Part shown: positions 1 to 64,000 of the stretch, piece after piece
How positions within the stretch are numbered: position 1 is the stretch's first letter
Layout: each line of letters begins with the position of its first letter
Assembly (NCBI RefSeq): GCF_016820655.1
Contig: NZ_WSFT01000016.1
Coordinates: 62,001 to 126,000 of the forward strand
Length of the DNA: 64,000 nucleotides
Direction of reading: 5' to 3'
DNA from: Anaeromonas frigoriresistens
Lineage (GTDB): Bacteria; Bacillota; Clostridia; Tissierellales; SIT17
Translations under genes and position numbers: made by a program
Notes under the pieces: generated by a model
Seen by the model: the letters and a program-made list of their open reading frames with translations, nothing else
Told to the model about the DNA's origin: nothing
Databases searched by the model: none

Positions 1-103
1 TGTTTATATCGCTTTTTATTATTTTTATATTATTGTCTTTACTTTGATAAATAACTTCAACATCTAAATCTTTTATTAATCTTTTTATTGATACTGAATC
101 CAT
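1..103 (-). CDS. hprK: HPr kinase/phosphorylase, N-terminal fragment
   Basis: Partial gene that leaves the window at base 1; only about 34 codons are visible. The protein begins MDSVSIKRLIKDLDVEVIY and reaches a KSDIN segment, which resembles the N-terminal domain of HprK, the bifunctional enzyme that phosphorylates HPr on serine for carbon catabolite control. An excellent ribosome-binding site (GAAAGGAG) lies a few bases before the ATG. It follows uvrC by 50 bases on the same strand, an order I recall from clostridia. The catalytic P-loop domain is outside the window, so the call rests on the N-terminus and synteny. Confidence 0.75.
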   Translation of the reverse strand, partial: MDSVSIKRLIKDLDVEVIYQSKDNNIKIIKSDIN

Positions 104-153
104 TTTAACTCTCCTTTCATTTCTGTATGATATTAAAGCATCCCAGATTAGAC

Positions 154-2019
154 TCACTTTTTCCTGAAAAAATTATATACTGCTTCAGCTGATATAATAT
201 TCATACCTTCTACATCTTGTAATTCCTTAGTACTTGCTGTTTTTATATTATCAATTGAACCCAATGTTCTAAGCAATGCTTTCTTCCTTTTATCACCAAT
301 GCCTGATATATCATCCAATACTGATTTAAATAATTTTTTATCTCTTAGACTTCTATGGTAGCTTATTGCAAACCTATGGGCTTCATCCTGTATTCGTGTA
401 ATTAATTTAAAAACTTCAGTATTCTTAGCAATAGTAATTTCTTTATTATTATATATTAACCCTCTAGTTTTATGGAAATCATCTTTTATCATACCGCAAA
501 CAGGTATGTTTAAATTGAATTGTTCTATAACCTTTAGTGCAATATTTACTTGACCTTTTCCTCCATCCATCATTATTAAATCAGGTAATATGGAAAAACT
601 TTCTATTCCAACTTTATTTTCCTTTATAAGTTTACTTTCTTCTATTGCTCTTTTAAATCTTCTCCAAAGTATTTCTTCCATACTACCATAATCATTTGGA
701 CCTTCTATAGATTTTATTTTAAATCTTCTATAGTCACTACTTTTCTTATTTCCTTCTTCAAATACAACCATAGATCCAACTGATTCTACTCCTTGGATAT
801 TGGATATATCAAAGGCTTCAATCCTATTTGGTATATGTTCTAATCCTAATACTTCTTTCAAAGCCATTAAAGTACTTTTATTTTCATTCATATTTCGTTT
901 TATTCTGTCACTGTATTGGTTTAGCGCCTGTAATGCATTTTTTCGTACCATTTCCATCAGATGATTTTTTTCCCCTCGTTTTGGCATCTTAATATACACC
1001 TTAGATCCTCTTTTTTCAGATAACCATCTAGCTACTAAAGCCATATCTTCAAATTCTTCTTCTATTAATATTTCTTTAGGAATATATGAGCTTCCCATAT
1101 AAAACTGCTTAGTAAAAGAAGCTAAAATTTCTTCTCGTGACTGTCCCTCAATATCAGATATTATAAAATGTTCTCTTCCAATTAATTTACCATTTCTAAC
1201 AAAGAATGTTTGGACAATTGCATCTTCCATACCTTTAGCCATTCCAATAATATCCTGATCCATGGTAGTAGTGGATATAATTTTTTGTTTTTCTAAAATA
1301 TGTTGTAGCGATACTAGCTGGTCTCTATATCTAGCAGCTTCTTCAAAGTCTAAATTCTTAGAGGCTTCACTCATTTTTTCTTTAATAATTTCTATTAATT
1401 TTTCTTCTCTACCATTCAAGAACATTACTATCTCATTTATCATTTCCATATAATTACCATGGTTAACATTTCCCATGCAAGGCCCCTGACATTTTCCAAT
1501 GAAATAATTCAGACAAGGCCTTTCTCTAACTTTTTTACCTTCTTCAAGTTTTAATTTGCAAGTTCTAATAGGATAAAGGTCTCTGATGATATTTAAAGTA
1601 TCATTCACTGCCCCAGTACTAGTATAAGGCCCAAAATACTTAGATCCATCTTTTAATACTTTACGTGTTTTTATAACCCTAGGATATGACTCATTTACTG
1701 TCACTTTTATATAGGGGTATTGTTTATCATCCCTTAAAAGCACATTATACTTTGGCTTATGTTTTTTTATAAGATTAGACTCTAATATTAATGCTTCTAT
1801 CTCTGAATCTGTTAGTATATATTCAAACTCTGATATATGACTTACCATAGTTTTTACTTTTGTGGATTTGGATGATGAGGACTGAAAATATTGTCTTACT
1901 CTCTTTTTCAAGCTATTTGCTTTCCCCACATAGATAATTTGTCCTTTTTCATCTTTCATCAAATAAACTCCTGGACTATCAGGTAATTTTTTTAGTTCTT
2001 CTTGTATATCAAAATGCAT
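154..2019 (-). CDS. uvrC: Excinuclease ABC subunit C (UvrC)
   Basis: Makes the dual incisions in nucleotide excision repair after UvrA2B loads on damage. The 621-residue product has the GIY-YIG nuclease at the N-terminus (SPGVYLMKDEKGQIIYVGKA), a cysteine cluster near residues 170-185, a UVR motif (EEAARYRDQL) that contacts UvrB, an RNase H-like nuclease core (FDISNIQG, MMDGGKGQVN) and a C-terminal helix-hairpin-helix (ISGIGDKRKKALL). An ATG three codons upstream at 2028 overlaps the ribosome-binding site AAAGG; the ATG at 2019 has proper spacing. It is separated from uvrBA by two opposite-strand genes, so it is transcribed apart from them. I see no LexA box at this gene. Confidence 0.97.
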   Translation of the reverse strand: MHFDIQEELKKLPDSPGVYLMKDEKGQIIYVGKANSLKKRVRQYFQSSSSKSTKVKTMVSHISEFEYILTDSEIEALILESNLIKKHKPKYNVLLRDDKQYPYIKVTVNESYPRVIKTRKVLKDGSKYFGPYTSTGAVNDTLNIIRDLYPIRTCKLKLEEGKKVRERPCLNYFIGKCQGPCMGNVNHGNYMEMINEIVMFLNGREEKLIEIIKEKMSEASKNLDFEEAARYRDQLVSLQHILEKQKIISTTTMDQDIIGMAKGMEDAIVQTFFVRNGKLIGREHFIISDIEGQSREEILASFTKQFYMGSSYIPKEILIEEEFEDMALVARWLSEKRGSKVYIKMPKRGEKNHLMEMVRKNALQALNQYSDRIKRNMNENKSTLMALKEVLGLEHIPNRIEAFDISNIQGVESVGSMVVFEEGNKKSSDYRRFKIKSIEGPNDYGSMEEILWRRFKRAIEESKLIKENKVGIESFSILPDLIMMDGGKGQVNIALKVIEQFNLNIPVCGMIKDDFHKTRGLIYNNKEITIAKNTEVFKLITRIQDEAHRFAISYHRSLRDKKLFKSVLDDISGIGDKRKKALLRTLGSIDNIKTASTKELQDVEGMNIISAEAVYNFFRKK

Positions 2020-2067
2020 AAATATCATCCTTTAAAATATGTTTTATATAATATCATGATATCATAA

Positions 2068-2096
2068 TTGAAGTAGTTAATAAATTTAGTTATAAT
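2068..2096 (+). promoter_or_regulatory. Sigma-A promoter for the 2129 gene
   Basis: TTGAAG, a 17-base spacer, then TATAAT, followed 18 bases later by a strong AAGGAGG ribosome-binding site. It lies in the short divergent region next to uvrC and should drive the two + strand membrane genes. Confidence 0.7.
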
Positions 2097-2128
2097 AATC
2101 TTAAGAAGGAATTTAAGGAGGTTTGAAT

Positions 2129-2818
2129 TTGTCAGGAACTAAACGTACTATTCTATTTTTCTCATCATTTTTTTTAACTATACTTTTTATGTCTATAGTA
2201 GGAATTATATTATCACCTATTATCAATACTATTAGTGATTATGTTTATTATAATATATTTTCACCTATACTATTTACAATCTATCTTTTTATTTTTATGT
2301 TAATTGAAGGCTTTCTAAGAAAGATATATACAAATAAATATTTAAAAGACAACCAATTGTTAATCAAAGTAAAAGCTAAAGAATTCGAGTTAAGCGGAAG
2401 ATTATTAGTATATTTAATTATTTTATTAATATACTTCACACCTTTATTGAGGGATTTTTCTATGGATTTATTAACTATTCCTCGAGTTCTTTTATTTATT
2501 TTCTCAATAATTATATCAGAATTACTATTGAGAATTTCAAGTAAATCAATTTATGGATACTTAACAAAAGATTATGTAATAATATCTGGACTAGATTTAA
2601 GGATTGGCTTACCGATAATATATGGATCAAATATATTTAATGACTCCGAAGTATATACTTATAATGATATTAAAGAATACTTTGTATTTCCTGAAACTAT
2701 TGAATTATATCTAGTTGCAGACCAGGGGAAATTAGTGTTTGATACAGATAATGAAGTATCCCGTCAATTTATTGGAATATTAACACAAAAGAAAATACCA
2801 ATGAAGAAATTTAATTAG
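2129..2818 (+). CDS. Hypothetical membrane protein
   Basis: A 229-residue protein of unknown function. It has about four hydrophobic segments (roughly residues 8-30, 42-64, 92-108 and 118-140) followed by a soluble tail of about 85 residues. The tail ends with short beta-like stretches (IELYLVADQGKLVFDT) that could be a small regulatory or binding domain. A TTG at 2123 sits directly behind the AAGGAGG site; the TTG at 2129 has the right 7-base spacing and is preferred. It is followed after 20 bases by a second membrane gene on the same strand, so the two are probably co-transcribed. I do not recognise the family. Confidence 0.7.
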   Translation: MSGTKRTILFFSSFFLTILFMSIVGIILSPIINTISDYVYYNIFSPILFTIYLFIFMLIEGFLRKIYTNKYLKDNQLLIKVKAKEFELSGRLLVYLIILLIYFTPLLRDFSMDLLTIPRVLLFIFSIIISELLLRISSKSIYGYLTKDYVIISGLDLRIGLPIIYGSNIFNDSEVYTYNDIKEYFVFPETIELYLVADQGKLVFDTDNEVSRQFIGILTQKKIPMKKFN

Positions 2819-2838
2819 TTTTATATGGAGGTGTAAAT

Positions 2839-3471
2839 ATGGATATTAACTGGTTAGAATGGTTAGGTTATATAGCATCATTTATTGTATTAGTTTCGTT
2901 ACTCATGTCTTCTGTTATTAAGCTTAGATGGATAAATTTATTAGGTTCTTCTATATTTGCTCTATATGGATTCTTGATAGGGGCATTACCTGTAGCTGTC
3001 ATGAATCTAGGAATAGTTGTTATAAATATTTACTATCTATTTAAGATGTATAAATCTAAAGATTATTTTAAAATATTACCTATCGATATGGATTCTAAGT
3101 ATTTTAATTATTTTTTAGATTTCTATAAGGAAGATATACTTACTTATTTTTCTAAATCTAAATTTGATATCAAAGATTCTATTATAAGTATTTATGTATT
3201 AAGAAATATGGTACCAGCTGGAGTTTTTATAGCAACTGAATATGATTCCAATACATTAAAAATAGAATTGGATTATGTTATCTCAGAATATAGAGATTTC
3301 AAAATAGGTAACTACATTTTTGAAAGTGAAAAAAATTACTTCTTAGATAAAGGATATAATAGATTCATAAGTCTATCCTTAAATAATAAGCATGATAGAT
3401 ATTTAGAAAAAATGGGATTTACAAAAATAACAGAAGATGGAAATGACTATTTTGTTAAAGAAATAAATTAA
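2839..3471 (+). CDS. YgjV-like membrane protein with GNAT-like C-terminal part
   Basis: A 210-residue protein. The first 80 residues hold about three membrane segments and resemble the YgjV inner-membrane family (WLGYIASFIVLVSLLMSS, then GSSIFALYGFLIGALPVAVMN). The remaining 130 residues are soluble, with a pattern like an acetyltransferase fold ending in DRYLEKMGFTKI, as in the last strands of many GNAT proteins. The ribosome-binding site GGAGGTG precedes the ATG. Function is unknown; the C-terminal assignment is tentative. It ends at a strong bidirectional terminator shared with uvrA. Confidence 0.7.
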   Translation: MDINWLEWLGYIASFIVLVSLLMSSVIKLRWINLLGSSIFALYGFLIGALPVAVMNLGIVVINIYYLFKMYKSKDYFKILPIDMDSKYFNYFLDFYKEDILTYFSKSKFDIKDSIISIYVLRNMVPAGVFIATEYDSNTLKIELDYVISEYRDFKIGNYIFESEKNYFLDKGYNRFISLSLNNKHDRYLEKMGFTKITEDGNDYFVKEIN

Positions 3472-3472
3472 T

Positions 3473-3503
3473 GAGTATACCTAAAATGGTATACTCATTT
3501 TTT
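3473..3503. terminator. Bidirectional terminator between convergent genes
   Basis: A 9-bp perfect stem (GAGTATACC / GGTATACTC) with a 6-base loop and a T run on the + side. It sits between the stop of the + strand membrane gene and the stop of uvrA. Confidence 0.8.
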
Positions 3504-6327
3504 ATTTCTTTAATATTTTATTTAAAAAGTGACCTGTATATGATCCTTCTACTTTAGCTACTTCCTCGGGAGTTCCTTCAGTTACAATGGTTCCTCCATT
3601 GTCTCCCCCTTCTGGACCTAAGTCAATAATATGATCTGCTACTTTTATTACATCAAGATTATGTTCGATAACCAGTACCGTGTTACCACCTTCTACTAAT
3701 TTATCTAATACTTGTATAAGCTTATGAATATCAGCAAAATGCAATCCAGTAGTTGGTTCATCTAGAATATATAGAGTTTTACCAGTACTTCTTTTGCTTA
3801 ATTCTGTAGCTAATTTTATTCTTTGGGCTTCTCCTCCAGATAATTGAGTTGATGGCTGACCTAAATGAATATAACCCAAGCCTACATCATTCATTGTCTT
3901 TAGTTTTCTTTTAATCTTAGGTATATTGTCAAAAAACTCTAATGCTTCCTCTACAGTCATTTCCAAAACATCGGATATTGTTTTACCTTTATACTTTACT
4001 TGTAGAGTTTCCCTATTATATCTTTTACCTTTACATACTTCACATGGAACATATACATCCGGTAAGAAGTGCATCTCAATTTTGATTATACCATCACCAC
4101 TACAAGCTTCACATCTTCCACCCTTAACATTAAAGCTAAATCTTCCTTTCTTATACCCTTTCATTTTGGCTTCAGTTGTCATTGCAAATAAATCTCTTAT
4201 ATAATCAAATAAACCAGTATAAGTAGCTGGATTAGATCGTGGAGTTCTACCAATTGGAGATTGATCTATATCAATTACCTTATCAATATTCTCAATACCT
4301 TCTATATCTTTATGAGATCCTGGTTTATATTTTCCTCTATGCAATTCTTGACCTAATCTCTTATAAAGGATTTCATTTACTAAAGTACTTTTACCTGATC
4401 CAGATACTCCAGTTACACAACTAAATACACCTATAGGTATATTTACATCAATATTTTTTAAATTATTCTCAGAAGCACCTATTATTTTAATTTTATTGCC
4501 ATTAGTTTCTCTTCTTTTATTTGGAATTTCAATCTTTTTTTCTCCTGTGAGATATTGCCCTGTTATAGACTCTTTACAGTCCATTATTTCTTCTACAGTA
4601 CCTTGAGAAACTATCTCACCACCATGAACTCCAGCACCTGGTCCGATGTCTACGATATGATCAGCAGTAAACATTGTATCTTCATCATGCTCTACTACTA
4701 AAAGGGTGTTACCCAATTCTGTAAGATTTCTTAGTGTCTTTAATAATCTATCATTATCTCTTTGATGGAGACCAATACTAGGTTCATCTAATACATATAA
4801 CACACCTACAAGACTTGAACCTATTTGAGTTGCTAACCTTATTCTCTGAGATTCACCCCCTGATAAAGTTCCAGCACTTCTTGATAAGGTTAAATATTCT
4901 AACCCCACATCACTTAAGAATCCAAGCCTACCATTTATCTCCTTTAGTATTTGATGAGCTATAAATGCTTCTCTTTCAGTAAGTTCTAGATTTTTAAAAA
5001 ATTCTAAGCTATCTTTTATAGACATTTCCGTTACCTGGGAAATATTCTTATCATCTATTGTTACAGCTAAACTTTCATCTCTTAATCTTGCTCCACTACA
5101 GTCTCCACAGGGTATAATACCCATATAATTTTCAATTTTATCTCTCATATAATCAGAATTTGTTTCTCTATATCTTCTTTCTAAGTTATTTATAACTCCT
5201 TCAAAAGGTCCATTATAATTCTTATTACCACTGTATCTACTATCAAATTTAAACTTAATACTTCTTCCCTTTGTCCCATATAATAACTCTTTTATCATTT
5301 CATTTGGAGCATCTTTTAGTGGAGTATTCATATCAAAGTCATGCTCCTCTGCAATAGCTTTAAACACTTGATAATAATAAGTGTCCTCTGCAGCTCCACT
5401 ATAAGGAGCAATCGCCCCTTGACTTAATGATAAATTCTTATTAGGTATTACTAATTCTTCATCTACTTTTTTATGATTACCTAGTCCATTACATGTAGGA
5501 CACATACCAAAAGGACTATTAAATGAAAACATTCTTGGAGATATCTCCTCTAATGCTATCCCGCAGTCCACACAAGCAAAGTTCTGACTAAAAAGCATAT
5601 CTTCCCCATCAATTATATTTACTATAACTAACCCTTCAGCTAATTCTAAGGCTGTTTCAATTGAATCTGTCAGTCTCTTTTCTATATCTTTCTTTACTAT
5701 AATTCTATCTACAACTATTTCAATAGTATGCTTTTTGTTTTTTTCTAAGTCATCTAATTCGTTTATATCATATATTTTCCCATCTATTCTAACTCTAACA
5801 AATCCTTCTTTCCTTATACTCTCTAATAATTTTTTATGCTGTCCTTTCTTCCCTCTAATGATTGGTGATAATATTTGAATTTTAGTTCTTTCTTCTAACT
5901 CCAATACCTTATCTACCATTTGATCAATTGTTTGAGAAGTGATTTCCTGTCCACACTTAGGACAATGGGGTGTTCCTATTCGAGCAAATAATAATCTAAA
6001 ATAATCATAAATCTCTGTAACAGTACCTACTGTTGACCTAGGATTTCTATTGGTAGTTTTTTGATCAATTGAAATAGCAGGAGACAATCCCTCTATATAT
6101 TCCACATTTGGTTTCTCCATCTGACCTAAAAACTGTCTAGCATAAGCTGAAAGACTTTCTACATATCTTCGTTGACCTTCAGCATATATTGTATCAAATG
6201 CTAGGGAAGATTTACCCGAGCCACTTAATCCTGTAAGAACTATAAATTTATCTCGAGGCAATTCTATATCAATATTTTTAAGGTTATGTTCCTTAGCTCC
6301 TTTAACTACAATTTTATCTTTTTGCAT
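3502..6327 (-). CDS. uvrA: Excinuclease ABC subunit A (UvrA)
   Basis: ATP-dependent damage-recognition subunit of nucleotide excision repair, about 941 residues and full length. It has two ABC modules. The first has Walker [15 protein letters not shown] and the UvrA-specific [19 protein letters not shown] segment; the second has [16 protein letters not shown]. Each has an ABC signature ([24 protein letters not shown]). Zinc-binding CxxC pairs are visible (CPKC, CPTC, CEAC, CEVC). The ATG at 6327 follows GAGGG at good spacing; an upstream ATG at 6345 lies before that site and is less likely. It starts 38 bases after uvrB ends, so both belong to one SOS-regulated operon. Confidence 0.97.
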
Positions 6328-6365
6328 TTTATCCCTCTTTCTCATGAATATTAAATAGATTTTTC

Positions 6366-8342
6366 TTATTTTTCATCTAATTTTCGCTGAAGTTCTGTTA
6401 TTTTATCCCTTAACTCCGCTGCTCTTTCAAATTGTAAATTTTCTGCTGCTTCCATCATATCTGTTTCTAATCCAATGAGAATATTCTCTATTTCCTCTTT
6501 AGACATACCCTTATCTACATTATAATTTCCCTCTTCTTCTGCTGCTTTAGTTGCCTCTATCACATCTCTTACAGCTTTTTTGATAGTCATAGGCGTTATA
6601 TTATGTTCATCATTATATTCTATCTGAATACTTCTTCTTCTATTAGTTTCACTTATAGCTCTATTCATAGAATTTGTTATTTTATCTGCATACATTATTA
6701 CTTTACCCTCTGAGTTTCTAGCTGCTCTTCCAATTGTTTGTATCATTGATGTTTCTGATCTTAAAAATCCTTCTTTATCTGCATCTAATATAGCCACTAA
6801 AGAAACCTCTGGTAAATCCAACCCTTCTCTTAGTAAGTTAATTCCTACTAATACGTCAAATTTCCCTAATCTTAAGTCCCTTATTATTTCCATTCTTTCA
6901 ATTGTTTTTATATCTGAATGAAGATAATTAACTTTTATTCCTATCTCTTTAAAATAATTAGTCAAATCCTCAGACATCTTTTTAGTTAAAGTAGTCACTA
7001 ATACCCTTTGATTTTTCTCTGCCCTATCCTTTATTTCTTTAACTAAATTATCTATCTGATGCTCTGTAGGTCTTACTTCTACTTGAGGATCTAATAATCC
7101 AGTAGGTCTTATAATTTGTTCAACTATCTCTTGAGAATGTTCAGCTTCATAAGGACCTGGAGTTGCACTAACAAATACAATTTGATTAATAAGTTCTTCA
7201 AATTCATTAAATCTTAAAGGTCTGTTGTCCATAGCTGATGGTAACCTAAAGCCATGATCTACTAATGTTTGTTTTCTTGATCTATCTCCTGCATACATTC
7301 CTCTTATCTGAGGGATGCTGACATGAGACTCATCTGCTACTATCAAAAAATCCTTTGGAAAATAATCTATTAAAGTATAAGGTTTACTCCCTGCAGGTCT
7401 ACCGCTAAGATGTCTTGAATAATTCTCTATTCCATTGCAATATCCCATTTCTCTAAGCATTTCTATGTCATACATAGTACGTTGTTGTAATCTTTGAGCT
7501 TCTAATAGCTTGTCTTCACTTCTTAACTCCTTTAATCTTTCCTCTAACTCTTCTTCTATAATCCCAATTGCTCCTTCTATCTTGTCTTGGGATGTAGCAA
7601 AGTGAGAGGCTGGAAATATAGATACATGATTCCTTCTACCAATTATTTCTCCTGTTAATGAATTAACTTCAGTAATTCTATCGATTTCATCACCGAAGAA
7701 CTCTACTCTTATAGCATTCTCACTAGAAGATGCAGGAAATATCTCTACAATATCTCCTCTAACCCTAAAAGTACCTCTAATGAAATTAATGTCATTTCTC
7801 TCATATTGAATGTCTACAAGTTTTTTAATTATTTCATCTCTATCCTTTATCATTCCAGGTCTTAAGGATACAACTAAGTTTTCATAATCTATTGGATCTC
7901 CTAAGCCATATATACATGATACACTAGCTACAATTATTACATCTTCTCTTTCATATAAAGAAGCAGTGGCTGAATGTCGTAGTTTATCTATTTCATCATT
8001 TATCGATGCATCTTTTTCTATATAAGTATCAGAACCAGGAACGTAGGCTTCTGGTTGATAATAATCATAGTAACTTACAAAATACTCTACCGCATTATCA
8101 GGAAAAAACTCTCTAAATTCACTAGCTAATTGTGCTGCTAATGTTTTATTATGGGCTATTACTAAAGTTGGTTTTTGTACATTCTCAATTATATTTGCCA
8201 TAGTGAAAGTCTTACCTGATCCAGTAACTCCTAATAATGTTTGGAACTTTTTCCCTTTATCTATTCCTTCAGTTAATTTCTTTATAGCCCTTGGTTGGTC
8301 TCCCGTAGGCTTAAATTCTGATTTTATTTTAAATTTTCCCAT
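6366..8342 (-). CDS. uvrB: Excinuclease ABC subunit B (UvrB)
   Basis: DNA helicase-like subunit that receives damage from UvrA and positions UvrC. The 658-residue protein shows Walker A ([13 protein letters not shown]), the tyrosine-rich beta-hairpin region ([21 protein letters not shown]), a DEAD-like box ([16 protein letters not shown]), helicase motif VI (QTIGRAARN) and a C-terminal UVR motif ([11 protein letters not shown]). The ATG has a good GAGGTGA site. It is the first gene of uvrBA and has a consensus promoter with a LexA box just downstream of the -10. Confidence 0.98.
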
Positions 8343-8368
8343 ATCATCACCTCAATACAATCTTCTCA

Positions 8369-8382
8369 GGAACGTCTGTTCG
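8369..8382 (-). promoter_or_regulatory. LexA/DinR (SOS) box upstream of uvrBA
   Basis: On the minus strand this reads CGAACAGACGTTCC. It matches the Firmicute SOS consensus CGAACRNRYGTTYG at all defined positions but the last. It lies between the -10 element and the uvrB start, where bound LexA would block initiation. Confidence 0.85.
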
Positions 8383-8387
8383 TTTTT

Positions 8388-8416
8388 ATTATATGTTTAC
8401 TTTACTATTAAGTCAA
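8388..8416 (-). promoter_or_regulatory. Sigma-A promoter of uvrBA
   Basis: TTGACT, a 17-base spacer, TATAAT on the minus strand. The LexA box starts 5 bases after the -10, covering the likely transcription start. Confidence 0.85.
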
Positions 8417-8478
8417 TACATGTATTAATATTTATTCCCTATTTATCATAAATCCTAACAATATTCTTTGATGGTATC

Positions 8479-9510
8479 TTATAATCTAAATTTATCAGTA
8501 TATGCGATTATATTAGGATTGTTAATTAAAGGTACTATATTAAGTTTGCAAGAATTTATATTCAATTTCTTTATATTATCTTTTTCATCAGTATATTTCA
8601 CCTCATAAAATTTACCATATATAAAAATGATTCTCTTAATATCATCTATATTTTGCACTTTATGATTATTGATTTCAATTATAGTATCTAGAGGTTTAAA
8701 AAAGATATTTTCATCTAATACATCTAATACTCTCACTCCATTTTTTGAACATAAATATCTATTATCTCTCCAATTATGAGTATTAATTTTTATGATTAAT
8801 TCATGGATAACTATAGAATATAAACACAATAAAAAAAGTAATACTTTATTATCTTGGATTAAAAATAAAAATAAAACAATACTACTCCCATATAATATTG
8901 AATTAATAGCTGATTTCTTAGTTCTGAATTTTATATCTCCACTAGTAATTAAATTTTTATATCCTAATAAAAATGGAAATAATATAAAAAATCCTTCTAC
9001 ACTTGTTATTATAGGAATTACCCATATAGAATCAAAATAATATCCAGCTTTGATTTCACCATTTTCTTCCAGATATAATGGCATTCTATTTTTATAACTA
9101 TTAATATATATAATTATTCCTTCAGCTAAATGAAAGATCCCGATTAGATACAAGATATTTTTAGAATTATTAATATCACTAAGCAATATAAATACTATTG
9201 ATAATATACTACCTCCATAACTCATACAAATAAACCTTTTATCTATAAATGATAAGATTATCGATATTATATAAATATATAATATATAGATATCTATTTC
9301 TACTCCTATAAGAGTTATAAATAAACTAGTCAGTATACCCACTAATATTCCAATGGAGATATTAGTATAGATTACCTTTTTTGTATTTCTTATTTCCTTT
9401 CCAAATAAAATCACTTCATTTTTTCTCTTTTTTTCTTCTTTATAATAGATAATGAATGTGGCTATTATAAAGAATGGATTAAATAGTAATAAGTATTCTA
9501 TAGGTAACAC
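8479..9510 (-). CDS. MinJ-like polytopic membrane protein with PDZ-like domain
   Basis: A 343-residue protein with about eight hydrophobic segments over the first 240 residues and a cytoplasmic C-terminal region (about 250-343) resembling a PDZ domain (GVRVLDVLDENIFFKPLDTIIEINNHKVQNIDDIKRI). In Bacillus, MinJ has this layout and sits between ctpB and uvrB, linking DivIVA to MinCD; the synteny ctpA-this-uvrBA matches. MinJ function is inferred, not proven. Start: the only usual start codon is GTG at 9508-9510, which directly abuts AGGAG. Codon 4 (ATA) has ideal spacing, so initiation is unclear. The ribosome-binding site lies in the loop of a 12-bp inverted repeat. Confidence 0.75.
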   Translation of the reverse strand: MLPIEYLLLFNPFFIIATFIIYYKEEKKRKNEVILFGKEIRNTKKVIYTNISIGILVGILTSLFITLIGVEIDIYILYIYIISIILSFIDKRFICMSYGGSILSIVFILLSDINNSKNILYLIGIFHLAEGIIIYINSYKNRMPLYLEENGEIKAGYYFDSIWVIPIITSVEGFFILFPFLLGYKNLITSGDIKFRTKKSAINSILYGSSIVLFLFLIQDNKVLLFLLCLYSIVIHELIIKINTHNWRDNRYLCSKNGVRVLDVLDENIFFKPLDTIIEINNHKVQNIDDIKRIIFIYGKFYEVKYTDEKDNIKKLNINSCKLNIVPLINNPNIIAYTDKFRL

Positions 9511-9540
9511 CTCCTATGTTGAGTATTGACCTATAGAATA
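9493..9540 (-). repeat. 12-bp inverted repeat enclosing the start of the MinJ-like gene
   Basis: The arms TATTCTATAGGT (9529-9540) and ACCTATAGAATA (9493-9504) are perfectly complementary. The 24-base loop contains the AGGAGG ribosome-binding site and the GTG codon. The right arm is inside the coding sequence. It may shape translation of the gene. Confidence 0.6.
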
Positions 9541-9551
9541 AATAAATATCA

Positions 9552-9601
9552 ATATTAAAGGAAAAGATATAGGTTTTAACCTACATCTTTTCCTTTAATA
9601 T
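9552..9601 (-). terminator. 24-bp inverted repeat at the end of the CtpA-like gene
   Basis: Two 24-base arms (9552-9575, 9578-9601) pair with one G-U and a 2-base gap. The arm holds the last codons and the stop of the protease gene. The U-rich tail is poor, so it may be a partial terminator or a stability hairpin. Confidence 0.55.
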
Positions 9602-10780
9602 TTCTATAGCTTTCTGAAGTTGAATATCTTTATCTATATTATCTATTCCACCTTGAACATCTTCAGGTAATTCTATTTCTACATCTGGTTTAATACCTGT
9701 ACCATGGATATTAGTACCACTTGGTGTAAAATACTCAGAAACAGTAATCTTAAATCCAGAGCCATCATTTAATTGCTGAATTCTTTGTACAATTCCCTTT
9801 CCAAATGTAGTTGTTCCTACTATAGTACCTGTATTAGTATCTTTGATCGCTCCTGATAAAATCTCTGATGCACTAGCACTACCTTCGTTTACTAAAACAA
9901 CCAATGGAAGTCCTAGTTTATCTTCATCTGACTTATAGTAGTCTCGTTCTCCATTTTTTGTCTCAGTATAAACTATATCTGATTCACCTATTAATAAATC
10001 CGCTATTTTAGCAGTTTTGTCTAATAGTCCTCCTGGATTATTTCTTAAATCAATCACTAGACTTTCCATACCTTTATCTTGTAATTCAGAAAGGTGTTTT
10101 TTAAAATCATCATATACCAGTTCATCAAATTGTATTATTCTTATATATCCAATATTTCCTTCAATCATTTGAGATTTAACGCTTATTAAGCGAATTTGCT
10201 TCCTTGTTAATGTTACTGTTATTTCCTCTGGTTCTTTTCCTTCTAACTCTCTTAATATAGTAAGACTAACATCTGTTCCAGGTTCCCCCTTCATAACATC
10301 TACTGCCTCATCCATATTTTTTGCAAAAAATTCTTTATCATTTACTTTAATTATTTTATCTCCTGGTTTTATCCCTGCCTTTTCTCCAGGTGTATCTTCT
10401 ATTGGAGAGACTACTGTAATAAAATTGTCATCTCCTGGTGTAACAATAACCCCTATACCTCCATAGCTACCTTCAGTTTGATCCATGAAGTCATCAAATT
10501 CGCTTTTTGTCATATAAACTGAATATGGATCATCTAAGGAGTCAAATAATCCTTTTAATTGTCCATCTAACATTTCTTCTTCTGTAACTTCATTTAAATA
10601 GTTCTGTTTTATATATTGTTCAAGATATGCAACTTTGCTCTCATTATCCAATTGATTTTTAGGTATTATTACCTTAGATCCAATTGTTAATTGAACCATG
10701 TTATCCAATGCGAATGTAGTTGCAGCTGTTAATAATACTAGTACTAATCCTATAGCAATAGCTTTCTTTTTTGATATCAT
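9581..10780 (-). CDS. S41 family C-terminal processing protease (CtpA/CtpB-like)
   Basis: A 399-residue exported serine protease anchored by an N-terminal membrane segment (AIAIGLVLVLLTAATTFA). After a helical region comes a PDZ domain (about residues 95-180; GGIGVIVTP, IKPGDKIIKVNDKEF), then the tail-specific protease core. The catalytic serine is in VNEGSASASEIL and the lysine in TTFGKGIVQ. Homologues cut C-termini of secreted or membrane proteins; in Bacillus CtpB works in sporulation signalling. A GTG three codons upstream overlaps the GAGGTGA site; the ATG at 10780 is preferred. It lies between a LytM hydrolase gene and the MinJ-like gene. Confidence 0.93.
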   Translation of the reverse strand: MISKKKAIAIGLVLVLLTAATTFALDNMVQLTIGSKVIIPKNQLDNESKVAYLEQYIKQNYLNEVTEEEMLDGQLKGLFDSLDDPYSVYMTKSEFDDFMDQTEGSYGGIGVIVTPGDDNFITVVSPIEDTPGEKAGIKPGDKIIKVNDKEFFAKNMDEAVDVMKGEPGTDVSLTILRELEGKEPEEITVTLTRKQIRLISVKSQMIEGNIGYIRIIQFDELVYDDFKKHLSELQDKGMESLVIDLRNNPGGLLDKTAKIADLLIGESDIVYTETKNGERDYYKSDEDKLGLPLVVLVNEGSASASEILSGAIKDTNTGTIVGTTTFGKGIVQRIQQLNDGSGFKITVSEYFTPSGTNIHGTGIKPDVEIELPEDVQGGIDNIDKDIQLQKAIEILKEKM

Positions 10781-10883
10781 CAAATTCACCTCAAGATAAA
10801 TATTCTAATAATTAAGTCTATTAAATACATGATAACATTATACCACTTAGCATTTATCATTTCAATTTACTATTAAGCTTAAT

Positions 10884-10911
10884 AAAAAACAGAGTACTAA
10901 GTACTCTGTTT
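10884..10911 (-). terminator. Rho-independent terminator after the LytM hydrolase gene
   Basis: An 11-bp stem built on ACAGAGTACT/AGTACTCTGT followed by a run of six T on the minus strand, just past the stop at 10917. Confidence 0.85.
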
Positions 10912-10916
10912 CTAAA

Positions 10917-12050
10917 CTATTTTAAATATGATAATGGATTTACATATTGTCCATTCTTTCTTACCTCAAAGTGTAAATGTGGTCCAGTAGAATTCCCTGA
11001 ACTTCCTCCACGGGCTATTGCTTGCCCAGCATTTACATTTTGTCCTACACTTACTAGTAAGGATTGATTATGAGCATATAATGTAACCATTTGTCCTCCA
11101 TGATCCACCATCACAGTATTTCCATATCCATTTTTCCATCCAGCAAAAATAACTGTTCCACTATTAGCAGCTACAACAGTAGGACCATATTGTCCTCCAT
11201 AGCTTATATCTATACCAGTATGCATTTTTCTAGTTCCAAAGATAGGGTGTATTCTATATCCAAAAGGAGAGCTTACTCTATATTTTCCAGGTACTGGCCA
11301 TTTATAAACTCCACCAACATATTCTTTTGTGGGACTTTGTAACTTTTTAATATCATTTGTAACCTTATTCGCTTCATTATTTAATTGATCTTCTAATTTC
11401 TCAAGTTTAGAGTGTTCTTTCTTTAATTTATTCATTTGATTTTGCTTAGATCTATTCGCCAGTTTCAACTTATCTTTCTGTATCTTAACTTCATTTTGCT
11501 GATGATCCAGTAATTTTTTTTGTCTTTCAAGATCTTCTTTTTTGTCTTCAATTATATCTCTTTGTTCTTGCATATATCTTAATAATTCAACATCTTGATC
11601 TGCAATTCTTTGAACTAAGTCTAATCTACTTAGTAAATCAGTAAAACTTTCTGCACCAAATAGTACTTCTAAGTAACTAGCATTTCCGTTTTTATACATA
11701 ACTCTTAATCTAGCATTTAAAGTATCATTCTTAATGTCTATATTTTTTTGAGCTTCCACTAATTCTTCTTCTGTCTTATCTATATCTCCTAGTACTTTAG
11801 AAATTCTTTCTTCTACTTCTTTAATTCTTTTCGAAGCTTCATTAATTTCAGTATCTAGTTTTTCTATCTCTTTTTTCACTGCAGACATTTCACCTTCTTT
11901 ATCTGCCAATTTATCTTTTGTCTCTTTTAACTCAGATTTTACTTCCTTTTGTTTTTCCTTTAAACTATCAACATCACCCGCATATGCAAATCCTACATTT
12001 GAAAAGATCGCTAATGCAATTAATAATGACAATATCTTCTCTTTTTTCAA
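10917..12050 (-). CDS. EnvC/PcsB-like murein hydrolase: coiled coil plus M23 (LytM) domain
   Basis: A 377-residue secreted protein with a signal peptide (LLIALAIFSNVGFAYA), a long charged coiled coil (about residues 25-240) and a C-terminal M23 endopeptidase domain. Zinc-ligand motifs are present (HTGIDISYG, HLHFEVRKNG), so the domain is probably active. Being directly downstream of ftsE-ftsX, it fits the division or elongation hydrolase activated through its coiled coil by FtsX, as with EnvC, PcsB or CwlO; the partner is inferred. The start is TTG at 12050 behind AGGGGGG. The gene starts 12 bases after ftsX ends and is followed by a strong terminator. Confidence 0.92.
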   Translation of the reverse strand: MKKEKILSLLIALAIFSNVGFAYAGDVDSLKEKQKEVKSELKETKDKLADKEGEMSAVKKEIEKLDTEINEASKRIKEVEERISKVLGDIDKTEEELVEAQKNIDIKNDTLNARLRVMYKNGNASYLEVLFGAESFTDLLSRLDLVQRIADQDVELLRYMQEQRDIIEDKKEDLERQKKLLDHQQNEVKIQKDKLKLANRSKQNQMNKLKKEHSKLEKLEDQLNNEANKVTNDIKKLQSPTKEYVGGVYKWPVPGKYRVSSPFGYRIHPIFGTRKMHTGIDISYGGQYGPTVVAANSGTVIFAGWKNGYGNTVMVDHGGQMVTLYAHNQSLLVSVGQNVNAGQAIARGGSSGNSTGPHLHFEVRKNGQYVNPLSYLK

Positions 12051-12062
12051 TATAGAGCCCCC

Positions 12063-12959
12063 CTAAACTTTTAAGAATCTTCTCAATGATACTACACTAC
12101 CAATTACCCCAATTCCAACTCCAATAGAAATGAACATAATTACTATATCACTAAAAAGACTATAGTACGGTATCATATACACTGTGGCAAAAACATATAG
12201 TTTTTGACTAGCTACTTCAAATAAATACTTATATCCGAACCCTATTATACTGATAGCAACAATAGAACCTATAATTCCTAACAATACTCCTTCTACTATG
12301 AAAGGTCCTCTTATAAAACCATTAGTTGCTCCTACATATTTCATAATACTTATTTCTTTTTGTCTAGCTGCTACTGTTATTTTAATTGTATTTGAGATAA
12401 TAAATATTGATATTAATATCAATATACCTATTACAATCAAACCACCATTTCTAACTAAAGTTGATATAGTTAACATTCGTTCTACTATATCCCTAAAGTA
12501 TTTAATGTCTTCTATGCCTTCCATTTCGTTAATACTACTTACTACAGCTTCTGAATCCTCAAGGTTATCTACTCTTATTATGAAGGAATCAGGAAATGGA
12601 TTTTCTTCTAAATCTTCTAGAAGATATGATTTATCTTCCCACTGATCTTGCATGGTCTCTAGTGCATCTTCTTTAGACTTATAAACAATCTCTACGATAC
12701 CGTCGGTATTTTCTAAACTACTTTTTAAACTATTCACTTGTTCTTCTGTAGCATCCTCTGATATAAACACTTCAATCTCATCAAATTCTTGTTTTAGCAT
12801 AATAGCAAGATTATTTACATTTAAAACCATTATCAAAATGATTCCTAATATTATTAAAGTGGATGTAACAGAACCAATAGAAGCTAAACTCATCATTCTA
12901 TTACGCCATATACCTATAAACCCTTGCTTCAGGGTATATAAGATTGTTCTAAAATTCAT
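12063..12959 (-). CDS. ftsX: Cell division permease-like protein FtsX
   Basis: A 298-residue membrane partner of FtsE that transmits ATPase-driven motion to an extracellular hydrolase. One membrane segment near residues 22-45 (IGSVTSTLIILGIILIMVL) is followed by an extracellular domain with the usual FtsX pattern (EFDEIEVFISEDATEEQV) and three C-terminal membrane segments. The ATG at 12959 begins MNFRTILYTLKQGFIGIWRN, as in other FtsX proteins, and overlaps the end of ftsE by 11 bases; a longer in-frame extension inside ftsE is unlikely to be translated. Confidence 0.96.
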   Translation of the reverse strand: MNFRTILYTLKQGFIGIWRNRMMSLASIGSVTSTLIILGIILIMVLNVNNLAIMLKQEFDEIEVFISEDATEEQVNSLKSSLENTDGIVEIVYKSKEDALETMQDQWEDKSYLLEDLEENPFPDSFIIRVDNLEDSEAVVSSINEMEGIEDIKYFRDIVERMLTISTLVRNGGLIVIGILILISIFIISNTIKITVAARQKEISIMKYVGATNGFIRGPFIVEGVLLGIIGSIVAISIIGFGYKYLFEVASQKLYVFATVYMIPYYSLFSDIVIMFISIGVGIGVIGSVVSLRRFLKV

Positions 12960-13635
12960 ATCCGTAAACACCCTTCCTGTCATCTCTAGTAACTTTTCCT
13001 TCTGATAAGGCAATTACTCTTTTTTGCATTACATCAACTATGTCTTTTGCATGGGTTGCCATTAGCACAGTTGTCCCTCTTCTATTTATATCTTTTAATA
13101 CATTCATTATTTCCCAGGCAGTATCTGGATCAAGGTTACCTGTAGGCTCATCTGCAATTAACACAGTAGGATTGTTTACAATTGCCCTTGCAATAGAAAC
13201 CCTTTGCTGTTCTCCTCCTGATAATTGATTTGGAAAACTATCAGCCTTATGACTTAGTCCTACTAAGTTTAATACCTTAGGTACTTGTCTTCTGATTTCC
13301 TTTGCTGACTGTCCAATAATCTCCATTGCGAAAGCAATATTTTCATAAACAGTTTTATTTTGTAATAATCTAAAGTCCTGAAAAACCATACCAATAAGAC
13401 GTCTTATTTCTGGGATACTCCTATTCGTTACTTTAGTTATATCTTTATTTGCTAAATATAATTTACCTTTATCAGGATCAATTTCTTTCATAAGTAACTT
13501 TATCAAGGTAGATTTACCAGCTCCACTAGATCCTACTAGAAATACAAAATCCCCTTTTTCTATGTGAATATTAACATCATTTAATGCCTTAACACCATTC
13601 TTATATTCTTTTACTACATTCTGTAGACGTATCAT
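12949..13635 (-). CDS. ftsE: Cell division ATP-binding protein FtsE
   Basis: A 228-residue ABC ATPase that pairs with FtsX. It has Walker A (VGSSGAGKSTLIKLLMKE), a Q-loop (GMVFQDFRLL), the signature LSGGEQQRVSIARA and Walker B (VLIADEPTGNLDP) followed by the H-loop (MATHAKDIVD). It is the first gene of ftsE-ftsX-hydrolase and ends overlapping ftsX, indicating translational coupling. The ribosome-binding site is GGGAGTGA. Confidence 0.97.
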   Translation of the reverse strand: MIRLQNVVKEYKNGVKALNDVNIHIEKGDFVFLVGSSGAGKSTLIKLLMKEIDPDKGKLYLANKDITKVTNRSIPEIRRLIGMVFQDFRLLQNKTVYENIAFAMEIIGQSAKEIRRQVPKVLNLVGLSHKADSFPNQLSGGEQQRVSIARAIVNNPTVLIADEPTGNLDPDTAWEIMNVLKDINRRGTTVLMATHAKDIVDVMQKRVIALSEGKVTRDDRKGVYGYEF

Positions 13636-13719
13636 TATGCTTCACTCCCGTCTAAGTTTTATATTCTACAGTAATCTTAATTTTCCTTTTAAATATGTTG
13701 ATTTTCTAATAATGTTTTT

Positions 13720-14679
13720 TTATTTATTAAATACTAAATAATTATTTAATATCAACAGTACTCTAAATTTTAGAGCATCTTCAAAGTTCCTTAAATCTAG
13801 ACTTGTATTCTTCTGTATTTTATCTAACCTGTATATTAATGTATTTCTGTGTATATATAGATTTCTTGCTGCTTCACTTATATTTAAATCACAAGATAAA
13901 AATACTATTCCAGTTCTTATATCTTCCTCATCCAAAGATTTAATTCCATAGTTATATACCTCAGCAACTATATCATTCATATCATCCACTGATATCTTAG
14001 ATAAAATTCTATAAATTAGTAGCTCATCATAACGATGAATATTATGAGGTAATTTGAAGCCTTCTGCTATATTAATTGATTCTACACTTTGTTGATAGGT
14101 AGTTTTCATTTCCACAGCTTTTTTAGATGAACTGATACCTATTTTAACCTTTTCTAATATCTCTACCTCTATTAATTCTACAATTAACTTTGCAAAATCA
14201 ATTGCTTGGTTCAATTCTTTTTCAGTAAATATAGTTATTATATTTTCTTCAGTTTTAGTTATATATTTTATTTCTTCTAGATTTAATAATATCTCAAATA
14301 CATCTTCAATCCTATCTACATTGTATATTTTCAATGTTATAGATATAAATGAACTCTTTATATCTATATTTAAACTATTAAGGTACTCCTGAATTTCGAT
14401 TTTATTTAAATCCTCTTTCAAAATTCTGTTTATAGCATCATTTCTATGGGTAGTCTTATAATAGTTAGAAAATTTTTGTGAAATTAAAAATTCTAATAGT
14501 TCTTTTTCATTATTGGTAATATTATTTATTTGAGTATATACGTAATAATGAATTTTATTAGATTTAAATTGATATACTAAATTTTCTTTTCCATCAATTT
14601 TTTCTGTCATATATAGATTATAAGATGTTGATGAATTAATATTTCTCAACATTTTTTCCATGTCTTTTTTTGTTAACAT
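13720..14679 (-). CDS. PucR/CdaR-type helix-turn-helix regulator
   Basis: A 319-residue cytoplasmic protein. The last 60 residues are a PucR-type helix-turn-helix (LNISEAARNLYIHRNTLIYRLDKIQ), the DNA-binding end typical of CdaR-like sugar-diacid and purine regulators. The preceding 150 residues fit the GGDEF-like middle domain of this family (IGISSSKKAVEMKTTYQQS). The N-terminal sensory part is unrecognised. The next gene upstream on the same strand encodes an MsmX/UgpC-type ATPase, so control of carbohydrate uptake is a reasonable guess only. Confidence 0.8.
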   Translation of the reverse strand: MLTKKDMEKMLRNINSSTSYNLYMTEKIDGKENLVYQFKSNKIHYYVYTQINNITNNEKELLEFLISQKFSNYYKTTHRNDAINRILKEDLNKIEIQEYLNSLNIDIKSSFISITLKIYNVDRIEDVFEILLNLEEIKYITKTEENIITIFTEKELNQAIDFAKLIVELIEVEILEKVKIGISSSKKAVEMKTTYQQSVESINIAEGFKLPHNIHRYDELLIYRILSKISVDDMNDIVAEVYNYGIKSLDEEDIRTGIVFLSCDLNISEAARNLYIHRNTLIYRLDKIQKNTSLDLRNFEDALKFRVLLILNNYLVFNK

Positions 14680-15020
14680 AATATCACCTAAATACTATTA
14701 TAATGAATTTATACTAAGAATAAAAGGGTAAATTGAAATTATTTTGTAACCTTCTAGAAATATTCTACCATATTCCTATATAAATTGTAATCTAAATGTA
14801 ATAAAACTATCAATTAATTATATTTAATATTTTTAATCTTTATGTTTAAATATATTTTAACTCACCAATATATATTATCATAATTATTCTCTAACTTACA
14901 ATTGTTGAATAGTACTATTTTTTAGTGAACTGAATTTTACAATATATATAACAAAAAGTAGAAGATATATATTTCTTCTACTTTTTGTTATATATATTAA
15001 ATTAAATGAGAAGAGTAATT
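14680..15020. other. Intergenic region, no gene seen
   Basis: A 341-base gap between the PucR-type gene and the ABC ATPase gene. It holds a perfect 25-bp inverted repeat next to the ATPase gene and presumably the promoter of the regulator; a TATAAT lies 22 bases before the regulator ATG but with no convincing -35. No short ORF with a ribosome-binding site was found. Confidence 0.6.
14941..14998 (-). terminator. Perfect 25-bp inverted repeat after the ABC ATPase gene
   Basis: Arms at 14941-14965 and 14974-14998 are exact reverse complements with an 8-base loop. The core AAAAAGTAGAAGA/TCTTCTACTTTTT followed by a U-rich tail on the minus strand would terminate the ATPase transcript. Confidence 0.8.
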
Positions 15021-16139
15021 TTAGAATATTGTTTCTTCACTTTCTTTATCGAATAGATGTATTCTATTCTTATCGAAAGCCAATTTAGCTGTATCTCCAG
15101 CTTTTGCTTTATTTCTGGCATCTACTCTAGCAATAGCATTCTTTCCGAATATATTTAAATATAAATACGTCTCAGAACCCATCATCTCTGTAACATCTAC
15201 TATAGCTTCAAAACTACTATCCTTAGAACTTTCTACAAATATCTTTTCATCATGAATATCTTCAGGCCTTATTCCCATTATTACTGGTTTTCCAAAGTGA
15301 TTGCCTTCTTTTAATAATTTAGCTCTACCTTCAGGTAATTTAACCTTTATATTGCTATTTTCTAATAATAAATAACAATTATCAATATCAGTAGCTTCTA
15401 TTTCACCCTCAAAGAAGTTCATTTGAGGACTTCCTATAAAACCTGCAACAAATACATTTGATGGATGTTCATAAACATTTTGTGGTGTATCTGCTTGTTG
15501 GATTATTCCATCCTTCATTATTACTATTCTATCTCCCATTGTCATAGCTTCTGTTTGATCATGAGTTACATAAATAAATGTAGTTTGAAGCTTTTTATGA
15601 AGCTTTGAAATCTCAGTTCTAGTCTGAACTCTTAGTTTTGCATCAAGATTAGATAATGGTTCATCCATAAGAAATACCTTTGGATTTCTTACTATAGCTC
15701 TTCCTAAAGCCACCCTTTGTCTCTGTCCACCAGATAATGCTTTTGGCTTTCTCTCTAAAAGATTTTCGATACCTAGTATCTGTGCAGCTTCTTTTACCTT
15801 TTCATCTATTTCATTTTTAGGTGTTTTTCTCAATTTCAATCCAAAAGCCATATTATCATATACAGTCATGTGAGGATATAAGGCATAGTTTTGAAACACC
15901 ATTGCTATATCTCTATTTTTAGGTGGTATATCATTCACTAATTTTTCACCTATATATAATTCACCATTTGAAATTTCTTCTAATCCTGCAACCATTCTCA
16001 ATGTAGTAGATTTACCACATCCCGAAGGACCTACTAAAACAATAAACTCTTTATCCTTTATTTCTAAATTAAAATCATCTACAGCTTTCACATTTCCAGG
16101 ATAAATTTTTTCTATATTTTTAAAAGTTAAACCAGCCAT
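15021..16139 (-). CDS. ugpC: MsmX/UgpC-type sugar ABC transporter ATPase
   Basis: A 372-residue ATPase of the CUT1 carbohydrate importer class. ABC domain: Walker A (VGPSGCGKSTTLRMVAGLEE), Q-loop (VFQNYALYPHMTVYDNMAFG), signature (LSGGQRQRVALGRAI), Walker B (FLMDEPLSNLDAKLR). The C-terminal 130 residues form the MOP/TOBE regulatory domain (MGIRPEDIHD). No permease or binding-protein genes are nearby, so it is probably a shared ATPase serving several importers, as MsmX does in Bacillus. AGGAGGAT precedes the ATG. Confidence 0.93.
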   Translation of the reverse strand: MAGLTFKNIEKIYPGNVKAVDDFNLEIKDKEFIVLVGPSGCGKSTTLRMVAGLEEISNGELYIGEKLVNDIPPKNRDIAMVFQNYALYPHMTVYDNMAFGLKLRKTPKNEIDEKVKEAAQILGIENLLERKPKALSGGQRQRVALGRAIVRNPKVFLMDEPLSNLDAKLRVQTRTEISKLHKKLQTTFIYVTHDQTEAMTMGDRIVIMKDGIIQQADTPQNVYEHPSNVFVAGFIGSPQMNFFEGEIEATDIDNCYLLLENSNIKVKLPEGRAKLLKEGNHFGKPVIMGIRPEDIHDEKIFVESSKDSSFEAIVDVTEMMGSETYLYLNIFGKNAIARVDARNKAKAGDTAKLAFDKNRIHLFDKESEETIF

Positions 16140-16278
16140 TAAAATCCTCCTTATTGTTATTATTAATTTTAAATTATTTCTATTAGTATAATTATATTTT
16201 ATCTAAATGTTAGTTTTATATCTATTGACATATCATACAATTTTTCTTGTGTATTTTAATTAATGTGAACAAACACAA

Positions 16279-16301
16279 AATAAAACTCCCTTTAGGGAGT
16301 T
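16279..16301 (-). terminator. Terminator after the Lon-like protease gene
   Basis: The stem AACTCCC/GGGAGTT with a TAAA-type loop followed by TTTTATTTT on the minus strand begins immediately after the stop codon. Confidence 0.8.
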
Positions 16302-18683
16302 CTATTCGTACTCTTTATTATATTGAGCAAAACTATCTAACTTCTTTTCTACAAAATAATAGATGGTATCTTTAGGATAATTTCCTTCTTCATTTAACTT
16401 TCCAGCTGACATTCCTGTTAATATCTCTATTCCTTCATCTACATTCTTTATTGAATATATAGTAAATACGCCATTTTTTACTGCCTCTATAACTTCTTGA
16501 GAAAGCATAAGATTATTTACATTTTGGTATGGTATTATAACCCCTTCATCTCCATTGAATCCTTTAGCTTTACATACCTTAAAATATCCTTCTATCTTTT
16601 CATTCGCTCCCCCTATAGGTTGTATCTTTCCTTTTTGATTAATTGATCCAGTCACTGCTATTGCTTGGTTAATTGGAATCTCAGATAAACTAGATAATAA
16701 AGCATATAATTCTGTACTAGAAGCACTATCTCCATCAATTATGTCATAGGATTGTTCAAAGGTGATGCTAGCTGATAAAGATAATGGTCTATCTTTTGCA
16801 AATTTATCTCCTATATAACCATTTAATATTAAAACTCCTTTATCATAACTACTGCCACTTTGATCAACTTCTCTTTCAATTGATATAATTCCATCTTCTC
16901 CTACAAAAGTAGAAACCGTTATTTTATTAGGTCTACCAAATGAATATTGTCCTGAATCCATAACGGCTAGCCCATTTATTTGTCCTATTTCATATCCATT
17001 AGTTTGTAAAAGTAAAGTCTCATCTTCAAATAATTCATGTAATTTTGTTTCATATTTATTATTTCTATACATTTTATGTTGTAACGCCTTCTCTATGTGG
17101 TATTCCGTAACGATTGATGATTTCTCTGACCTCCCCAATGCATCAGCCTCATATAACAATTCTACAATATAATTAAATCTACAGGTAAGTTTTCTCTGAT
17201 CCTCGGCTAGCTTAGATGAGTATTCTACTATTTTCCCAATACTTTTTTTATCAAAGGGTAATAAATCATCCTTTTTACAATGATGAGAGACAAATTTTGC
17301 AATTAACATCATATTTTCTTCTGTTCTTTTCATTTCAACATCAAAATCCGCTCTAATGCGAAATAATTTCTTAAAATCATCATCATTTGTGTATAATAGT
17401 TGATATAAATAATAGTCCCCAATGATTATTATTTTAATGTCTAAGGGAATGGCTTCTGGTCTAAGGCTTTCCGAAATTAAACTTTCTTTTGAGACATTCT
17501 CTATTCTTATCTCATCTGACATAAGACATCTTTTTAATCCTTCCCATACGTAAGGACTTTTAAGAATATCCTTTGCTTGCACAATTAAATATCCACCGTT
17601 AGCTTCATGTATTGCTCCTGGTTTTATTCTAGTATGATCAGTTTTTAATACTCCCAATTGATTTATATATTCAATTTTGCCTAACAAATTATAATAATTA
17701 GGATTTATTTCTTTTATTACTGGTCCACCATTTAAATTACTATTATCAATAAAAAGATTAACTTCATATCGAGTGAAAAAATCTTTGTCATCTACTTTTT
17801 TTTGCAATAACTTCAATTGATTATCTTCACTTTCCTCTTCCTTGAATTTCTCATAATTCTCTATAATATCTGTTTTGACTTCGTCTAAATACCTTATTAC
17901 TTCTTCATTACTACTTAGGATAGATTTTATTGGATTAATATTAAATTCTATAGTTTGTTTAACAATCTCTTTGTTCAATTTTTCAATTTTATTTGACAAG
18001 TTATTCTCTTCATTCTTTAGCTTTTTAATAGTATCAAAGGTATCAGATTGTAATTTACTTGATTCCTCTTTTAATAATTTTATGCTTTCAGAGTCTAATT
18101 TCTCCAATTGTTGTTTAGACATTGGTTTACCGTCTACCAAAGGATATGTTACTAACCCACCATCAATATATTCAAATTCAAAATTATATTCAATCGCAGT
18201 TTTATTTAATTCATCTACAGTTTTTTCAATGATAAATTCATACTCTTTATAAATATCATCAATTTTTTCCTCATGAGTTTTTGAGCTTAACACTTTTGGT
18301 ATTTCATTCTGAAGACTAGTTATTAGTTTCTCTAATTCTTTTTTTAAAATTATTCCTTGACCTTTTTCTAATCCTACTGATTTGGGACTTTCTGGCTTAA
18401 TAAAATTATACACATAACACCAATCTTTGCACTTTCCTTTGTCTTTAGAGAATTCCTTAGCTAAAGAATAAGAGTAACTATTCCTTCCTGTACCAGTCAA
18501 TCCAGAAACATATATATTGTAACCTTTTCTATTTATAGAAAGTCCAAACTTCAGAGCTTCCATTGCTCTTTCTTGTCCTATAAGGCCTTCCCAATCTTCT
18601 ACTTCTTCAGTAGTATTAAAGTCGAACAGACTAAGATCGCACTCTTTTTTTAATTGATTAATACTAATTTTATAGTTATCCAT
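16302..18683 (-). CDS. Lon-like ATP-dependent protease (AAA plus S16 domain)
   Basis: A 793-residue protein combining a divergent AAA ATPase with a C-terminal Lon (S16) protease domain. It lacks the classic Lon N-terminal domain and begins directly with DFNTTEEVEDWEGLIGQERA, then Walker A (VSGLTGTGRNSYS). A long charged coiled-coil insertion spans about residues 100-300. The protease part has the catalytic serine (IDGDSASSTEL) and lysine (GGANEKIEGYF). This resembles the Lon-family proteins often annotated simply as AAA family ATPase in Firmicutes; substrates are unknown. The ATG at 18683 follows GGGGGGAAGG; upstream in-frame codons lack a site. Confidence 0.9.
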   Translation of the reverse strand: MDNYKISINQLKKECDLSLFDFNTTEEVEDWEGLIGQERAMEALKFGLSINRKGYNIYVSGLTGTGRNSYSYSLAKEFSKDKGKCKDWCYVYNFIKPESPKSVGLEKGQGIILKKELEKLITSLQNEIPKVLSSKTHEEKIDDIYKEYEFIIEKTVDELNKTAIEYNFEFEYIDGGLVTYPLVDGKPMSKQQLEKLDSESIKLLKEESSKLQSDTFDTIKKLKNEENNLSNKIEKLNKEIVKQTIEFNINPIKSILSSNEEVIRYLDEVKTDIIENYEKFKEEESEDNQLKLLQKKVDDKDFFTRYEVNLFIDNSNLNGGPVIKEINPNYYNLLGKIEYINQLGVLKTDHTRIKPGAIHEANGGYLIVQAKDILKSPYVWEGLKRCLMSDEIRIENVSKESLISESLRPEAIPLDIKIIIIGDYYLYQLLYTNDDDFKKLFRIRADFDVEMKRTEENMMLIAKFVSHHCKKDDLLPFDKKSIGKIVEYSSKLAEDQRKLTCRFNYIVELLYEADALGRSEKSSIVTEYHIEKALQHKMYRNNKYETKLHELFEDETLLLQTNGYEIGQINGLAVMDSGQYSFGRPNKITVSTFVGEDGIISIEREVDQSGSSYDKGVLILNGYIGDKFAKDRPLSLSASITFEQSYDIIDGDSASSTELYALLSSLSEIPINQAIAVTGSINQKGKIQPIGGANEKIEGYFKVCKAKGFNGDEGVIIPYQNVNNLMLSQEVIEAVKNGVFTIYSIKNVDEGIEILTGMSAGKLNEEGNYPKDTIYYFVEKKLDSFAQYNKEYE

Positions 18684-18731
18684 GCCTTCCCCCCTAAACT
18701 TTATATATTTTAATATATATACCCGACTCAT

Positions 18732-18763
18732 AAAAATAATCACCAGAATTTCTGGTGATTATT
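18732..18763 (-). terminator. Terminator after the PrcB-like gene
   Basis: The stem AATAATCACCAGAAA/TTCTGGTGATTATT followed by TTTT on the minus strand, starting in the stop codon of the PrcB-like gene. Confidence 0.8.
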
Positions 18764-19196
18764 CTAAATAATTTGTTTTCAAATAAATTCTCTCAGGTAA
18801 TAATTCTAATTCTGTAATAGCTACTACAGTAGGATAAGTAATAACCTGAGGTACTATCTCATCTGGTTTAGGGTCTTTATAGTCAGCATATACTATTAAA
18901 TCAAATTTATCTTCATTAGGCTTTTTTTCAATTTTATCTATTGTAACCTTATAACCATCAGTTCTTTGTTCCCCTCTTGTAACAATAATATATATTTTCC
19001 CATCTACCTTACAAGCAAGAGCTCTTTCTTCCTGTTGATATTTTGGCAATAACTGATTTACTTTTTCAGGTATACCATCTTTTTCAACGATTTTAAAAGC
19101 CACTTTTTCATCCCCCCTATTTAATAAAAGTTTAGGGATAAAAATAACACCTAAGATAATTATTAAAATAATAATAATTATCCACAACTTCTTCAT
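18759..19196 (-). CDS. PrcB-like membrane-anchored protein
   Basis: A 145-residue protein with one N-terminal membrane anchor (LWIIIIILIIILGVIFIPKLLL) and an extracellular domain. The segment IIVTRGEQRTDGYKVTIDKI and the later QVITYPTVVAI match the PrcB C-terminal domain, named after a component of the Treponema dentilisin protease complex. A role in protease binding or control is possible but not shown. A strong GGGGGGG site precedes the ATG; a terminator separates it from the Lon-like gene. Confidence 0.75.
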   Translation of the reverse strand: MKKLWIIIIILIIILGVIFIPKLLLNRGDEKVAFKIVEKDGIPEKVNQLLPKYQQEERALACKVDGKIYIIVTRGEQRTDGYKVTIDKIEKKPNEDKFDLIVYADYKDPKPDEIVPQVITYPTVVAITELELLPERIYLKTNYLE

Positions 19197-19321
19197 ATAA
19201 CCCCCCCTATTTTTATATCCTCTAGCTAAAAGATTTAATTCCTTTTAACCTAGTCCTTTTCTATACATGATATTCCATATTCAGGGGGATTATTCTTATA
19301 TATTGATTTCTCCAAGAATAA

Positions 19322-20185
19322 TTAATTACTCTTTATTTCTTTAAAGCCTTCTCCTAATACCTCATGAATATCTGTTACCATAACAAAAGCTCTATTATCT
19401 AATCTATGAATTAACTCTTTAAGTTTTATTATCTCCGCTCTGTTTACTACACATAATAGGGTATCTCTATCTAGGCCTGTATACATCCCTTTACCTTTTA
19501 ATATTGTTGCCCCTCTATCAATCTCATTTAATATAGCTTCTCCTATCTCCTGTGGCTTTTCAGATATTATTAAGAAAGCTTTAGTGTAACTAAGACCTTC
19601 CATTATCTGATCAATTACTTTTACTAAAATATATAAAGCTATTATTGAATACAATGCGGTATCAAGTTTTCTATCTACTAATCCAGCAAAGATAACTACC
19701 ATTAAATCTATAAACATCATTAGTTTTGCTATACTAAAACTAGGTATATATTTATGTAATATAGCACCCCCTAAGTCAGTTCCACCTGTAGTGCCTCCAA
19801 ATTTAAATACCATACCTATTCCAATACCTATAAGAACTCCACCAAATATGGAAGCTAAAAGCAAGTTAGTTGTTGCAACATTATGGGGCAAAATTCTTAT
19901 AAAGAAGGATAACCCAAATGTGGCATATAGTGTTTTCGCTCCAAAGGCCTTTCCTAAAGTGAGTACACCAACTATAAACAAAGGAACATTAATCAATAGA
20001 TTAGTAACATCAATTTTCAAAAAACCATTTGTTAGTTTTTGAATTACTATTGCAAGTCCTGTAACTCCCCCAGGAGCAATCATATTTGGTTCTAAAAACA
20101 TATTCAACGATATCGCCATAATAACAGTACCTATTGTTATTGCTATATAATCTATTAAATATTTATACCATTGTTTGTTATTCAT
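19322..20185 (-). CDS. YitT family membrane protein (DUF161 plus DUF2179)
   Basis: A 287-residue protein with five or six membrane segments over the first 190 residues, starting with the family pattern ISLNMFLEPNMIAPGGVTGLAIVIQ, and a cytoplasmic DUF2179 domain at the C-terminus (GKGMYTGLDRDTLLCVVNRAEI, then DIHEVLGEGF). The family is common in Firmicutes; the transport substrate is unknown. The ATG follows AAAGGAG. It is a single gene between the PrcB-like and ndoA genes. Confidence 0.9.
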   Translation of the reverse strand: MNNKQWYKYLIDYIAITIGTVIMAISLNMFLEPNMIAPGGVTGLAIVIQKLTNGFLKIDVTNLLINVPLFIVGVLTLGKAFGAKTLYATFGLSFFIRILPHNVATTNLLLASIFGGVLIGIGIGMVFKFGGTTGGTDLGGAILHKYIPSFSIAKLMMFIDLMVVIFAGLVDRKLDTALYSIIALYILVKVIDQIMEGLSYTKAFLIISEKPQEIGEAILNEIDRGATILKGKGMYTGLDRDTLLCVVNRAEIIKLKELIHRLDNRAFVMVTDIHEVLGEGFKEIKSN

Positions 20186-20387
20186 AAAAAATCTCCTTTC
20201 ATTGAATAATTAGAATTTAATATAGTCAATATATCATTTTATAAATTTAGATGTAAAGACATCTATTATTTTATACCATTATTACTTAAGAACAAACTAA
20301 TTTTCTGTCATAATTAGAAAATAAGAATATTTCCTAGGAAATTTGTCGAATTTCTTATACTGAATTACCCTTTAACTTTTCTATACA

Positions 20388-20420
20388 ATAAAAAAGCTAG
20401 AAATTATTACATTTCTAACT
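20388..20420 (-). terminator. Terminator after ndoA
   Basis: The stem AGTTAGAAAT/ATTTCTAGCT (one mismatch) followed by TTTTTTATT on the minus strand. Confidence 0.75.
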
Positions 20421-20445
20421 TTACTTACATACCATAATAAAATTT

Positions 20446-20799
20446 TTAAAATTCTACAAGGCCCGTACTTATTTTCAAACAGTCATTCACTTTTCCCATC
20501 ATCTCTTCATCAAAATGTCCTACTTTTTCTCTTAATCGTTTTTTATCTATTGTCCTTATTTGTTCTAATAAAACTACAGAGTCTTTAGTTAACCCATATT
20601 CTGATGCATTTATTTCTATATGAGTAGGTAATTTTGCTTTATTAATTTGAGATGTAATAGCAGCAATAATTATAGTAGGACTATATTTATTGCCTACATC
20701 ATTTTGTATTACTAATACAGGTCTAACTCCTCCTTGTTCAGAACCAATAACAGGACTCAAATCAGCATAAAATATATCTCCTCTTTTAATAATCAACAT
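20446..20799 (-). CDS. ndoA: MazF-type endoribonuclease toxin (NdoA/EndoA)
   Basis: A 117-residue sequence-specific mRNA interferase very close to Bacillus Endo[51 protein letters not shown]. The arginine, threonine and serine positions typical of active MazF enzymes appear intact. Its ATG overlaps the last base of the antitoxin TGA (TGATG), implying translational coupling. In Firmicutes this pair sits behind alr and is ancestral rather than mobile. Confidence 0.95.
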
Positions 20800-21074
20800 C
20801 ACTCACATCCTGTCAACTGTGCTTCATAATCACAGAGTTCATGATGATCTTCTTCTATACCAATCTCAGCTATAGTCAGGTTTATATTGCCCATTTCTCT
20901 ATAGCCTATCTTCATTCGCTCTCTGATTTGTACTCTCTTTCGTTCTCTAATATAAAGCTTCATAGCTTCTCTAATAAATTCACTTCTGTTTTTCTTTTCA
21001 ATAGATACGATTCCATCAATTTCTTTCAATAATGTGTCAGGCATACTGATCATTATTCTTTTTGTTTCGGCCAT
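20799..21074 (-). CDS. ndoAI: Antitoxin NdoAI (ribbon-helix-helix)
   Basis: A 91-residue partner and probable autorepressor of the NdoA toxin. The first 45 residues are a CopG/MetJ-type ribbon-helix-helix ([20 protein letters not shown], then [13 protein letters not shown]); the C-terminal tail would wrap the toxin. It has its own consensus promoter about 100 bases upstream, so the toxin-antitoxin pair can be expressed apart from alr. The ribosome-binding site is GGAGGTG. Confidence 0.93.
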
Positions 21075-21166
21075 CAGAGCACCTCCGAACAGTAATTATT
21101 AAGATGTTATTATTCCAAATATACACTTATATATATTATATTCGTATACATAGAAGTATATACTAG

Positions 21167-21195
21167 ATTATATATTAGGAATTGTATATTTTCAA
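21167..21195 (-). promoter_or_regulatory. Sigma-A promoter of ndoAI-ndoA
   Basis: TTGAAA, a 17-base spacer, TATAAT on the minus strand, between the end of alr and ndoAI. Confidence 0.75.
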
Positions 21196-21223
21196 TCAAT
21201 TAATTTAAATAATGAAAATCTGG

Positions 21224-22405
21224 TTATTTATGTAAATTATAATCTTTTATCTTAATAATGTTAGTCTCTCTTACAAATACTCTAGGCACTCTTTTAGCCA
21301 CCATACATACGATCTCATAATTAATAGTACCCAAATTTTCTGCAACTTCATCAATATGTACAGTATTATTATCTCCATTACTAAATAATGTTATAGTGTC
21401 TCCTACATCTACATCATCTATATGACTTAGATCAATCATACATTGATCCATGCAAATTCTTCCTACTATTTTTGCTCTTTTATTATTAATACTTCCTTCT
21501 ACTTTTCCACTTAACAATCTAGTAAAGCCATCAGCATATCCTATTGGTAAAGTACCTATTTTGGAAGCCTTATCTGTAGTATATATATGACCATAACTTA
21601 ACCCTACCTTCTCAGGTACTTTTTTTAAATAAGATAATTTAGCTTTCAAACTCATAGCAGGCTTTAAATTCACATTACTCTTATTCACTTCTTTAGAGGG
21701 ATATAGACCATATAACATAATCCCAGCTCTAACCATATCAAGATTATACTCAGGTAAATCAATAATAGCTGCACTATTAGAGACATGTTTTATTGGAATA
21801 TTAAGTCCTCGTTTTTCCAACCCATCTGTTATTTGTTTAAATTTATTAAATTGTATTTTAGTAAATTCTTTATTTTTTTCATCAGCTCTTGCAAAATGAG
21901 TAAATATACCCTCTATTTCTATATTGGTCAATTCTGAAATTTTCATTATAGTATCTATTGGATTATCATCACTTCTAAGCCCTAATCTTCCCATACCAGT
22001 ATCTATTTTAATATGTACTTTAGCTATTTGATTCTTAATTGATGCTAATTTGGATATTTCTTTCCCTTGATTTAGAGAATATATTGTAGAAGTAATATTA
22101 TAATTAAGTAAATCTTCTGCTTGAGAATTTGGTGTATAGCCTAATATTAGAATAGGCTCTTCTGTAATTCCTCCTTCTCTTAGCTCTATTGCTTCTGATA
22201 AAGTAGCAACTGCTAACCTATCAGCCCCATTTGACAAAAATACCTTTGATACTTCTACAGCATCATGTCCATATCCATTTGCCTTTACTACTGCAGTCAC
22301 TATTGATTCTTCTCTTGTAACTCTTCGCACTTCTCTTATGTTGTTAGCTAAATTCTCTAGGTTTATCTCTGCCCAAACAGGCCTTGTTTTTTCTAAATCA
22401 AACAT
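21224..22405 (-). CDS. alr: Alanine racemase
   Basis: A PLP enzyme that interconverts L- and D-alanine for peptidoglycan; 393 residues. The PLP lysine is in AVVKANGYGHDAVEVSK near the N-terminus. The second catalytic tyrosine is in VGLSYGHIYTT, and the conserved KIDTGMGRLG and GRICMDQCMIDL segments are present. The ATG at 22405 has a perfectly spaced GGGGGGA; an ATG five codons upstream overlaps that site. It follows a lipoprotein gene by 22 bases and precedes ndoAI-ndoA, matching the ydcC-alr-ndoAI-ndoA order of Bacillus. Confidence 0.97.
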   Translation of the reverse strand: MFDLEKTRPVWAEINLENLANNIREVRRVTREESIVTAVVKANGYGHDAVEVSKVFLSNGADRLAVATLSEAIELREGGITEEPILILGYTPNSQAEDLLNYNITSTIYSLNQGKEISKLASIKNQIAKVHIKIDTGMGRLGLRSDDNPIDTIMKISELTNIEIEGIFTHFARADEKNKEFTKIQFNKFKQITDGLEKRGLNIPIKHVSNSAAIIDLPEYNLDMVRAGIMLYGLYPSKEVNKSNVNLKPAMSLKAKLSYLKKVPEKVGLSYGHIYTTDKASKIGTLPIGYADGFTRLLSGKVEGSINNKRAKIVGRICMDQCMIDLSHIDDVDVGDTITLFSNGDNNTVHIDEVAENLGTINYEIVCMVAKRVPRVFVRETNIIKIKDYNLHK

Positions 22406-22427
22406 CTTTTTTCCCCCCATATTATGA

Positions 22428-23042
22428 CTAGTTAAATAGTGTTTTTTCAGATAATTCTATATTATATTTGAATTCTTTATAATATACATTCACTTTTTCT
22501 TCACCTTGGTTATTTAATATTACCATTTTATAAGGTTTAAAGTCTTTTTTATCAAACCACATTTTCCCCTTAGTTCTATATATATTACTACCAGGTAAAT
22601 CCACAGAGATGACTAAATAATCTTTTTCTTCTTCTTTTTCATTATCTAGTTCAAACTTTTCAGATGTTAAAAGTATCTCAAGAAAGTATCCCAGAAATAA
22701 ATTCTTGTCTTCTTCTATTTCTTTGCTATCCTTTATCATAACTGATTTGTCTACCTCAGGATATATCAAATAGGTTCTTTTCCCATCATAACTGATAGTT
22801 TGTTTACCATCATGATATTGAATTTTATATTTATTAGGCTTCAAAAATGAATGAGTTGCTGAATATTCTGCAGGACTCTTATTTCCTATTACTGTGATTT
22901 CTGCCTCGCAACTATAGCTATCAATATCATTCATAGTTTTCTGTAGTTCATTAAAAAATTCTTCATTTGTTGGTTCTTCGTAATTACAGGAGGATAATAT
23001 TATCACGCCTAAAACCATTAAACCAACAAATAATCTATTCAA
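22428..23042 (-). CDS. YdcC/LolA-like lipoprotein
   Basis: A 204-residue lipoprotein with a short signal peptide and lipobox (VIILSSC, cysteine near residue 19). The remainder is beta-rich and resembles the LolA/YdcC fold (FFNELQKTMNDIDSYSCEAE, SFLKPNKYKIQY, GKMWFDKKDFKPYKM). The position directly before alr is the same as that of Bacillus ydcC. The role is unknown; Gram-positive members lack an outer membrane to serve. Confidence 0.85.
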   Translation of the reverse strand: MNRLFVGLMVLGVIILSSCNYEEPTNEEFFNELQKTMNDIDSYSCEAEITVIGNKSPAEYSATHSFLKPNKYKIQYHDGKQTISYDGKRTYLIYPEVDKSVMIKDSKEIEEDKNLFLGYFLEILLTSEKFELDNEKEEEKDYLVISVDLPGSNIYRTKGKMWFDKKDFKPYKMVILNNQGEEKVNVYYKEFKYNIELSEKTLFN

Positions 23043-23062
23043 TTTTACTACTCCCTTCTTTC

Positions 23063-23506
23063 CTATAAGTGTTTTAATATATCTGATCTAGCAATGATAC
23101 CTTTTAATTTTCCTTCTTTATCTATTACTGGCACTCTATTAATCCTTCTATCTAACATCATATTCACTACTTTTCTTACCTCATCCTCTTCGTATACCTT
23201 TATAACAGGAGTAGACATCACATCTTTAACCTTATATGCTGCTACTTTTTTTAATTGTTTTTCAAATTTTTTGACACTTTCTAATAAAATAAATCCTCCT
23301 AGTAATGGTACATAGGATGGGATATGTACATCTTTATCTTTAAAAATTAAGTCTGTTTCTGTGACGATTCCAACTACTTCGTTATCCTCATTAATAACTG
23401 GCACTCCACTAATTTTATTTTTAATAAGTAATTCCGTTACATTCTCAATAGTTTCATCCTCTAAAACTGTAATAACTTCTGTAGTCATTATATCTTTAGC
23501 CTTCAT
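23063..23506 (-). CDS. Tandem CBS-domain protein
   Basis: A 147-residue cytoplasmic protein made of two CBS domains (KAKDIMTTEVITVLEDETI, then VKDVMSTPVIKVYEEDEV), each ending in the usual PVINEDNEVVGIVTETDL-type strand. Such free-standing pairs bind adenine nucleotides and act as sensors. Three ATG codons follow each other behind AAGGAGG; the third (23506) has 7-base spacing and is chosen. It overlaps the end of the AcpS-NnrD fusion gene by 11 bases, so it is co-translated with it. Confidence 0.92.
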   Translation of the reverse strand: MKAKDIMTTEVITVLEDETIENVTELLIKNKISGVPVINEDNEVVGIVTETDLIFKDKDVHIPSYVPLLGGFILLESVKKFEKQLKKVAAYKVKDVMSTPVIKVYEEDEVRKVVNMMLDRRINRVPVIDKEGKLKGIIARSDILKHL

Positions 23507-24749
23507 CATCATTCCTCCTTATATATTTTATTGCTTCTGATAAGTTATTAATGATATCAGTAGCAATCATACTATATTCTCCCATTTTTCCCTTAGCATA
23601 ATCACCAGCTAAACCATGGGTGTATACTGAAGCTTTACAAGAATTAAATACCTCAACTCCTTGAGCTATATATGCTGCTATAATTCCAGTAAGAACATCT
23701 CCACTTCCTGCAGTAGCCATTCCAGGATTACCAGTTTGATTTATATATGTTTTTTCCCCATCAGTTACAATCGTATTATGCCCCTTTAATACTGTTATTA
23801 CATCTAATCTTTTAGAAGTTTCAATAGCATACTCAATTCTTTTTTTTTGAATTTCATTAACATCTACCTTTATTAGTCTAGATAACTCTCCTGGATGAGG
23901 GGTTATTATTGTTATACCCTTTTGACCCTTCAATATATCAGTATCATCTACTAAAAGATTGATAGCATCTGCATCTACTACTAAATTTCCTTTATATTTA
24001 TTTATAACATTAATAATAAACTCCTTAGTTTCTTGTTTTTGTCCGATTCCTGGTCCTATTACAAGTACATCAAGATTACTTAAGTCATTAATGTCCTGAT
24101 AACTTTTTTTAATAAAGAATCCTTTATTATCATCTTCTAAAGGTATTGTTATCGCTTCAACCGTTTTTGTTTCTAAAATAGTATTTAAAGATTTAGGTGT
24201 ATAAAGATACACTAAACCACTTCCTGCTCTTAATGCTGCCATAGATGCTAAATATGAAGCTCCTGTCATGCCGATACTCCCTGCTATTATACCTACCCTT
24301 CCATATGTACCTTTATGACTGTTATTTTCTCTTTTAGGTAATAGTCCTTTGATTTCTTCTGGGATGTAAGTACTCATATTATTAGTATCTTCACCTATTG
24401 CTATTGCAACAGAATAACTCTTTTCATGAGATATTGTTAAACTTATGTTTTTTATACCTTTAGTTTCTGCTATAGATTTTGCCATTCTCTGTAACTGAAC
24501 ATAGGGTTTATTTAAATCATCATGCAAAATAATAATATCTTTCCATTTAAAATCCCTTATCCCTGTACCTAGCATTTTAGATACAGCTTCTTTTGCAGAA
24601 AACATACCTGCTATAGTAGTAATACTATTATTTTTATCATTTATGTAATTTATTTCATCTTTTGAAAATATTCGATGTAATAATTTGTTTTTATCAAATT
24701 TATTTATCCTATCTATATTTAATATATCTATTCCTGTTCCTCTAATCAT
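23496..24749 (-). CDS. Fusion of holo-ACP synthase (AcpS) and ADP-dependent NAD(P)HX dehydratase (NnrD)
   Basis: A single 417-residue frame with two enzymes. Residues 1-120 are AcpS, which transfers phosphopantetheine to acyl carrier protein (MIRGTGIDILNIDRI, AGMFSAKEAVSKMLGTG, SLTISHEKSYSVAIAI). Residues about 130-410 are the dehydratase that repairs hydrated NAD(P)H (GIIAGSIGMTGASYLASMAA, VIGPGIGQ, VVDADAINLL, ITPHPGELSRL, GNPGMATAGSGDVLTGII). The usual YjeF N-terminal epimerase half is missing between them. Key motifs of both halves look intact and no stop or frameshift separates them. It is first in the ydcC-alr locus. Confidence 0.92.
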   Translation of the reverse strand: MIRGTGIDILNIDRINKFDKNKLLHRIFSKDEINYINDKNNSITTIAGMFSAKEAVSKMLGTGIRDFKWKDIIILHDDLNKPYVQLQRMAKSIAETKGIKNISLTISHEKSYSVAIAIGEDTNNMSTYIPEEIKGLLPKRENNSHKGTYGRVGIIAGSIGMTGASYLASMAALRAGSGLVYLYTPKSLNTILETKTVEAITIPLEDDNKGFFIKKSYQDINDLSNLDVLVIGPGIGQKQETKEFIINVINKYKGNLVVDADAINLLVDDTDILKGQKGITIITPHPGELSRLIKVDVNEIQKKRIEYAIETSKRLDVITVLKGHNTIVTDGEKTYINQTGNPGMATAGSGDVLTGIIAAYIAQGVEVFNSCKASVYTHGLAGDYAKGKMGEYSMIATDIINNLSEAIKYIRRNDDEG

Positions 24750-24773
24750 TATTACTCACCTAATTATTATATA

Positions 24774-25049
24774 TTATTTAACTAAATTTCTAATTACATC
24801 TAAAATATTTTTATCCATTGGAATACCTAACCAATTTCCTAAAACATATACTCCTTTATATAAAAAGTATATCGTGGAAATTAGAAATAGTATTACAAAT
24901 ATTAGCTTAATGGTTGTATCTAATTTACTTTCTTTAGAATTCTTTTTATCATTATTAATAATTTTATCTAAAGGTTTACTAATTATTCCAGTAAATACTT
25001 CTAATCCACTAACTATCATTACCAATAATAATGCTAAATCAAATGTCAT
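24774..25049 (-). CDS. Small membrane protein, function unknown
   Basis: 91 residues with two hydrophobic segments (about 3-22 and 49-72) separated by a lysine-rich linker (KIINNDKKNSKESK). The ATG is preceded by AGAGGGC. It ends 24 bases before the AcpS-NnrD gene on the same strand, so it may be co-transcribed with it. I do not recognise the family. Confidence 0.65.
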   Translation of the reverse strand: MTFDLALLLVMIVSGLEVFTGIISKPLDKIINNDKKNSKESKLDTTIKLIFVILFLISTIYFLYKGVYVLGNWLGIPMDKNILDVIRNLVK

Positions 25050-25113
25050 AGTATTAGCCCTCTTTTCTATGTGTTATGTATTACTATTAACATTTTACTA
25101 TAAATCCTAGATA

Positions 25114-25141
25114 AAGAAAAAGGAATGTTTAAAACATTCCC
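25114..25141 (-). terminator. Terminator after the coiled-coil gene
   Basis: The stem GGAATGTTT/AAACATTCC followed by TTTTTCTTT on the minus strand, right after the stop near 25147. Confidence 0.8.
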
Positions 25142-25146
25142 ATTAA

Positions 25147-25743
25147 TCATAAAAAATCTTTATCTAATTTTTCTATTTCTTTTTTTCCTATCATGCCATG
25201 AAGGAAGGTATATGTATCGTTTATTTTTTCTTCATAGTCATTTTTATCTTCTATTAATTCTTTTAATTTGATTCTAAATTCTTGTATCTCATCATTAATA
25301 GGGTTTAATTTGCTTTCCATTTCCTTTAAACCTTCGTATGCTACTGTAACTGTTACTTTTAATAACTCATAATTTGCTCTACGAATTTCTCTAGGGATAG
25401 TTTCTAATTCGAATCTAGTATCTTCTATTTTTTCATTAATGTTTATTATCTCATTTCTAGCATGTTCTAAACTCTTTAAAGATTTATCATCATCATTATT
25501 TACTCTATGAGATAAGTTAACTATATTAACCATAGCTTTTCTTTTGTCTTTTTGTAATTGTTTTAATTTAATATTATATTCTTTCTCTTTTTTTAATGAA
25601 CTCAATAGTTTATTCTTTTCAGAATTGATATGTTTATTTTCTATGTTTCCAAATAACTTTTTCCATTCAGGATTATTTACAAGCAGTGGAATATTATTTT
25701 GGGAAATAATATTATAATCTATATCTATATTTTTAGAAAACAA
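25147..25743 (-). CDS. Hypothetical coiled-coil protein
   Basis: 198 residues, no signal peptide or membrane segment. From about residue 45 to the end it is almost all charged heptad-like helix (EKNKLLSSLKKEKEYNIKLK, LKELIEDKNDYEEKIND). The N-terminal 40 residues (LVNNPEWKKLFGNIE) may be a small separate element. The start is taken as TTG at 25743, 5 bases after AGGGG; an upstream TTG at 25767 lies before the ribosome-binding site. No family recognised. Confidence 0.7.
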   Translation of the reverse strand: MFSKNIDIDYNIISQNNIPLLVNNPEWKKLFGNIENKHINSEKNKLLSSLKKEKEYNIKLKQLQKDKRKAMVNIVNLSHRVNNDDDKSLKSLEHARNEIININEKIEDTRFELETIPREIRRANYELLKVTVTVAYEGLKEMESKLNPINDEIQEFRIKLKELIEDKNDYEEKINDTYTFLHGMIGKKEIEKLDKDFL

Positions 25744-25854
25744 ATTAACCCCTCCCCTCTTATACAATTATACTAAATTTTTCTAAATGTAAAAATAGTA
25801 TGGGATAACTATTTACAAATATTAATCATATATTATTATAGGGAGGGATTAAAT

Positions 25855-26118
25855 ATGGGTAATTTAGAAGAAGATGTCATAAAAATATTAGCTACCAGTA
25901 CTTTTCAAAAAATAGCAAATAATGATGTAATTAAGATTGCTCAGTTAAATGCTACCGTATCTCTTCTAATAAAAAAAGGAATTCCTTTTGATATCGAGTT
26001 TTCTCCTGGTACTAGACGAATAGCTACTCAAGCAATTTTAACTATATATATTAAGCCTACAACTCAACTCACATTTATCATTTCCTTTGATGAGGGAGGT
26101 ACTGGAGCTGACATATAA
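25855..26118 (+). CDS. Small hypothetical protein
   Basis: 87 residues with a good AGGGAGGG site. The N-terminal half is helical (EEDVIKILATSTFQKIANND), the C-terminal half beta-rich (ATQAILTIYIKPTTQLTFII). No signal peptide and no family recognised. It is divergent from the coiled-coil gene. The 275 bases after it up to the rsmF-like gene hold no gene that I can support. Confidence 0.6.
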   Translation: MGNLEEDVIKILATSTFQKIANNDVIKIAQLNATVSLLIKKGIPFDIEFSPGTRRIATQAILTIYIKPTTQLTFIISFDEGGTGADI

Positions 26119-26393
26119 GTCTACTTTATTAATCCAGCGCAATTTTTACACTTTCTTGATGTTTAGTATCAGGCTTCCCATCCATACAATATTTTTAGGT
26201 ATCTCCCAATATCAATCTCCAAATTCTCTAGGGATCATAAAAATCCTATATATAATTTTAGGTATAACCTTCACTTTTTTCTTCTATTATATTTTCATGG
26301 TAAAATTTAAACATCAATTATATAATTAATAAGAAATATTTATAATAGATTGATATAATTAAAGAAATAATAAATACAAGGTTAGGTGATAAA

Positions 26394-27767
26394 GTGAATT
26401 TACCAGAAAATTTCTTAAATATAATGAAAGATATTTTACAGGATGAGTATGATGATTTTTTAAAATCTTTTGAAATAGAGAATGTAAAAGGACTAAGAAT
26501 TAACACACTAAAAATTGATAAATATAGTTTTATTGATAAAAATCTTTTTAATTTAGAGAGTATTCCTTGGTGCAATGAAGGCTTTTATATGAAAAATTAT
26601 GATGAAGAAAGACCTGCTAAGCACCCCTATTATCATTGTGGTCTATACTATATCCAAGAACCTTCCGCAATGATTCCAGTAGAAGTATTAGATCCACAAC
26701 CAGGAGATAAGGTTCTTGATATAGCCGCAGCTCCGGGAGGAAAAACAACTCAAATCGCTGCAAAACTTCAAAATAAGGGTGTTATAGTTTCAAATGATAT
26801 CAGTCCCAAGCGAGTGAGGGCTTTAGAAAAAAATATTAACCTTTTCGGTATAAAAAATTCTATTATATTGAATGATAGCCCAGAAAATATTAAGAATAAT
26901 TTTAATAATTATTTTGACAAAATATTAATCGATGCTCCATGTTCTGGTGAAGGAATGTTTAAAAGAGATAAAAAGGCACTATCTGATTGGGATGAAAAAA
27001 ATAATAACCAGTTATCTATATTACAAAGAGACATACTATCAAATACAGCTTCAATGCTCAAACCTGGCGGTAGATTAGTATACTCTACCTGTACATTTTC
27101 ATTAATTGAAAATGAAGGAACTATTGATTGGTTCCTTAAAGAATTTCCTGAGTTTAAAGTACTAGATATAGAAGGTTTACACTCCTTAAGTGCAGGTATG
27201 CCCCACTTAATTGGAGCTTCAGAATACATAAGTAAAACTAGAAGAGCTTGGCCTCACAAAATCCATGGAGATGGTCATTTTATTGCTTTACTTCAAAAAA
27301 AGAATTCAGTTATAGAGGATATTCCCCAACCAATATTTCCAAACAAAAATAATTTCTCTTCTGATGAATTATCAATTATAAATCAATTTTTCATAGACAC
27401 TCTTAATGTAGAAGAGAAAAATATTATAAAAATTAAAAATAAAGTCTATATACCTACTGATATAGATAGGAATATATCTGGTGTTAGAATAATTTCAAAT
27501 GGAATTTACTTAGGTGAGTTAAAGAAAAATAGATTTATTCCTAGTCAACAATATGCAATGACACTAGAGATGAAAGATGCAAAAAATGTAGTTAATATTT
27601 CTTCAAAAGATATTAATTCATATAAATATCTTAAAGGTGAAACAATTATGCTAGAGAATAATAAAGGATGGAATTTAATCTGTATTGATAATTATCCTTG
27701 CGGTTGGGCTAAAGGTAATGGTGACTCTCTTAAAAATTATTATGAACCTAGTTGGAGAATGAGATAA
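26394..27767 (+). CDS. rsmF: RsmF-like 16S rRNA m5C methyltransferase
   Basis: A 457-residue SAM-dependent RNA cytosine-C5 methyltransferase of the NOL1/NOP2/Sun family. The SAM-binding motif is VLDIAAAPGGKTTQIAA. The two catalytic cysteines are in DAPCSGEGMF and YSTCTFSLIENE. The C-terminal 150 residues fit the RsmF-type ferredoxin-like and PUA-like RNA-binding domains (KGWNLICIDNYPCGWAKGNG). The start is GTG at 26394. It is a single gene followed by a strong terminator. Confidence 0.93.
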   Translation: MNLPENFLNIMKDILQDEYDDFLKSFEIENVKGLRINTLKIDKYSFIDKNLFNLESIPWCNEGFYMKNYDEERPAKHPYYHCGLYYIQEPSAMIPVEVLDPQPGDKVLDIAAAPGGKTTQIAAKLQNKGVIVSNDISPKRVRALEKNINLFGIKNSIILNDSPENIKNNFNNYFDKILIDAPCSGEGMFKRDKKALSDWDEKNNNQLSILQRDILSNTASMLKPGGRLVYSTCTFSLIENEGTIDWFLKEFPEFKVLDIEGLHSLSAGMPHLIGASEYISKTRRAWPHKIHGDGHFIALLQKKNSVIEDIPQPIFPNKNNFSSDELSIINQFFIDTLNVEEKNIIKIKNKVYIPTDIDRNISGVRIISNGIYLGELKKNRFIPSQQYAMTLEMKDAKNVVNISSKDINSYKYLKGETIMLENNKGWNLICIDNYPCGWAKGNGDSLKNYYEPSWRMR

Positions 27768-27818
27768 AGAAGAGAATTTATTTTATTTATACCTAAAAAT
27801 ACATACTCCAATCACTTG

Positions 27819-27853
27819 AAAAGAACCTGGCCTATGGCCAGGTTCTTTTTTAA
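27819..27853. terminator. Terminator between rsmF and the ABC exporter operon
   Basis: A 12-bp perfect stem (AAGAACCTGGCC/GGCCAGGTTCTT) with a TAT loop and T6 on the + strand; the minus side has a shorter T run. It can serve both convergent units. Confidence 0.85.
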
Positions 27854-29667
27854 TATAAACTAACTTTTTCTTCTTTGAACTGATTAGTATAAAGATTATA
27901 GTAATAACCTCTATTCTGAATTAATTGTTTATGGGTTCCTTCTTCTACTATCTTTCCTTTTTTAACCACAAGTATTCTATCAGAGTTTACTATCGTAGAC
28001 AATCTGTGAGCAATTATAAAGCTAGTTCTACCCTTTAATACCTTTTGTATAGCATCTTGAATTTTCTTTTCAGTTTCTGTGTCAATAGATGAAGTGGCTT
28101 CATCTAAAACAAATATCTTAGGATTAGATACTATAGCTCTAGCAAAAGAAATTAATTGTTTCTGTCCTGTAGATAATTTCCCTCCTCCTTCGCCTACTTG
28201 TGTATCATATCCCTTTTCTAATTTAGTTATAAATTCATGAGCATTAACTAATTTAGCAGCTCTAATTACATCCATCTCAGTTGCATTTTTACTACCATAT
28301 CTTATATTTTCTATTATCGTTCCACTAAATAGATGGGGGCTTTGTAAAACATATCCTATATTAGAATGAAGCCATGGTAATGATCTTTCTCTATAATCAA
28401 TACCATCAATTAATACTTCTCCTTCGCTTGGCTCATAAAACCTACAAGCTAGATTAACTATTGTACTTTTACCCGATCCAGTTTCTCCTACCAAAGCAAT
28501 GGTTTCTCCTGCTCTTATATTTAAATTAAAATTATCTAATACCTTTTCACCGCTTTCATATTTAAATGTAACATTTCTATACTCTATATCTCCTTTTATA
28601 TCCTCCCAATTTTCATCCTTTGCATGGAGTATATCCCCATATTTTTCAATAACATCTTCTCTATCTTTTATAGTTGGCTCCATTTCTACTAAGGATAAAA
28701 CTCTTTCAGCAGAAGCTTGAGCAGCTTGAAGCTCAGCAAATACTCTAGCCAATTCTCTAACAGGTTCAAAAAATAATGCTGTATAAGATAAAAACGCTAC
28801 TAAAGTACCATAGGATATAGTATCTGTTAAGACACCCTTTCCACCAAACCATAAAGCCAATCCTGTACCTATACTTCCTAAGGTTAAAACTATAGGAAGA
28901 AATAAAGCTGAAAAAATTGCTGCTCTTATTGATACTAGTCTCATATTTCCAGTTAGATCTTTAAATTCATTTAAGTTTTCTTCTTCTCTAACTAAAGTTT
29001 TTGTGGTCTTAGCTCCACTTATTCCTTCACTGAAGCTTCCTGTGATTTGTGAGTTTATCTTTCTTACATCTCTATATGCTTTTAATATTTTCTTTTGAAA
29101 GTATATGCTAAGCATAGCCAATATCGGTACAACAGTTAGAGTAATAAGGGCCAACTTAAAATTAAGTATCAAAAGTACAACAGCAATACCAGACATAAAT
29201 GTTAATCCCCAAGCTGAATCTACTAATCCCCAACTTATTGTTTCTCCTAATCTTCTAACATCCGATGTCATCCTTGCCATTATCCATCCTGTAGGAGTTT
29301 TATCATAGTATGTAAAAGATAACTCTTGTAATTTTTTAAATCCTAACTTCCTAATATCATATTGAATACCCATTTCAACTTTTCCAGCTAAAGCAATAAA
29401 TGCCCATACATTTATTACTTGAATTATTATTAATACTCCATATATAATGGCAAATCTGCCTAATCCATCAATATTTCCTGGGACAACATAATTATCTATT
29501 GCCCTCCGAGTCATCAAAGGAAAAATTATATCAATCCCTGCAACACTTACCATTATAAATCCTAACATTATCAAATATTTCTTATATTTCTTCATGTATT
29601 TAAATATTTGTTTCCATACTCCTAAATCAAAATCATTATTATACTCTTGCTCTTTAAATCCTGTCAT
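27850..29667 (-). CDS. Heterodimeric ABC exporter subunit, second half
   Basis: A 605-residue half-transporter with six membrane helices (residues about 25-320) and an ABC ATPase domain: Walker A (LVGETGSGKSTIVNLACRF), signature LSTGQKQLISFARA and Walker B (IFVLDEATSSIDTETE). The signature LSTGQ and intact glutamate suggest the catalytically competent half of a BmrCD/TM287-288-type drug or lipid exporter. The ATG at 29667 lies 10 bases behind GGGG; an in-frame GTG at 29676 abuts that site. It follows its partner gene by 20 bases and is last in the operon. Confidence 0.93.
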   Translation of the reverse strand: MTGFKEQEYNNDFDLGVWKQIFKYMKKYKKYLIMLGFIMVSVAGIDIIFPLMTRRAIDNYVVPGNIDGLGRFAIIYGVLIIIQVINVWAFIALAGKVEMGIQYDIRKLGFKKLQELSFTYYDKTPTGWIMARMTSDVRRLGETISWGLVDSAWGLTFMSGIAVVLLILNFKLALITLTVVPILAMLSIYFQKKILKAYRDVRKINSQITGSFSEGISGAKTTKTLVREEENLNEFKDLTGNMRLVSIRAAIFSALFLPIVLTLGSIGTGLALWFGGKGVLTDTISYGTLVAFLSYTALFFEPVRELARVFAELQAAQASAERVLSLVEMEPTIKDREDVIEKYGDILHAKDENWEDIKGDIEYRNVTFKYESGEKVLDNFNLNIRAGETIALVGETGSGKSTIVNLACRFYEPSEGEVLIDGIDYRERSLPWLHSNIGYVLQSPHLFSGTIIENIRYGSKNATEMDVIRAAKLVNAHEFITKLEKGYDTQVGEGGGKLSTGQKQLISFARAIVSNPKIFVLDEATSSIDTETEKKIQDAIQKVLKGRTSFIIAHRLSTIVNSDRILVVKKGKIVEEGTHKQLIQNRGYYYNLYTNQFKEEKVSLY

Positions 29668-29686
29668 TCTGATCACTCCCCTCAGT

Positions 29687-31486
29687 CTATACTATTTTAT
29701 CCATCTCTGTTTCTAGACTGTTTTGTATAGTCCACACTCTTTTATAAAGTCCTTTTCTTTTAATTAATTCTTCATGGTTACCAGATTGAACTATTTTCCC
29801 ATTTTCCAAAACTATAATTTTATCAGCTCCAGCAATAGTGGATACTCTATGAGAAATTATAAAAGTCGTTACTCCACTTTTTCTTTTCTCTAATGCTTTT
29901 CTAATAGCTAAATCTGTCTCTGTATCTACAGCACTTAAAGAATCATCAAATATTAATATAGGACTATTATTTATTAATGTTCTAGCTATTGCTATTCTCT
30001 GTTTTTGTCCCCCAGATAATGTTACTCCCTTTTCTCCAACTTTAGTATCATATCCTCTTTCGAAATCTTCAATCACATTGTGAATAGCTGCTACTCTAGC
30101 AGATTCAATAATCTCTGCTTCTTTAGCTTCCAACTTTGCAAGGCTTATATTGTCTTTTATACTTCTTGAGAATAAAAATGGTTCTTGCAAAACTATTCCC
30201 ACATGTTTTCTAATCCATTTTTTTTGTATATTCTTAAGCTCAATTCCATCAATTTTTATTGATCCAGAGTTATATTCATACAGCCTAGCCAAAAGATGGA
30301 CTAGAGATGATTTACCCGACCCTGTTTGACCCATTATAGCTATAGTTTCTCCTTTATTTACTTCAAAAGAAATATTGTCTAGGGTTTTATTATCATTTTC
30401 ATAACTAAAAGATACATTTTCAAATTTAATATTACCTTTTATCTCTGGAGTCAATTCATTAGATTCTATCTCTTCTCTAGGTTCATCCAGTATTTCTCCA
30501 ATTCTCTCTAAAGATACCAGTGACTTCCCTAAATCAGTTAAAATACGTCCTAACTGCCTAACTGGCCACAATAGCATACCTTCATAACTAGTAAATACTA
30601 CTAAAGTACCTAATGTAATAGCTCCTGTAGTTGCCCAATATACACCTAAAATCAGTACAGAACCTATCTGTATTAAGCATAATAAATCTGATAATGCCCA
30701 ATAACCAGCTAGTAATCGAATTAATTTATAGGTTAAATATCTATAATTTTCATTTTTTTCTTCAAATTTATCGATCTCAAATTTTTCTTTTGAAAAAGCT
30801 CTAACTACTCTTACTCCACTTAAATTTTCTTGTAATACAGTAGACATCTCTGCCTCTGACTCATCTGATAGTTTAAAAGCTTTTTTTACTTTAAGAAAGA
30901 ATATTACTGAAAAAGCAAATATAATCGGTACTACTGCCATTGATATAAGGGCCATTTTTACATTCAATGAAAACATAATAATAGCTACAAAAGATATCAT
31001 AAATATAGCTCTACCTATTTCTACGAATTGTATAGCTAAGAATCTTCTTATTGTATCTACATCAGATGTACACCTTTGAATAAGATCTCCAGTCTCTGAC
31101 TTTACATGATAATCATAAGGTTGATGCTGTAGATGATCATATACACTTTCTCTAATATTTTTTGCGATAGATTCTGCCGCTTGAGCAGACCATTTTCCTT
31201 TAAAATAAAGAAATATACCTTGAATCATAGTAAGTATAACTAAGACTATTGCACTTATCCATAAATTATTTTCTAAAAAATCTATGCCTCCAATTTTATT
31301 TATGCTATTCATAACAATACTAGGAGCTTTTAAAGCTTTATCCCCAATTACTGAATCAATTGATACTTTTAGTACCAATGGATTTATTATTGAAGCAAAG
31401 GTTGCAAGCCCAATGCTTAGTACTGCTCCAATATATATTAATCTATTTCCTTTCATAAACTTCCATAATAATTTTAATCTATTCAT
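29687..31486 (-). CDS. Heterodimeric ABC exporter subunit, first half
   Basis: A 599-residue half-transporter, partner of the next gene. It has six membrane helices, then Walker A (IMGQTGSGKSSLVHLLARL), signature LSGGQKQRIAIARTL and Walker B (LIFDDSLSAVDTETD). The residue after Walker B is D-S instead of the usual catalytic glutamate, as in the degenerate nucleotide site of heterodimers such as BmrC. Together the pair likely exports drugs or other amphiphiles; the substrate is unknown. AAAGGAGG precedes the ATG. A 20-codon ORF lies just upstream. Confidence 0.93.
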   Translation of the reverse strand: MNRLKLLWKFMKGNRLIYIGAVLSIGLATFASIINPLVLKVSIDSVIGDKALKAPSIVMNSINKIGGIDFLENNLWISAIVLVILTMIQGIFLYFKGKWSAQAAESIAKNIRESVYDHLQHQPYDYHVKSETGDLIQRCTSDVDTIRRFLAIQFVEIGRAIFMISFVAIIMFSLNVKMALISMAVVPIIFAFSVIFFLKVKKAFKLSDESEAEMSTVLQENLSGVRVVRAFSKEKFEIDKFEEKNENYRYLTYKLIRLLAGYWALSDLLCLIQIGSVLILGVYWATTGAITLGTLVVFTSYEGMLLWPVRQLGRILTDLGKSLVSLERIGEILDEPREEIESNELTPEIKGNIKFENVSFSYENDNKTLDNISFEVNKGETIAIMGQTGSGKSSLVHLLARLYEYNSGSIKIDGIELKNIQKKWIRKHVGIVLQEPFLFSRSIKDNISLAKLEAKEAEIIESARVAAIHNVIEDFERGYDTKVGEKGVTLSGGQKQRIAIARTLINNSPILIFDDSLSAVDTETDLAIRKALEKRKSGVTTFIISHRVSTIAGADKIIVLENGKIVQSGNHEELIKRKGLYKRVWTIQNSLETEMDKIV

Positions 31487-31528
31487 TTTAAATACCTCCT
31501 TTAATGTTAATGATTATATATGACTTTG

Positions 31529-31591
31529 TTAGGGATCATTTATATATCCTTTTCCCAGCATTAATACAGTTTTAGTTATTTTAATTTTCAT
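31529..31591 (-). CDS. 20-codon ORF between the GNAT gene and the ABC exporter
   Basis: Begins MKIKITKTVLMLGKG and ends YINDP, with GGGAGG correctly spaced before the ATG. It lies 24 bases after the acetyltransferase stop and 42 bases before the exporter start. Drug exporters such as BmrCD have leader peptides at this position, so it could be a translational leader, but I see no terminator after it. It may also be chance. Confidence 0.4.
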   Translation of the reverse strand: MKIKITKTVLMLGKGYINDP

Positions 31592-31615
31592 ATTTCTACC
31601 TCCCACTTTATTTTA

Positions 31616-32581
31616 TTAGTTAATATCTAGTACTCTCTCATCAATACGTCTTACTAAACTATAAGTATATGGTGTAAAGTATTTAGTCCAAAAATAGCTT
31701 CCCAAATTGTTTATAGACTCAAAATCTACACCACATAGAGGATAATCATTATCTATTAACCATTTTTGTATATTATTTAATATCATAGCTCCGGCCTTTG
31801 ATCCCCTTTCCTCTTCAGTAGTATAAGCCCCTGTAATATTCATTATATTCTTGTGCTCAGAGATATAAGTTTCTCCTGTTGGTTCTAACATCATATAACC
31901 TATAGCTTTATTTTCCGTATAAGCAATCCATAAATGATGATTATCCTTACTTAACCAATTAATTAAATCTCTACTAGGATCCTCTTCATTTTTAGGAAAG
32001 AAAATAGGGGACTTTTTGTAGTACTTAATGTGTTCTCTGTGGATTTCTACTATATTAGAAATATCTGGTACATTTGCTTTTTTTACCTTAATGCTAGAAT
32101 TATATACATCTATAACCTCAGCTTTTCTAATTGCATCTACACATCTAAATCCAAAACCTTGCCAAGTCCATGTCTCTATATTTCTCCTATCATGGGCAAA
32201 AAACGTTAATGCATGGGTCATATATCCTTCTTTCACCCATCGATCAGCTGCATATTGATATAGTCCTTTATATATTTGTTCTCTATATTCCTTTTTTGCT
32301 CCATGGGCATATAATGGACTATATATTCCCTTACATTTTCCAAACAGTTCATCTACTTTAAGCCCAGTTATAAACCCTACTAATTGATCATTTAAAAGAG
32401 CTATAAAACCTATTTCATTTAAAATTAATTGTGACATTAATTCCTTAATTTTATTTAATTCAATAATATTATCTGGAAGTATATTCGTCACTTTTCTTTC
32501 ATCTTCATAAGATTCAATTACTAATTTGACAGCTTCATCTAAATGACTATTATTTAACTTATCATATTTAATATCTATAAT
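31616..32581 (-). CDS. GNAT family N-acetyltransferase (probable non-AUG start)
   Basis: Two GNAT-like halves: residues about 1-150 (LNEIGFIALLNDQLVGFITG) and 150-321 (KANVPDISNIVEIHREH, HLWIAYTENKAIGYMMLEP, EERGSKAGAMILNNIQKWL). The usual starts give only a 291-residue product beginning at GTG 32491. The frame stays open upstream and encodes a plausible GNAT N-terminus (LDEAVKLVIESYEDERK) back to a strong GGAGGA site, with only ATT (32584, 32581) and ATA (32578) as initiation candidates before a TGA. I list the ATT at 32581. It follows the DJ-1 gene closely and precedes the exporter, suggesting a modification-plus-efflux operon. The substrate is unknown. Confidence 0.75.
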   Translation of the reverse strand: MIDIKYDKLNNSHLDEAVKLVIESYEDERKVTNILPDNIIELNKIKELMSQLILNEIGFIALLNDQLVGFITGLKVDELFGKCKGIYSPLYAHGAKKEYREQIYKGLYQYAADRWVKEGYMTHALTFFAHDRRNIETWTWQGFGFRCVDAIRKAEVIDVYNSSIKVKKANVPDISNIVEIHREHIKYYKKSPIFFPKNEEDPSRDLINWLSKDNHHLWIAYTENKAIGYMMLEPTGETYISEHKNIMNITGAYTTEEERGSKAGAMILNNIQKWLIDNDYPLCGVDFESINNLGSYFWTKYFTPYTYSLVRRIDERVLDIN

Positions 32582-32598
32582 AATTCCTCCTCACTTTC

Positions 32599-33168
32599 TT
32601 AACTAATAACATTTTCTCTTACATTAAAATATTTAAAATATTTGATTGTTTCCTGTAAATCTGCTTCATTTTCATAAATATTCATTATTTTTCCTAATTC
32701 TAGAGCAAAATCTACATATCCGCTAGCTTTTGCTGTTATTATGTTTCCATCCACCACTACATTTTCATCAACAAATTCACTTTCATTAAAATCTTTAAAT
32801 TCTACTATTGGTAATGTTGTAGTATATTTTCTTCCTTTTAAAACTCCGGCCTTTGCTAAAGATAATGGTGCAGCACATATAGCCCCTATAGTTTTACCCT
32901 GACTATTTAATTTGTCAATCACTTCCATTAACTTCTTATCATTTATTAAGTGCTGAGGATCTCCTCCAGGTAGAATAAGTAAATCAACATCTTTAATATC
33001 TACTTCCTCTAATGTAATATGGGGCAAAGTTCTAAACCCTTCCCAAGATGTTACTTCTTTATTATTTAGCCCTACAGTTACTATTTCTCCTTTCGTCTTC
33101 ATAAAATAATTAGATAAAACCACTTCAAATTGTACAAACCCTTCATAAATTAATACATAAGTTTTCAT
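32599..33168 (-). CDS. DJ-1/PfpI family protein
   Basis: A 189-residue cytoplasmic protein of the DJ-1/ThiJ/PfpI superfamily. The nucleophile elbow is AICAAPLSLAKAG with the conserved cysteine; the glutamate-bearing first strand (LIYEGFVQFE) and the LLILPGGDP strand are present. Members are glyoxalase- or deglycase-like or chaperone-like; the exact activity cannot be told. CAGGAGTG precedes the ATG. It is the first structural gene after the tandem-terminator leader at 33201-33484, with no promoter visible between the second terminator and its start. Confidence 0.9.
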   Translation of the reverse strand: MKTYVLIYEGFVQFEVVLSNYFMKTKGEIVTVGLNNKEVTSWEGFRTLPHITLEEVDIKDVDLLILPGGDPQHLINDKKLMEVIDKLNSQGKTIGAICAAPLSLAKAGVLKGRKYTTTLPIVEFKDFNESEFVDENVVVDGNIITAKASGYVDFALELGKIMNIYENEADLQETIKYFKYFNVRENVIS

Positions 33169-33200
33169 TGAATCACTCCTGTTATTTTTTTATTTATGTA

Positions 33201-33234
33201 ATAAAAAAGCCATGGATTTATAAATCCATGGCTT
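33201..33234 (-). terminator. Second leader terminator before the DJ-1/GNAT/ABC operon
   Basis: The 28-base palindrome with arms AAGCCATGGATTTA and TAAATCCATGGCTT is followed by TTTTTTATT on the minus strand, 33 bases before the DJ-1 gene. Its 5' arm (33224-33234) can also pair for 11 bp, with two G-U pairs, with the 3' arm of the first leader terminator (33291-33301). Confidence 0.8.
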
Positions 33235-33284
33235 AGAAAGCAAACTATTATCCTATTTTGTATAAATATATACTAAAAATAGAC

Positions 33285-33318
33285 AATAAAAAACCATAGA
33301 TATCTTAATACCTATGGT
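33285..33318 (-). terminator. First leader terminator (attenuator) with competing antiterminator
   Basis: An 11-bp stem (ACCATAGGTAT/ATATCTATGGT, one G-U) with a 4-base loop, followed by a T run on the minus strand. The 5' arm contains CCATAGGT (33310-33317), the exact complement of ACCTATGG in codons 21-23 of the leader ORF (33351-33358). The two structures exclude each other. Confidence 0.8.
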
Positions 33319-33337
33319 TAGTAATCAAGTTAAAAAA

Positions 33338-33418
33338 CTATAAATAACTCCCATAGGTCGCACTCATATAACTGAATTTAGGTGATAAATTAGTTAATCC
33401 ATTAATTAAAGTTTTCAT
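33338..33418 (-). CDS. 26-residue leader peptide of the DJ-1/GNAT/ABC exporter operon
   Basis: A short ORF with AAAGGAGG 8 bases before its ATG and a consensus promoter 31 bases upstream. The peptide begins MKTLINGLTN, has a middle LSPKFSY and ends MSATYGSYL. The codons for Thr-Tyr-Gly (21-23) form the first strand of an antiterminator. A ribosome finishing the ORF would cover that strand and let the terminator form; a ribosome stalled earlier would leave it free. The peptide matches nothing I know. Context (acetyltransferase plus ABC exporter) suggests induction by a translation-targeting inhibitor, which is inference. Confidence 0.75.
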   Translation of the reverse strand: MKTLINGLTNLSPKFSYMSATYGSYL

Positions 33419-33455
33419 TAATACGACCTCCTTTTTTGAGTTATTTTACTAATTA

Positions 33456-33484
33456 AGTATAATATATTTTTCAGAATATTTCAA
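33456..33484 (-). promoter_or_regulatory. Sigma-A promoter of the leader and exporter operon
   Basis: TTGAAA, a 17-base spacer, TATACT on the minus strand. The predicted start near 33449 gives a 30-base untranslated region before the leader ORF. Confidence 0.8.
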
Positions 33485-33554
33485 GTCTTTTTTTAATAAA
33501 TAATTTTCTGAAATAATAATTTTTGTTCTAAAAGCCTTTTCCCTTCTTCTATAC

Positions 33555-33604
33555 TTAAATATAAAAGATATGAAAAAATCCAATAACATTATTTCATATC
33601 TTTT
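33555..33604 (-). terminator. Terminator overlapping the end of ytrI
   Basis: The stem AAAAGATATGAAA/TTTCATATCTTTT with a 16-base loop; the 5' arm includes the last codons of the gene. The tail is only moderately U-rich. Confidence 0.55.
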
Positions 33605-34053
33605 ACTTCTATATATATTTCTAAAATATCACTTAATAATACTTTTTTCACTTGAAGCTTATAAGAATTCTCCTCAAATTTCATTATTCTATTATCTACA
33701 ATTTCTGAAATAATATTTATATCAATATCTTTAACTTCTTTTCCTATTAGATTAATATATTTTTCTTTTATATGCTTTATTAATTCTATCTCGTCAATTT
33801 CATCATTAATGTTTTCTAATTTTATATTTATATCTTTTAGAATATATCTATTTTTATTTATAGATTCCTCTAATTTATTTAATTTTAAATCTTTTTCTTC
33901 AAGTAAAGTATAATATACATTTAATCTCTGATAATACTCATCTATCTTGTAAGATACAAATATTGTAACTGTAAGGCTTCCAATTATCATCCCAATTATC
34001 ATACCCATTATCAAAGTTATAAAAAACTTATTAATCCCCTTTACTCTATCCAT
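33589..34053 (-). CDS. ytrI: YtrI-like sporulation membrane protein
   Basis: 154 residues: one N-terminal membrane segment (FFITLIMGMIIGMIIGSLTV), then a coiled coil (EEKDLKLNKLEESINKNRYI) and a small C-terminal alpha/beta domain ending SDILEIYIEVKD. It overlaps the end of ytrH by 13 bases. Bacillus YtrI has the same size and layout and pairs with YtrH, both required for normal sporulation; sequence similarity is weak, so the call rests mainly on synteny and architecture. Confidence 0.7.
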   Translation of the reverse strand: MDRVKGINKFFITLIMGMIIGMIIGSLTVTIFVSYKIDEYYQRLNVYYTLLEEKDLKLNKLEESINKNRYILKDINIKLENINDEIDEIELIKHIKEKYINLIGKEVKDIDINIISEIVDNRIMKFEENSYKLQVKKVLLSDILEIYIEVKDMK

Positions 34054-34376
34054 AATTCACTTATTCTCCTAAGATATTTTAATAATGCATATCCACAATT
34101 AGCCCCTATTAATGCAGAAACAATATATGCTATTTGTTTTATTAATGTCAGCAATTCTCTTCTCAATAGTCCTTGTTCTAAAATTTGAAAGGAGGAAAAG
34201 GTTCCTCCTAAAGATATTGCTATAGCCCATATCTTAATATTCTTCCCAATATCAATCATCGTTTTTAAAGGAGGATGATTTAATATTAAAGCTGCAAAGC
34301 CTGCAAAAAAACATGCCCCCAACATCACTCCAAAGGCAATAAAAAAATTATATGTAATCTTACTTAAAAATCCCAT
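34041..34376 (-). CDS. ytrH: Sporulation membrane protein YtrH
   Basis: 111 residues with three membrane segments. FFIAFGVMLGACFFAGFAAL, HPPLKTMIDIGKNIKIWAIA and ISLGGTFSSF match the conserved YtrH family core. In Bacillus it is made in the mother cell and needed for normal spore formation. The ATG at 34376 has AAGGA at good spacing; the frame extends upstream without a site. It is evidence that the organism forms endospores. Confidence 0.88.
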   Translation of the reverse strand: MGFLSKITYNFFIAFGVMLGACFFAGFAALILNHPPLKTMIDIGKNIKIWAIAISLGGTFSSFQILEQGLLRRELLTLIKQIAYIVSALIGANCGYALLKYLRRISELWIE

Positions 34377-34430
34377 GATATCATCCTTATATTTTTTACT
34401 ATTATTATGCAATTAAGATATTATTTAGAA

Positions 34431-34457
34431 TAAAAAAGCGACGAATATTCGTCGCTT
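34431..34457 (-). terminator. Terminator after the DsrE-like gene
   Basis: The palindrome AAGCGACGAATATTCGTCGC followed by TTTTTTATT on the minus strand, just past the stop at 34462. Confidence 0.88.
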
Positions 34458-34461
34458 AATC

Positions 34462-34809
34462 TTATATAGTTAATAAATGATAATCTCCTAATATATAATT
34501 CGTTAGAGGTTGACCCATTGATTTAACTTCTATACCTATTTCCTCTAGTTTCTCAGACACATTGTAGTTATTAGCGCAAGCTCTGCAAGCCTCTAGTTTT
34601 ATACCTTCTTCTTTCATTTTTTTCATATAATCTTGTAATTCTTCATCCCTAGATAGTAGCTTTGCAGATGGGCCCCATACTATTAGAGTTATATCTTCCC
34701 ACCATCCTCTAATTTTAGAGTTAAGAGCATACATAAATAGCATATTAGTAGCTACCTCTTTATCTCCACTAGTCCATAATATAACTAGTTTCTCTTTATT
34801 GTCCGGCAT
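34462..34809 (-). CDS. DsrE-like family protein
   Basis: A 115-residue soluble protein of the DsrE/DsrF-like fold (LVILWTSGDKEVATNMLFMY, VWGPSAKLL) with a CxxC-type pair in EACRACANNYNV, where sulfur-relay relatives carry their active cysteine. No dsr, tus or other sulfur genes are nearby, so sulfur transfer is only possible. A single gene with its own terminator. Confidence 0.8.
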   Translation of the reverse strand: MPDNKEKLVILWTSGDKEVATNMLFMYALNSKIRGWWEDITLIVWGPSAKLLSRDEELQDYMKKMKEEGIKLEACRACANNYNVSEKLEEIGIEVKSMGQPLTNYILGDYHLLTI

Positions 34810-34860
34810 ATATAATCCTCCTATTAATTTAATTTTAAATAAATTACCCTATTATATATA

Positions 34861-35505
34861 TTAATAATCATCATATTCTCTATTCATTACTTTAGAAATA
34901 GCCTTTTTTACAATATCATACTCAAACCCTTTATATGATAAATGCCTAGCGAGTTTTTGATATGTCTTCCTATCATCATCTTCTTTAATTTTCCTTATTT
35001 TTTTCTCAGCTAAAACAATAGCATTTTTTAATTCAACATCTTTATCTTCTAATCTATTAATTTCCTTTTGAGCTAATTTCTTATCTATACCTTTCTTTAG
35101 TAAATCATAATAAATTCTATTTTTACCAAATCTTTTTATCTTTCTTTTATCTTTTATAATACTTTCTGCCAATTGTTCATCGTTAACTAGATCATATTCT
35201 CTTAAGCTATCTAATACTCTATCTATTATATTTTTCTCAAATCCATAATTTTTAAGTTTTCTCTTTAAGTTACTTTCACTTTGAGACGCACCATTTATGA
35301 TTTGAATAGCTTTATTTTTACATTTAATTATATCTTCCTTCAATATTATCTCTTCCAGCGTTTCTCTGTTAATTTCCTTACCGGGATATAAATTTAAATT
35401 AAAGCTAATTTCTCTTAAAGTTGATTTAAAGTACTCTCCATCTACATAAATATGAACTCTATTTATATCTTTTTGTGCATCTCTAATTTCAGTTATTTTA
35501 GCCAT
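34861..35505 (-). CDS. recX: Regulatory protein RecX
   Basis: A 214-residue modulator of RecA filaments. It shows the three-helix repeats of RecX (SESNLKRKLKNYGFEKNIID, then LVNDEQLAESIIKDKRKIKRFGKNRI with the family pattern, then RHLSYKGFEYDIVKKAI). The N-terminal 60 residues are the extra beta domain seen in Firmicute RecX. The ATG at 35505 follows AGGAGA with 8-base spacing; an ATG two codons upstream is too close. recA is not in the window. Confidence 0.9.
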   Translation of the reverse strand: MAKITEIRDAQKDINRVHIYVDGEYFKSTLREISFNLNLYPGKEINRETLEEIILKEDIIKCKNKAIQIINGASQSESNLKRKLKNYGFEKNIIDRVLDSLREYDLVNDEQLAESIIKDKRKIKRFGKNRIYYDLLKKGIDKKLAQKEINRLEDKDVELKNAIVLAEKKIRKIKEDDDRKTYQKLARHLSYKGFEYDIVKKAISKVMNREYDDY

Positions 35506-35598
35506 ATACATCTCTCCTATATATTAATTATCCCATATATATAGGAGAATAAAAAGTATATATAAATTTAAATTATAAAAATTTACATAAATTTCTTA

Positions 35599-35627
35599 TT
35601 GACAGAATATAATTATAGCAATATAAT
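35599..35627 (+). promoter_or_regulatory. Consensus sigma-A promoter of the S-box metNIQ unit
   Basis: TTGACA, a 17-base spacer, TATAAT: a perfect match at both hexamers, about 35 bases before the riboswitch. Confidence 0.88.
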
Positions 35628-35657
35628 TGTAAACAATATATTTAAACTGAATATCGA

Positions 35658-35761
35658 AACTCTTATCCAGAGAGGTGGAGGGGCTGGCCCGATGAAACCC
35701 GGCAACCTATGCTATAAGCATAAGGTGCTAATTCCTGCGGTATATACCGACAGATGAGAGA
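35658..35761 (+). ncRNA. SAM-I riboswitch (S-box) upstream of metNIQ
   Basis: The S-box core is easily read: CTCTTATCCAGAGAGGTGGAG, then CCGATGAAACCCGGCAACC, then GGTGCTAATTCCTGC and closing GATGAGAG. P1 forms between CTCTTATC and GATGAGAG. When SAM is absent, ATGAGAGAGGA can instead pair with TCCTCTTTCAT as antiterminator, freeing the metNIQ genes. Confidence 0.97.
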
Positions 35762-35776
35762 GGAAACTATACATTT

Positions 35777-35801
35777 ATCCTCTTTCATAGGGGATTTTTT
35801 T
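35777..35801 (+). terminator. S-box terminator
   Basis: ATCCTCT pairs with AGGGGAT (one G-U) around a TTCAT loop, followed by T6. Its 5' arm is the sequence used by the antiterminator, so SAM binding turns transcription off. Confidence 0.88.
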
Positions 35802-35897
35802 ATTGCATAGAAAAATTAGCATCAATGAATCCTTGCTCTCTAGATATATAAAGTTTCAGTACACTAAAACTCATTAAATGATAAAGGAGGATTTAAA

Positions 35898-36911
35898 TTG
35901 ATAAAAATAAGAAACGTTTCTAAAGTATATAAATCTCAAGATAAAAGAATTATAGCTCTTAGAGATATTAATTTAGATATAAATAAAAAAGAAATTTTCG
36001 GAGTTATAGGATTAAGTGGTGCTGGTAAATCAACTCTTATCCGTACTATTAATAGGCTAGAAGAAGTTGATAAAGGCCAAATCATAGTTGATGGAGTAGA
36101 TATTACATCATTAACCAAAAAAGAGCTATTAAATCAAAGAAAAAATATAGGTATGATTTTCCAACACTTTGATTTACTAAGTTCAAAAACTGTATTTGAT
36201 AATATAGCATTTCCTTTACAGATTTCTAAAGTTAATAAACAAATTATTTATAAAAAAGTAAACGATCTATTAGAATTAGTAGGACTTAGTGATAAAAAAT
36301 ATGCATATCCATCTCAATTAAGCGGAGGACAAAAACAAAGAGTGGCTATCGCCAGAGCCTTAGCCAATGATCCTAACTTATTATTATGTGATGAAGCTAC
36401 ATCTGCCTTAGACCCAGAGACTACTAAATCAATATTACTACTTCTAAAAAATTTACAACAAACTCTAGGTTTAACAGTGGTTCTTATTACCCATGAAATG
36501 GAAGTTGTAAAGCGTATATGTGATAGAGTTGCTGTTATTAGTGATGGTTTAATTGTTGAGTCAGGAAAAGTAGATGATGTCTTCTTTAGTCCCCAAGCCG
36601 ATATCACTAAACGGTTTATTGGAGCTATCCATAATGAAGATATTGATGAAATTAATATAAAGCTTAAGAAAAATTCCAAATTAGTTAAATTAAGCTTTAT
36701 AGGAGACTCAGCTAAAAAACCTATAATTTCCCATCTGATTAGGAACTACAAAGTAGATATAAATATTCTATCAGGAAATATTGATAAGCTAACAACTACT
36801 AGTATAGGAAATCTAACTATACAAATTAATGGAGATATAAACGAAATCAACAGTTCTCTTACTCATCTTAGTGAGAATGGTGTCAAATGGGAGGTGATAG
36901 AAAATGTTTAG
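35898..36911 (+). CDS. metN: Methionine ABC importer ATPase MetN
   Basis: A 337-residue ATPase of the D/L-methionine importer. The ABC domain has GLSGAGKSTLIRTINRLEE, signature LSGGQKQRVAIARAL and LLCDEATSALDPETT; a C-terminal NIL regulatory domain (about 250-337) binds methionine and inhibits transport. The start is TTG at 35898 behind AAAGGAGG. It overlaps metI by 8 bases and is under SAM-I control, consistent with methionine uptake. Confidence 0.96.
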   Translation: MIKIRNVSKVYKSQDKRIIALRDINLDINKKEIFGVIGLSGAGKSTLIRTINRLEEVDKGQIIVDGVDITSLTKKELLNQRKNIGMIFQHFDLLSSKTVFDNIAFPLQISKVNKQIIYKKVNDLLELVGLSDKKYAYPSQLSGGQKQRVAIARALANDPNLLLCDEATSALDPETTKSILLLLKNLQQTLGLTVVLITHEMEVVKRICDRVAVISDGLIVESGKVDDVFFSPQADITKRFIGAIHNEDIDEINIKLKKNSKLVKLSFIGDSAKKPIISHLIRNYKVDINILSGNIDKLTTTSIGNLTIQINGDINEINSSLTHLSENGVKWEVIENV

Positions 36912-37548
36912 TATTTTAATAAATCCTCTGTTAGAAACTTTATATATGGTTTTATCATCAGCTATTATAGCTTTATTAATTGGTTTTCCTATTGGAGTTT
37001 TAATATATATTAGTGAAAAAGATAGTCTTTGGGAAAATAAAATAATCAATAATTCATTAAGTACAATAGTAAATATCGGAAGATCATTTCCATTTATTAT
37101 ACTTATGATAGTCTTATCACCTTTATCAAGATATGTTATAGGCACATCTATAGGAACTTCTGCAAGCATAGTTCCATTATCTATTGCAGCTGCTCCTTTT
37201 ATTGCTAGAATAGTGGAAAGTTCGTTAAAAGAAGTCAGTCATGGAATTATTGAAGCGTCCTTATCAATGGGAGCTACTAATCTACAGATAATACTTAGAG
37301 TTCTAATACCAGAGGCTCTACCTTCTCTGATTTTAGGTATGACTTTAACTTTAATAAATTTAATAGGCTATTCAGCAATGGCAGGAGCGATAGGAGGAGG
37401 TGGTTTAGGCGACTTAGCAATTAGATATGGTTTTTATAGATTTCAGTCAGACATAATGATTTTGTCTGTTGTAGTAATAATACTATTAGTACAAGGAATT
37501 CAAGTTTTGGGCAACAAAATTGCATTTAATTTACTTAAAAATCGCTAG
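36904..37548 (+). CDS. metI: Methionine ABC importer permease MetI
   Basis: A 214-residue inner-membrane permease with five hydrophobic segments and the MetI-type EAA coupling loop (GIIEASLSMGATNLQIILRVLIPEALP). It overlaps the end of metN by 8 bases, showing translational coupling, and is followed by metQ after 11 bases. Confidence 0.96.
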   Translation: MFSILINPLLETLYMVLSSAIIALLIGFPIGVLIYISEKDSLWENKIINNSLSTIVNIGRSFPFIILMIVLSPLSRYVIGTSIGTSASIVPLSIAAAPFIARIVESSLKEVSHGIIEASLSMGATNLQIILRVLIPEALPSLILGMTLTLINLIGYSAMAGAIGGGGLGDLAIRYGFYRFQSDIMILSVVVIILLVQGIQVLGNKIAFNLLKNR

Positions 37549-37559
37549 GAGGGTTTTAA

Positions 37560-38354
37560 TTGAAAAAAATCATATTTATATTATTAATAATATTGTCAAT
37601 TGTATTTACAGGTTGTAATGATGAGCAGTCATCAGATAATACATTAAAGGTAGGAGCTACTCCTATTCCCCATGGAGAAATATTAGAAATTGTAAAAGAT
37701 AATTTAGCAGAGGAAGGAATAACTTTAGAAATTATTGAGTTCACTGATTATGTTAAACCTAATTTAGCTTTATCTGAAGGAGAAATAGATGCAAATTTCT
37801 TTCAACATGTTCCTTATCTAGAAAATTTCAATAAAAACAATAATACAGATATAGTTTCCTTAGGGCAAATTCACCTAGAGCCCCTAGGAATATATTCAAA
37901 TACTATAAAAGAAATAAAAGATCTGAAGAAAGAAAGTAGTATAGCTATACCTAATGATCCTACAAATGGTGGAAGAGCTTTAATGCTTCTTGAAAAAAAC
38001 GGCCTTATAAAGTTAGATAAAAATGCCGGACTACTAGCAACAGAAAAAGATGTAACCCATAATCCTAAGAACTTACAATTTAAAGCTCTTGAAGCTGCTC
38101 AAATTCCAAGATCTTTAGATGATGTGGATTTAGCTATTATAAATGGAAATTATGCTTTAGAGGCTAATTTAACTCCTACAGAAGATGCTCTAATTATAGA
38201 AGAAAAAGATTCTCCTTATGCTAATATAATTGCAATAAGAAAAGCGGACGAGAATAAAGAAAATTTAAAACTTCTTCTAAAAGTTTTACAAAGTAAAGAA
38301 GTTGAAGAATTTATTGCAAAAAAATATAACGGCAGTGTAATCCCCGGATTTTAA
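37560..38354 (+). CDS. metQ: Methionine-binding lipoprotein MetQ
   Basis: A 264-residue substrate-binding lipoprotein of the NlpA/MetQ family. It has a lipobox (SIVFTGC, cysteine at about residue 19), then TLKVGATPIPHGEILEIVKD and DANFFQHVPYLENFN, typical of MetQ. The start is TTG behind AGGAGGG. Last gene of the S-box operon, closed by a strong terminator. Confidence 0.95.
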   Translation: MKKIIFILLIILSIVFTGCNDEQSSDNTLKVGATPIPHGEILEIVKDNLAEEGITLEIIEFTDYVKPNLALSEGEIDANFFQHVPYLENFNKNNNTDIVSLGQIHLEPLGIYSNTIKEIKDLKKESSIAIPNDPTNGGRALMLLEKNGLIKLDKNAGLLATEKDVTHNPKNLQFKALEAAQIPRSLDDVDLAIINGNYALEANLTPTEDALIIEEKDSPYANIIAIRKADENKENLKLLLKVLQSKEVEEFIAKKYNGSVIPGF

Positions 38355-38384
38355 AAGACTCCCATTAATGGGAGTCTTCTTTTA
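38355..38384. terminator. Bidirectional terminator between metQ and the encapsulin gene
   Basis: AAGACTCCCATT/AATGGGAGTCTT, perfectly paired, with T-rich tails on both strands; the flanking genes converge on it. Confidence 0.85.
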
Positions 38385-39170
38385 GATATTATATTTAATA
38401 ATAATATCTGGATCTAATACTCTAAATGTAAAAGATTCAGTTATAAAGAATTTCACTTTATTATTATCACTATTTTGATACCCTATAGATAAATCTTTAC
38501 CTATTGTCATTTCTAAGTCGTCATGATCACAAGGTATTAGGAAAGCACCATCTACAACATGACTATATATAACTTCCATACCTAATAATTCTTCTAACCT
38601 TGCTAATAATGGATATCCCGTACAATTTGCATTAATTCTTTTATATGCTTCTTTTCCTACTATCAATGCATAAGGTTTACCAGCAAATGCATCTTGAAGT
38701 CTTAATATTCCTTCAGATACTGCTGCTAATATCTCATCACCATTCTTCCCAAAGTTCATAGTATTTTGTTCTGAGGAGCTTTTCAATCCTTCAATCATAC
38801 CTTTTTCTAACCCATTATATATCGCATTCTCTTCAAATAAAGCAATTTTTCTTACTGCTTCTTCTAGATTCTCTAACTCTACATCCTTTGCTCCTCTTAC
38901 TATATTGTCCATTTCCCATCTATCTAACTCAAATTCTACTCTACTTTCAACTAAAGGCTTTACTTTATATAGTCCAAAGTCAGTATCTGTTTTGTCATCT
39001 TTTACAGGCTCTATACGTCCTTCAGGAACTACAGTATATCCCCATCCCTTTGGACCAGTTACATTGACTACTTTTCTTGCGGATAAATAGTTTGAAAGAA
39101 CTTCTTTAGCTCTGTCATCTATTTCTTCCCACATTTCCTCTGTTATAGGTGCTAAATTTCTCTTTAACAT
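38382..39170 (-). CDS. Encapsulin shell protein (family 1)
   Basis: A 262-residue HK97-fold protein that self-assembles into a protein nanocompartment. It matches family 1 encapsulins: LAPITEEMWEEIDDRAKEVL, GPKGWGYTVVPEGRI, KVKPLVESRVEFELDRWEMD, and the C-terminal ESFTFRVLDPDIIIKYN. The gene directly upstream (22 bases) encodes its ferritin-like cargo, so the particle is very likely an iron store. No phage genes accompany it. Confidence 0.95.
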   Translation of the reverse strand: MLKRNLAPITEEMWEEIDDRAKEVLSNYLSARKVVNVTGPKGWGYTVVPEGRIEPVKDDKTDTDFGLYKVKPLVESRVEFELDRWEMDNIVRGAKDVELENLEEAVRKIALFEENAIYNGLEKGMIEGLKSSSEQNTMNFGKNGDEILAAVSEGILRLQDAFAGKPYALIVGKEAYKRINANCTGYPLLARLEELLGMEVIYSHVVDGAFLIPCDHDDLEMTIGKDLSIGYQNSDNNKVKFFITESFTFRVLDPDIIIKYNI

Positions 39171-39192
39171 TTACATTCCCCTTCCTATAAAT

Positions 39193-39537
39193 TTATTTCA
39201 ATTTACCTATTCCTAAATCTCCATCATTATTATCCTCATCTTCTTCAGCTTTTTCTTCTACTTCAAGAATTGGATCTTCAGTAAATAAATATGTACGTAA
39301 TTGCTCATCCCATCCTGGCATATTTCTCCTTAACCATTCCAGTGCCATACAAGCGTGCTCTATCTCTTCATTCCTATTGTGAGCCATTATAGCCTTTAAT
39401 TGTTCATCTTTTGTAGCTACTACTCTTTGATGATACCAATCTACAGCTTCAACCTCTTCCATCAAACTGTGCAATGCTCTTACATAATTTCTAGACTCCT
39501 CATCTAGTAAGTCTATTGACTCATGATAATCATTCAT
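39193..39537 (-). CDS. Encapsulated ferritin-like cargo protein (EncFtn)
   Basis: A 114-residue two-helix ferritin-like protein that oxidises and passes iron into the encapsulin. The helices carry the ferroxidase residues (SLMEEVEAVDWYHQRV, RNEEIEHACMALEWLRR). An acidic linker (VEEKAEEDEDNNDGD) leads to a C-terminal DLGIGKLK tail, the usual signal that docks the cargo inside the shell. Good GGGAGG site. First gene of the two-gene unit, between fbp and the shell gene. Confidence 0.95.
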   Translation of the reverse strand: MNDYHESIDLLDEESRNYVRALHSLMEEVEAVDWYHQRVVATKDEQLKAIMAHNRNEEIEHACMALEWLRRNMPGWDEQLRTYLFTEDPILEVEEKAEEDEDNNDGDLGIGKLK

Positions 39538-39601
39538 ACAAACTACCTCCCTTTAATTTCTCTGTCTTCTAAAATATTACCCTATATACTATAAATTAAA
39601 C

Positions 39602-39640
39602 ATAAGAAAAAGACTTCTACAGTAGAAGTCTTTTTCTTAT
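39602..39640 (-). terminator. Terminator at the end of fbp
   Basis: A 19-bp perfect inverted repeat (arms 39602-39620 and 39622-39640) whose 5' arm includes the fbp stop codon; the minus-strand arm ends CTTTTTCTTAT. Confidence 0.75.
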
Positions 39641-41625
39641 TCGATATCCTCATTTATTAATCCCATTCTATATGCTGCTAACAATCTTTCTAAAGAGTTT
39701 ACTCTTTCTTTTATTTCTTTTCCTTTATCTGTATCATAAATATACTCTCTTTTATCCATTTTTTCTAATAATTCTAATGTAGATAGTATATCTTTTTCTT
39801 CAACAATTGCTTTTTCTTTAGATTCAAATGGTTCATGGGATGCTAATCTTATACCATAGGAATTATATATTAACGTATAACCAGCTATTCCTGTCTTTGA
39901 TTGATAAGCTTTAGAAAAACCTCCATCAATCACTAGTAATTTACCATTACCTTTGATTGGACTCTCTCCCTTTGATACTTTAACTGGGACATGTCCATTT
40001 ATGATATGTGATTCATTAGGATTAAGACCAAATTCCTCTAATATTTTATTTAGTATATCCTCATTATCTCTAAATTTATAATAAGGATCTTTTATTTCTA
40101 TATGAGTACTTTTATCATCAATAAAGTATCTTTCAAATGTAGTCATTCTATCTTTTCCAAACAACGGAGAATTTCCATTGCACCATAAATACCACATTAT
40201 ATCTTGTCCATAGAGCCCTTTATCTAATTCATTATTATTAAAATAAGTCATTCTAACTAGAAAATCTAATTTGTCAAAAAGTGATTTTCCATATAGAGAC
40301 TCATTGCCTAATTTTACTTCTCTAAAGTTTCCATCTTCAGTCATAGGAATACAACTGTGGTATAAAAGATTTGAATTATATCTTAGATACATACTTCCAT
40401 TAGAGTACAGGAACTTTATATGTTTTTGAAGTTTATCACTACCCATAAAACATTCTTTGATTCTATTTAAAATTCTTTCTTCTTCTTCAGTTAATCTATA
40501 AGGATCATTTATATCTATTGTTGGGAAATTTGTATCATTCATCAAATATTTCTTTCCATTAATCTCTATAGTATAATCTTGATAATTTATTTTATCTAAT
40601 AACAATCTCTCTTCCATTTCATAATTTGGGCTATTTTCTATAAGTTGACCTTCTAACTTGAATTGTATGATAGATATTGCTTTGTGCATCTTTGATAATA
40701 ATTCTAAGTCTTTTTCTTGATAATAGTTTTCTATTGGTTTTTTTGGAATAAAACTTCTTGATTTATCATCTTTATAAGTATTTAATGCAAAAGTAGCTAA
40801 TGGTAATAAGTTTATCCCATATCCTTCTTCTAATGTGGCTAAATTAGCATATCTTAATGCTATTCTGACCACATTAGTTATACAAGCTAAAGATCCACTA
40901 GCTGCCCCCATCCATAAAATATCATGATTTCCCCATTGAATATCTACTGAGCTACTTCTTTCAATTAAGTCATCTATAATTTTATGAGCATAAGGTCCTC
41001 TATCATATATATCTCCTACTATATGAAGTCTATCTATTGCTAGTCTTTGAATTAACTTTGCTATAGCAATTATAAACTCATCCGATCTATCGATTCCTAT
41101 TATAGTATCAATAATATTATTAAAATAGTCATGCTTATTTAATCTTTCTTCATCCTCGTGCAATAATTCCTCTATTATATATGAAAAATCCTTAGGCAAT
41201 GTCTTCCGCACTCTGGATCTAGTATATTTAGAAGAAACTATCCTACATATTTTTATTAATTGTATTAAAGTAATTCTATACCACTCATTTAAATCATCAA
41301 CTTCTTTTTTTATTAAATCAATTTTTTCTTCTGGATAATATAGTAATGTAGCTAATTTCTTTTTTTCATCAAGGTCTAAGCTATCATCAAAGATATCATC
41401 TATCTTTAATTTTAATACCCCAGATGCATTTCTTAATACATAACTAAAAGCTTCATACTCCCCATGAATATCTGTCAAAAAGTGTTCTGTACCTTTGGGA
41501 AGATTTAAAATAGCATTTAAATTTATGATTTCAGATGTAACTGAAGATATAGAAGGATAATCCTCTGATAATAGCTTTAAGTAATTAATATCCTTCATTA
41601 ATTCATCAATAGTGACATTCTTCAA
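39637..41625 (-). CDS. fbp: Fructose-1,6-bisphosphatase, class III
   Basis: A 662-residue gluconeogenic phosphatase of the Firmicute-specific class III. The metallophosphatase signatures are visible (HFLTDIHGEYEAF, IVGDIYDRGPYAH, IQWGNHDILWMGAA, and a late HIINGHVPV). The length is usual for the family. A monocistronic gene with its own terminator. Confidence 0.96.
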   Translation of the reverse strand: MKNVTIDELMKDINYLKLLSEDYPSISSVTSEIINLNAILNLPKGTEHFLTDIHGEYEAFSYVLRNASGVLKLKIDDIFDDSLDLDEKKKLATLLYYPEEKIDLIKKEVDDLNEWYRITLIQLIKICRIVSSKYTRSRVRKTLPKDFSYIIEELLHEDEERLNKHDYFNNIIDTIIGIDRSDEFIIAIAKLIQRLAIDRLHIVGDIYDRGPYAHKIIDDLIERSSSVDIQWGNHDILWMGAASGSLACITNVVRIALRYANLATLEEGYGINLLPLATFALNTYKDDKSRSFIPKKPIENYYQEKDLELLSKMHKAISIIQFKLEGQLIENSPNYEMEERLLLDKINYQDYTIEINGKKYLMNDTNFPTIDINDPYRLTEEEERILNRIKECFMGSDKLQKHIKFLYSNGSMYLRYNSNLLYHSCIPMTEDGNFREVKLGNESLYGKSLFDKLDFLVRMTYFNNNELDKGLYGQDIMWYLWCNGNSPLFGKDRMTTFERYFIDDKSTHIEIKDPYYKFRDNEDILNKILEEFGLNPNESHIINGHVPVKVSKGESPIKGNGKLLVIDGGFSKAYQSKTGIAGYTLIYNSYGIRLASHEPFESKEKAIVEEKDILSTLELLEKMDKREYIYDTDKGKEIKERVNSLERLLAAYRMGLINEDIE

Positions 41626-41687
41626 TGTAATTCCCCCTGTTTAACATGTAATATACTCTTATAATATAACATATTTCAATATTTGTG

Positions 41688-41721
41688 AAAACAAAATAGA
41701 TGGATAAATTCCATCTATTTT
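41688..41721 (-). terminator. Terminator after the small CxxC protein gene
   Basis: The stem AAAATAGATGG/CCATCTATTTT with a 7-base loop; the stop codon lies at its base. Confidence 0.7.
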
Positions 41722-41924
41722 CTAAATAACTTCTTAAATATTCCTTTTTTCTTTTCTTTTCTTTGGAGAGAGTTCTGACTTTTTAAGAAAGGCCATTGTT
41801 CTTTGGCATACTCTTCTCCACCAATACAGGTGTTGCCCTCTATATAATATTCATTTCCATCCTTTTGGAGGGTTATATAGCAATTTCTTCCACAACCATC
41901 ACATTGGAATTTATTATTTTTCAT
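41715..41924 (-). CDS. Small cysteine-rich protein, DUF1667-like
   Basis: 69 residues. QCDGCGRNCYITL then IEGNTCIGGEEYAKEQ resembles the DUF1667 cysteine motif (CxxCxxxC plus a distant cysteine) that usually accompanies anaerobic glycerol-3-phosphate dehydrogenase, but none is nearby. The last 16 residues are strongly basic (KEKKKGIFKKLFRK). The ATG at 41924 has GGGAGG with good spacing; the longer frame has no site. Metal or nucleic-acid binding is possible. Confidence 0.7.
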   Translation of the reverse strand: MKNNKFQCDGCGRNCYITLQKDGNEYYIEGNTCIGGEEYAKEQWPFLKSQNSLQRKEKKKGIFKKLFRK

Positions 41925-41992
41925 AAAATACCTCCCAATACTATATCCCATTAATTATAACATTTAACGACAGTTTATTAAAGAATGATAAA

Positions 41993-42022
41993 GTTTATGA
42001 TCAATATTTTCTGGTAAATATA
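41993..42022 (+). promoter_or_regulatory. Possible forespore-type promoter before the ligD genes
   Basis: GTTTA, 15 bases, GGTAAATATA resembles the sigma-F/sigma-G style GYWTA ... GGNRANAMTW pattern. In Bacillus ligD is forespore-expressed. The match is loose and a sigma-A reading (TATTATAAG) is also possible. Confidence 0.3.
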
Positions 42023-42042
42023 TTATAAGAGGAGTTGGTATA

Positions 42043-42621
42043 ATGTCTAATGAAAAACTTAATAAATATAATGAAAAAAGAAAATTCAGCTCTACACCAG
42101 AACCTAAAGGAAATTCAAGTAAGAACAGTGATAAACCAATTTTTGTAATACAAAAACATAATGCATCTAATCTACATTATGATTTCAGAATAGAAATAGA
42201 TGGAGTTCTAAAATCATGGGCTATACCCAAAGGTCCTTCTACCGATCCAAGGAAAAGACGATTAGCTATGCCTACTGAAGATCATCCAATGAAATATGCA
42301 GACTTTGAGGGAGTTATCCCTAAAGGAAATTATGGTGCTGGTGAGGTTATTGTATGGGATAATGGAACTTATGAAAATCTTAAAGAAAACAACTCACCCA
42401 CTGTAGAGGAATCATTAAAAGAGGGTCACTTAACCATATGGCTGAATGGCAAAAAATTGAAAGGTGGTTATGCTTTAATAAGGACAAGTAAAGGCAAGGA
42501 CGAAAGATGGATATTAGTGAAAATGAAAGATGATGAGGCTGATGCTAGAAGAAATCCTACTAGCACAGAAAACAATTCTGTCCTTAGTGGTAAAACCATA
42601 GAAGAAGTAAAGGATGAGTAA
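42043..42621 (+). CDS. LigD-type 3'-phosphoesterase (stand-alone)
   Basis: A 192-residue protein equal to the phosphoesterase module of DNA ligase D, which trims 3' ends during non-homologous end joining. Conserved motifs: FVIQKHNASNLHYDFRIEID, WAIPKGPSTDPRKRRLAM, EDHPMKYADFEGVIPKGNYG. Here it is a separate gene that overlaps the polymerase gene by 8 bases. No ligase domain is fused. The ribosome-binding site is GAGGAG. Confidence 0.93.
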   Translation: MSNEKLNKYNEKRKFSSTPEPKGNSSKNSDKPIFVIQKHNASNLHYDFRIEIDGVLKSWAIPKGPSTDPRKRRLAMPTEDHPMKYADFEGVIPKGNYGAGEVIVWDNGTYENLKENNSPTVEESLKEGHLTIWLNGKKLKGGYALIRTSKGKDERWILVKMKDDEADARRNPTSTENNSVLSGKTIEEVKDE

Positions 42622-43498
42622 TATGCAGATATATGATAAGAAAATTGAAATTAAGAATACAGATAAAGTTCTATTCCCCAAAACTAATATTACCAAAGGA
42701 GATTTAATTGACTACTTTGATAAAATATCTAAATATATGTTACCTCACATTAAAAACCGACCTTTAACTATGCATAGGTTCCCAAATGGAATTGAGGATA
42801 TAGACTTTTATGAAAAGCAAATTCCAAGCCACTTTCCTAGTTGGTTTAACCGAATAGATGTAAAAAACAAAAGTAAAGGATATACAATTTATCCACTATG
42901 TGATGATAAACTATCCTTAGTATACCTTGCCAATCAAGCATGTATATCTCATCATATATGGTTGACTACAAAGAATAGCTTAGAATGCCCAGATAAAATG
43001 ATATTTGATTTAGATCCTCCAAAAAAGGGAAATTTTAGTATAGTAATAAAAGCAGCTAAATCATTAAAGAAAGTTTTAGAAGAAAAATCACTAGTACCAT
43101 ATGTAATGACAACTGGTTCATCCGGACTTCATATAGTTGTTCCAATAAAGCAAGAAAAGAGTTTTGATGAAATAAGAGAAATTGCTAAAGACATTTCTCA
43201 AGAAGTTGTTAATAAAGACGAAGATCTATACACCATTGAACAAAGAAAGGAAAAAAGAGAAAATAAAATATTTATAGATTATCTTCGAAATGCCTATGGA
43301 CAAACTTCTATTGCTCCCTATAGCATTCGAAGTAAAGAACACGCCCCAGTAGCTACTCCTTTAGATTGGAATGAATTAGATGGTGATTTAACTCCTACAA
43401 AATATAATATAAAAAATATATTTAGACGCCTAGGACAAAAAGAAGATCCTTGGAAGGATATGTATCATAATAAAAGAACTATAAAAAAGATGGGTTAA
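42614..43498 (+). CDS. LigD-type polymerase/primase (stand-alone)
   Basis: A 294-residue archaeo-eukaryotic primase-like polymerase, the end-filling module of LigD. Motifs: NITKGDLIDYFDKISKYMLP, the metal-binding MIFDLDPP, TTGSSGLHIVVPI, and later KIFIDYLRNAYGQTSIAPYS. Its ATG lies inside the end of the phosphoesterase gene, so the two are coupled. Neither Ku nor an ATP-dependent ligase gene is in the window. The stop codon abuts that of the convergent zinc-ribbon gene in a shared palindrome. Confidence 0.94.
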   Translation: MSNMQIYDKKIEIKNTDKVLFPKTNITKGDLIDYFDKISKYMLPHIKNRPLTMHRFPNGIEDIDFYEKQIPSHFPSWFNRIDVKNKSKGYTIYPLCDDKLSLVYLANQACISHHIWLTTKNSLECPDKMIFDLDPPKKGNFSIVIKAAKSLKKVLEEKSLVPYVMTTGSSGLHIVVPIKQEKSFDEIREIAKDISQEVVNKDEDLYTIEQRKEKRENKIFIDYLRNAYGQTSIAPYSIRSKEHAPVATPLDWNELDGDLTPTKYNIKNIFRRLGQKEDPWKDMYHNKRTIKKMG

Positions 43499-43513
43499 TT
43501 AACCCATCTTTTT
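43484..43513. terminator. Perfect 30-base palindrome shared by two convergent genes
   Basis: Arms AAAAAGATGGGTTAA and TTAACCCATCTTTTT. The stop codons of the LigD polymerase gene (+) and the zinc-ribbon gene (-) lie back to back at its centre. T runs on both strands make it a bidirectional terminator. Confidence 0.8.
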
Positions 43514-43654
43514 GAATATACTACAGCCTTTACATTCTGAACATTTTTTTAAAAGTATATTATTACATCTTGGACACCTAATAAGATTAGGATCCTTTAT
43601 TTTATTGTTACATTGAGAACATATTCTTACACCTTCTGTAGTATTACAATTCAT
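43499..43654 (-). CDS. 51-residue zinc-ribbon protein downstream of feoB
   Basis: A short gene with an AAGGAGATG site before its ATG. It has three CxxC pairs (RICSQCNN, RCPRCNN, KCSECKGC) plus Cys3, a double zinc-ribbon pattern, and ends FKKMG. It starts 13 bases after feoB ends. Small cysteine-rich proteins are often found at this place in feo operons; the role is unknown, and iron or zinc sensing or FeoB partnership is only a guess. Confidence 0.8.
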   Translation of the reverse strand: MNCNTTEGVRICSQCNNKIKDPNLIRCPRCNNILLKKCSECKGCSIFKKMG

Positions 43655-43666
43655 ATTTTCATCTCC

Positions 43667-45520
43667 TTAAGCAAACAGGCTCAATACTCTATATAATATT
43701 CCTCCAGTAATAAATGCTATAACCCAACTTGAGATCCAAATTGTCACTGCTTCTGTTTTACTTCTTTCTTTAAGCATAATTATCATGGCTGCAATACATG
43801 GAACAAATAGAGTAATAGTAACTAACGAAACAATTGTTTGATCAGCAGTCATAGTAAGTGAACTTAACCCTGCTGCTCCAAAGTCACGACGAACTATACC
43901 CATAATAAATGCTGTAGCAGTTTCTTTAGGTAGTCCTAACCACCCTACTGTTATTGGCTCTACTGCATTTTGTATAGCTACTAGTATACCACTGTATTGA
44001 AGTAAAGTTATTGCTATTGCACCTATAATAAATATAGGTCCAGCTTCTTTTATAAAGGATATTGATTTCATATATGTTTTTCTCAGCACATTACCTATTC
44101 TTGGTATTCTTAATGGTGGTAAGTCAATTAATAGATCAGTTGACTCTCCAGGTAGTATTTTATTTAATATAGTTCCTGATAACACATATACTATAAAGAT
44201 GGTAATTGCATATATTATTAAATATTTTACTCCTAATGGAGCAATTAAACCTACAATAACACCTATCTGTGCTGAACAAGGTATTGCTAAGCCAAGTAAA
44301 AATACAGCAATTATTCTTTCTCTTTTAGATCCTAACATTCTAGTAGTTATTGTAGCCATTGTTACACAACCAAAACCTAATATCATTGGTATTACTGCCC
44401 TACCATTCAATCCAATAGAAGTTAATAATCTATCAACTAAAGCAGCTATTCTTGGTAAATACCCTGAGTCTTCTAATACTGATAAGAATAAATAGAAACC
44501 TACTACTAAGGGTAATAATAATCCTAAAGTATATGTTACTGACATAGTTAATATCCCAAATTCCCCTATAAGAATCTGACCTATAAAGGAAGATTCAGGA
44601 ATAAAATTTTCTACTATTCCTCTAATGAAAGGTTCATAGGTTTCAATAAAAATAGTTTCTTCAGTTATTCCAACTACTGTTTGAGCAATAAATACTCCTA
44701 CAAACTCATACAACAGATATAATGCTCCTAATAACATAGGGATTCCTGTTAATGGCTTAAGCATTAATCTTCCTAATTTTGTGCTAAAGCTTGTACTGTC
44801 CGTTGTTTCCGTTACTACTCTATCAATTATATTGTTAACTCTTTCTCTTCTATCTAAATACACTTGCTCTCTATAATCTATAACTTCAACATTATTTTTG
44901 GCGATAACATGAGGATCTCCCTCCATTATTAATACTGCTTCTGCTTTATTAGTTGATTTTTTTGTTATTTCTTCCAATTCTTTTGTAAGTTTTATACTAC
45001 TATTTCCTATTTCAGCTAAGTGTAGAGAATTCTTCACCTTATCAAGACCCTCTCCCTTTGGAGCAATGGTCGGTATAACTGGCACACCTAATTCTTCACT
45101 TAATCTGTCTATATTAATTTGCAATCCATTCTTTTTGGCTTCATCCATCATATTAATAGCAACTATTGTAGGAATACCCATATCAATAATCTGTTGTGTT
45201 AAAAATAAATCCCTCTCTAAATGTACGGCATCTATTACGTTCACAACTAAATCTGCCGATGCTATAGCATCTCTAGCAACTATTTCTTCATCATTAAATG
45301 AAGAAACTCCATATACTCCAGGTGTATCTATTATTACATAGTCTCTAAATTTGCCTGAACTAATATCTAAAGTTGTTCCAGGAAAATTAGATACATCTAC
45401 ATATACTCCTGTAAATGAGTTAAAAAATATTGATTTTCCTACATTGGGATTACCAGCAAGTACTACTTTTCGTGCCCCTTCTGGAATATCTATCTGATGA
45501 CTTATATTACAACAATCCAT
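43667..45520 (-). CDS. feoB: Ferrous iron transporter FeoB
   Basis: 617 residues. The N-terminal GTPase domain has G1 GNPNVGKSIFFNS, G3 DTPG and G4 NMMDEA; the membrane core has the paired Gate motifs (LEDSGYLPRIAALVDRLL, GFGCVTMATITTR, VRRDFGAAGL). A helical linker joins the two. It is slightly shorter than E. coli FeoB but typical for Firmicutes. It follows feoA after 11 bases and precedes the zinc-ribbon gene. Confidence 0.96.
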   Translation of the reverse strand: MDCCNISHQIDIPEGARKVVLAGNPNVGKSIFFNSFTGVYVDVSNFPGTTLDISSGKFRDYVIIDTPGVYGVSSFNDEEIVARDAIASADLVVNVIDAVHLERDLFLTQQIIDMGIPTIVAINMMDEAKKNGLQINIDRLSEELGVPVIPTIAPKGEGLDKVKNSLHLAEIGNSSIKLTKELEEITKKSTNKAEAVLIMEGDPHVIAKNNVEVIDYREQVYLDRRERVNNIIDRVVTETTDSTSFSTKLGRLMLKPLTGIPMLLGALYLLYEFVGVFIAQTVVGITEETIFIETYEPFIRGIVENFIPESSFIGQILIGEFGILTMSVTYTLGLLLPLVVGFYLFLSVLEDSGYLPRIAALVDRLLTSIGLNGRAVIPMILGFGCVTMATITTRMLGSKRERIIAVFLLGLAIPCSAQIGVIVGLIAPLGVKYLIIYAITIFIVYVLSGTILNKILPGESTDLLIDLPPLRIPRIGNVLRKTYMKSISFIKEAGPIFIIGAIAITLLQYSGILVAIQNAVEPITVGWLGLPKETATAFIMGIVRRDFGAAGLSSLTMTADQTIVSLVTITLFVPCIAAMIIMLKERSKTEAVTIWISSWVIAFITGGILYRVLSLFA

Positions 45521-45531
45521 TCTGTCTCCTC

Positions 45532-45789
45532 CTATCTTGCTATAGCTGCTTCACCCACAGCTTCCTTTGATTGTATTTCATCGACCGTTATTTTATTTGC
45601 TAATTTTCTACCTACAGCAATTTCTTGTAAATTTTTTTTAAGAACTATTGGGCCACCGGGTATTTTCTCAATGCACTCAACTGTTGATCCTTCAGAAATT
45701 CCAAATCTTAAGGTTTTAGCCCTAATCATAGGATCAGGAATGTTAATTATTTTAAATTTGTCTCCTCTATTCACATCAGATAAATTCAT
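45532..45789 (-). CDS. feoA: Ferrous iron transport protein FeoA
   Basis: An 85-residue SH3-like protein that works with FeoB (LSDVNRGDKFKIINIPD, LRFGISEGSTVECIEKIPGG, EIAVGRKLANKITV). The ATG at 45789 has GAGGAGG at 8-base spacing. A TATAAT at 45844-45849 and a TGAT-N4-ATCA palindrome upstream suggest control by a Crp/Fnr-type regulator. Confidence 0.94.
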   Translation of the reverse strand: MNLSDVNRGDKFKIINIPDPMIRAKTLRFGISEGSTVECIEKIPGGPIVLKKNLQEIAVGRKLANKITVDEIQSKEAVGEAAIAR

Positions 45790-45843
45790 CAATAATGCCT
45801 CCTCTATAATAATTATATTCATTGTCTGTTGAAATCTATTCTC

Positions 45844-45849
45844 ATTATA
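45844..45849 (-). promoter_or_regulatory. -10 element of the feoAB promoter
   Basis: TATAAT on the minus strand without a good -35 hexamer at 17 bases, as expected for an activator-dependent promoter. Confidence 0.5.
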
Positions 45850-45869
45850 GCATAAAAAAAATAATATGT

Positions 45870-45885
45870 AGTGATATTTATCACA
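45870..45885 (-). promoter_or_regulatory. Crp/Fnr-type palindrome upstream of feoA
   Basis: TGTGATAAATATCACT on the minus strand: TGAT-N4-ATCA matches FNR half-sites and TGTGA-N6-TCACT nearly matches Crp half-sites. The centre lies about 40.5 bases upstream of the predicted start, where class II activators bind. Confidence 0.55.
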
Positions 45886-45979
45886 TATTTAATATTTAAC
45901 TGATAATAGTTTTCATTTGGTGGTTTAATTATAAACTTTTGATATATTTTTGTCAATAGCTTTTACTATACTTTTATTT

Positions 45980-46012
45980 AATAAAACCCATGGAGTTATT
46001 TTCCATAGGTTT
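45980..46012 (-). terminator. Terminator after the beta-lactamase-like gene
   Basis: The stem AAACCTATGGA/TCCATGGGTTT (one G-U), 7-base loop, TTTATT tail; the 5' arm is in the last codons. Confidence 0.75.
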
Positions 46013-46775
46013 CATTAAAATATTTATATACCTTTTCAGATATGTTTCCAATAACTTTTCTACCATATATATTATCTATTCCGTCCCATGTTAACATACA
46101 AAATAGATACTCTCTATTATCTATTGACACTACCCCTGCATCATGATTTAAATTAGGTAAATCACCTGTTTTATGATATATTTTTGAATTGCTTTTATCT
46201 ATATTCCTTGACATCATTCTATTATCTACTTGCTTACTCATTATATGCATCATTTCATCACAGTAACTTTCATCAATTAAATCTTTATAATAAATTTTCT
46301 TTAGAATATATGCGATATCTCTTACTGAAGTAGTGTTATCAAAGCCTTGTTTCTTTTTTTCAAAATCCATCATTTTTCTATTTATTACAGTTTCTTTTAA
46401 TCCATGTTTATGTATAAAATCATTAATATTCTCCATGCCTAAAATATCTATAATTTCGTTAGTAGCAGTATTATCACTTAAATTCATCATTAAAAATATT
46501 AAATCTTTTATTGAAAAACAATAACTAGAAAGATTTCTTATAAGACTTCCTCCCACAATGTTTTCTCCATTTATGGTCACATTTTTTTCTAACATAAATT
46601 TATTCTGATAAACTTGATTAAATGCCTCTGCCATTATAAAAATTTTAATCATACTGGCAGCTGATACTGACTCTTCAGTGTTTATATCAAATATAATTTT
46701 ATTATCTTTTAGATCTTCGACGTATAAGCTATATTTCAGTTTATCTTCATCTATAAGCTTATGAATATCAAACAT
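45996..46775 (-). CDS. Class A beta-lactamase-like serine hydrolase, no signal peptide
   Basis: A 259-residue protein of the beta-lactamase/transpeptidase fold. It has the catalytic S-x-x-K (ASMIKIF), S-D-N (LSDNTATNEI) and K-T-G (HKTGDLPN) motifs and a glutamate in the omega-loop area (MMDFEKKKQGFDNTT). Unlike secreted beta-lactamases it has no signal peptide, so it probably acts in the cytoplasm or on peptides. It follows the M20 amidohydrolase gene by 11 bases, behind AAGGAG. Antibiotic resistance is not implied. Confidence 0.85.
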   Translation of the reverse strand: MFDIHKLIDEDKLKYSLYVEDLKDNKIIFDINTEESVSAASMIKIFIMAEAFNQVYQNKFMLEKNVTINGENIVGGSLIRNLSSYCFSIKDLIFLMMNLSDNTATNEIIDILGMENINDFIHKHGLKETVINRKMMDFEKKKQGFDNTTSVRDIAYILKKIYYKDLIDESYCDEMMHIMSKQVDNRMMSRNIDKSNSKIYHKTGDLPNLNHDAGVVSIDNREYLFCMLTWDGIDNIYGRKVIGNISEKVYKYFNETYGK

Positions 46776-46786
46776 TATTTCACTCC

Positions 46787-47962
46787 TTATTTTAAAAATT
46801 TAATGACATTGGATACTTGCATTGCAACTCCAATAGGTAAGCAATCTTCATCAATATTAAATCTATCATGATGTCCATCATAAATTATTCCATTTTCTTC
46901 GTTTCTACATCCTAGTCTATAGTAAGCTCCCTTTGCTTTGTTCAAGAAATATGCGAAATCTTCCACCCCTAAACTTGGTTCATTAATTATAATAATGTTT
47001 TCTTCACCTAGTAATTTTTCACCATTATGCTTTACTAAGTCCACCATATCATCATGATTGATCAATGCAGCGTAACCTTCCTCACGAATAAATTCTCCTC
47101 TCCCTCCTAAAGTTCTTGGTATACCTTCCACTATATTTTGGATTCTAGATAAAGCCATTTCTCTAGTTTTTGGAGTAAGAGTCCTTAAAGTCCCTCTTAT
47201 TTGAACAGAATTCGCGATAATATTGTGCTGAGTACCCCCGTTTATTGTGCCTAATGACACCACTGCAGAATCAACGGGACTTATATTTCTACTTACAATA
47301 GACTGTAATGCATTAATAACTTGAGCTGTTATCATGATACTATCGATACCGCTTTGAGGATATGCACCATGGGTACTCTCACCCAATATTTTAATATTTA
47401 ATGTATCAGAGGATGCATTCATTTTATCATATTTTATTCCAATTTTTCCAACAGGTATTTCTGGAGCAACATGAAGTCCAAATATAGCATCAACCTTTGG
47501 ATTCTCCATAACTCCTGCTTCTATCATTGGTTGAGCCCCTCCAACTGTTTCTTCAGCTGGTTGAAATATTAGTTTAATATTCCCTTTTATATCACCCTTT
47601 ATTTCATTTAATATTTTAGCTGTACCTAGAAGTATAGTCATATGAGCATCATGACCACAAGCATGCATTTTTCCATCTACTTTAGATTTGTATGATACAT
47701 CATTTTTTTCCAAAATAGGTAGCGCATCCATATCAGCCCTAAGAGCTACAGTTTTACCTTTCTCAGCACCTTTTATTAGACCTACTACTCCTGTATTAGC
47801 AACTCCTCTTTGATATTCTATACCCATTTCATCTAATAAGTTGCATATTTTTTCTGAAGTTTTAAACTCTTCCATGCCTAATTCAGGACATATATGAAAA
47901 TCTCTTCTTACTTTTATCAACCAGTCTTTAATATCTTTAGACTTATTCAATATATTATCCAT
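46787..47962 (-). CDS. M20 family amidohydrolase
   Basis: A 391-residue metal-dependent hydrolase of N-acyl amino acids (hippurate or N-acetyl-DAP type). Metal-site motifs: LRADMDALPI, MHACGHDAHM, QPAEETVGGAQPMIEAG and the late GHHDRFNIDED. Substrate is uncertain; neighbours (LD-carboxypeptidase, LysA, serine hydrolase) favour peptidoglycan- or diaminopimelate-derived compounds. It overlaps the ldcA-like gene by 8 bases. Confidence 0.9.
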   Translation of the reverse strand: MDNILNKSKDIKDWLIKVRRDFHICPELGMEEFKTSEKICNLLDEMGIEYQRGVANTGVVGLIKGAEKGKTVALRADMDALPILEKNDVSYKSKVDGKMHACGHDAHMTILLGTAKILNEIKGDIKGNIKLIFQPAEETVGGAQPMIEAGVMENPKVDAIFGLHVAPEIPVGKIGIKYDKMNASSDTLNIKILGESTHGAYPQSGIDSIMITAQVINALQSIVSRNISPVDSAVVSLGTINGGTQHNIIANSVQIRGTLRTLTPKTREMALSRIQNIVEGIPRTLGGRGEFIREEGYAALINHDDMVDLVKHNGEKLLGEENIIIINEPSLGVEDFAYFLNKAKGAYYRLGCRNEENGIIYDGHHDRFNIDEDCLPIGVAMQVSNVIKFLK

Positions 47963-48887
47963 CTATCGTTACTCGCTCCTTTATAATTAGTCTTCCTTCA
48001 TCTCCGTTCACTTCAACTTTTGATCCAAATGGTAATGTAATATTAGGTGTACAATGGCCAGACTTTAGATTGTATATAATTGGTACTCTTAATGGTATCA
48101 ATATATCCTCAAAAACTTCCATTAAAGATTGATCTTCTTTATCTTCTTGTACGCAGTTATTAAAATCTCCCAAAACTATCCCACGAACAGAATCTAGTTT
48201 CCCAGCTAATTTTAATTGCATCAACATTCTATCTATTCTAAATGTATACTCACCTATATCTTCTATAAAAAGTATTTTATCCTCTGTGTCAATCTCATAT
48301 GGTGTACCAATAGTTCCAGAAATAAGAGCTAAGTTTCCGCCTATTAACTCTCCCTCTGCTATACCTTTAACTATGGATTTAATTTTTTCTCCCTCAGGAT
48401 TATTAATCTCTAACGTATTTTCACTTGTCATTAGCACTTCTTTAAATGATTGCAAAGAGAAGCTATCTAATCCATCCCTCATATCACTTACTGTCATGGG
48501 GCCATGAAATGTTATTAGATTAGCTCTATTATTAATAGCTATATGTAATGCAGTAATATCACTATAACCCATGAATATTTTTGGATTTTCTTTAATTAAA
48601 TCATAGTCTATTTTTTCTAGTATTCTATGAACTCCATAACCACCTCTTATACAAAATATTGCATCTACATCTTTATCTTTAAACATATCATTAATATTTT
48701 TTGCCCTTAACTCATCATCTCCTGCTAAATACCCTTTCTTACTATAGCAGCTGTCACTTACTTTTACTTTAAATCCTTGAGACTTTAAATACTCAATTGA
48801 CTTATCTACCTTTTCTTTTGATGAATCGCTAGCAGGAGCTACTAATCCTATAGTATCTCCTTTTCTTAACATTTTAGGTTTAAACAT
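47955..48887 (-). CDS. S66 LD-carboxypeptidase
   Basis: A 310-residue cytoplasmic serine peptidase that cleaves the L,D bond to the terminal D-amino acid of murein tetrapeptides. Nucleophile serine in FMGYSDITALH, glutamate in LFIEDIGEYTFRIDRML, histidine in GHCTPNITLPFG. The N-terminal GDTIGLVAPAS is typical of the LdcA/MccF family. It begins just after the spmB terminator with little room for a promoter, so it may depend on read-through from lysA-spmAB. Confidence 0.92.
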   Translation of the reverse strand: MFKPKMLRKGDTIGLVAPASDSSKEKVDKSIEYLKSQGFKVKVSDSCYSKKGYLAGDDELRAKNINDMFKDKDVDAIFCIRGGYGVHRILEKIDYDLIKENPKIFMGYSDITALHIAINNRANLITFHGPMTVSDMRDGLDSFSLQSFKEVLMTSENTLEINNPEGEKIKSIVKGIAEGELIGGNLALISGTIGTPYEIDTEDKILFIEDIGEYTFRIDRMLMQLKLAGKLDSVRGIVLGDFNNCVQEDKEDQSLMEVFEDILIPLRVPIIYNLKSGHCTPNITLPFGSKVEVNGDEGRLIIKERVTIDG

Positions 48888-48902
48888 ATAATCTCTTCCT
48901 TT

Positions 48903-48934
48903 CTAAAAAAATAAGGGCATATGCCCTTATTTTT
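48903..48934 (-). terminator. Terminator after spmB
   Basis: The stem AAATAAGGGCAT/ATGCCCTTATTT followed by a T run on the minus strand. Confidence 0.85.
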
Positions 48935-48941
48935 ATTATTA

Positions 48942-49475
48942 TTAAAACATTAAATTCGCCACTACTACTGCTGTTATTATTCCCACTGCATCAGCTATTA
49001 AGCCAGCCGGTAAAGCGTGCCTAGTTTTTCTAATTGAAACTGCTCCAAAGTATACTGCTAATACATAAAATGTAGTCTCTGTTGAACCCATCATTACGGA
49101 AGACATTCTTCCTATAATAGAATCCGGACCATGAGTTTCAAATAAGCTGTTCATTATACCAGAAGCTCCACCACCTGAAAGTGGTCTCATTAAAGCCATA
49201 GGTAATACTTCAGATGGCATACCTATAAGACTTGTTATAGGGTTTAATGCTTTAGTGAATAGTTCCATTGCTCCTGACGCTCTAAAAATACCTATTCCCA
49301 CCAACATAGCTACTAAGTACGGTATTATCTTAACAGCTGTATAGAATCCATCTTTTGCCCCTTCTGTAAAGGCTTCATAAACTTTTACTTTTTTAAACAT
49401 ACCATAAGTTGGTATAGCAAGTAAAATAAATGGTATTGCATATTTTGAAATAACTTCCATTATTGTAATAAACAT
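48942..49475 (-). CDS. spmB: Spore maturation protein B (SpmB)
   Basis: A 177-residue membrane protein of the SpmB/nucleoside-recognition family (FTKALNPITSLIGMPSEVLP, ALMRPLSGGGASGIMNSLFE, MSSVMMGSTETTFYVLAVYFG). In Bacillus SpmA and SpmB are needed for proper spore core dehydration. Good GGGGGAT site; it starts 16 bases after spmA. Confidence 0.95.
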   Translation of the reverse strand: MFITIMEVISKYAIPFILLAIPTYGMFKKVKVYEAFTEGAKDGFYTAVKIIPYLVAMLVGIGIFRASGAMELFTKALNPITSLIGMPSEVLPMALMRPLSGGGASGIMNSLFETHGPDSIIGRMSSVMMGSTETTFYVLAVYFGAVSIRKTRHALPAGLIADAVGIITAVVVANLMF

Positions 49476-49491
49476 TTATAATCCCCCTTTA

Positions 49492-50118
49492 TTATTTAGA
49501 TTCTGCAGTCTTTTTATTTCTACTTGGATTTGTAGAAGAGAAAATCGGTAGTTTCTGTAAAGTTTTTACAGCTATTACAGCAGCAATAGTTGATGCAATA
49601 GTTGCTATTATTGCTGGCCCTATTATTTCAGTAGGATTAGCTGATCCTGCTGCAGATCTATAAGCTATTACTGTTGCAGGGATTAGTGTAACACTTGAGG
49701 TATTAATAGCTAAGAATGTACACATTGCATTTGAAGCTGTTTCTTTATCCTCGTTAATTTCATTTAATTCTTTCATTGCTTTAAGTCCTAATGGTGTTGC
49801 TGCATTACCTAACCCTAACACATTTGCAGCCATGTTCATAATCATTGCTCCCATTGCTGGATGATCAGCGGGTACTTCTGGGAATAGTCTAACCATTAAA
49901 GGTCTTAAAGCCCTAGCTAAAAGATTAACTAAACCAGATTCTTCAGCAATTTTCATAATACCTAACCAAAGAGCCATTACTCCAATAAGTCCTAAAGATA
50001 ATTCTACAGCTAATTCTGCATTTTCAATAGCAGCATCAGTTACCGCTGAAATATCTCCAGTAAAAGTTGCTACAAGTATTCCTATTGCAATGAATAGAAA
50101 CCAAATAATATTAATCAT
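49492..50118 (-). CDS. spmA: Spore maturation protein A (SpmA)
   Basis: A 208-residue membrane partner of SpmB (LGIMKIAEESGLVNLLARAL, NMAANVLGLGNAATPLGLKA, MCTFLAINTSSVTLIPATVI). The ATG at 50118 follows AAGGAGTGGGG; the longer frame upstream lacks a site. It lies 55 bases after lysA on the same strand with no terminator between, so it is probably co-transcribed from the sigma-54 promoter. Confidence 0.95.
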   Translation of the reverse strand: MINIIWFLFIAIGILVATFTGDISAVTDAAIENAELAVELSLGLIGVMALWLGIMKIAEESGLVNLLARALRPLMVRLFPEVPADHPAMGAMIMNMAANVLGLGNAATPLGLKAMKELNEINEDKETASNAMCTFLAINTSSVTLIPATVIAYRSAAGSANPTEIIGPAIIATIASTIAAVIAVKTLQKLPIFSSTNPSRNKKTAESK

Positions 50119-50173
50119 ATAACCCCACTCCTTATATATTTTTTTTGAAAAATAACTCATCTTTTTAAAAAAA

Positions 50174-51511
50174 TTATATAATACCCTTTACCTTAGATGG
50201 ACTAATCTCCTTATTACTTAACATTTTAGGTATTCTTTCTCCCCTTAGTAAATCTTCATAACCTTGTCTTTCCACCATAACTTCAGCTTGACCGTTATTT
50301 ATCAAAACTACTGCTGATCTTAGACTCCTGTTGTAATTGCTTGCCATAGAAAAATTATAAGCTCCAGTATTATATACTGCTAAAATATCACCAGGAACTA
50401 TATGAGGCACTTCTAAATTCTTCATAAGAATATCTCCAGACTCACAACATTTACCTGCTATTGTAACTTCACAAACTTTTTCTTTATTCATCTTATTAGC
50501 TATATCTCCATAATATTTTGCTCCATAAAGGGAAGGTCTTGGATTATCTGTCATTCCTCCATCGATAGCTACATATGTCCTTAATCCTGGAATCTCTTTA
50601 ATACTACCAATAGTATAAAGAGTAGTACCAGCTTCACCTACTATCCATCTACCTGGTTCTATCATAATCTCAGGCATAGAAAGATTATATTCAGAAATTT
50701 TCAAACTTATTCTGTCCATTAAAGGTTTGATAAAATATTTTAATGATCTTCTGATGTCATCTTTCAAGTGAGGAATCCCATATCCTCCTCCCGTATTTAA
50801 TTCTTCTGTGATATACCCTAGGTCATCTTTTAATTCTTTCATTAATCTAATAGCTATATCCACAGCCTCAATATGGGATGTATTATCAAACAATTGGGAA
50901 CCTACATGAAAGTGGAAACCTTTCATTCCTATACTTTCTGATGATAAGGCTTTTTTAACAGCATCTGTTATTATGTCTTTTTCTAATGGAATGCCAAATT
51001 TAGAATCTTTTTGTCCAGTAGTAATGTACTTATGAGTATCACTATTGACCCCTGGAGTTATTCTATATAGAATATTCACTTTTTTGTCTAACTTTAGAGC
51101 AATTTGTTCTATTAATTCAAACTCATAAAAGTTATCTACCACTATTCTTCCTATTTCATTTTCAATAGCCATATACAATTCTTCATAACTTTTATTGTTT
51201 CCATGAAATATTATTTTTTCAGTAGGAAAATCAGCTTTTAAAGCTGTATATAATTCTCCACCAGATACTACATCAAGACCTAAGCCCTCCTTTTCAACTA
51301 TTTTACACATAGCCATTGTCAAAAAAGATTTACTAGCATATAGGGCTCTAGTATTTTTATACTCTGATAAGAACACCTTATATATCTCTCTACATCTTTC
51401 TTCTATTTTTTGCTGAGATACTACATAGAGAGGTGTTCCAAATTCTTTAGCCAGTTTAACGGTATCACATCCATCTATTATTAAATTACTATTTGCATTT
51501 TTATTAGTCAT
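50174..51511 (-). CDS. lysA: Diaminopimelate decarboxylase
   Basis: A PLP enzyme making L-lysine from meso-diaminopimelate; 445 residues. The PLP lysine is in ALYASKSFLTMAMCKIV; GLDVVSGGELYTALKADF, the glycine-rich NTGGGYGIPH and the late CESGDILMKN are typical of LysA. The ATG at 51511 follows AGAGGGAT. A near-perfect -24/-12 promoter lies 42-58 bases upstream and the adjacent gene encodes a sigma-54 activator. No other lysine-pathway gene is nearby, so a degradative or spore-linked role for its regulation is possible. Confidence 0.95.
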   Translation of the reverse strand: MTNKNANSNLIIDGCDTVKLAKEFGTPLYVVSQQKIEERCREIYKVFLSEYKNTRALYASKSFLTMAMCKIVEKEGLGLDVVSGGELYTALKADFPTEKIIFHGNNKSYEELYMAIENEIGRIVVDNFYEFELIEQIALKLDKKVNILYRITPGVNSDTHKYITTGQKDSKFGIPLEKDIITDAVKKALSSESIGMKGFHFHVGSQLFDNTSHIEAVDIAIRLMKELKDDLGYITEELNTGGGYGIPHLKDDIRRSLKYFIKPLMDRISLKISEYNLSMPEIMIEPGRWIVGEAGTTLYTIGSIKEIPGLRTYVAIDGGMTDNPRPSLYGAKYYGDIANKMNKEKVCEVTIAGKCCESGDILMKNLEVPHIVPGDILAVYNTGAYNFSMASNYNRSLRSAVVLINNGQAEVMVERQGYEDLLRGERIPKMLSNKEISPSKVKGII

Positions 51512-51552
51512 ATTTATCCCTCTTTCATTTAACTTTATATGACTAATTATAT

Positions 51553-51568
51553 TGCAATTAGTGTGCCA
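51553..51568 (-). promoter_or_regulatory. Sigma-54 (-24/-12) promoter of lysA-spmAB
   Basis: TGGCACACTAATTGCA on the minus strand fits the RpoN consensus TGGCAC-N5-TTGCW exactly, about 30 bases plus a normal leader before the lysA ATG. Confidence 0.85.
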
Positions 51569-51694
51569 AGCCATAAGCTAGTAAAGTAGGAATATATACT
51601 AATATTAAGTTCAAATAATTCCGTAAAACTGAACCACTTTTTATATTGCACCTTACATCGTTGTATCTTTCTAGTGTTTATAGATTAAAAACTA

Positions 51695-51710
51695 TTCCGT
51701 ATCATCGGAA
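51695..51710. promoter_or_regulatory. Candidate enhancer site 1 for the sigma-54 activator
   Basis: TTCCGTATCATCGGAA, a perfect TTCCG-N6-CGGAA inverted repeat, about 135 bases upstream of the -24/-12 promoter. A single half-site TTCCG also occurs at 51619-51623. Confidence 0.65.
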
Positions 51711-51713
51711 CGA

Positions 51714-51729
51714 TTCCGTCATTACGGAG
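51714..51729. promoter_or_regulatory. Candidate enhancer site 2 for the sigma-54 activator
   Basis: TTCCGTCATTACGGAG, the same inverted repeat with one mismatch, 19 bases centre-to-centre from site 1 (about two helical turns). It overlaps the stop codon of the activator gene. Confidence 0.6.
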
Positions 51730-53572
51730 TATTTATGCCATACTTTTTTAATTTATCGTAAAAACTTGTTTTCTTAATACCTAATAACTTCATTGCTTTC
51801 TTTTTATCTCCTTTAGTTATTCTTAATGTTTTAACTATATGATTCTTTTCAGCTTCTATAATAGCTTCTTTTAAATTTAATAAATCTTTATTTTTCTCAT
51901 CAAATTCTATATGAATATTCCGAGACATTATAGTATTACCATCAGTTAAATTAATAGCTCTTTCTAATATATTTTCTAATTCTCTTATATTACCTGGCCA
52001 GGAATAAGTTAATAATTTATTTAAAGCTTCGGAAGAAAGTCTCTTAATTTTAGTTCCAGCTTTATAACATACTTTGGGTAATAATTGATAGACTAATGAG
52101 TATATATCTTCTTTTCTTTCTCGTAAGGGAGGTATTCGTATAGGGAAAACATTAATTCTATAATATAAATCTTCTCTAAAGTTTCCCTTTAAAACCTCTT
52201 TTTCTAGATTTTTATTTGTTGCAGCTATTATTCTAACATCAACATGTATTTTTTTAGCTCCTCCAACTTTATAAAAACTTTTATTTTGAAGAACTTGTAG
52301 GAGTTTAACTTGCATTGCTGGAGATATCTCCCCGATTTCATCAAGAAATATTGTACCTTTATCAGCTAGTTCAAAATATCCTTTTTTCCCTTCAGATTTA
52401 GCTCCAGTAAAGGCTCCTTTTTCATATCCAAAAAGTTCACTTTCAAGTAAACTTTCTGGTATTCCTCCACAATTTACAGCTATAAAAGGGTTGTCCTTTC
52501 TATCACTTACATTATGAATTTCCTTTGCTAGAAGGCTTTTTCCAGTTCCACTTTCTCCAAATATCAGTAATGTTGAATTAGTTTTAGAAGCTTTATATGC
52601 TAATCTCTTTATATTTGTAATTTTTGAACTTTCTCCTATAATATTAGGAAAAATCTTTGACAAGTCTATTTCCCCTATAAATTTCTTTTGCATTGTTTCT
52701 ATTTTAATTAAGGCATCATCTCTTTCTTTTATAACTCTTCTTATCTCAGAAAGATCTTCTACCTTGAGTAAGGCACCTACTCTTTTATTAGATTTATTGA
52801 TAGGAATAAAAGTACAAGATGTAGGTCTACCATTAATTTCTATGAATTTGTCTGTGAAAGAAATATCTTTTTCTTCTGCAGATTTTATAAATTCTTTTAT
52901 TTCCGGTATATACCCATGGATATCAAATATATTCTTACCAATTACCTCCACTAACTTACTCCCTTTACCTTTTTCCATAAACTTATTGCCTAAAAATATA
53001 TCGTGAATACTTTCTTTTCTTATAGTATATCCTTTACCTTGATAAAACTTTATATCTTGAGTATTTCTATCTAATATAACCATATGACCAATAGCTTTAA
53101 TATATTCCATTTCATACATATGTCCATTTATTTGAATCTTAGTAGCCTTATTATTAAAATCAATAGTTATTCTTATTTTATTTTTTAGAAATTCTGTATT
53201 TATCTCTAAATTTTTATGGTCATTATAACTTTTTAGAACTTTATATATAGGTTTGATTTTATCATCTTTATATACACCTATCCCAGCTATAGCATCTCCT
53301 AGCTCTATCTCTCCATCATTAATTCCTATATAGGATAGATCACTAGGCGTTAATTCACCATCATCTTGTCCTAAATTATTATTTGCAATTATGACAATAT
53401 CTCCTTCTTTTATTTGGCCCCCTTTATGTCCTATCCCTGAATCGTATATTATTCCAAATATTTCCTTAGCTCTCTTATTATATAGTTGAATATCACCTTT
53501 ATTATCAATAAAAATAAGTCCTTCGTTTGCTTCATCAGTAATAGAGTTAGTCAATTCTTTATTAAAAATCAA
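51722..53572 (-). CDS. Sigma-54-dependent activator (PAS, AAA, Fis-type HTH)
   Basis: 616 residues. An N-terminal PAS-like start (LIFIDNKGDIQLYNKRAKEI), a second PAS-like part near 215-300, then the AAA core with Walker A (IFGESGTGKSLLAKEIH), the sigma-54-contacting GAFTGA motif, FLDEIGEIS, and a C-terminal Fis-type helix (KGDKKKAMKLLGIKKTSFYDKLKKYG). The start is TTG at 53572, 8 bases after AAGGAG; the GTG at 53581 is too close. It lies immediately upstream of lysA on the same strand, and the -24/-12 promoter with TTCCG repeats follows it. The effector is unknown. Confidence 0.93.
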   Translation of the reverse strand: MIFNKELTNSITDEANEGLIFIDNKGDIQLYNKRAKEIFGIIYDSGIGHKGGQIKEGDIVIIANNNLGQDDGELTPSDLSYIGINDGEIELGDAIAGIGVYKDDKIKPIYKVLKSYNDHKNLEINTEFLKNKIRITIDFNNKATKIQINGHMYEMEYIKAIGHMVILDRNTQDIKFYQGKGYTIRKESIHDIFLGNKFMEKGKGSKLVEVIGKNIFDIHGYIPEIKEFIKSAEEKDISFTDKFIEINGRPTSCTFIPINKSNKRVGALLKVEDLSEIRRVIKERDDALIKIETMQKKFIGEIDLSKIFPNIIGESSKITNIKRLAYKASKTNSTLLIFGESGTGKSLLAKEIHNVSDRKDNPFIAVNCGGIPESLLESELFGYEKGAFTGAKSEGKKGYFELADKGTIFLDEIGEISPAMQVKLLQVLQNKSFYKVGGAKKIHVDVRIIAATNKNLEKEVLKGNFREDLYYRINVFPIRIPPLRERKEDIYSLVYQLLPKVCYKAGTKIKRLSSEALNKLLTYSWPGNIRELENILERAINLTDGNTIMSRNIHIEFDEKNKDLLNLKEAIIEAEKNHIVKTLRITKGDKKKAMKLLGIKKTSFYDKLKKYGINTP

Positions 53573-53587
53573 TTTATTCACTCCTTA

Positions 53588-53619
53588 TTAAAAAGGTGAT
53601 CCCTTTTAGAATCACCTTT
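53588..53619 (-). terminator. Terminator after the ZIP transporter gene
   Basis: The stem AAAGGTGAT/ATCACCTTT with a 10-base loop and TTTTTAATAA tail, 15 bases before the activator start. Confidence 0.8.
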
Positions 53620-53625
53620 AATTAT

Positions 53626-54438
53626 CTATATAAATAATAGTAAACTTAATGACATAACTATCATTCCAAGTATAAGACCGTATATCGAAATATGATGTTC
53701 TCCATATTTTTGAGCAGCAGGTAATAATTCATCTAATGAAATATACACCATTATTCCAGCGACCATTCCAAATAATATACCAAAGGTTAGATCATTAAAG
53801 AAACTTGATAACAACAGATATCCTACCAAAGCACCTAATGGCTCTGAAAGACCCGATGCAAAAGAATAATAAAATGCTTTTCTTTTATTTCCTGTGGCGT
53901 AATATAGAGGTATTGAAACAGCAATCCCCTCAGGAATATTATGAATTGCTACAGCTACAGCAATAGGTATACCTAATGTAGGATCTTTTAATGCAGCCGT
54001 AAAAGTTGCTAAACCTTCTGGAAAGTTATGTATTGCTATTGCTAATGCAGACATTAGTCCCATTCTTTTTAAACTATTTTTATTTTCTATATCTTTACTA
54101 TCTGCATTATCTACAGCTTCTATAGTCTGAACATTATGAGGATTTTCGAAACTTGGTACTAATTTGTCTATTATAGCTATTAAAAATATACCTCCAAAAA
54201 ATGATAATACCGTTATCCAACTTCCCGTCTTTAAACCAAGTACATCTACTAATGATTCTTTTGCTTTTACAAAGATTTCTACAAAAGAGACATATATCAT
54301 CACTCCAGCAGAAAAACCCAAAGAAGCAGATAAAAATTTAGTGTTAGTTTTTTTAGTAAAAAAAGCTAGAGCACTACCTATACCAGTAGACAATCCTGCG
54401 AATACAGTAAGTCCAAATGCAAATAAAACAGGATTCAT
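53626..54438 (-). CDS. ZIP family metal transporter (ZupT-like)
   Basis: A 270-residue membrane transporter for zinc and other divalent metals. Eight membrane segments; helix IV carries [10 protein letters not shown] and helix [15 protein letters not shown], the paired metal-binding motifs of ZIP proteins. A variable charged loop ([11 protein letters not shown]) precedes helix IV. The ATG at 54438 follows AGGAGGTG; an upstream GTG overlaps the site. Confidence 0.93.
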
Positions 54439-54510
54439 GATTTTCACCTCCTATTGTATAATATCTATAATCATATTATAGTATATACCAATTTTTTTTA
54501 TTAATATAGC

Positions 54511-54562
54511 TATAATATAAAAACACTTTGTATTTTAAAATACAAAGTGTTTTTATATTATA
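54511..54562 (-). terminator. Perfect 52-base palindrome at the end of the permease operon
   Basis: Two exact 26-base arms meet at 54536/54537. The stop codon of the second permease gene (54558-54560) is inside. The core AAAACACTTTGTATTTT plus U-rich arm acts as terminator on the minus strand. Confidence 0.8.
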
Positions 54563-55088
54563 TGATTTTTTCTTTAGGATTTATTTCTTCTATATTAATA
54601 TTATTTGATATTATTTTAGCCATAATCATAATAGAAATCACAGTTAAAATCCATCTTACTATCATAAATTTAAATCCAATAAATTTAATTTCATTAGCTA
54701 AAAGAGGGATCTTTATTACAGCCCAAGAGCTAATAATAATTACTATATTAGATATACTTGCTCCTTTTTTTAATAGAGCACTAGCCATAGGAAAAGCTGC
54801 ATATATAGGTCCAGCAGATATACTTCCTAAGATAAAGGATAATAAAATACCTTTTTTACCAGAATTATCTCCTAATCTATCTATAATAACTTTTTTTGGT
54901 ACCCACACATCTATTAGAGTTATTGCTATAAATATGATAGGCATTACCAGCAGCATCTCTTTGATATAGTAACTACTATTATTCAAAGATGTACTTGCTA
55001 AATTGATATTAAACAGAGTTATAATTAGATATATAGATATGATAAATATAAGAAACTTATTCTTCTTAAAGAATTTTAGTCCCCTCAA
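54558..55088 (-). CDS. Split permease (ArsP/YraQ-like), second half
   Basis: A 176-residue membrane protein with five hydrophobic segments (FILGSISAGPIYAAFPMASALLK is the characteristic part, followed by SNIVIIISSWAVIKIPLLANE). It resembles half of the PF03773-type permease family. It overlaps the first half by 4 bases. The family includes organoarsenical and thiol-compound permeases; the substrate here is unknown. Confidence 0.78.
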   Translation of the reverse strand: MRGLKFFKKNKFLIFIISIYLIITLFNINLASTSLNNSSYYIKEMLLVMPIIFIAITLIDVWVPKKVIIDRLGDNSGKKGILLSFILGSISAGPIYAAFPMASALLKKGASISNIVIIISSWAVIKIPLLANEIKFIGFKFMIVRWILTVISIMIMAKIISNNINIEEINPKEKII

Positions 55089-55567
55089 ATAATCACCCCC
55101 ATAACAATAGAGATAATAATAGCAAATCCAAAACTCAACAGATTTCTTTGTATAGAGAACTTAAAGCCAAATCTTTCTTTTTCTATTGGAAAAGTAACTA
55201 CTCCTACCATAGTTAGAGTTGTAAGAAACCCTGCAATTGGAGCAATATTTGCTCCAGCATCTATTAGAGATCCAGCTAATGGAAAAGCAACAAAGGCTGG
55301 AATTAATGTTATACTACCTACAATAGTCGAGAATATCGTAGAAAGATAAATATTTGATTCTCCCATTATTTTCTTTATCATGTCTGGAGGTATTATTGCT
55401 AATATTAGTCCTATTAGCAATAATACACCAAATATACTACCAAACATATTTTTCATCATTTTCATATTTTTTTTCATGGATTTTAATGTTTTATCTTTAT
55501 CCTTAATAAAAGATATTAGTAACCCTATTATTGAAATGATTAAAAATATAATACTAAATATATCCAT
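55085..55567 (-). CDS. Split permease (ArsP/YraQ-like), first half
   Basis: A 160-residue membrane protein with four hydrophobic segments. The segment SITLIPAFVAFPLAGSLIDAGANIAP parallels the FPMASALLKKGAS part of the next gene, so each is a half of an inverted-repeat-like permease. It begins 4 bases after the cupin gene. The two halves together would make one full-size transporter. Confidence 0.78.
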   Translation of the reverse strand: MDIFSIIFLIISIIGLLISFIKDKDKTLKSMKKNMKMMKNMFGSIFGVLLLIGLILAIIPPDMIKKIMGESNIYLSTIFSTIVGSITLIPAFVAFPLAGSLIDAGANIAPIAGFLTTLTMVGVVTFPIEKERFGFKFSIQRNLLSFGFAIIISIVMGVII

Positions 55568-55571
55568 ATTC

Positions 55572-55892
55572 TTATCTCATATCACTAGGATTAGGGGCTT
55601 TTATTACGAATATCTCAAGTAATTCATCATTTTTGTTATTTACATTCATCAATGTTTTATATGGAATGTTTATTATACTTCCCTTGTCATGTTTCTGCTC
55701 TTCTTGATCATCTAATTGTAAAGATAATTCTCCTCTTATTACAATCATATATACATTAGAGTTGGCATTATGCTGAGGTAAGCCCTCTCCCTTTGGAAAT
55801 ATCATATGATTTAAATGAAGATTATCATCATTTACAATCTTTTCTACTGTCTTTTCCCTGCTATCACTAAATTTATAAATTTTTTCAATCAT
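55572..55892 (-). CDS. Small cupin-domain protein
   Basis: A 106-residue single cupin barrel (HLNHMIFPKGEGLPQHNANS, NVYMIVIRGELSLQLDDQEE, GSIINIPYKTLMNVNN). Histidines for a metal site are partly kept (LPQHNAN). AAAGGAGG precedes the ATG at 55892; the longer frame upstream runs through the promoter and is not credible. It heads the cupin-permease-permease operon. Confidence 0.85.
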   Translation of the reverse strand: MIEKIYKFSDSREKTVEKIVNDDNLHLNHMIFPKGEGLPQHNANSNVYMIVIRGELSLQLDDQEEQKHDKGSIINIPYKTLMNVNNKNDELLEIFVIKAPNPSDMR

Positions 55893-55925
55893 TAAAATTC
55901 CTCCTTTATATTTACTTTCATATTT

Positions 55926-55931
55926 ATTATA
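55926..55931 (-). promoter_or_regulatory. -10 element of the cupin-permease promoter
   Basis: TATAAT on the minus strand with a poor -35 at the right distance, so an activator is expected. Confidence 0.5.
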
Positions 55932-55953
55932 ATTATTTATATAACTTAAATCT

Positions 55954-55967
55954 GTAACCATGGTTAC
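55954..55967. promoter_or_regulatory. Palindromic operator GTAACCATGGTTAC
   Basis: A perfect 14-base palindrome between the divergent cupin and Crp/Fnr genes. Its centre is 41.5 bases upstream of the predicted cupin transcription start, the standard class II Crp/Fnr position. It resembles operators of HcpR-like Crp/Fnr regulators in clostridia as I remember them. Confidence 0.65.
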
Positions 55968-55995
55968 GAAAGGATGATTTTTTATTACTTCTAAA

Positions 55996-56655
55996 TTGTA
56001 TATTAACATTATCCAGTCAAATTCTTTATTTAAGAACTTATCAAAAGAAAAACTAGAAAAGTTATTTAATGAGGATGATCTTTCTATAAAAAAGTATTCA
56101 ACAAATGAAATAATTTATTTTCAAAATGAGGAATGCAAATCCTTCGATATATTACTTTCTGGAAAGTTAGTAGTACAAAATCTAGATCAAAATGGAAATA
56201 TATTAACTATCACTAATTTTTACCCTGGAGATTCTTTTGGAGGTCACTTGATATTTGCTGATAATAATTTTTATCCCATGAATGTAATTTCTAAGTCTGA
56301 TTCAGTAATATTAAAAATGAAAAAATCATTAGTTTTGAAATTATGTCAGACAGATAGCAATTTCTTATCGGAAATTTTAAGATCTATTTCTAATAAAACT
56401 ATTATTATAAGTAATAAAATTCATGATATATCATTAAAAACTATTAGGGCATGTATATTAGATTATTTGAAATATGAATATAACCTTCAAAATTCTTTAA
56501 CATTAAAACTTAGTATGACTAAAAAAGAATGGGCAGAAAAAATAGGAGTACACAGACCTTCTCTTTCTAGAGAACTTATGAAAATGAAACGTGAAGGTTT
56601 AATTGATTATACAAGGAAATCAATAACAATAAAAAAAAGAGATATACTAAATTAA
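55996..56655 (+). CDS. Crp/Fnr family transcriptional regulator
   Basis: 219 residues: an N-terminal cyclic-nucleotide-binding-like sensor domain (SFDILLSGKLVVQNLDQNGN, NFYPGDSFGGHLIFADNNFY), a long dimerisation helix and a C-terminal winged helix with recognition helix HRPSLSRELMKMKREGLI. The FNR N-terminal cysteine cluster is absent, so it does not sense oxygen by that iron-sulfur centre. The only usual start is TTG at 55996 and it has no good ribosome-binding site (AAAGGA lies too far upstream), so the start is unsure. It is divergent from the cupin-permease operon with a palindrome between them. Confidence 0.88.
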   Translation: MYINIIQSNSLFKNLSKEKLEKLFNEDDLSIKKYSTNEIIYFQNEECKSFDILLSGKLVVQNLDQNGNILTITNFYPGDSFGGHLIFADNNFYPMNVISKSDSVILKMKKSLVLKLCQTDSNFLSEILRSISNKTIIISNKIHDISLKTIRACILDYLKYEYNLQNSLTLKLSMTKKEWAEKIGVHRPSLSRELMKMKREGLIDYTRKSITIKKRDILN

Positions 56656-56676
56656 TATAGAATATCTCCTTATCTT

Positions 56677-57504
56677 TTATTTACTATTAAGTATCGTCAA
56701 TATTATTTCAGGTCTATTAAGTATTCTTTGAGGAAATATACTATTACCTAATCCTCTGCTTACTATGAGACGGGTTTTTCCTTCAAGATATACTCCACTA
56801 TCATACTTAGGTAATAACCCTTGACCAGGAGATAATAGCCCTCCTATCACAGGCAACCTAATTTGTCCTCCATGAGCATGTCCTGAAAATACTAAATCAA
56901 AAGGATACTTACTATAATAATCTATATAGCTAGGTCTATGAGCTAATAAAATATTTATATCCTTTTCTTCCAATTGAAACTTAGATAATGTTGCAGATAT
57001 ATTTTCACCATATAACCCTTGAATAGAACTGTCTCTTAAACCAACAATACTCAACTCATAACCATTCTTTGAAACAGTCTTTTTACTATCTTCTAAAATA
57101 TCAATATTTATTTTTTTAAGCTCCTTATATAGATCCAAATATCTCTCAGTTCTTTCCTCATGATTGCCAGTTATATAATATACTTCAGCTAACTTAGATG
57201 CCCTATCTAATAAAGCGATCCCATTATCTATGCCTTTTCTTCTACTATCTATCAAATCTCCTGTGAAAAATATAATATCTGGATTTAAATTCTCAAGTAT
57301 CCTAATTATTTTATCTTGATTATCTCCAAACTTTTTATTGTGTAAATCAGATAAATGGACTATTCGATAGCCTTCAAATCCCCCTATATCTTTATCTAAG
57401 TCTACTTCTATCTTGGTTACTTCTATTAAATTATTTTCTAAATATAAAAACACTACTATTAGTATAAATATAATTACTCCTATAATAATCATAATTTGCT
57501 TCAA
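56677..57504 (-). CDS. Membrane-anchored metallophosphoesterase (YkuE-like)
   Basis: 275 residues with an N-terminal membrane segment (IIIGVIIFILIVVFLYL). Calcineurin-like motifs: IVHLSDLHNKKFG, FFTGDLIDSRRKG, YITGNHEERTE, LLAHRPSYI and FSGHAHGGQIRLP. Such proteins hydrolyse phosphoesters at the outer membrane face; the substrate is unknown. The start is TTG behind GGAGG. Confidence 0.9.
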   Translation of the reverse strand: MKQIMIIIGVIIFILIVVFLYLENNLIEVTKIEVDLDKDIGGFEGYRIVHLSDLHNKKFGDNQDKIIRILENLNPDIIFFTGDLIDSRRKGIDNGIALLDRASKLAEVYYITGNHEERTERYLDLYKELKKINIDILEDSKKTVSKNGYELSIVGLRDSSIQGLYGENISATLSKFQLEEKDINILLAHRPSYIDYYSKYPFDLVFSGHAHGGQIRLPVIGGLLSPGQGLLPKYDSGVYLEGKTRLIVSRGLGNSIFPQRILNRPEIILTILNSK

Positions 57505-57531
57505 TATTATCCTCCTTAAATTTGATCTATC

Positions 57532-58584
57532 TTATAACCATTTCTTTCTTTTAAAGAAGGTCACCATACCCCCACACACAATAATTGATATAACCCAAAA
57601 TAGAGGATAACTCCATCTTTCATCTAATTCTGGCATATGTACAAAATTCATTCCATATACTCCTGTTATAAATGTTAAAGGGATAAAAATAGTAGAGTAT
57701 AAAGTTAGTGTGGTCATTATCTCATTCATCCTATTGCTGGTAGCCGACATATTTGTATCAAATAAACCATTAATCGTTTCTCTATATATCATTATATAAT
57801 CCATTATTTGAGCTACATGATCATTTACATCTTTAAAATATTCTTTCACATCAGATGTTATTAAAGAAACTCTGTTTATCAATTCAAAAAGGATATCTCT
57901 TATTGGCCACACTGATGTTTTAACCACCATTAACTCTTTTCTAAGTTTATATATATCCTTTAATTTATCATCGTAATTTTCCTCTATAATTGAGATTTCT
58001 ACTTTATCTATCATAGTCTGTAATTCTTTTAATAATAAATAATTATTATCAACAATATTATCTATAAGAGAATATAATAAATAATCTGCTCCATATTTTT
58101 TAATATCAGAGTCTACACTCTCTATCCTATTTCTTACCTTATCAAATATATCCCCTTCTCTTTCTTGAAAGGTTAATAAAAAATTATCTTTTAATACAAA
58201 AGAAACCTGTTCCTCTTCAATTTTAAACTCTTCTTTATTAAAGGATAACATTTTTAAAACTATAAAAACATAGTTACTATTATAATCTATTTTAGGTCTT
58301 TGTCCTATACTTAATATATCTTCTAGTAATAAATTATTTATCTCAAATCTTTCCCCTATTTCATCAATCTGATTTGTATCATTTAATCCATATATATTTA
58401 ACCAATTAATATCTTCTTTCATAAAAGAAATAGATTCAATATTATCCTGTCGTTCTTTCTTATAAGATTCATCATTATAGGTTATTAATTCCAATATAGT
58501 TTTATCTCTTGTTTTATTACCTGTATAAGTTAATGTTCCAGGGGCTTTACCAATTTTTTTTAAATTAAAATTAGATGGTCTCAT
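57532..58584 (-). CDS. corA: CorA family Mg2+/Co2+ transporter
   Basis: 350 residues: a large cytoplasmic domain with a long helix and two C-terminal membrane helices. The selectivity motif YGMNF lies at the end of the first membrane helix (FIPLTFITGVYGMNF), followed by the MPEL loop. Good GGAGG site. It precedes the phosphoesterase gene by 27 bases on the same strand. Confidence 0.95.
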   Translation of the reverse strand: MRPSNFNLKKIGKAPGTLTYTGNKTRDKTILELITYNDESYKKERQDNIESISFMKEDINWLNIYGLNDTNQIDEIGERFEINNLLLEDILSIGQRPKIDYNSNYVFIVLKMLSFNKEEFKIEEEQVSFVLKDNFLLTFQEREGDIFDKVRNRIESVDSDIKKYGADYLLYSLIDNIVDNNYLLLKELQTMIDKVEISIIEENYDDKLKDIYKLRKELMVVKTSVWPIRDILFELINRVSLITSDVKEYFKDVNDHVAQIMDYIMIYRETINGLFDTNMSATSNRMNEIMTTLTLYSTIFIPLTFITGVYGMNFVHMPELDERWSYPLFWVISIIVCGGMVTFFKRKKWL

Positions 58585-58628
58585 AAATACCTCCAGTAGT
58601 TTTGTATTTTAGATTTATACCCTAAATG

Positions 58629-58680
58629 AGATAAAATAAAGAGTTTTAATCTCTAGAGATTAAAACTCTTTATTTTATCT
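58629..58680 (-). terminator. Perfect 52-base palindrome after the sortase gene
   Basis: Two exact 26-base arms meeting at CTCT/AGAG (58654/58655). The sortase stop codon (58670-58672) is in the 5' arm. The minus-strand 3' arm ends TCTTTATTTTATCT. Confidence 0.75.
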
Positions 58681-59263
58681 CCCCTTTAATTATCAGCCTA
58701 GAAGAAGGATCAGTGCTATAATCACAAGTAATTAGTGTTATAGTTTTTCTATTTCTATCACCTTCAATAACCCATACATCATCAGGAGAAACTATAAGTT
58801 TTTCATATACTATGTATTTAAATTTTTCTTTCTCATTACTTAATTCCAATATGTCCCCTATATTAACTTCATCTAATCTATTAAAATTACTTCCATAGGT
58901 TCTACTATTATGTCCTGCAATAACATAATTACCTTCCTGTCCCATAGGGGCAGTATTATTCATTTTTGCTACCGATATATTTAAGTTACTTTTTGTTGCT
59001 CCTATTAATATAGGTTGATTAAAATCTATTTTCTTAATTTTTAGAACTCCATCAATATTTTTAGATATATATTCATTTCTTTTCTTATCTTCTATCATAT
59101 TAGTTTCAATATTATTATTAACTTCTATTCTCGATAAATCTTCTTGCCATTGTTCTAAAATATCCTTTTGTTTATCTGTATAATAGTAGAATTTTAATTT
59201 AGGATACATAATAAAAGAAATACCTAATACTATTAACATTATCCCTAATATCCGTAACTTCAC
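58670..59263 (-). CDS. Class D sortase
   Basis: A 197-residue membrane-anchored transpeptidase (anchor near ILGIMLIVLGISFIMYP). Catalytic histidine in YVIAGHNSRT, cysteine in TLITCDYST and arginine in SSRLIIKG. The size fits class D. It follows, by 13 bases, a gene for an LPKTGE-type surface protein, which is its likely only local substrate. Confidence 0.93.
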   Translation of the reverse strand: MKLRILGIMLIVLGISFIMYPKLKFYYYTDKQKDILEQWQEDLSRIEVNNNIETNMIEDKKRNEYISKNIDGVLKIKKIDFNQPILIGATKSNLNISVAKMNNTAPMGQEGNYVIAGHNSRTYGSNFNRLDEVNIGDILELSNEKEKFKYIVYEKLIVSPDDVWVIEGDRNRKTITLITCDYSTDPSSRLIIKGEIK

Positions 59264-59276
59264 TTATACTTCCCCT

Positions 59277-59879
59277 TTAGTTTACTTTCTTCTTTTTAAA
59301 AAGTAAGAAAGCCCCTGTTCCTAATGCTAATACGCCTATAGTATATATTAAAATGGGAATATCTTCACCTGTTTTAGGCAGTACTCCACTATCTTTTGAT
59401 TTTGCTGTAAATACCCAATTAAATTCTACTTCTTTATTTTGATATTCATTTCCAGTTTCAGGTCCTGGTAAATGAATTGTAGCTACTAATTCTTTAATTG
59501 TATCTATATCTAAATTACCTAAAGAAATACTCATATCTTCTAAATCAGACATCTTACCTATATATATTTGTTCACTGCCATAATTCAATGTCAATTCCAG
59601 TTGTTCAAATAAATCAATTTTCTGCTTCTTACCTACTCTTTCTAATCCTATAGATACCTCTAGAGGATCCTTACCATTATTTATTATAGTAAGCTTTGAT
59701 TTCTCTGTATCTCCAGGTTTTAACGTAGTCAAATCAAAGGACTTAGTACTAGGTTCTACAATTAGTCCTTCTTTTTCTCTAATTATCTTAACGTCATCTG
59801 AAAATACTGTAGTAGTCAAAGTAGTAAAGAATAATACAATTACTAAAATTATAAGACCTATTTTTTTCTTTTTTACCAT
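59277..59879 (-). CDS. LPXTG-anchored surface protein, sortase substrate
   Basis: 200 residues: signal peptide (IGLIILVIVLFFTTLTTTVFS), one beta-sandwich domain (residues about 40-165; a pattern like Ig or TasA-type folds, FDLTTLKPGDTEKSKLTIIN), and a C-terminal sorting signal with LPKTGE, a hydrophobic stretch and a KKKK tail. The sortase gene follows directly. The role is unknown; it could be a surface or biofilm matrix protein. Confidence 0.88.
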   Translation of the reverse strand: MVKKKKIGLIILVIVLFFTTLTTTVFSDDVKIIREKEGLIVEPSTKSFDLTTLKPGDTEKSKLTIINNGKDPLEVSIGLERVGKKQKIDLFEQLELTLNYGSEQIYIGKMSDLEDMSISLGNLDIDTIKELVATIHLPGPETGNEYQNKEVEFNWVFTAKSKDSGVLPKTGEDIPILIYTIGVLALGTGAFLLFKKKKVN

Positions 59880-60021
59880 ATAGAATGACCCACTTTCTCA
59901 TTTATTCAATTTTTAAGATACATTTATGTTTTACTTCTATGATTATTAACATTACTTATATGTTTATACATCCCTTATTAATTCTATTACTTGTCCAGGG
60001 GATTTATTCTATATTTTTATA

Positions 60022-60061
60022 TACTAAAAAAGATATAGGTTAACCTATATCTTTTTTAGTA
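60022..60061 (-). terminator. Perfect 40-base palindrome after the formamidase gene
   Basis: Arms of 20 bases meet at AGGTT/AACCT; the minus-strand arm ends with TTTTTTAGT. It begins right after the stop codon at 60062. Confidence 0.8.
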
Positions 60062-60958
60062 CTAAATTCTATAATTATACTTATCTAATATATCAAGGGG
60101 TATTTCCATCCGAGCTGTCTTTAGCGGATCTACTACTTGGCATATTTTTAAATTTCCAGCAACTGATAATAACATTGTAGCTTCATGTTTATCCAAACTT
60201 AATTCCTGTACTAAGAATTTGTGCATATTTCTAGTAGCTTGATTTGAAGCTTCATCTAATGTTAATGCAGAAGCTATTGTCATTACCTCTCTACCTTCAA
60301 TTAATAAAGGCAAAGGTAAATGTTTCCCCTTTATAATCGAAACCTTAACTATGACTTCACCTGCTATTTCAACTCCAGATACAGAAATTTCTCCATCTCC
60401 CATTATAGCATGAAGATCTCCTAAAGCTAATAATCCTCCGTCTACATTAACAGGAAGATAAAGGGTAGACCCTTTAACTATTCTTTTACAATCCATATTT
60501 CCCCCATGGGCTTCAGGAGTCCCTGTAGGTATATCTTCACTTTTAGGAGCAGTGCCTATAACTCCGATCATAGGACGTATCTCAAAACTCAATTTTTTAT
60601 TAAATATTGCTTTATTATTTTCTATGGGAATAATTTTTGTTTTTTCTTCATTAAATATATCACCTAAAACTCCAAATCCAGGAGCGATTGCCATTACTCC
60701 TTTACTATCAATTTTAATATCAATAATCTCTACTTTTAATATATCCCCTTGTTTAGCTTCATTTATGTATAGTGGTCCTGTAGCAGGGTTGACCTTATCC
60801 CACCCAACTGAGCTAAATAAATCTTCTTCTGTTTTCAAAGTATTACTAAAGCAATCAAAAGTTTCAAAAGAAACCATTTCCCCCGAATCAATACTTTCTA
60901 CAGGTTTGTTCTTAGAAGACATTTTTAATACATGTGTTTTATTACTAATTTTTTTCAT
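60062..60958 (-). CDS. Acetamidase/formamidase family protein
   Basis: 298 residues of the FmdA/AmdA family, which hydrolyses short amides to ammonia and a carboxylate. Family features: NPATGPLYINEAKQGDILKV, HGGNMDCKRIVKGSTLYLPV, ALGDLHAIMGDGEISVSGVE, and a late SVAGNLKICQVVDP. Excellent GGGGGG site. A monocistronic gene; the exact amide is not predictable. Confidence 0.92.
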   Translation of the reverse strand: MKKISNKTHVLKMSSKNKPVESIDSGEMVSFETFDCFSNTLKTEEDLFSSVGWDKVNPATGPLYINEAKQGDILKVEIIDIKIDSKGVMAIAPGFGVLGDIFNEEKTKIIPIENNKAIFNKKLSFEIRPMIGVIGTAPKSEDIPTGTPEAHGGNMDCKRIVKGSTLYLPVNVDGGLLALGDLHAIMGDGEISVSGVEIAGEVIVKVSIIKGKHLPLPLLIEGREVMTIASALTLDEASNQATRNMHKFLVQELSLDKHEATMLLSVAGNLKICQVVDPLKTARMEIPLDILDKYNYRI

Positions 60959-61002
60959 ATAATCCCCCCTGTTTTACTATATCAAATTTTCTTATTTTTT
61001 AC

Positions 61003-61875
61003 CTAATCTCTATTTTCATAAGGCTCAAAATGGGCTATTATTTGAATGCTATCATTAATTTCATTCCTCATATCTTCTTCTATAGTATGAATTAAATCAT
61101 GGGATTCTTCTATTGTCATACTAGGATCAAGCATTATATGAAGGTCTAAATGAACATCATCTTCCCTTCCCCTACTTCTAATTTTATGCACATTCTTGAC
61201 TTGGGGATATTTAAAAACTAGCTTTTTTACTTCATTAGAGTCTATTACTCCTTTATCTACTAATACTTGACTACTTGATATAAATATTTCATAAGCAGCA
61301 TGTAATATAAACATTGATACAACTAATGATACTATTGGATCAATGATATAAGGTAATCCTAATTTTATTAGAATAAGTGTAGTTAAAACTCCTAAGGAAA
61401 TAAATATATCACTCCTAGTATGAATTGAGTCTGATATAAGTATATGACTATTTAATTTCTTACCTTTCTTAAATTCTAAAGAAGATACTATTATATTTAT
61501 CCCTAATGTAATAACTAAAGCTATCAAACTATAAAAGCTAACTTTTAATTCAACCGGATTAAGAAATCGTTGAAATGCATCAAATATAATCTTACCTGAT
61601 ATAAAAAATAACATTCCTGATATAAATAAACTAGATAACATTTCAAATTTTTTATGCCCATAGGGATGATCTTTATCTACCGGTTTAGAAGCAATCTTCA
61701 CTCCAATTAATCCAGCTATATTTGATGAACCATCAGCAAAGGAATGAAACCCATCTGCTACCAAACTAGAACTATGTATCATGTTACCTACTACAATCTT
61801 TACAAGTGCTACTAAATAATTAGCAAATAAAATTATCCATAATATTTTAGTGACTTTTTTATAATTATCTGCCAT
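61003..61875 (-). CDS. Cation diffusion facilitator (CDF) metal exporter
   Basis: 290 residues: six membrane segments with the CDF metal site (SLVADGFHSFADGSSNIAGL and ILISDSIHTRSDIFISLGVL) plus the DKDHPYGHKKFE loop, and a C-terminal cytoplasmic domain (DDVHLDLHIMLDPSMTIEESH). AAAGGAGG precedes the ATG. A NiCo riboswitch directly upstream indicates that the exported ions are cobalt and nickel, perhaps also zinc or manganese. Confidence 0.94.
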   Translation of the reverse strand: MADNYKKVTKILWIILFANYLVALVKIVVGNMIHSSSLVADGFHSFADGSSNIAGLIGVKIASKPVDKDHPYGHKKFEMLSSLFISGMLFFISGKIIFDAFQRFLNPVELKVSFYSLIALVITLGINIIVSSLEFKKGKKLNSHILISDSIHTRSDIFISLGVLTTLILIKLGLPYIIDPIVSLVVSMFILHAAYEIFISSSQVLVDKGVIDSNEVKKLVFKYPQVKNVHKIRSRGREDDVHLDLHIMLDPSMTIEESHDLIHTIEEDMRNEINDSIQIIAHFEPYENRD

Positions 61876-61927
61876 TAATATACCTCCTTTTTTCTTCTCC
61901 CTCCCATTAAACTATATTCTAAATAGG

Positions 61928-61964
61928 AAAAACCTGTGACACTATAAAAAATAGTCCCACAGGT
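61928..61964 (-). terminator. NiCo riboswitch terminator
   Basis: ACCTGTG pairs with CACAGGT, then an internal loop and ACTAT/ATAGT, followed by TTTTT on the minus strand. The ACCTGTG arm is also part of the last aptamer stem, so metal binding would prevent termination. Confidence 0.85.
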
Positions 61965-62024
61965 TTTATACCTGTTGCCTGTTAAGCCCGGCTGCAATGA
62001 TATAACATTCGCCTGATCTATGTC
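61951..62024 (-). ncRNA. NiCo (czcD) riboswitch
   Basis: On the minus strand: ATCAGGCGAATG, then a short stem, TGCAGCCGGGC, TTAACAGGCAACAGGT, and finally ACCTGTGGGACTAT. GCAGCCGGGC and GGCAACAG are the invariant parts of this cobalt/nickel-binding four-way-junction RNA. It lies immediately before a CDF exporter, its classic target, and has an overlapping terminator. Confidence 0.93.
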
Positions 62025-62099
62025 GTATTAAATTATTAATTCATTTTATGCTAAGTATATTAATTTTGTTCCTTAAAATTTTTATGGATTTATTAGAAC

Positions 62100-63290
62100 T
62101 TAAGAAATATCCTTAGCAAATTTCACTCCGAATTCTTTACATCTTTCTATTTGTTTATCATCTGGATTCCATAGTTCTTTTATACCATCGTTAACAATAT
62201 CATATTTAGCCTCTTTAAATTGTTCATTTATTATTTTAACGCCTTCTCCGCTCCATCCATAACTTCCAAAGGATGCAAATTTTTTATTTTTAAATTTCAT
62301 ACCTTTCATCATCTCTAATAGACCTGCAATTGAATGTAATATCCCATTATTTATGGTAGAAGATCCAATTAATACAGCTTTAGATTTAAATACTTCTGTT
62401 AATATATCATTTTTGTCACTTTTAGCTGCATTATATAATTTTACTCTAGTATCCCTTTGTACCTCTTTAATACCTTCAGCTATTGCTTCGGCCATTCTTC
62501 TAGTTCCATGCCACATACTATCATATACTAAGGTGATTTGATTCTCTTGATAGTTATCGGCCCATTCTAAATACTTTTCAATTATTTGAATAGGGTTATC
62601 TCTCCAAATAACTCCATGACTGGTACATATCATATCTACTGGAAGATTAAAATCTAATACTTCATTAATCTTTTTTGTTACTAAAGGAGAAAATGGTGTT
62701 AGTATATTGGCATAATATTTAATTGATTCTTGATATAATTCTTCTTGATTAACTAAATCATTGAACATCGGATCTGCAGCATAATGCTGTCCAAAGGCAT
62801 CATTACTGAATAGAATATTATCATTAGTCATATAAGTAAACATGCTATCAGGCCAATGTAACATCTTTGCCTCTACAAAAATTAATTTACTCTCTCCTAT
62901 ATTAAGTTCATCTCCAGTTTTAACCTCGACAAAATTCCAATCTTCATGATAATGACCTTTGATTGATTTCGTTGCTGCCTTAGTACAATATATAGGTGTA
63001 TCCGGAATTTCTCTCATTAATTCTGGTAAAGCACCACTATGATCTATCTCTCCATGGTTTGCTATTATATAGTCAATTTCTTTTAAATCAATTTCTTTTT
63101 TTAATTTTTCCACATACTCTTTAGCAAACGGTCTCCATGCTGTATCTATAAGTACAGTTTTTTCATCTCTAATTAAATATGAATTATAAGATGTCCCCCT
63201 ATTAGTTGAATATTCATCCCCATGAAATTCTCTAAGTTCCCAATCCTTTATACCTACCCAAGTTATCTTATCATTCACTTTAAAACTCAT
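62100..63290 (-). CDS. fprA: A-type flavodiiron protein (FprA)
   Basis: A 396-residue FMN and di-iron enzyme that reduces O2 (or NO) to protect anaerobes. The beta-lactamase-like domain has the metal ligands (ANHGEIDHSGALPEL, MLHWPDSMFTY, FSNDAFGQHYA, CTSHGVIWRD). The C-terminal flavodoxin domain begins ITLVYDSMWHGTRRMAEAIA and contains SSTINNGILHSIAG. The ATG at 63290 follows GGAGGGG. No rubredoxin gene is next to it. Confidence 0.95.
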   Translation of the reverse strand: MSFKVNDKITWVGIKDWELREFHGDEYSTNRGTSYNSYLIRDEKTVLIDTAWRPFAKEYVEKLKKEIDLKEIDYIIANHGEIDHSGALPELMREIPDTPIYCTKAATKSIKGHYHEDWNFVEVKTGDELNIGESKLIFVEAKMLHWPDSMFTYMTNDNILFSNDAFGQHYAADPMFNDLVNQEELYQESIKYYANILTPFSPLVTKKINEVLDFNLPVDMICTSHGVIWRDNPIQIIEKYLEWADNYQENQITLVYDSMWHGTRRMAEAIAEGIKEVQRDTRVKLYNAAKSDKNDILTEVFKSKAVLIGSSTINNGILHSIAGLLEMMKGMKFKNKKFASFGSYGWSGEGVKIINEQFKEAKYDIVNDGIKELWNPDDKQIERCKEFGVKFAKDIS

Positions 63291-63463
63291 CAAAACCCCT
63301 CCTAATTTATTCTCTTTTAGAATATACCCATTATGTTATAGAAATAACAAGTTTTCTCTTATAAAAATAGATTCATTAAGAGATAAATATATTTATATTC
63401 AGTTGCTAATAATAGATTTAATAATGTATATTCATAATCTTATTATTAATTGGAGGACTATTA

Positions 63464-64000
63464 ATGAATAGTAAAGGTTTATCAGTATTTGGACTTACAA
63501 TGTTAGCATTAGGCACTGTAGTAGGAGGATCTTTTTTTCTAGGATCTGCTATTCCCATAAACTCTTCAGGGCCTGCAGTCATCCTTGCATATATTTTAGG
63601 TGGAGCTTTAGTATATCTTATACTGTTTGCACTTTCAGAGATGACAGTCCATGATCCCACTCCTGGTTCCTTTAGAACCTATGCAGAAAGAGCCTATGGA
63701 GCAGGTTTAGGTTTTGTAGTAGGTTGGGTTTATTGGACAGGGTTAGTATTAGCAATGTCTAGTGAAGCAGTAGCAGTATCAATATTACTTAAGGTTTGGC
63801 TTCCCAAAATTCCCATACCTATTACCGGTGCATTTATTATCACTGTTATAACAATAATGAACTTATTCGGCGCTGAAAAGCTTAGTAAATTAGAAAGTAG
63901 TTTAGCAGCCATAAAGCTATTAGCAATTATAGGGTTTATTATTTTAGCTATACTTTTAATTATAGGTATTGGATTTGATAATCCCGCTATAGGAAAGGGA
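63464..64000 (+). CDS. APC family amino acid permease, N-terminal part
   Basis: Partial; the frame is still open at the window end (179 codons). It begins MNSKGLSVFGLTMLALGTVV with the glycine-rich first helix GTVVGGSFFLGSAIPIN, then DPTPGSFRTYAERAYGAG, the consensus of the amino acid-polyamine-organocation transporters. Five hydrophobic segments are visible. The ribosome-binding site TGGAGGA precedes the ATG. The substrate cannot be told. Confidence 0.9.
   Translation, partial: MNSKGLSVFGLTMLALGTVVGGSFFLGSAIPINSSGPAVILAYILGGALVYLILFALSEMTVHDPTPGSFRTYAERAYGAGLGFVVGWVYWTGLVLAMSSEAVAVSILLKVWLPKIPIPITGAFIITVITIMNLFGAEKLSKLESSLAAIKLLAIIGFIILAILLIIGIGFDNPAIGKG

Follow-up and report, generated by a model that had tools for sequence, protein, structure and literature searches.

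The window, a stretch of 64,000 nt from the Anaeromonas frigoriresistens genome, carries upstream of an ABC exporter operon a leader that is very probably a conserved attenuator. Our preferred reading, which we consider rather likely, is a ribosome-mediated attenuator of the bmrB/vmlR kind that is independent of its peptide, uses the leader's own Shine-Dalgarno sequence as one arm of the anti-antiterminator and, in most members, relays its decision to a second terminator. Peptide independence, the Shine-Dalgarno arm and the relay appear to be what is new compared to bmrB/vmlR-type attenuators.

All parts of the leader and the operon genes lie on the minus strand. A promoter, TTGAAA-17-TATACT (33456..33484, a 10/12 match), precedes an ORF of 26 codons plus stop (33338..33418; product MKTLINGLTNLSPKFSYMSATYGSYL) with a strong ribosome-binding site, AAAGGAGG. 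Chance alone accounts for as many promoter-like matches in DNA this rich in AT (6 seen vs 7.8 expected); TTGAAA-17-TATAAT stands ahead of the leader in the congeners G001-G003, as judged by eye. Downstream of the ORF are terminators T1 (33292..33319; 12 bp, −12.9 kcal/mol), with its U tract at 33285-33291, and T2 (33207..33234; 12 bp, −17.3 kcal/mol). These were the two terminators detected at 32800-33800, compared to 0.2 expected. They are followed by genes for a DJ-1/PfpI family protein (32599..33168) and a GNAT acetyltransferase (31616..32491), a 20-codon small ORF (31529..31591) directly 5' of the exporter genes, ABC exporter half 1 (ABC1; 29687..31486), which has a BmrC-like position and whose homologues carry the leader, and ABC exporter half 2 (27850..29676). 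We found no internal terminator at 31300-32700, and promoter-like sites there number 5 vs 10.8 expected by chance. Recomputation on the window reproduced the promoter, the 26-codon ORF, the two terminators and both complementarities of the initial annotation at their claimed places, and the DJ-1, GNAT and two ABC exporter genes do lie 3' of the leader on the same strand.

The proposed switch would consist of six RNA segments: region 1 is the Shine-Dalgarno region, region 2 is the 3' end of the ORF, regions 3 and 4 are the arms of T1, and regions 5 and 6 are those of T2. Region 2 (33351..33364) has two predicted partners; its segment AGUGCGACCU pairs with region 1 and its segment ACCUAUGG with region 3. 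For 2:3, ACCTATGG (33358-33351) is the exact complement of CCATAGGT in the T1 5' arm, giving a short helix of only 8 bp (−13.5 kcal/mol). For 4:5, a segment of the T1 3' arm (33291..33301) pairs with a segment of the T2 5' arm (33224..33234) over 11 bp, including two G-U pairs (−13.0 kcal/mol). Both of these pairings recur in relatives, and each reached P = 0.01 in the window (200 shuffles of the partner). The initial annotation overlooked the most telling pairing, that of the Shine-Dalgarno region with the end of the ORF. Here, AGGUCGUAUU (33429-33420), the Shine-Dalgarno side arm, pairs with AGUGCGACCU (33364-33355, codons 19-22) over 10 bp (−15.0 kcal/mol). In the minimum-energy structure of the window species this 1:2 helix is lengthened by 9 bp between the 5' UTR stretch AAATAACTC (33446-33438) and GAGTTATTT (33350-33342). 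In the window species GAGTTATTT coincides with the GSYL end of the peptide, and its pairing may explain why this end is conserved in the genus. We hold with good confidence that the Shine-Dalgarno pairing acts as the anti-antiterminator. At the sequence level, the leader combines a predicted intrinsic terminator with a mutually exclusive antiterminator.

The GNAT gene was tried as a search anchor and rejected. It gave a single locus from the contig scan, and no GNAT homologue was found at E ≤ 1e-20 in the three congeners searched, so the exporter was taken as the anchor. A DNA search with the leader across the genus (4 genomes) returned one clear near-full-length match in each (E 6.6e-161 to 2.2e-23) as well as many short matches at chance level. 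In the three congeners the leader stands immediately 5' of the first ABC gene, with a small ORF intervening in G002. The DJ-1 and GNAT genes are found between leader and exporter only in the window species (1 of 4 in the genus), and both would therefore be under leader control by position. These data indicate that the leader belongs with the BmrCD-like exporter pair and not with GNAT, which corrects the initial annotation. Homologues of the GNAT (46-54% identity) were also observed in G011, where three copies, two of them in tandem, lie on contigs (C86 and C150; L005, L011, L012) other than that of the G011 leader-ABC locus. The 20-codon ORF at 31529-31591 (minus strand) reads MKIKITKTVLMLGKGYINDP, and its end overlaps another tiny ORF (MIPN..., by eye). 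The congener G002 has the same pair of small ORFs, and ORFs of 16-25 codons with strong ribosome-binding sites occupy this place in several other relatives. This small ORF is possibly a second regulatory or coupling step.

An ABC1 protein search of 60 genomes gave 43 with a match at E ≤ 1e-150, the window genome included. Of the 42 ABC1 homologues found elsewhere in the order, 37 are preceded by a Shine-Dalgarno sequence, a short ORF and a T1 hairpin (29 of 29 loci L022-L050, L092, L100 and 6 of 11 further loci). The remaining five had no leader within 1000 nt upstream. These are G025, which retains one like hairpin (R1 covariance model, below; 29.4 bits), and four genomes of one family (f19), whose ABC1 copies are distant (44-46% identity). 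The gene upstream of the leader differs by eye (YtrI-like in the window vs RecX-like in G003 and G001), and the leader stays with the exporter.

We assessed spread with a covariance model, R1, of region 2 plus T1, built from 24 seeds that match it by construction. Within the order R1 matched in 49 of 249 genomes, seeds included; it also matched in 9 of 391 genomes searched for the class, 6 of them outside the order, and in 3 of 398 genomes searched for the phylum, 2 of them outside the class. Because the large searches used strict filters and R1 was built without divergent leaders such as L045 and L047-L049, these counts are lower bounds. The exact pattern GGAGGTCGTR-N40..70-CACGACCTRTG gave one match in the 391 genomes of the class and is too tight to gauge spread. 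Most R1 matches stand 5' of ABC1, and so does a leader found outside the class (L125, 56% identity). Four leaders (L101, L103, L105 and L107) precede similar transporter genes of ~300 codons, of which the one tested, at L103, is EamA by Pfam. Another (L096) is flanked by two MFS-like genes, of which that on the downstream side is MFS_1 by Pfam. In one genome (G451; L104/L122) a leader with both terminators precedes two small ORFs (59 and 60 codons) that resemble each other, neither of which had a Pfam match. A leader-like element in G817 (L124) lies ~300 nt 5' of a putative solute-binding protein gene (by eye), the sole non-exporter transport context that we saw. Near a contig end (L099, G014:C244), a leader copy is followed by more hairpins, with no ORF of more than 42 codons before a convergent 604-codon frame; it is a possible orphan copy or standing RNA. 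Rfam 15 at the gathering score placed no family over the leader in the window, where only the SAM and NiCo riboswitches matched elsewhere, and none over the leader at 15 related loci, where only a SAM riboswitch away from the leader (L023) matched. On sequence evidence, then, the leader is a conserved element at drug-exporter-like genes (ABC, EamA, MFS) in several Bacillota, widespread and not the oddity of one genome. A riboswitch was rejected as an identity for the element, there being no Rfam match, and a terminator of the upstream gene was also rejected.

We examined 59 loci, leaving out L098 (without a Shine-Dalgarno sequence and likely false) and L057 and L088 (cut by contig ends). With four divergent leaders included and six further loci added, 66 leaders were parsed. 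Loss of the ORF frame or ribosome-binding site in orthologues had been named as a check, and both proved to be kept: an ORF was called by script behind the Shine-Dalgarno sequence at the same place in 60 of the 66 leaders, and by eye in five of the other six. Among those six, L084, L089, L090 and L100 have a leader with a variant Shine-Dalgarno sequence (GAAGG/GGGGG; L100 also has a GTG start), and the GGUCGUG partner of region 2 is kept there. In L044 the stop codon and T1 are separated by over 95 nt, and L083 lacks both a Shine-Dalgarno sequence and a leader ORF. Wherever an ORF was called (60 leaders), T1 starts 6-42 nt 3' of the stop codon. The script tolerated a stop codon at most 12 nt inside T1 and would have discarded deeper overlaps, of which there was none among the six dropped leaders. 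This set contains near copies (L037/L052 and L040/L041) and two copies in one genome with an identical leader peptide (L064 and L081); L124 and L125 were judged by eye and are outside all counts of 60.

For each of 60 leaders, duplex energies were computed between fixed segments (from the Shine-Dalgarno sequence to the start codon, the final 48 nt of the ORF, either half of T1 and the 5' half of T2) and compared with 200 shuffles of the partner, dinucleotide-preserving where possible. The mean for 1:2 was −14.1 compared to −7.8 shuffled (P ≤ 0.05 in 53/60, not significant in 7), and for 2:3 it was −16.3 compared to −8.4 (P ≤ 0.05 in 52/60, not significant in 8). For 4:5, scored in the 53 leaders that have another hairpin no more than 160 nt away, the mean was −15.2 compared to −7.8 shuffled (P ≤ 0.05 in 48, not significant in 5). 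Exchanging partners between leaders gave a weaker mean energy in every one of 5000 permutations for 1:2, 2:3 and 4:5 alike, and did so too among 14 chosen divergent leaders (10 for 4:5); this test covers related genomes and a few near copies, and corrects only in part for kinship. The shuffles and the partner-swap signal of 2:3 support the original proposal of a leader-ORF attenuator whose antiterminator excludes T1.

Covariation of the pairs in related genomes, which had been set beforehand as a test, is present. The region 1/2 pair is AGGUCGUG/CACGACCU in many leaders, and the whole helix is replaced in a compensatory manner by GUCCGAUUAUG/CAUAAUCGGAU in L045 and by GGAGGACAA/UUGUCCUUC in L118. 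T1 and T2 arms co-vary as well; the sequence is usually CCAUAGG, with CCGUAGG in L047 and L049, CCACAGG in L045 and, by eye, CCACAG in L125. Helices 1:2 and 2:3 overlap within region 2 in 55 of 60 leaders. Comparison of the leaders thus establishes the predicted pairings and their co-evolution, together with frame independence and a conserved position at exporters. Tandem terminators elsewhere in the fetched DNA amounted to only 5 pairs, two of them with a leader hairpin. Since these were too few, random pairs of 86 non-leader terminators served as the control for 4:5 (mean −4.6; 1.5% reached −13).

The idea that the freed T1 3' arm takes the T2 5' arm held in most leaders with a T2 and failed in the two f15 leaders (L117, L118; P = 0.45, pairing absent) and in L112, L052 and L091 (not significant). 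A T2 with like arms was not found in the EamA-linked leaders. Given these and the f15 leaders, the relay does not extend to every member; we regard it as somewhat probable that 4:5 works as a relay in most of them. In L027 and L029, of one genus, T1 has no U tract and its hairpin is retained ahead of a good T2, so that this hairpin would matter mainly via the relay.

We folded the growing window transcript with positions masked as by a ribosome. Without a ribosome, 1:2 formed. With the start codon masked, 2:3 was at 0.72 once the T1 5' arm was out; once the T2 5' arm was out, 2:3 was at 0.67, 4:5 at 0.75 and T1 at 0.06. At this latter stage T1 reached 0.92-0.96 when the ribosome stood at codon 21 or on the stop codon, compared to 0.55 in its absence. 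Masking at codon 8 gave much the same fold as no ribosome, with 1:2 intact, because the Shine-Dalgarno sequence is free again. Since the anti-antiterminator is built from the leader's own Shine-Dalgarno sequence, a codon 8 ribosome would leave the window switch closed in the model. In the model, the claim that an early stall opens both terminators is thus borne out for a ribosome on the start codon and not for one at codon 8. Of the 60 leaders, 40 gained more than 0.1 in 2:3 under the start mask and not one showed a fall; in 58, 2:3 was higher with this mask than with the stop mask. The start mask raised 4:5 in 25 of 53 leaders and lowered it in 4. It had no real effect in 20 of 60, mostly because 2:3 already forms without a ribosome. 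With T1 complete and T2 not begun, window equilibrium put T1 at 0.93-0.96 in every state (0.93 with a start-codon ribosome). Equilibrium therefore favours complete T1, and the ON state would have to be kinetic, decided before the T1 3' arm emerges.

From the masked-folding pattern we infer that the input is a slow or queued ribosome on the leader Shine-Dalgarno sequence and start codon; that start-codon occupancy is the input seems to us modestly favoured by the model. In the proposed mechanism, an untranslated leader would be OFF: 1:2 would hide the leader Shine-Dalgarno sequence, and region 3 would be free to form T1. Fast translation would also give OFF, with the ribosome at the stop codon covering region 2 while regions 3 and 4 are made, so that T1 forms. 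Polymerases slipping past T1 would encounter T2. In the ON state, start-codon inhibitors, a general slow-down or queues would keep a ribosome at the start codon or close to it; this ribosome would mask region 1, and region 2 would pair with the emerging region 3. Free region 4 would then pair with region 5, opening T2 too, and the exporter operon would be transcribed. This scheme presumes that ribosome position is the signal, that the steps follow one another as described, that antibiotics are inducers in nature and that the terminators act in the cell. A fuller formulation is a six-segment relay that senses occupancy of its own Shine-Dalgarno sequence independently of peptide and codons, hands strands over at 2:3 and then 4:5, and serves as a module for unrelated exporters (ABC, EamA, MFS) in several Bacillota lineages; we offer it tentatively, at a little under even confidence.

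A simpler attenuator, in which any early stall opens both terminators and 1:2 merely tunes leader translation, shares the real pairings 2:3 and 4:5 with our reading, and fits the good part of the leaders in which 2:3 forms without any ribosome. We consider it unlikely. In the window a ribosome at codon 8 gives the no-ribosome fold with 1:2 intact, mean 2:3 over the 60 leaders is 0.79 both for codon 8 and for no ribosome (single leaders differ either way), and the partner-swap signal of 1:2 is the same as that of 2:3. Alternatively, T1 and T2 could be two strong constitutive terminators with a decoy ORF, complementary because they are copies of one hairpin. Their arms are indeed shared in most leaders with both, but the loops and flanks differ, and regions 1 and 2 lie outside both terminators and yet region 2 tracks region 1 and the T1 5' arm. 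That the leader stays with the exporter while the gene upstream changes also speaks against this explanation, which we find hardly credible.

Two further explanations would place the signal in the peptide or its codons. The leader peptides have 18-60 residues and no common motif in their bodies, as judged by eye. The CGACC/CGGCC core of region 2, at a distance of 12-31 nt (median 16) from the 3' end of the stop codon, is read in frames 0, 1 and 2 in 38, 11 and 2 of the 60 leaders, respectively, with another core in 9. Frame 0 yields Arg-Pro; the product of frame 1 is mostly Thr-Thr, and that of frame 2 is Arg/Gly-Asp-Leu. As region 2 is read in all three frames, what is conserved is the RNA and not the peptide. 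A drug-dependent arrest like that of ErmCL, in which the nascent peptide with Arg-Pro near its end stalls the ribosome and the RNA rearranges, would suit the 38 of 60 leaders that give Arg-Pro, often as RPV or RPM. We judge it quite unlikely: 13 leaders use the two other frames (TTY, TTC, TTN, AAY, SAY, RDL, GDL) and 9 have another core, no arrest peptide is conserved in a fixed frame among the 60, their bodies share no motif, and a stall at Arg-Pro would cover region 2, favouring termination as the stop mask does. An effect of Arg-Pro is possible in the frame-0 majority. Attenuation as in trp leaders, with scarce charged tRNA stalling the ribosome early, agrees with the modelled release of region 2 by a ribosome positioned right where the ORF begins, and the putative solute-binding protein gene at L124 is one hint for nutrition. 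The 60 leaders have no codon run for a regulated amino acid; positions 2-9 resemble AT-rich coding sequence (Leu in 87%, Ile in 78% and Lys in 57%), and the downstream genes are mostly exporters, not biosynthetic. We regard trp-like attenuation as very improbable, and a trp-type codon sensor was rejected. Limitation of a particular early codon, suggested in the initial annotation, is likewise unlikely as the input, given that the peptide is not conserved and region 2 occurs in three frames.

Our preferred attenuator has relatives among known systems, compared here from the accessible portions of the cited articles. By position and gene the closest is bmrB-bmrCD, and by logic it is vmlR. The bmrB leader of the Bacillus subtilis bmrCD multidrug exporter is induced by three 50S inhibitors, chloramphenicol, erythromycin and lincomycin, and loss of its translation abolishes induction and lowers expression (PMC4191407). 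Its terminator, antiterminator and predicted anti-antiterminator, whose role was called unclear, lie in nt 60-162 of a 162-bp ORF (PMC4191407). Both elements have a small translated ORF, as predicted here, 5' of a heterodimeric ABC exporter pair and three alternative structures. Compared by description, ours differs in having T1 3' of the stop codon, the Shine-Dalgarno sequence in the anti-antiterminator and mostly a chained second terminator. In none of the 60 leaders are all three structures inside the ORF, and with T1 outside it this is not a bmrB-type leader by that feature.

In the vmlR leader of B. subtilis, a stalled ribosome prevents an anti-antiterminator and permits the antiterminator (PMC9226507); in the cplR leader of Clostridioides difficile, it prevents a 5' hairpin that holds the uORF, with the same outcome (PMC10201436). 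The likeness to our model is a short uORF on which a stalled ribosome permits an antiterminator. As described, these systems differ in their very short uORFs (MIN, MRI) inside the hairpin, their ABCF ribosome-protection genes, and the use of one terminator plus sequestration of the gene's own Shine-Dalgarno sequence. In vmlR, the predicted Shine-Dalgarno sequence of the uORF is described as single-stranded before the hairpin, not as a hairpin arm (PMC9226507). The toiL uORF of Escherichia coli topAI senses several classes of ribosome inhibitor without one arrest site, including start-codon stalls by tetracycline and retapamulin (PMC12121999). Sensing of several inhibitor classes, start-codon stalls included, would be shared; unlike our leader, toiL is described as acting on topAI translation and then Rho-dependent termination, and a stall anywhere in its ORF counts. 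The ABC-leaders are predicted attenuators 5' of ABC transporters, one of them at a Lactobacillus multidrug exporter, for which the accessible description gives no leader ORF (PMC2965389). The rimP-leader of some Gammaproteobacteria has two tandem terminators with inverse stem motifs, a possible antiterminator and a protein proposed as regulator (PMC2965389). By that description it is a partial precedent for linked terminators, and its proposed protein regulator is unlike the leader here. In the accessible literature, to which subscription papers contribute little, we found no system that joins its own Shine-Dalgarno sequence as an anti-antiterminator arm with a chained second terminator. Searches for tandem terminators with leader peptides and for uORF attenuation at multidrug exporters did not return this element among sources that take in few subscription papers or preprints. 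A search joining leader peptide, EamA, attenuation and antibiotic returned nothing, and the accessible portions of two structured-RNA surveys (PMC8632094, PMC11109978) do not mention the element.

Known antibiotic-sensing leaders, as far as these sources describe them, depend on arrest peptides, on uORFs of very few codons or on stalling at points along a uORF. If our reading is true, this leader would respond to the very fact that a ribosome is delayed in initiation or early elongation, and hence to ribosome-blocking antibiotics generally and not to one drug. That would explain why one kind of leader stands at unrelated exporters. It would also show how, in nature, a single decision can open two terminators by way of a pairing relay. 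Being conserved, covarying and without an Rfam match, the element may serve as a marker for possibly drug-inducible exporters in little-studied Bacillota.

Other regulatory features were observed in the window. A promoter-like site in the GNAT/DJ-1 gap (32526-32553, plus strand; TTGACA-16-TATTAT, 11/12) lies opposite to the operon, is directed towards the leader and could give rise to an antisense RNA. A SAM riboswitch (35660-35760, plus strand) stands ahead of a putative methionine-type ABC importer operon, as judged from the translations, and a NiCo riboswitch lies at 61950-62031 (minus strand).
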